Shown in pieces: positions 1-8,789 of a DNA stretch of 8,789 nucleotides. The DNA is taken from contig CALBKR010000319.1 of assembly GCA_937896105.1 (NCBI GenBank), forward strand, positions 1 through 8,789. The letters are read 5' to 3'. Made by a program: the position numbers and the translations under genes. The DNA is from an uncultured Bacteroidales bacterium. Lineage in GTDB: Bacteria > Bacteroidota > Bacteroidia > Bacteroidales > Bacteroidaceae. Within the stretch, counting starts at the first letter, position 1. Each line of letters begins with the position of its first letter. A model generated the notes under the pieces. That model ran no database searches and had not been told where the DNA came from. It saw only the letters and a program-made list of their open reading frames with translations.

Positions 1-76
1 GCCAGGGCTGTGCTCACAAGGTGAGGCCATGCCAGGCCCCAGGGGACTCCCCCCAAACTCCGGCAGTGCAGCCTTT
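1..76. other. GC-rich, CpG-poor terminal segment, probably foreign (vertebrate-like) DNA
   Basis: The first 70 bases are about 69% G+C (48 of 70), while the next 70 are about 40%. They contain one CpG where base composition predicts about eight, and they are rich in CAGG, CCTGG and TGAG words. CpG depletion at high GC is typical of vertebrate DNA and unlike the rest of this window. The reading frame of the lipoprotein gene runs into this segment and ends there in a tail of glycine, tryptophan and cysteine that does not fit the protein. I infer a chimeric contig end, for example host DNA ligated or misassembled onto the phage sequence. The exact junction is uncertain, somewhere around 68-80. 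A short GC-rich bacterial insertion is the alternative. Confidence 0.55.
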
Positions 77-376
77 GCCACTATCGTACTTCTTTTCCAC
101 AACAATCTCTTTTTCAACAAACAGTGTATCACGGCAGATAACCGTGTCAACCCTCAGCCGTTCCTTATAAATGGTACGGTATTTGGTAAAGAAGACTGTA
201 TCGGCCTTTTCGCGTATGAACACACTATCACGAACGATGACACTGTCAGCTACGACAACACGTTCGGTGTAATTGTTTGCCGACATCATAGCACGGTTCT
301 CCATCTTCTTCACTCCGGCACACCCCACCATTGTCAACAACAGCAGGCTAACAACTATTTTTATTCCGTTTTTCAT
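14..376 (-). CDS. Spanin-like phage lipoprotein, C-terminus not native
   Basis: The product is a 120-residue predicted lipoprotein. It starts with a basic, hydrophobic signal (MKNGIKIVVSLLLLTMVGC) ending in a lipobox-like MVGC, so cysteine 19 would be lipidated. Residues 35-95 are a periplasmic stretch of alternating charged and beta-branched residues (ERVVVADSVIVRDSVF and similar), a pattern I remember in small proteins next to holins and endolysins in Bacteroidetes phages. Those relatives, as I recall, end in a transmembrane helix, which would make them one-piece spanins that disrupt the outer membrane. Here the sequence changes after about residue 100 into a non-native tail encoded by the GC-rich window end, so the true C-terminus is missing. 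The start at 376 has AAGGA about 10-14 bases upstream and overlaps the holin-like gene by 29 bases. Lysis function is inferred from context. Confidence 0.6.
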   Translation of the reverse strand: MKNGIKIVVSLLLLTMVGCAGVKKMENRAMMSANNYTERVVVADSVIVRDSVFIREKADTVFFTKYRTIYKERLRVDTVICRDTLFVEKEIVVEKKYDSGKGCTAGVWGESPGAWHGLTL

Positions 377-815
377 AATTGATATAATCCTTCAGGTACC
401 CACTGCGTTCAAGTACCTTCAGGCTAAAGATATAATACAGAAAATTCAGTACACTGTACAATGTACTCTGTTCATTCGTTATCAATCGCGCATTGCGCAA
501 TATGTTAGTGCCATAGAAATATATTGCTACATATATCATAAACGACACACAGTGCACAGCCGCCCTCTCCTCGCCTTTGAAATAACCCAGCAGATAGATG
601 CAGGCAACCATCGCAAAATAGATACCGGCGTCACGGAAGAAGCAGAAAGCCTTCCTGAAGCTCCATTCACGATGGTTGCATACATCGGCCAGCAGGCCAA
701 CCACAAAATTGGCAGTGAAGAGAAGGACAAGCCCGAAAATATCGTTCCTTATCGGAAACATCAGCCCCACCACGTTGGCAACGAGCGAAGCTGCCACAAT
801 CCTCAAGCCATCCAT
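348..815 (-). CDS. Holin-like multi-pass membrane protein
   Basis: The 155-residue product has about four hydrophobic segments: residues 4-20 (RIVAASLVANVVGLMF), 24-42, 63-80 and 88-106, followed by a polar, basic C-terminal third rich in tyrosine. The size and topology fit phage holins that permeabilise the inner membrane at lysis, and the next gene is a spanin-like lipoprotein. The reading frame is open further upstream to 1112, but that part lies inside the connector-like gene and is low-quality sequence, so I chose the ATG at 815, 10 bases after the upstream stop codon. No clear Shine-Dalgarno site is visible, which is normal in Bacteroidetes. No motif proves holin activity. A membrane protein of another role is possible. 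Confidence 0.6.
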   Translation of the reverse strand: MDGLRIVAASLVANVVGLMFPIRNDIFGLVLLFTANFVVGLLADVCNHREWSFRKAFCFFRDAGIYFAMVACIYLLGYFKGEERAAVHCVSFMIYVAIYFYGTNILRNARLITNEQSTLYSVLNFLYYIFSLKVLERSGYLKDYINYEKRNKNSC

Positions 816-825
816 AGACGCAAAG

Positions 826-1470
826 TTATTTTTTACCCATTTGCCCGCCGCAGGCAACCAAAGCCTGCGCGAGCAGCGAATTTGCAATGTCGAAACGCTC
901 GAACACCGTGTAGAGCAACGATGCACACTCGAACACCACAGCATCGGCCATAGCATCATCATACCCGTCAAGACCATCGGCAGCATTGAATCGTGCCTCG
1001 TAGACAAAGCAAGCAGGCTTGTCGACACCATGATGGAAAGGGAACAGGAGAGCACACCTGTTACCGTTAGCAGCAACACTCTCCACGCACACAGGCTTGC
1101 AATATCCGGCACGCGTGTGCTCGTTCATCTGCCACATTGCCTCGCGTGAGTCGCTGGGATAAAGCTGTGTTACAGGGCGCATCCACCCGTCGAGCTGAAG
1201 AGTGACAAGTTTCACAAAGTCGTCGGGCAGGACAATACGCCCGCCGCCCGACACATCTGCAACGACATTCAACGTAGCCGGTACTATGCTTTTGGTATTC
1301 ACGCGCCCTGCTCCCTTGTTCATTTGTACAAAGAGTACAGCCTGCGGCAACAACCCGGTTATAGTGTCGTCAAGCGAACGAGTATCGGCCGACAACAACG
1401 ACACATCACTGTCATCGGCAGCCTCATTAACAACCAGCCTTACCCTTTTGACAAGTTCATTGCAGTTCAT
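826..1470 (-). CDS. Putative head-tail connector (adaptor) protein
   Basis: The 214-residue soluble protein begins MNCNELVKRVRLVVNEAADD. An N-terminal helix of the type NELVKRVR..VNEA is followed by a DDTITGLLPQAV helix, a beta section with GGRIVLPDDFVKLVTLQL (about residues 78-95), GWMRPVTQLYPSDS, and a helical C-terminal region. The LPDDF-x-LV motif followed by a tryptophan and a proline-valine recalls gp4-like adaptors of podoviruses and ring proteins of crAss-like phages, which attach below the portal. I place it there with moderate trust, because the resemblance is from memory and no alignment was possible. The ATG at 1470 shares its A with the upstream TGA (TGATG), which implies translational coupling. 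A TTG nine bases earlier is a weaker alternative start. Confidence 0.5.
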   Translation of the reverse strand: MNCNELVKRVRLVVNEAADDSDVSLLSADTRSLDDTITGLLPQAVLFVQMNKGAGRVNTKSIVPATLNVVADVSGGGRIVLPDDFVKLVTLQLDGWMRPVTQLYPSDSREAMWQMNEHTRAGYCKPVCVESVAANGNRCALLFPFHHGVDKPACFVYEARFNAADGLDGYDDAMADAVVFECASLLYTVFERFDIANSLLAQALVACGGQMGKK

Positions 1471-1889
1471 CACAACCAATTGGGAAATGAAACATCATTA
1501 ACCTTCGCCACACTCCTGATTGCCAGCTTGTTCTGCAACTGAGCCAAAGGGCAATTATATGGAGCAGCCATCAGGAATGCACGCGCCTGCTGCATATTTG
1601 TCACCTCGGGAACAACCACACCGCTGCCGACCGGTTCGGCTGCATCGGCAGCCTTCTTCTCTTCAAGAACCTCGACCCTACCGCGTTTTATCTCACCGCA
1701 ACGGAACGCATCGCTGCTCTCAATAGCTCGCTGGAACAGAGGGTTATCGGTCGTATACTGCGCAGGGTAGACACCTGTAGAGTTTATGGCGCCGCCTGTA
1801 AAGTCAATCCGCACCAGAGCCTTTCCTATTCTGAAATAGCTGTTACGTTCTATCTGCCCGTGTATCTCGTATGTAATTCTTTTTCTCAT
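1470..1889 (-). CDS. Small phage virion-region protein of unknown function
   Basis: The product is 139 residues. The N-terminal half (RKRITYEIHGQIERNSYFRIGKAL and following) looks beta-rich. A charged linker with EEKKAADAAEP lies near residues 76-86. The C-terminal 44 residues form a helical module, from VTNMQQARAFLMAAPYNCPL to VSFPNWL. Proteins with this NxxQARxxL...VSFPN ending are familiar to me directly downstream of major capsid genes in Bacteroidetes phages, but I know no assigned function. Head completion or a decoration role is plausible from position. GAAAGG lies directly before the ATG at 1889. The gene sits just past the hairpin terminator that follows the capsid gene, so it is probably expressed at a lower level, and it is coupled to the next gene through TGATG. 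Confidence 0.55.
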   Translation of the reverse strand: MRKRITYEIHGQIERNSYFRIGKALVRIDFTGGAINSTGVYPAQYTTDNPLFQRAIESSDAFRCGEIKRGRVEVLEEKKAADAAEPVGSGVVVPEVTNMQQARAFLMAAPYNCPLAQLQNKLAIRSVAKVNDVSFPNWL

Positions 1890-1903
1890 ACCTTTCTAAT
1901 CTT

Positions 1904-1949
1904 AAAAAACCTGCGGCGGCTGGCCGGTTAGGCATATTGCCGCCGCAGG
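1904..1949 (-). terminator. Rho-independent terminator or attenuator after the capsid gene
   Basis: Read on the minus strand, CCTGCGGCGGC (1949-1939) and GCCGCCGCAGG (1920-1910) form a perfect 11-bp GC-rich stem with an 18-base loop, followed by six T residues (1909-1904). It starts 30 bases after the capsid stop codon and lies only 15 bases before the next start codon. Partial termination here would give high capsid mRNA and less transcript for the downstream neck and lysis genes. No promoter is visible between it and the next gene, so some read-through must occur. Confidence 0.85.
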
Positions 1950-1979
1950 AAAAATAAAAAAAAATGAAATTGATAATGA

Positions 1980-3599
1980 TTAGAGAATAATCTCGCCTGT
2001 ATATTCAACCCAGGTGGTACCGTTGAATGTCACCACCGAACCTGCAGTAAACCAGAGTTTTTCGGCACCGTTAACAGTATGGTTGACATCGGCTGTCAAT
2101 ATCACAACATCGTTAATGTTAGGATCGGCAGGCAACGTATCGGCACTTGTCACACGCGAAGCACCCGGGATATCACTCTCGGCAGCCGAGCCGTTCACCC
2201 AGATGTGCGAGTAGCCCTTGAGGCAGAGACAGTCGATAGTCATCACCACCTCACGCTTTGCCTCCTCTCCGTCGACATTCTCGGTCTTGGCATCCTCGTT
2301 CTTCATATAGTAGCGCACAAGCCCGTTCTCGTCGATAAGGCCACCGCAGTGAGCATATCCAAGGGCATCGAGTGTGGGGTCGTGGACAAGGTCGATGTCG
2401 CCGAATACAGTGTGTATCTTGGTACATTCGATACCGAACACCTTATCGCCTGTCACGCTGATATTCTTGTGAAGCGTGAGGTCGATTTTCTGGATATCGT
2501 TAAGCAACTGCTTGCCCAACAGCCAGATAGCTCTCTTGGTGCAATTGAACCCCGTGAACTTGACCATCGAAAGGTTGATGAGATCGGCGAAGGTAATCTT
2601 TGACGACAGGTCGTACTGGCGTTTGAACTGCCAACGGATACCCTTCGAGAAGTAATCCCACTGGTAGCCCATCGCATTATCCATAGCCTGTACCTTGAAC
2701 TTACCGGGCTGACCCACCCACGCTGTACGGCAGCTCTCGAGACGGAACTGGCGGAGCACAGCTTCAGCAATCTGCGACTCGCTGAACTCGATGCGTTTCT
2801 TCTGCGCAGCAAAATAGTCGCTCACGATGCTGTTGCAGAGCTGCTTCTGAAGATACATACGCTCGGGAACCGGAACAATTGTCGATGGTGCGATGAATTT
2901 CTGTGTCTCGTATGCTGCCGACGAGAGAAGGATAATCTCGGTACCGGCTGGTATTGTAGGCACCACGCAGTAGTCGTCGCTCGCATTGACCTTGGGACCA
3001 TTGACGGCCATAGCGATGGGCGCCTCGGTAGTGCTGTTTTTGCCCACGAAGAAGAGCATAAGGTCGACACCAGGCATCTCAATCTGCCCGGTAGGGTCAT
3101 AGCCGTTCACCCCTTTACAGATGGCTGTGTAATATTCCTGGAAAATCTTTCTCTCTCCGGTTGTCGAGAATGGAATCTCTGCACGTGTAGCCTTGATACC
3201 GGTGTATGTCTCGTTTGTATATGCCTTCGAGCGCTTGTCATCGATAAGATAGTGGTCGACCTCGAATGAACTGACACGCACCTGACGCAGTATCTTACGT
3301 TTAATGGTGTCAATGACACTCTCGTCACTCGCGATACTCACAATCTTGGTATCCACATCGGCATCGATGAGGTCGACACCCAGCTCGCTTGCGTTCGACA
3401 CAGTAGTAGCCTCGCCAGCACCCTGACTGTTGAGCCCTGCGATACCTTTTGAAGACTTTGGCGTACCTGCCGGAACAACCGACACAGTGGCCAACATCAT
3501 CCCGGCCTCAGCGTTGTCGAACGCATAGAGCATCACCGAAGCCAAGGCTACAATCACATAGAGAGGATTCTCTCTCAAGAAATTAAAAACTTTCTTCAT
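1980..3599 (-). CDS. Major capsid protein
   Basis: The product is 539 residues. Its size, its place right after a scaffold-like gene, and its sequence texture (long alpha/beta region with KRKILRQVRVSSFEVDHYL, FQEYYTAICKGVNGYDP, WDYFSKGIRWQFKRQYDLSS) fit a Bacteroidetes-phage HK97-fold capsid protein. Two oddities stand out. Residues 10-30 (ENPLYVIVALASVMLYAFDN and on) form a hydrophobic, signal-peptide-like segment. The last about 70 residues (469-539) form a separate beta-rich module with LWFTAGSVVTFNGTTWVEYTG, possibly surface exposed. The ATG at 3599 has no Shine-Dalgarno site but an AT-rich leader. An internal start at M33 or M34 would remove the hydrophobic segment. The gene lies 38 bases after the scaffold stop and probably shares its promoter at 4463-4510. 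Assignment as capsid protein is confident by context. The exact family was not tested. Confidence 0.8.
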   Translation of the reverse strand: MKKVFNFLRENPLYVIVALASVMLYAFDNAEAGMMLATVSVVPAGTPKSSKGIAGLNSQGAGEATTVSNASELGVDLIDADVDTKIVSIASDESVIDTIKRKILRQVRVSSFEVDHYLIDDKRSKAYTNETYTGIKATRAEIPFSTTGERKIFQEYYTAICKGVNGYDPTGQIEMPGVDLMLFFVGKNSTTEAPIAMAVNGPKVNASDDYCVVPTIPAGTEIILLSSAAYETQKFIAPSTIVPVPERMYLQKQLCNSIVSDYFAAQKKRIEFSESQIAEAVLRQFRLESCRTAWVGQPGKFKVQAMDNAMGYQWDYFSKGIRWQFKRQYDLSSKITFADLINLSMVKFTGFNCTKRAIWLLGKQLLNDIQKIDLTLHKNISVTGDKVFGIECTKIHTVFGDIDLVHDPTLDALGYAHCGGLIDENGLVRYYMKNEDAKTENVDGEEAKREVVMTIDCLCLKGYSHIWVNGSAAESDIPGASRVTSADTLPADPNINDVVILTADVNHTVNGAEKLWFTAGSVVTFNGTTWVEYTGEIIL

Positions 3600-3637
3600 A
3601 GAAAAATTAGTTATTGATTAATAAAAAGAAAATAAAA

Positions 3638-4444
3638 TCAAGCTTTGAGAGCTTTGTCAATAAGCGAATTGCGTGGGCGCTTGCGCTCAACATCGGGAGC
3701 GACGCTGTTCATTCCCTTGGGCAAACCGTCACCGAAATCCTCCTTCATACGCCTTATGTTGGCATTGCGTCCCTTGATGTCGCCGGCAGCGAATGCATCC
3801 TCGACATCCTGTTCGTATGTGATGGCGTGGTCGAGCGCAGTACAAACATCCTCGGTATATTTGCCGGCCATAATGGGGAATATCAGTTTCTCCCACACGT
3901 TATCCATAAAATCGGAAGGGTCATACCCCTTTGCACTGCAGAACGACTCGATAACCGGCATACTCGCCTCGAGATTTGCCTCATACTCCCGGCGGTCATT
4001 TGCCAGACGCATCACCTCGTTCTTCCTCTCCTCATCGGCAAGCATCATCTCCTCGAACTCGGGACTATCCTCGTCGATATTCACAAATCCACGACCAAAG
4101 TAACGCGCCACAGCACTATGTGCGTTACGTTTGCCGTCAACCACATCCACCAACATCTGAGCCAGACGCGGGTCACGCTCGAGCATACCGGCAAGACGTT
4201 CGTTCTGTTCACGGTTCAGCTCAATGTGCCTCAGCAACAAATCCTGTGACAGTTTGTCATTCACATCGAAATCCTCACCGAAAAGAGATTTTAATCTTGT
4301 GTTAAACTCAGCCATCGTATCCTGTTCACCGAATACAGCATCGGCGTTGGCAGCAGCACCGGGATTCAAAGCACCGTTCTCTGCCTGGGGCTCAGCAACC
4401 TGCCGGGCACCTTCTCTGTTCTTTAAAACCTGTTCCATAGACAT
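3638..4444 (-). CDS. Capsid scaffolding-like protein
   Basis: This 268-residue, highly charged, mostly helical protein lies directly upstream of the major capsid gene, the usual place of the scaffold. It has a low-complexity N-terminus (residues 10-40, rich in Ala, Glu, Gln and Asn), a helical core with many acidic residues (LSQDLLLRHIELNREQNERL and beyond) and a basic tail ending RKRPRNSLIDKALKA. Scaffolds often end in such a basic, capsid-binding helix. The protein would assemble with capsid subunits and leave, or be cleaved, before packaging. There are two start candidates, 4444 and 4438. Neither has a Shine-Dalgarno site. I chose 4444, 18 bases after the predicted -7 element. It is the first gene of the leftward operon. 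Confidence 0.65.
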   Translation of the reverse strand: MSMEQVLKNREGARQVAEPQAENGALNPGAAANADAVFGEQDTMAEFNTRLKSLFGEDFDVNDKLSQDLLLRHIELNREQNERLAGMLERDPRLAQMLVDVVDGKRNAHSAVARYFGRGFVNIDEDSPEFEEMMLADEERKNEVMRLANDRREYEANLEASMPVIESFCSAKGYDPSDFMDNVWEKLIFPIMAGKYTEDVCTALDHAITYEQDVEDAFAAGDIKGRNANIRRMKEDFGDGLPKGMNSVAPDVERKRPRNSLIDKALKA

Positions 4445-4462
4445 TAATATTTATTTCACAGG

Positions 4463-4510
4463 CAAAGTAACAACTGAAACTGCACGGCAAGGTTGCTGAA
4501 ATGACACTAT
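4463..4510 (-). promoter_or_regulatory. Predicted phage promoter for scaffold-capsid operon
   Basis: On the minus strand the -7 element is TTACTTTG (4470-4463), one base from the Bacteroidetes consensus TAnnTTTG. CAACCTTGC (4495-4487) supplies a -33-type TTG. An upstream box, ATAGTGTCATTTCAGCA (4510-4494), shares 12 of 17 bases with the box at 5126-5142. The -7 element lies 18 bases before the ATG at 4444. CAACCTTGC-N18-ACTTTG is shared exactly with the promoter at 5126-5173, which is the main support. Confidence 0.6.
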
Positions 4511-4516
4511 CAGCGA

Positions 4517-4536
4517 AGCAAAAGCCATTTTTTGCT
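4517..4536. repeat. 7-bp inverted repeat, possible operator
   Basis: AGCAAAA (4517-4523) and TTTTGCT (4530-4536) are perfect reverse complements with a 6-base spacer. The repeat ends 6 bases upstream of the box of the leftward promoter. It could be a dimeric repressor or activator site. It is AT-rich and short, so chance remains possible. Confidence 0.35.
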
Positions 4537-4648
4537 ATCGGGCAACAACACACCTTTTTAATATAGAAATGGCCGATGCCGGAAGAGACACATATCACAA
4601 AACAGTCCAAACCACAGCCTGAGCACGAACTGAAGCCTGTTGATAAAT

Positions 4649-4696
4649 AAAGTGGCGAAACAGCATATAATTCAGCTTTTTTTGACTATATTTTTG
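4649..4696 (+). promoter_or_regulatory. Predicted phage promoter for the 135-aa gene
   Basis: The box AAAGTGGCGAAACAGCA (4649-4665) matches 16 of 17 bases of the box at 5126-5142. The -7 element TATTTTTG (4689-4696) fits TAnnTTTG and ends exactly 31 bases after the box, as in the other two copies. It lies 16 bases before the ATG at 4713. A -33 TTG at the expected spacing is not present here, so this copy may depend on an activator bound at the box. Confidence 0.6.
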
Positions 4697-4712
4697 TATT
4701 CAAAAAAGCAGA

Positions 4713-5120
4713 ATGAGAAGTAGCAAGAATGACACAGTTCGCGAAACACGCAAACAGGATGTAGTCGAAAGTTTTTTTGAATCATTGAAAGAGGTGCGCA
4801 AGACCAAGCCCTACGCAACACAGGAAGAGGTCATCAGGCACGCAGTCAAAAAAGAGGCTCCGCGCTTCTATGTAACCTTTGAGAACGCCCGCCGTTTCGT
4901 CTCGTTGCTGGCACGGAACAAAAAGTTGCCACTCATCAACAGCAACAAACTCGCAATGTACAAGGAGATATACAGGCGATATCTGCAGAGAGTAAAGGAT
5001 TGCAGCAAGCGCTACAAGTACATAATCCTTGAACAGATTATCGAAGAGCCCGCACCATCGTTCTACCTCGACGAGGAGACATTCCGAAGCATTGTCTACC
5101 GCGCCTTGCGTGGAGAGTAA
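4713..5120 (+). CDS. 135-aa phage protein with an internal duplication, unknown function
   Basis: The product is basic and mostly helical. Two segments repeat each other: residues 40-68, with EAPRFYVTFENARRFVSLLAR, and residues 105-133, with PAPSFYLDEETFRSIVYRALR. Both fit xAPxFYxxxExxRxxVxxxLxR. I remember proteins with APSFY-type repeats in Bacteroidetes phages and mobile elements, without an assigned role. Being basic and the first gene of the packaging operon, it could bind DNA or act as a small terminase, but I see no definite helix-turn-helix. The ATG at 4713 has no Shine-Dalgarno site. It is set by the promoter position and by the match in leader length to the other two promoters. A 74-base gap with its own promoter separates it from the next gene. 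Confidence 0.65.
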   Translation: MRSSKNDTVRETRKQDVVESFFESLKEVRKTKPYATQEEVIRHAVKKEAPRFYVTFENARRFVSLLARNKKLPLINSNKLAMYKEIYRRYLQRVKDCSKRYKYIILEQIIEEPAPSFYLDEETFRSIVYRALRGE

Positions 5121-5125
5121 GAGGC

Positions 5126-5173
5126 AAAGTGGCAAAACAGCAACCTTGCAAAGCGGATACAGCAATAACTTTG
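5126..5173 (+). promoter_or_regulatory. Predicted phage promoter for the 163-aa, 161-aa and terminase genes
   Basis: The box AAAGTGGCAAAACAGCA (5126-5142) overlaps CAACCTTGC (5141-5149), which supplies a TTG at about -33. The -7 element TAACTTTG (5166-5173) is a full match to TAnnTTTG. It sits 21 bases before the ATG at 5195. This is the best copy of the module that is also found at 4463-4510 and 4649-4696. Confidence 0.65.
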
Positions 5174-5194
5174 TAACAGCAAAACAGAATAATA

Positions 5195-5686
5195 ATGAGT
5201 GCAATGACCTTTACTATAACCAAAAAGGATATATACGAAAGAATCTTCGCTACAAGCGCCTATGCCTCGCGCTCACGCGAAGCGATGGGGATTCCATCCG
5301 ATATCATAGAGAGGATGCAAGCGACAGACGATGAGAAAAAGATTATCGAGCCGCTGATAGATAGCAGCGTCGACGATGCATACACACACATCGCACGCTA
5401 CTTTCCGGGCAGCACATCTCAATTCACAGGCGATACGCAGAATGGCAAATACACATTTTACATCCCCACCCCGACGGAATACCCATCGGGAAACAGTGAC
5501 AGACTGAAACGATGCATAACAAGTTTCATTGTCAATCGCACCCTGCAGGCCTGGTACACCGATGTAAAGCCCGACGAGGCAAGCATTGCAGCCACAAAGG
5601 CACAAAGCGACGCCGCAAACATCGTACAGCTGCTGACACAGCGAACCAGGCCTATAAAGATTTACGATGATATCATACAGCTATGA
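5195..5686 (+). CDS. Small phage structural-type protein, related to its downstream neighbour
   Basis: The 163-residue product begins MSAMTFTITKKDIYERI. It has an N-terminal helical part, a central helix around residues 45-70 (DDEKKIIEPLIDSSVDDAYT then HIARYFPG), a beta hairpin (GKYTFYIPTP) and a helix with LKRCITSFIVNRTLQAWY (104-121). This layout is repeated in the next gene, so the pair seems to come from a duplication. Similar short proteins are frequent in Bacteroidetes prophages near virion genes, and I guess a head-completion or neck role. The residues show no catalytic motif. The start at 5195 is supported by the promoter 21 bases upstream. Codon 4 is another ATG. It overlaps the next gene by ATGA. 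Confidence 0.55.
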   Translation: MSAMTFTITKKDIYERIFATSAYASRSREAMGIPSDIIERMQATDDEKKIIEPLIDSSVDDAYTHIARYFPGSTSQFTGDTQNGKYTFYIPTPTEYPSGNSDRLKRCITSFIVNRTLQAWYTDVKPDEASIAATKAQSDAANIVQLLTQRTRPIKIYDDIIQL

Positions 5687-6168
5687 CAACTATGGAAAAC
5701 AACATAATAATAAAAAGAAACGAGCTGCGACAGCAGATTAATTTACGGAACTTTTATATGGGAGAGTCGGCAAAACGCAAGGACATCGACGCCGACACCA
5801 TACAAAGCAGCAAAGAAGACGATGAACTGCTCCTTATGTTCACGCACACAGCGTGTAACGGGCTTGTTACTGCTGTCGCGCTCCGTTTCCCTTCTATAAG
5901 CTACAAGATAAGCGACAAGGAGATTACTTTCAGTTTCGAGACCGTAGATGAGAGCCGCAGCCACCTGCTGCCAATGCTCAAGCAGGCCATTCTCGACTAT
6001 ATCACAAACGATGTGATAATGCAATGGTTGCTGTTGCGTCAGCCGAATATGGCACAACCGAGCATCTCACTGCGCAACAGCCTCTACAGCAACGTGCAGT
6101 TCCAGTTCGCGAAACAATACAACACAAGAAGAACACGTAGGCGGGCAACAGACCTCGCCGGTATATGA
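5683..6168 (+). CDS. Small phage structural-type protein, paralogue of the upstream gene
   Basis: The 161-residue product matches the upstream one in layout: EDDELLLMFTHTACNGLVTA then VALRFPS (45-71), KEITFSFETV (79-88) and LKQAILDYITNDVIMQW (99-115). It differs in having an arginine-rich C-terminus (RRTRRRATDLAGI), which could touch DNA or the capsid. It overlaps the gene before and the terminase after by four bases each (ATGA), so all three are probably translationally coupled and made together. A second ATG at codon 4 is a possible start. Function is unknown. A neck, stopper or small-terminase-like role is a guess from position. Confidence 0.55.
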   Translation: MTTMENNIIIKRNELRQQINLRNFYMGESAKRKDIDADTIQSSKEDDELLLMFTHTACNGLVTAVALRFPSISYKISDKEITFSFETVDESRSHLLPMLKQAILDYITNDVIMQWLLLRQPNMAQPSISLRNSLYSNVQFQFAKQYNTRRTRRRATDLAGI

Positions 6169-8171
6169 ATATGAAGAAGGAAGAGATTATTGAAGAGAAC
6201 AAAAGACGGCTGAAAGAGATTTCAGCCGTTTATAATCCCATCACGGGCGAAGGCTCCACATCCGTTCCGCGGCAAGAGGTCACTATTAAAGGATTCCCAA
6301 TCGAAAAGCTCTATCTTCCCGCCACAATGGCTGGCGATGAATTCGTTAATCAGTTGCAGCGGTATGGAGCCGAAGGCTATCTTCGCGACATACAGGGCAA
6401 AGAGCCCGACAGCCGCAACGTCATAAAGTTATGGTTACGCTTTTGCCTGCTGCGCATAGAACACGATTTCGAATATTGGGCACGTACAATGACAACAATA
6501 TCCGACAAGGGCAAAGGACGCGACACCGCATTCACGCTCAACCGTCCGCAACGCATATACCTGAAGGCAATGGAAGAACTGCGTCTTCAGGACAAACCGA
6601 TAGATATCATCCTGTGCAAGGCACGCCAATGGGGAGGCAGTACCCTAACACAGCTATATATGCTATGGATACAGCTTGTACACAAGCGAAACTGGAACAG
6701 TGTCATCTGCGGCGACATCGAGAAACAGTCCTCCATAGTCGCCGGTATGCTCGCAAAGGTCATAAGCCGCTACCCACAATGGGCAACCGGCGGAAAACGG
6801 CTCACTACCACCCCATATCAGGGAGCGCAAAAGACACGTGTCATCAGCTGGAGCAACAGCCGCTACTCGCTTGGCTCGGCACAGAAGCCCGACTCGTTGC
6901 GAAGCGAAGATATCAGTATGGCTCACCTCACAGAGGTGGGACTATGGAAAGCCACACAGGGACGCAAACCCGAAGACCTGGTACAATCAATCTTCGGTTC
7001 GATAGCATCGGGACCATATACAATGAAGGTCATCGAATCCACAGCCAAAGGAGTTGGCAACTTCTTCCACCGCACCTGGATCGAGGCACAGGAACATCGA
7101 AATAACTTTACACCGGTATTCATTCCCTGGTTTGCCATTGACCTCTACAGCAAGCCACTTGACGAAAAGGAGTATCCAAAGTTTATCGACAGCCTCGATG
7201 AATACGAGCAACATCTTTTTGAGCTTGGCGCCACCCTTGAGGCCATATCCTGGTACCGCGACAAACGGCGCGAAATACCCGACGAATGGCGTCTCTTCTC
7301 CGAGTTCCCCTCGACAGCCACCGAGGCATTCCAAAGCAGCGGACGCCGCGTGTTCCGCATACCATACGTCAACCGTGCACGCCTCGACTGCCTGCCACCC
7401 ACATTTATCGGAGATATAAAGGAGAGTACAAAGGAGGGAAAGCCGACAACGCTGTTCGAGCCAATTATACCGGGTGAAAAAAGCGATGAGGAGAGACTAT
7501 GGGTGTGGCTTATGCCTGAAAATGAGAAGACACTGCGCGACCGTTATATTGTAGCGGTCGATGTAGGAGGGACTAGCGAGAAGGCCGACTATTCCTGCAT
7601 CCTTGTTGCCGACCGCATAGCAATGTGCGAGGGCGGTGTTCCGGAGATTGCCGCCTGCTGGCACGGTCACATCGAACACGACAAGCTTGCCTGGAAAGCC
7701 GTTGCAATAGCGCGTGCCTACAACAACGCACTACTCGTGATAGAGTCGAACACCCTTGAGACCGAAGGTACCGAAGGCAACAACTTCGAGTACATACTCA
7801 CAGAGATAGCCGGCAAATACAGCAACCTCTACTGCCGTACCTCACAGATAGAGATAAAGCAAGGACGCCCGCGCCGTTGGGGATTCCACACCAATAGTTC
7901 CACAAAGCCTATGGTCATAAACTTCCTTGTAAAGGCGCTTCGCGACAGCCTTTACATAGAAAGATGTTTACAGACAACATACGAACTCGACCTTTACGAA
8001 TTCAAGGAGAACGGCCGGGAGACAGGAGCCATAGAAGGCAACCACGACGACCGTGTAATGGCAACAGCTATACTCATTTGGGTATGCTACAATCACCCGC
8101 TGACAAAGCAACCACCGGCCATAGCTTGCAACAAATCCCGAAGACGCATAATAAGCGAAGCAAGCATATAA
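6165..8171 (+). CDS. terL: Terminase large subunit (DNA-packaging ATPase and nuclease)
   Basis: The 668-residue protein carries both terminase domains. In the ATPase part, KARQWGGST (152-160) is the variant Walker A loop with an early lysine, usual in this family. ISMAHLTE (250-257) is Walker B with catalytic Glu257. ESTAKG (291-296) is the coupling motif. In the RNase H-like nuclease part, VAVDVGG has Asp466, LLVIESNT has Glu527, and NHDDR has Asp628 and Asp629, giving the expected acidic triad. It would pump DNA into the procapsid through the portal and cut the concatemer. The product is full length with no frameshift, which argues against simple decay. The ATG at 6165 overlaps the upstream stop by ATGA. 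The gene ends 11 bases before a repeat array and faces a convergent rRNA operon, with no terminator of its own except that of the rRNA. Confidence 0.95.
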   Translation: MNMKKEEIIEENKRRLKEISAVYNPITGEGSTSVPRQEVTIKGFPIEKLYLPATMAGDEFVNQLQRYGAEGYLRDIQGKEPDSRNVIKLWLRFCLLRIEHDFEYWARTMTTISDKGKGRDTAFTLNRPQRIYLKAMEELRLQDKPIDIILCKARQWGGSTLTQLYMLWIQLVHKRNWNSVICGDIEKQSSIVAGMLAKVISRYPQWATGGKRLTTTPYQGAQKTRVISWSNSRYSLGSAQKPDSLRSEDISMAHLTEVGLWKATQGRKPEDLVQSIFGSIASGPYTMKVIESTAKGVGNFFHRTWIEAQEHRNNFTPVFIPWFAIDLYSKPLDEKEYPKFIDSLDEYEQHLFELGATLEAISWYRDKRREIPDEWRLFSEFPSTATEAFQSSGRRVFRIPYVNRARLDCLPPTFIGDIKESTKEGKPTTLFEPIIPGEKSDEERLWVWLMPENEKTLRDRYIVAVDVGGTSEKADYSCILVADRIAMCEGGVPEIAACWHGHIEHDKLAWKAVAIARAYNNALLVIESNTLETEGTEGNNFEYILTEIAGKYSNLYCRTSQIEIKQGRPRRWGFHTNSSTKPMVINFLVKALRDSLYIERCLQTTYELDLYEFKENGRETGAIEGNHDDRVMATAILIWVCYNHPLTKQPPAIACNKSRRRIISEASI

Positions 8172-8182
8172 CAACCCCAAAA

Positions 8183-8281
8183 CCCTTAGTGCCCTTAGAG
8201 CCCTTAGTGCCTTTAGTGCCCTTAGAGCCTTTAGAGCCCTTAGTGCCTTTAGTGCCCTTAGTGCCTTTAGTGCCCTTAGAG
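8183..8281. repeat. Tandem array of eleven 9-bp units, consensus CCYTTAGWG
   Basis: Eleven contiguous units run without any gap: CCCTTAGTG, CCCTTAGAG, CCTTTAGTG and CCTTTAGAG in mixed order, with variation only at positions 3 and 8 of the unit. A broken twelfth unit (CCCTT) follows at 8282. It lies between the terminase stop and the rRNA terminator. It is a multiple of three, so it reads as Pro-Leu-Val/Glu on one strand and Leu-Arg/Lys-Ala on the other, but I do not regard it as coding. Such minisatellites arise by slippage. Confidence 0.9.
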
Positions 8282-8288
8282 CCCTTTT

Positions 8289-8328
8289 AAAAAAAAAGAC
8301 GAGCCTTAGCAATAGCTAAAGCTCGTCT
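8289..8328 (-). terminator. Rho-independent terminator of the rRNA operon
   Basis: On the minus strand AGACGAGC (8328-8321) pairs with GCTCGTCT (8304-8297). After one mismatch, TTAGC and GCTAA extend the stem by five pairs around a 4-base loop (8311-8314). Eight T residues follow (8296-8289). It lies just past the 5S gene. On the plus strand the tail is TCTGTAAAAG, a poor U tract, so it would stop terminase transcription only weakly. Confidence 0.85.
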
Positions 8329-8337
8329 TCTGTAAAA

Positions 8338-8449
8338 GTGGCGATGACCTACTCTCCCACGAATCTTCGCAGTACCATCGGCGCTGTTGGGCTTAACTTC
8401 TCTGTTCGGGATGGGAAGAGGTGGATCCCCAACGCTATCAATCGCCTTA
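8338..8449 (-). rRNA. rrf: 5S ribosomal RNA
   Basis: Read on the minus strand, the segment has the conserved 5S core GGGGATCCACCTCTTCCCAT, then CGAACAGAGAAGTTAAGCCC, the GCGCCGATGGTACTGC stretch and GGGAGAGTAGGTCATCGCC. The ends GGCGAT (8446-8441) and ATCGCC (8345-8340) pair as helix I. The length of about 110 nt and the sequence are of the Bacteroidales type. Ends are accurate to a few bases. Its transcript runs toward the prophage and ends at the hairpin right after it. Confidence 0.95.
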
Positions 8450-8640
8450 ATAAGGGACAGATTCTTGGATATCGTACACGAAAAAGAGTATATTCCTTAC
8501 TTCTTTACTATCAAGATAGCTATGCAAACAATTTCTTCCTGCCGTCCTACTGGAGAACGGCTCCGCTTGCTTTGCAAATACTGAAGGTATGGCCCAAAGC
8601 ATTGACTCGCGGCACTCGTTTAATTTGAGTGCGGAGCTAA
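8450..8640 (-). other. 23S-5S rRNA spacer
   Basis: This stretch of about 190 bases between the two rRNA genes has no credible gene and no tRNA that I can see. It contains a perfect 6-bp stem, GCACTC (8612-8617) with GAGTGC (8627-8632), near the 23S end, probably part of a processing stem in the precursor. Open frames across it are accidental. Confidence 0.8.
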
Positions 8641-8789
8641 AAAAGCTATCGGGCAATTAGTACTGCTCGACTGAACACATTGCTGTGCTTGCATCTGCAG
8701 CCTATCGACGTCGTGGTCTACGACGACCCTCAAGGGAAATCTAATCTTGTGGTGGGCTTCGCACTTAGATGCTTTCAGCGCTTATCCCG
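8641..8789 (-). rRNA. rrl: 23S ribosomal RNA, 3' end only
   Basis: On the minus strand the segment reads the conserved 3' part of 23S rRNA: GCTGAAAGCATCTAAGTGCG, then AAGCCCACC, GATTAGATTTCCC, GGTCGTCG, GACGTCGATAGGCTGCAG and CAGTACTAATTGCCCGA. Only about the last 145-150 nt are inside, and the gene runs off the right edge. The mature 3' end near 8641 is approximate. The rRNA order (23S then 5S) is standard. Confidence 0.95.

What the first reader, a model, noticed from the sequence alone, without database searches (positions are those of the whole stretch)
4463..5173. Three copies of a phage promoter module with a conserved upstream box at fixed distance
The boxes 4649-4665 (+) and 5126-5142 (+) are identical in 16 of 17 bases, and 4510-4494 (-) shares 12 of 17 with the second (AnAGTGnCAnnnCAGCA). 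In all three, exactly 31 bases separate the last base of the box from the last G of a TnnnTTTG-type -7 element. The second and third copies also share CAACCTTGC-N18-ACTTTG exactly. Each module lies 16-21 bases before the first start codon of a transcription unit. Equal spacing on both strands is unlikely by chance. It points to an activator or alternative sigma factor that switches on capsid and packaging genes together. The first copy lacks a -33 TTG, which fits activator dependence.
Basis: partly seen in the sequence, partly recalled or inferred. Interest (0 to 1): 0.72.

Follow-up and report, generated by a model that had tools for sequence, protein, structure and literature searches.

The report
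Shared switch of a domesticated phage
Three matching on-switches in this stretch belong to a genome-wide set that probably turns on, together, the scattered genes of a phage-like particle which a whole genus of gut bacteria seems to have kept as its own, along with toxin-like genes.

Summary
The three boxes (16/17, 12/17, 11/17 identical) lie exactly 31 nt before the last G of a Bacteroidota -7 element. In 54 relative loci the module is conserved before the scaffold-like gene (30/30 genus-type loci), the terS-like gene (34/34) and g163 (25/37), at 31 or 30 nt.

The module is not confined to the phage genes: 79 exact matches of a strict core in 44 genomes of the genus, 1 in the reversed control. 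Sites stand before a remote portal/ejection module, a muramidase, fibre-like genes and polymorphic toxin-immunity-like pairs.

The 'prophage' looks domesticated. Genus-type terminase is in 42/44 genomes of the genus and 0/280 sampled elsewhere in the family; portal and terminase lie apart, split by the host ATP synthase operon in 3 of 4 genomes read; trees agree partly with rpoB.

Best reading: an activator site controlling a GTA-like regulon, with a conserved CI-like/g129 gene pair above it; the g129 promoter has the box in 21 of 30 loci. The activator, particle production and DNA packaging are not shown.

The parts
4649..4665 (+). activator-type box of the terS-like promoter
   Evidence: matrix hit before terS in 34/34 genus-type loci
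4689..4696 (+). -7 element TATTTTTG, last G 31 nt after the box
4638..4646 (+). TGTTGATAA, element just upstream of the box seen in many relatives (resembles a DnaA box; recalled, untested)
   Evidence: upstream sequences, by eye
4671..4688 (+). degenerate copy (14/18, counted by eye) of the spacer dyad (TTTAGCCATTTTTGGCTA in relatives); candidate CI operator or GafZ-like element
   Evidence: for other copies
5126..5142 (+). box of the g163 promoter
   Evidence: 25/37 loci
5166..5173 (+). -7 element TAACTTTG
4494..4510 (-). box of the scaffold-like promoter
   Evidence: 30/30 genus-type loci
4463..4470 (-). -7 element TTACTTTG
4713..5120 (+). terS-like gene, 135 aa, with two similar motifs (APRFYVTFENARRFISLM / APSFYLDEETFRGIVYKTL); possible small terminase or DNA-binding regulator (name inferred from position)
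   Evidence: alignment; phrog_27246 unknown; no solved relative
5195..5686 (+). g163, fast-evolving gene of unknown function
5683..6168 (+). g161, unknown, found by tblastn only in the genus-type loci
6165..8171 (+). large terminase (TerL), genus-core
   Evidence: phrog_2 4e-20; genus-type in 42/44 genomes
3638..4444 (-). scaffold-like gene before the capsid gene (name inferred from position)
   Evidence: phrog_22323 unknown
1980..3599 (-). major capsid protein, HK97-type fold
   Evidence: VP1 capsid 7.5e-15, crAss001 capsid 3.6e-10
826..1479 (-). head-tail adaptor-like gene
   Evidence: Pfam SU10_adaptor, E 0.00095, below its cut-off
348..815 (-). holin-like membrane protein (inferred by eye), phrog_15037 unknown; start codon approximate
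14..376 (-). spanin-like small lipoprotein (inferred by eye)
8336..8449 (-). host 5S rRNA, beyond TerL; the 23S gene end is at 8636-8789

Best explanation
The 52-nt module is a class II-like activator-dependent promoter: an activator site at about -52 to -35 (taking the last G of TTTG as about -4), replacing a poor -33 element, 30-31 nt from a housekeeping Bacteroidota -7 element. It is the shared switch of a domesticated, GTA-like phage gene set of a genus of gut Bacteroidaceae known mostly from ruminant MAGs. The set comprises a head/packaging/lysis module (this window), a separate portal/ejection module next to host ligA-dapA, and scattered accessory genes: muramidase, fibre-like genes, polymorphic toxin-immunity-like pairs and a 93+81 aa pair. 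Proposed circuit: a CI-like S24 repressor holds down the divergent g129 gene; when it is inactivated, an activator (g129 product or the terS-like protein) fires the box promoters, probably including g129's own, so the particle and its accessories are made together. Shown by sequence: the box, its near-fixed spacing, its conservation, the dispersed sites, genus-core presence, the split layout and the conserved CI/g129 pair. Inferred: activation rather than repression, the identity of the activator, co-expression, particle production and its function.
For: Core spacing 40 at N23 against <=4 at any other; with free spacing 31 or 30 nt in 83 of 88 boxed genus-type promoters. Module before scaf 30/30 and terS 34/34 genus-type loci. 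In outgroup relatives at about 60% TerL identity the box is one arm of a near-perfect dyad by eye (L003, L005, L048), centred 40-41 nt before the last G of the -7. Genome-wide hits: 40 in 5 genomes, 0 in reversed control; 79 in 44 genus genomes, control 1; 38 in 280 other family genomes. Genes behind the sites are largely phage, lysis or toxin-like. g129 promoter has the box at 30-31 nt in 21 of 30 loci. Genus-type TerL in 42/44 and portal in 41/44 genomes, where an rpoB family model found rpoB in 32/44. TerL >=71% in 0/280 other family genomes. ATP synthase genes between the two modules in G001, G002 and G006 (names by eye). TerL/rpoB tree congruence. dN/dS of terL 0.03-0.08 (8 pairs) and mcp 0.01-0.05 (6 pairs).
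Against: No binding or expression data. The predicted fold of g129 matches no DNA-binding protein, and the terS-like family has no solved relative. Spacing is 30 rather than 31 in 12 of 33 genus terS promoters and most outgroups. In 9 of 30 g129 loci my search, which asked for ATTTG near the expected place, found no convincing box. A conserved spacing can also come from inheritance of one ancestral promoter, though unrelated genes carry it. Five of 22 dispersed sites examined had no ORF or a probably unrelated one. 17 of 44 genus genomes have no exact match to the strict core. Outside the genus the core is also above its reversed control (38 against 11), partly through a repeated coding-like stretch. 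Trees share only 8 of 22 splits. dS is above 1 in many of the pairs compared, so dN/dS is rough.
Confidence: 0.7

Rival explanations
1. The box is an operator for a repressor (for example the CI-like S24 protein) that silences the whole set; loss of repression switches it on.
For: A CI-like S24 gene is co-distributed with the set (20 of 21 genus genomes in the family sample), and the CI/g129 intergenic region carries the box in many loci. The box overlaps the -33 region, a common place for operators. The spacing is not perfectly fixed (30 or 31).
Against: Repressor operators need no tight phase with the -7, yet 83 of 88 boxed genus-type promoters have 30 or 31 nt. The -33 is poor in these promoters. 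A better CI operator candidate exists, the TAGCCA-N4-TGGCTA dyad after the g129 -7 and in the terS spacer, although with one mismatch allowed it is near background genome-wide.
Confidence: 0.17
2. Ordinary late promoters of an active temperate prophage; the genus just happens to carry related prophages.
For: Contiguous relatives exist in viral contigs and B. timonensis (L001-L006, L010, L045, L048), several with boxes.
Against: Genus-type TerL 42/44 but 0/280 in the rest of the family; the 10 viral-contig TerL relatives found are all <=62% identical. Split modules in recurring host neighbourhoods with ligA-dapA and portal away from TerL, tree congruence, and no conserved integrase or replication genes noticed by eye in the stretches read.
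Confidence: 0.07
3. Alternative (ECF-type) sigma factor recognising an extended upstream box plus TTTG.
For: Near-fixed spacing between two elements is also what a sigma factor reads.
Against: The -7 matches the housekeeping TAnnTTTG consensus (passages of PMC7366714); the 17-nt box is longer than a sigma region-4 site (recalled); in relatives it is half of a dyad, as for a dimeric activator.
Confidence: 0.06

Closest known systems
Caulobacter crescentus GTA (CcGTA) and its RogA / GafY / GafZ circuit (PMC11150451, passages read)
   Same: A repressor controls an activator operon; the activator works on its own promoter, the main cluster and about 18 accessory promoters with degenerate -35; one promoter also has a palindrome between its core elements. 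Here: CI-like gene, g129 with the box in many loci, scattered box promoters, and a dyad in the terS spacer.
   Different: No sequence relation claimed or tested between g129 or the terS-like protein and GafY/GafZ; here the site abuts the core promoter rather than lying far upstream with IHF; different phylum and a P22-type portal.
Faecalibacterium FpGTA (PMC12946183, outline and passages read)
   Same: Podovirus-like, split into two operons, near-ubiquitous in its genus, gut bacteria.
   Different: Bacillota; particle production supported by experiment there, none here; no dispersed promoter-box regulon or toxin-immunity pairs described in the passages I read.
Bacteroidota contiguous phage relatives (L001-L006, L010, L045, L048)
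   Same: Homologous TerL, capsid, scaffold-like protein and portal; several have the box or its dyad.
   Different: Portal directly beside TerL (in L006 about 4 kb on, after a tail gene); TerL about 58-62% identical; not genus-core.
Phage-borne polymorphic toxins (recalled, e.g. MuF toxins; no call)
   Same: Shared N-termini with swapped C-terminal domains beside immunity-like genes.
   Different: Here unlinked from the structural genes and tied to them by a common promoter module.

Membership tests
Gene transfer agent | Phage-derived head, portal and terminase genes kept intact in the host genome | tested here: met
   Capsid fold, P22 portal, TerL, purifying selection; two of the TerL rows flag one stop inside the aligned stretch (G013, G040), open frames 669-671 aa
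Gene transfer agent | Genes spread over several host loci | tested here: met
Gene transfer agent | Vertical inheritance within a clade | tested here: met
   42/44 against 0/280; tree congruence only partial: Mantel r 0.586, 8 of 22 splits
Gene transfer agent | No replication or excision functions | tested here: inconclusive
   None noticed by eye in the contig stretches listed for four genomes, except one tyrosine-recombinase-like gene in G002; not searched systematically
Gene transfer agent | Particles that package and transfer mostly random host DNA | not testable with these tools
   needs induced cultures and particle DNA sequencing
Activator-dependent promoter (class II-like) | Site in near-fixed phase next to the core promoter with weak -33 | tested here: met
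   (30 or 31 nt)
Activator-dependent promoter (class II-like) | Cognate activator that binds the site and stimulates transcription | not testable with these tools
   candidates only: g129, terS-like protein
Ordinary prophage | Contiguous, patchily distributed, close relatives among virus sequences | tested here: not met
T6SS effectors (for the toxin-like genes) | Host encodes a T6SS | tested here: inconclusive
   VipB PF05943 in 0/5 genomes; of the 14 control genomes only E. coli rang, so sensitivity for Bacteroidota T6SS is unproven

The most novel reading that the evidence does not exclude
A Bacteroidota GTA-like particle that is also a weapon: a phage head kept by an entire genus, whose regulon includes polymorphic toxin-immunity pairs, tail-fibre-like receptor modules and a muramidase, so that induced cells release particles that carry or accompany toxins which immune kin survive while DNA is exchanged. 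A weak hint that toxin N-termini resemble a small module-2 protein (hmmsearch E 0.003, in G006 only) would make them cargo of the particle.
Probability: 0.3. Interest if true: 0.93.

Novelty: new variant of a known kind. Interest (0 to 1): 0.8.

Why it matters
GTAs are known in few lineages. The 2026 gut survey whose passages I read reports GTA-like packaging mainly in Bacillota and lateral transduction in Bacteroides, and two full-text searches for GTA with Bacteroid*/Bacteroidales showed no Bacteroidota GTA in the titles and abstract starts listed (20 of 120 papers; 6 of 6). Here a promoter signature ties unlinked genes to a phage-derived gene set, which makes GTA-like systems findable from sequence alone and names their accessory genes, including toxin-immunity-like pairs. 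It makes testable whether such particles serve gene exchange, killing, or both in the rumen and hindgut.

Tried and rejected
Ordinary prophage late promoters: rejected on distribution and layout. T6SS as the home of the toxins: no VipB in 5 genomes, but the control is weak. g129 as a known DNA-binding fold: no significant PDB match. The terS-like family identified through PDB profiles: none. g129 in viral contigs: none by the peptide-pattern scan. DNA-level relatives among deposited phages: none. Simple sigma-70 and terminator scans were uninformative. 'Exactly 31 nt everywhere', my first wording, did not survive a free-spacing recount: 30 nt is common at terS; I lowered the main confidence from 0.72 to 0.70 and raised the repressor rival from 0.15 to 0.17 for it. 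The spacer dyad TAGCCA-N4-TGGCTA as a genome-wide operator: with one mismatch it is near background (5-11 places per genome against 0-13 in control, 8 genomes); exact copies in G010 (3) and G007 (1) lie at the CI/g129 region in both genomes and at terS in G010; the third G010 copy was not looked at. Of the 79 exact matches I fetched 20 regions; several others (for example G002:C54, G003:C7, C34 and C56, G014:C30) were left uninspected and some are probably chance.

Full report
What is in the window. The window holds a 5S and the end of a 23S rRNA gene on the minus strand at its right end and, beside them, phage-type genes in two divergent units. To the right run a terS-like gene, g163, g161 and TerL (phrog_2, 4e-20). 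To the left run a scaffold-like gene, a major capsid protein and small head/lysis-like genes. The capsid protein was predicted with modest confidence (pLDDT 64), but its best structural matches are phage capsids, VP1 at 7.5e-15 and crAss001 at 3.6e-10. No genome is held for the window; that it belongs to the genus studied below is inferred from its TerL, 87% identical to that of G001.

The observation. The boxes, their identities and the 31-nt distance in the window are exactly as stated. In the window and 54 loci that encode a TerL relative (some near-duplicates), the core [CTG][AG][AG]CAACCT is followed by TTTG after exactly 23 bases in 40 cases, and after any other distance from 0 to 37 in at most 4. 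A matrix of the whole module finds it before scaf in 30/30, before terS in 34/34 and before g163 in 25/37 loci of the genus type (those with a detectable g161). Over all loci with enough upstream DNA, outgroups included, the counts are 36/42, 42/47 and 25/37. Control genes give 0/37, 0/54 and 0/45, and shuffles 0/1080. The matrix was self-trained, so these counts describe conservation rather than an independent test. A recount with the box located on its own and the spacing free gave, for genus-type promoters, scaf 31 nt in 29 of 30 (in L027 the search fell on a neighbouring box), g163 31 in 23 of 25 (two lack a TTTG), and terS 31 in 19, 30 in 12 and no TTTG in 2 of 33. Outgroup terS promoters have 30 in 7 of 10. 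The 12 loci without the g163 box have, upstream of g163, what looks like the end of the terS coding sequence, so g163 probably rides on the terS transcript there.

A dyad in the outgroups. In relatives at about 60% TerL identity (L003, L005, L048, and less perfectly L002/L045), the box is by eye the right arm of a dyad AAAAGTTGCnGTTTT-AGT-AAAACnnCAACTTTT. Its centre lies 40-41 nt before the last G of the -7, about -45, near where class II activators sit (established knowledge). The -7 is the TAnnTTTG of the Bacteroidota housekeeping sigma factor, for which TTTG near -33 is reported from B. fragilis but was not found in Flavobacterium johnsoniae (passages of PMC7366714).

Genome-wide sites. A pattern free in spacing (CARCAACCT-N8..38-TTTGC) gave matches on many contigs of 16 genomes (listing capped). 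In G011, for instance, 5 of 11 matches have exactly N23 and no other spacing repeats. The strict pattern gave 40 hits in 5 genomes and 0 in the reversed control. The exact core gave 79 matches in 44 genomes of the genus (27 with at least one; control 1), against 38 in 36 of 280 other genomes of the family, where the reversed control gives 11. That excess outside the genus includes a recurring coding-like stretch and was not followed. In the 30 loci the sites with an ORF behind them lie 11-29 nt before an ATG, except one with 192; two loci have no ORF behind their site. Genes behind sites on other contigs are of these kinds. First, proteins with DUF5675 or DUF6973 domains that share short N-termini but differ behind them, followed by a lipoprotein or exported protein (by eye) where the contig allowed a look. 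Second, 349-398 aa proteins with a common N-terminal part of about 175 residues (86% identical in L098/L099, 38-51% with L103 and L175) and, by eye, differing C-termini. Third, a muramidase (GH108). Fourth, two fibre-like proteins of 733 and 1130 aa, one with a GDSL lipase domain. Fifth, a 93+81 aa pair. Of the 22 sites examined, 6 precede the 93-aa family, 5 a toxin-like gene, 2 a fibre-like gene, 1 the muramidase and 3 a module-2 gene; 3 have no ORF and 2 look unrelated.

The phage genes are split and host-bound. In G001 the head/packaging module is followed by a CI-like gene, the host ATP synthase operon, and then a second phage module (77 aa, 172 aa, 93 aa, 1555 aa, portal), followed by host ligA and dapA (host names by eye). 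G002 and G006 have the same layout; in G011 the ATP synthase genes are not between the modules. I read 40 kb of the G001 contig, 40 kb of that of G011 and nearly all of those of G002 and G006. The portal is confirmed by Pfam P22_portal 3.7e-34 and phrog_156, and the 1555-aa protein has an LPD23 domain. In eight contiguous phage relatives (L001-L005, L010, L045, L048) TerL is directly followed by the portal. Genus-type TerL (71-87% identical) is in 42 of 44 genomes of the genus, in G019 as two pieces; G027 has none and G042 only a 43% copy. Genus-type portal is in 41 of 44, including G027 and G042, so all 44 have at least one of the two. As a rough yardstick of how incomplete these genomes are, a family model found rpoB in 32 of 44. 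In the family sample, TerL of >=71% occurs in 21 genomes, all of this genus; 13 of the other 280 have a TerL match of at most 46%. The ten viral-contig relatives of TerL reach at most 62% and the six of the portal at most 48%; both scans are peptide-pattern searches. Two genomes carry in addition a prophage-type copy with TerL and portal within 10 kb (G034 C6, G042 C128). TerL and rpoB tree distances correlate over 25 genomes (Mantel r 0.586, largest of 2000 permutations 0.284; 8 of 22 splits shared, shuffled labels at most 3 in 500 draws). dN/dS is 0.03-0.08 for terL and 0.01-0.05 for mcp over eight and six pairs, with dS above 1 in many. This is domestication in the sense used for GTAs.

The circuit. 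A CI-like S24 protein (Pfam Peptidase_S24; phrog_4) is present at >=49% identity in 20 of the 21 genus genomes of the family sample, and elsewhere only as distant S24 relatives. Divergent from it lies g129, found in 39 of 44 genus genomes, with the CI-like gene beside it in all 30 loci read. The g129 promoter carries the box at 31 nt in 15 and 30 nt in 6 of these 30 loci; in 8 my filter found none and in one a spurious hit (the filter required ATTTG near the expected place). A second dyad, TAGCCA-N4-TGGCTA, follows the g129 -7 in many loci, and a related one lies in the terS spacer of many relatives, degenerate in the window. This resembles CcGTA, where RogA represses gafYZ, GafY acts on its own promoter, the main cluster and about 18 accessory promoters with degenerate -35, and GafZ has a palindrome between the core elements of one promoter (PMC11150451, passages read). 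I claim likeness of wiring, not homology. Which protein binds the box is open: the g129 model (pLDDT 77) matches nothing, and the terS-like family has two similar motifs that look like paired helix-turn-helix units by eye but no solved relative.

Verdict. A real, strongly constrained promoter module, and through it a GTA-like, dispersed gene set in a Bacteroidota genus. Membership among GTAs cannot be granted, because the defining test, packaging of host DNA, is not open to these tools. In the literature held here I found no Bacteroidota GTA in the papers listed (20 of 120; 6 of 6), seen as titles and abstract starts, nor in the passages of PMC12946183; a search for GTA with polymorphic toxins gave seven papers, none relevant by title, and one for polymorphic toxin, capsid, phage and domesticated gave one, on proteases.

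Noticed in passing
window 8180-8290: Low-complexity run of CCTTAGTGCC/CCTTAGAGCC-like units between TerL and the 5S rRNA gene; not analysed.
   Followed up: no
window 4638-4646: TGTTGATAA just upstream of the terS box recurs in many relatives and resembles a DnaA box (recalled); it might couple the set to replication.
   Followed up: no
window 5195-5686: g163 evolves much faster than its neighbours in most pairs (dN/dS 0.27 and 0.47 in the two closest pairs, but 0.03 in L025/L041).
   Followed up: partly
L097, L098, L099, L100, L103, L175, L178, L182: Polymorphic toxin-like genes with shared N-termini, swapped C-termini and exported neighbour proteins.
   Followed up: partly
L165, L166, L168, L172, L071, L101: Recurrent pair of small genes (about 93 and 81 aa) behind the box in six genomes; function unknown.
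   Followed up: partly
G034:C6 (L050) and G042:C128: The same genomes carry a prophage-type relative (TerL 60% and 43%) with portal and TerL close together, besides genus-type genes.
   Followed up: partly
L093:1651-2073: Small module-2 protein weakly resembles the toxin N-terminal profile (E 0.003): possible particle-loading signal.
   Followed up: partly
L089:15625-16827: Tyrosine-recombinase-like gene (by eye) beside module 2 in G002.
   Followed up: no
family sample outside the genus: The strict core is about three times above its reversed control in 280 other genomes (38 against 11); part is a recurring coding-like stretch, the rest unexplained.
   Followed up: no
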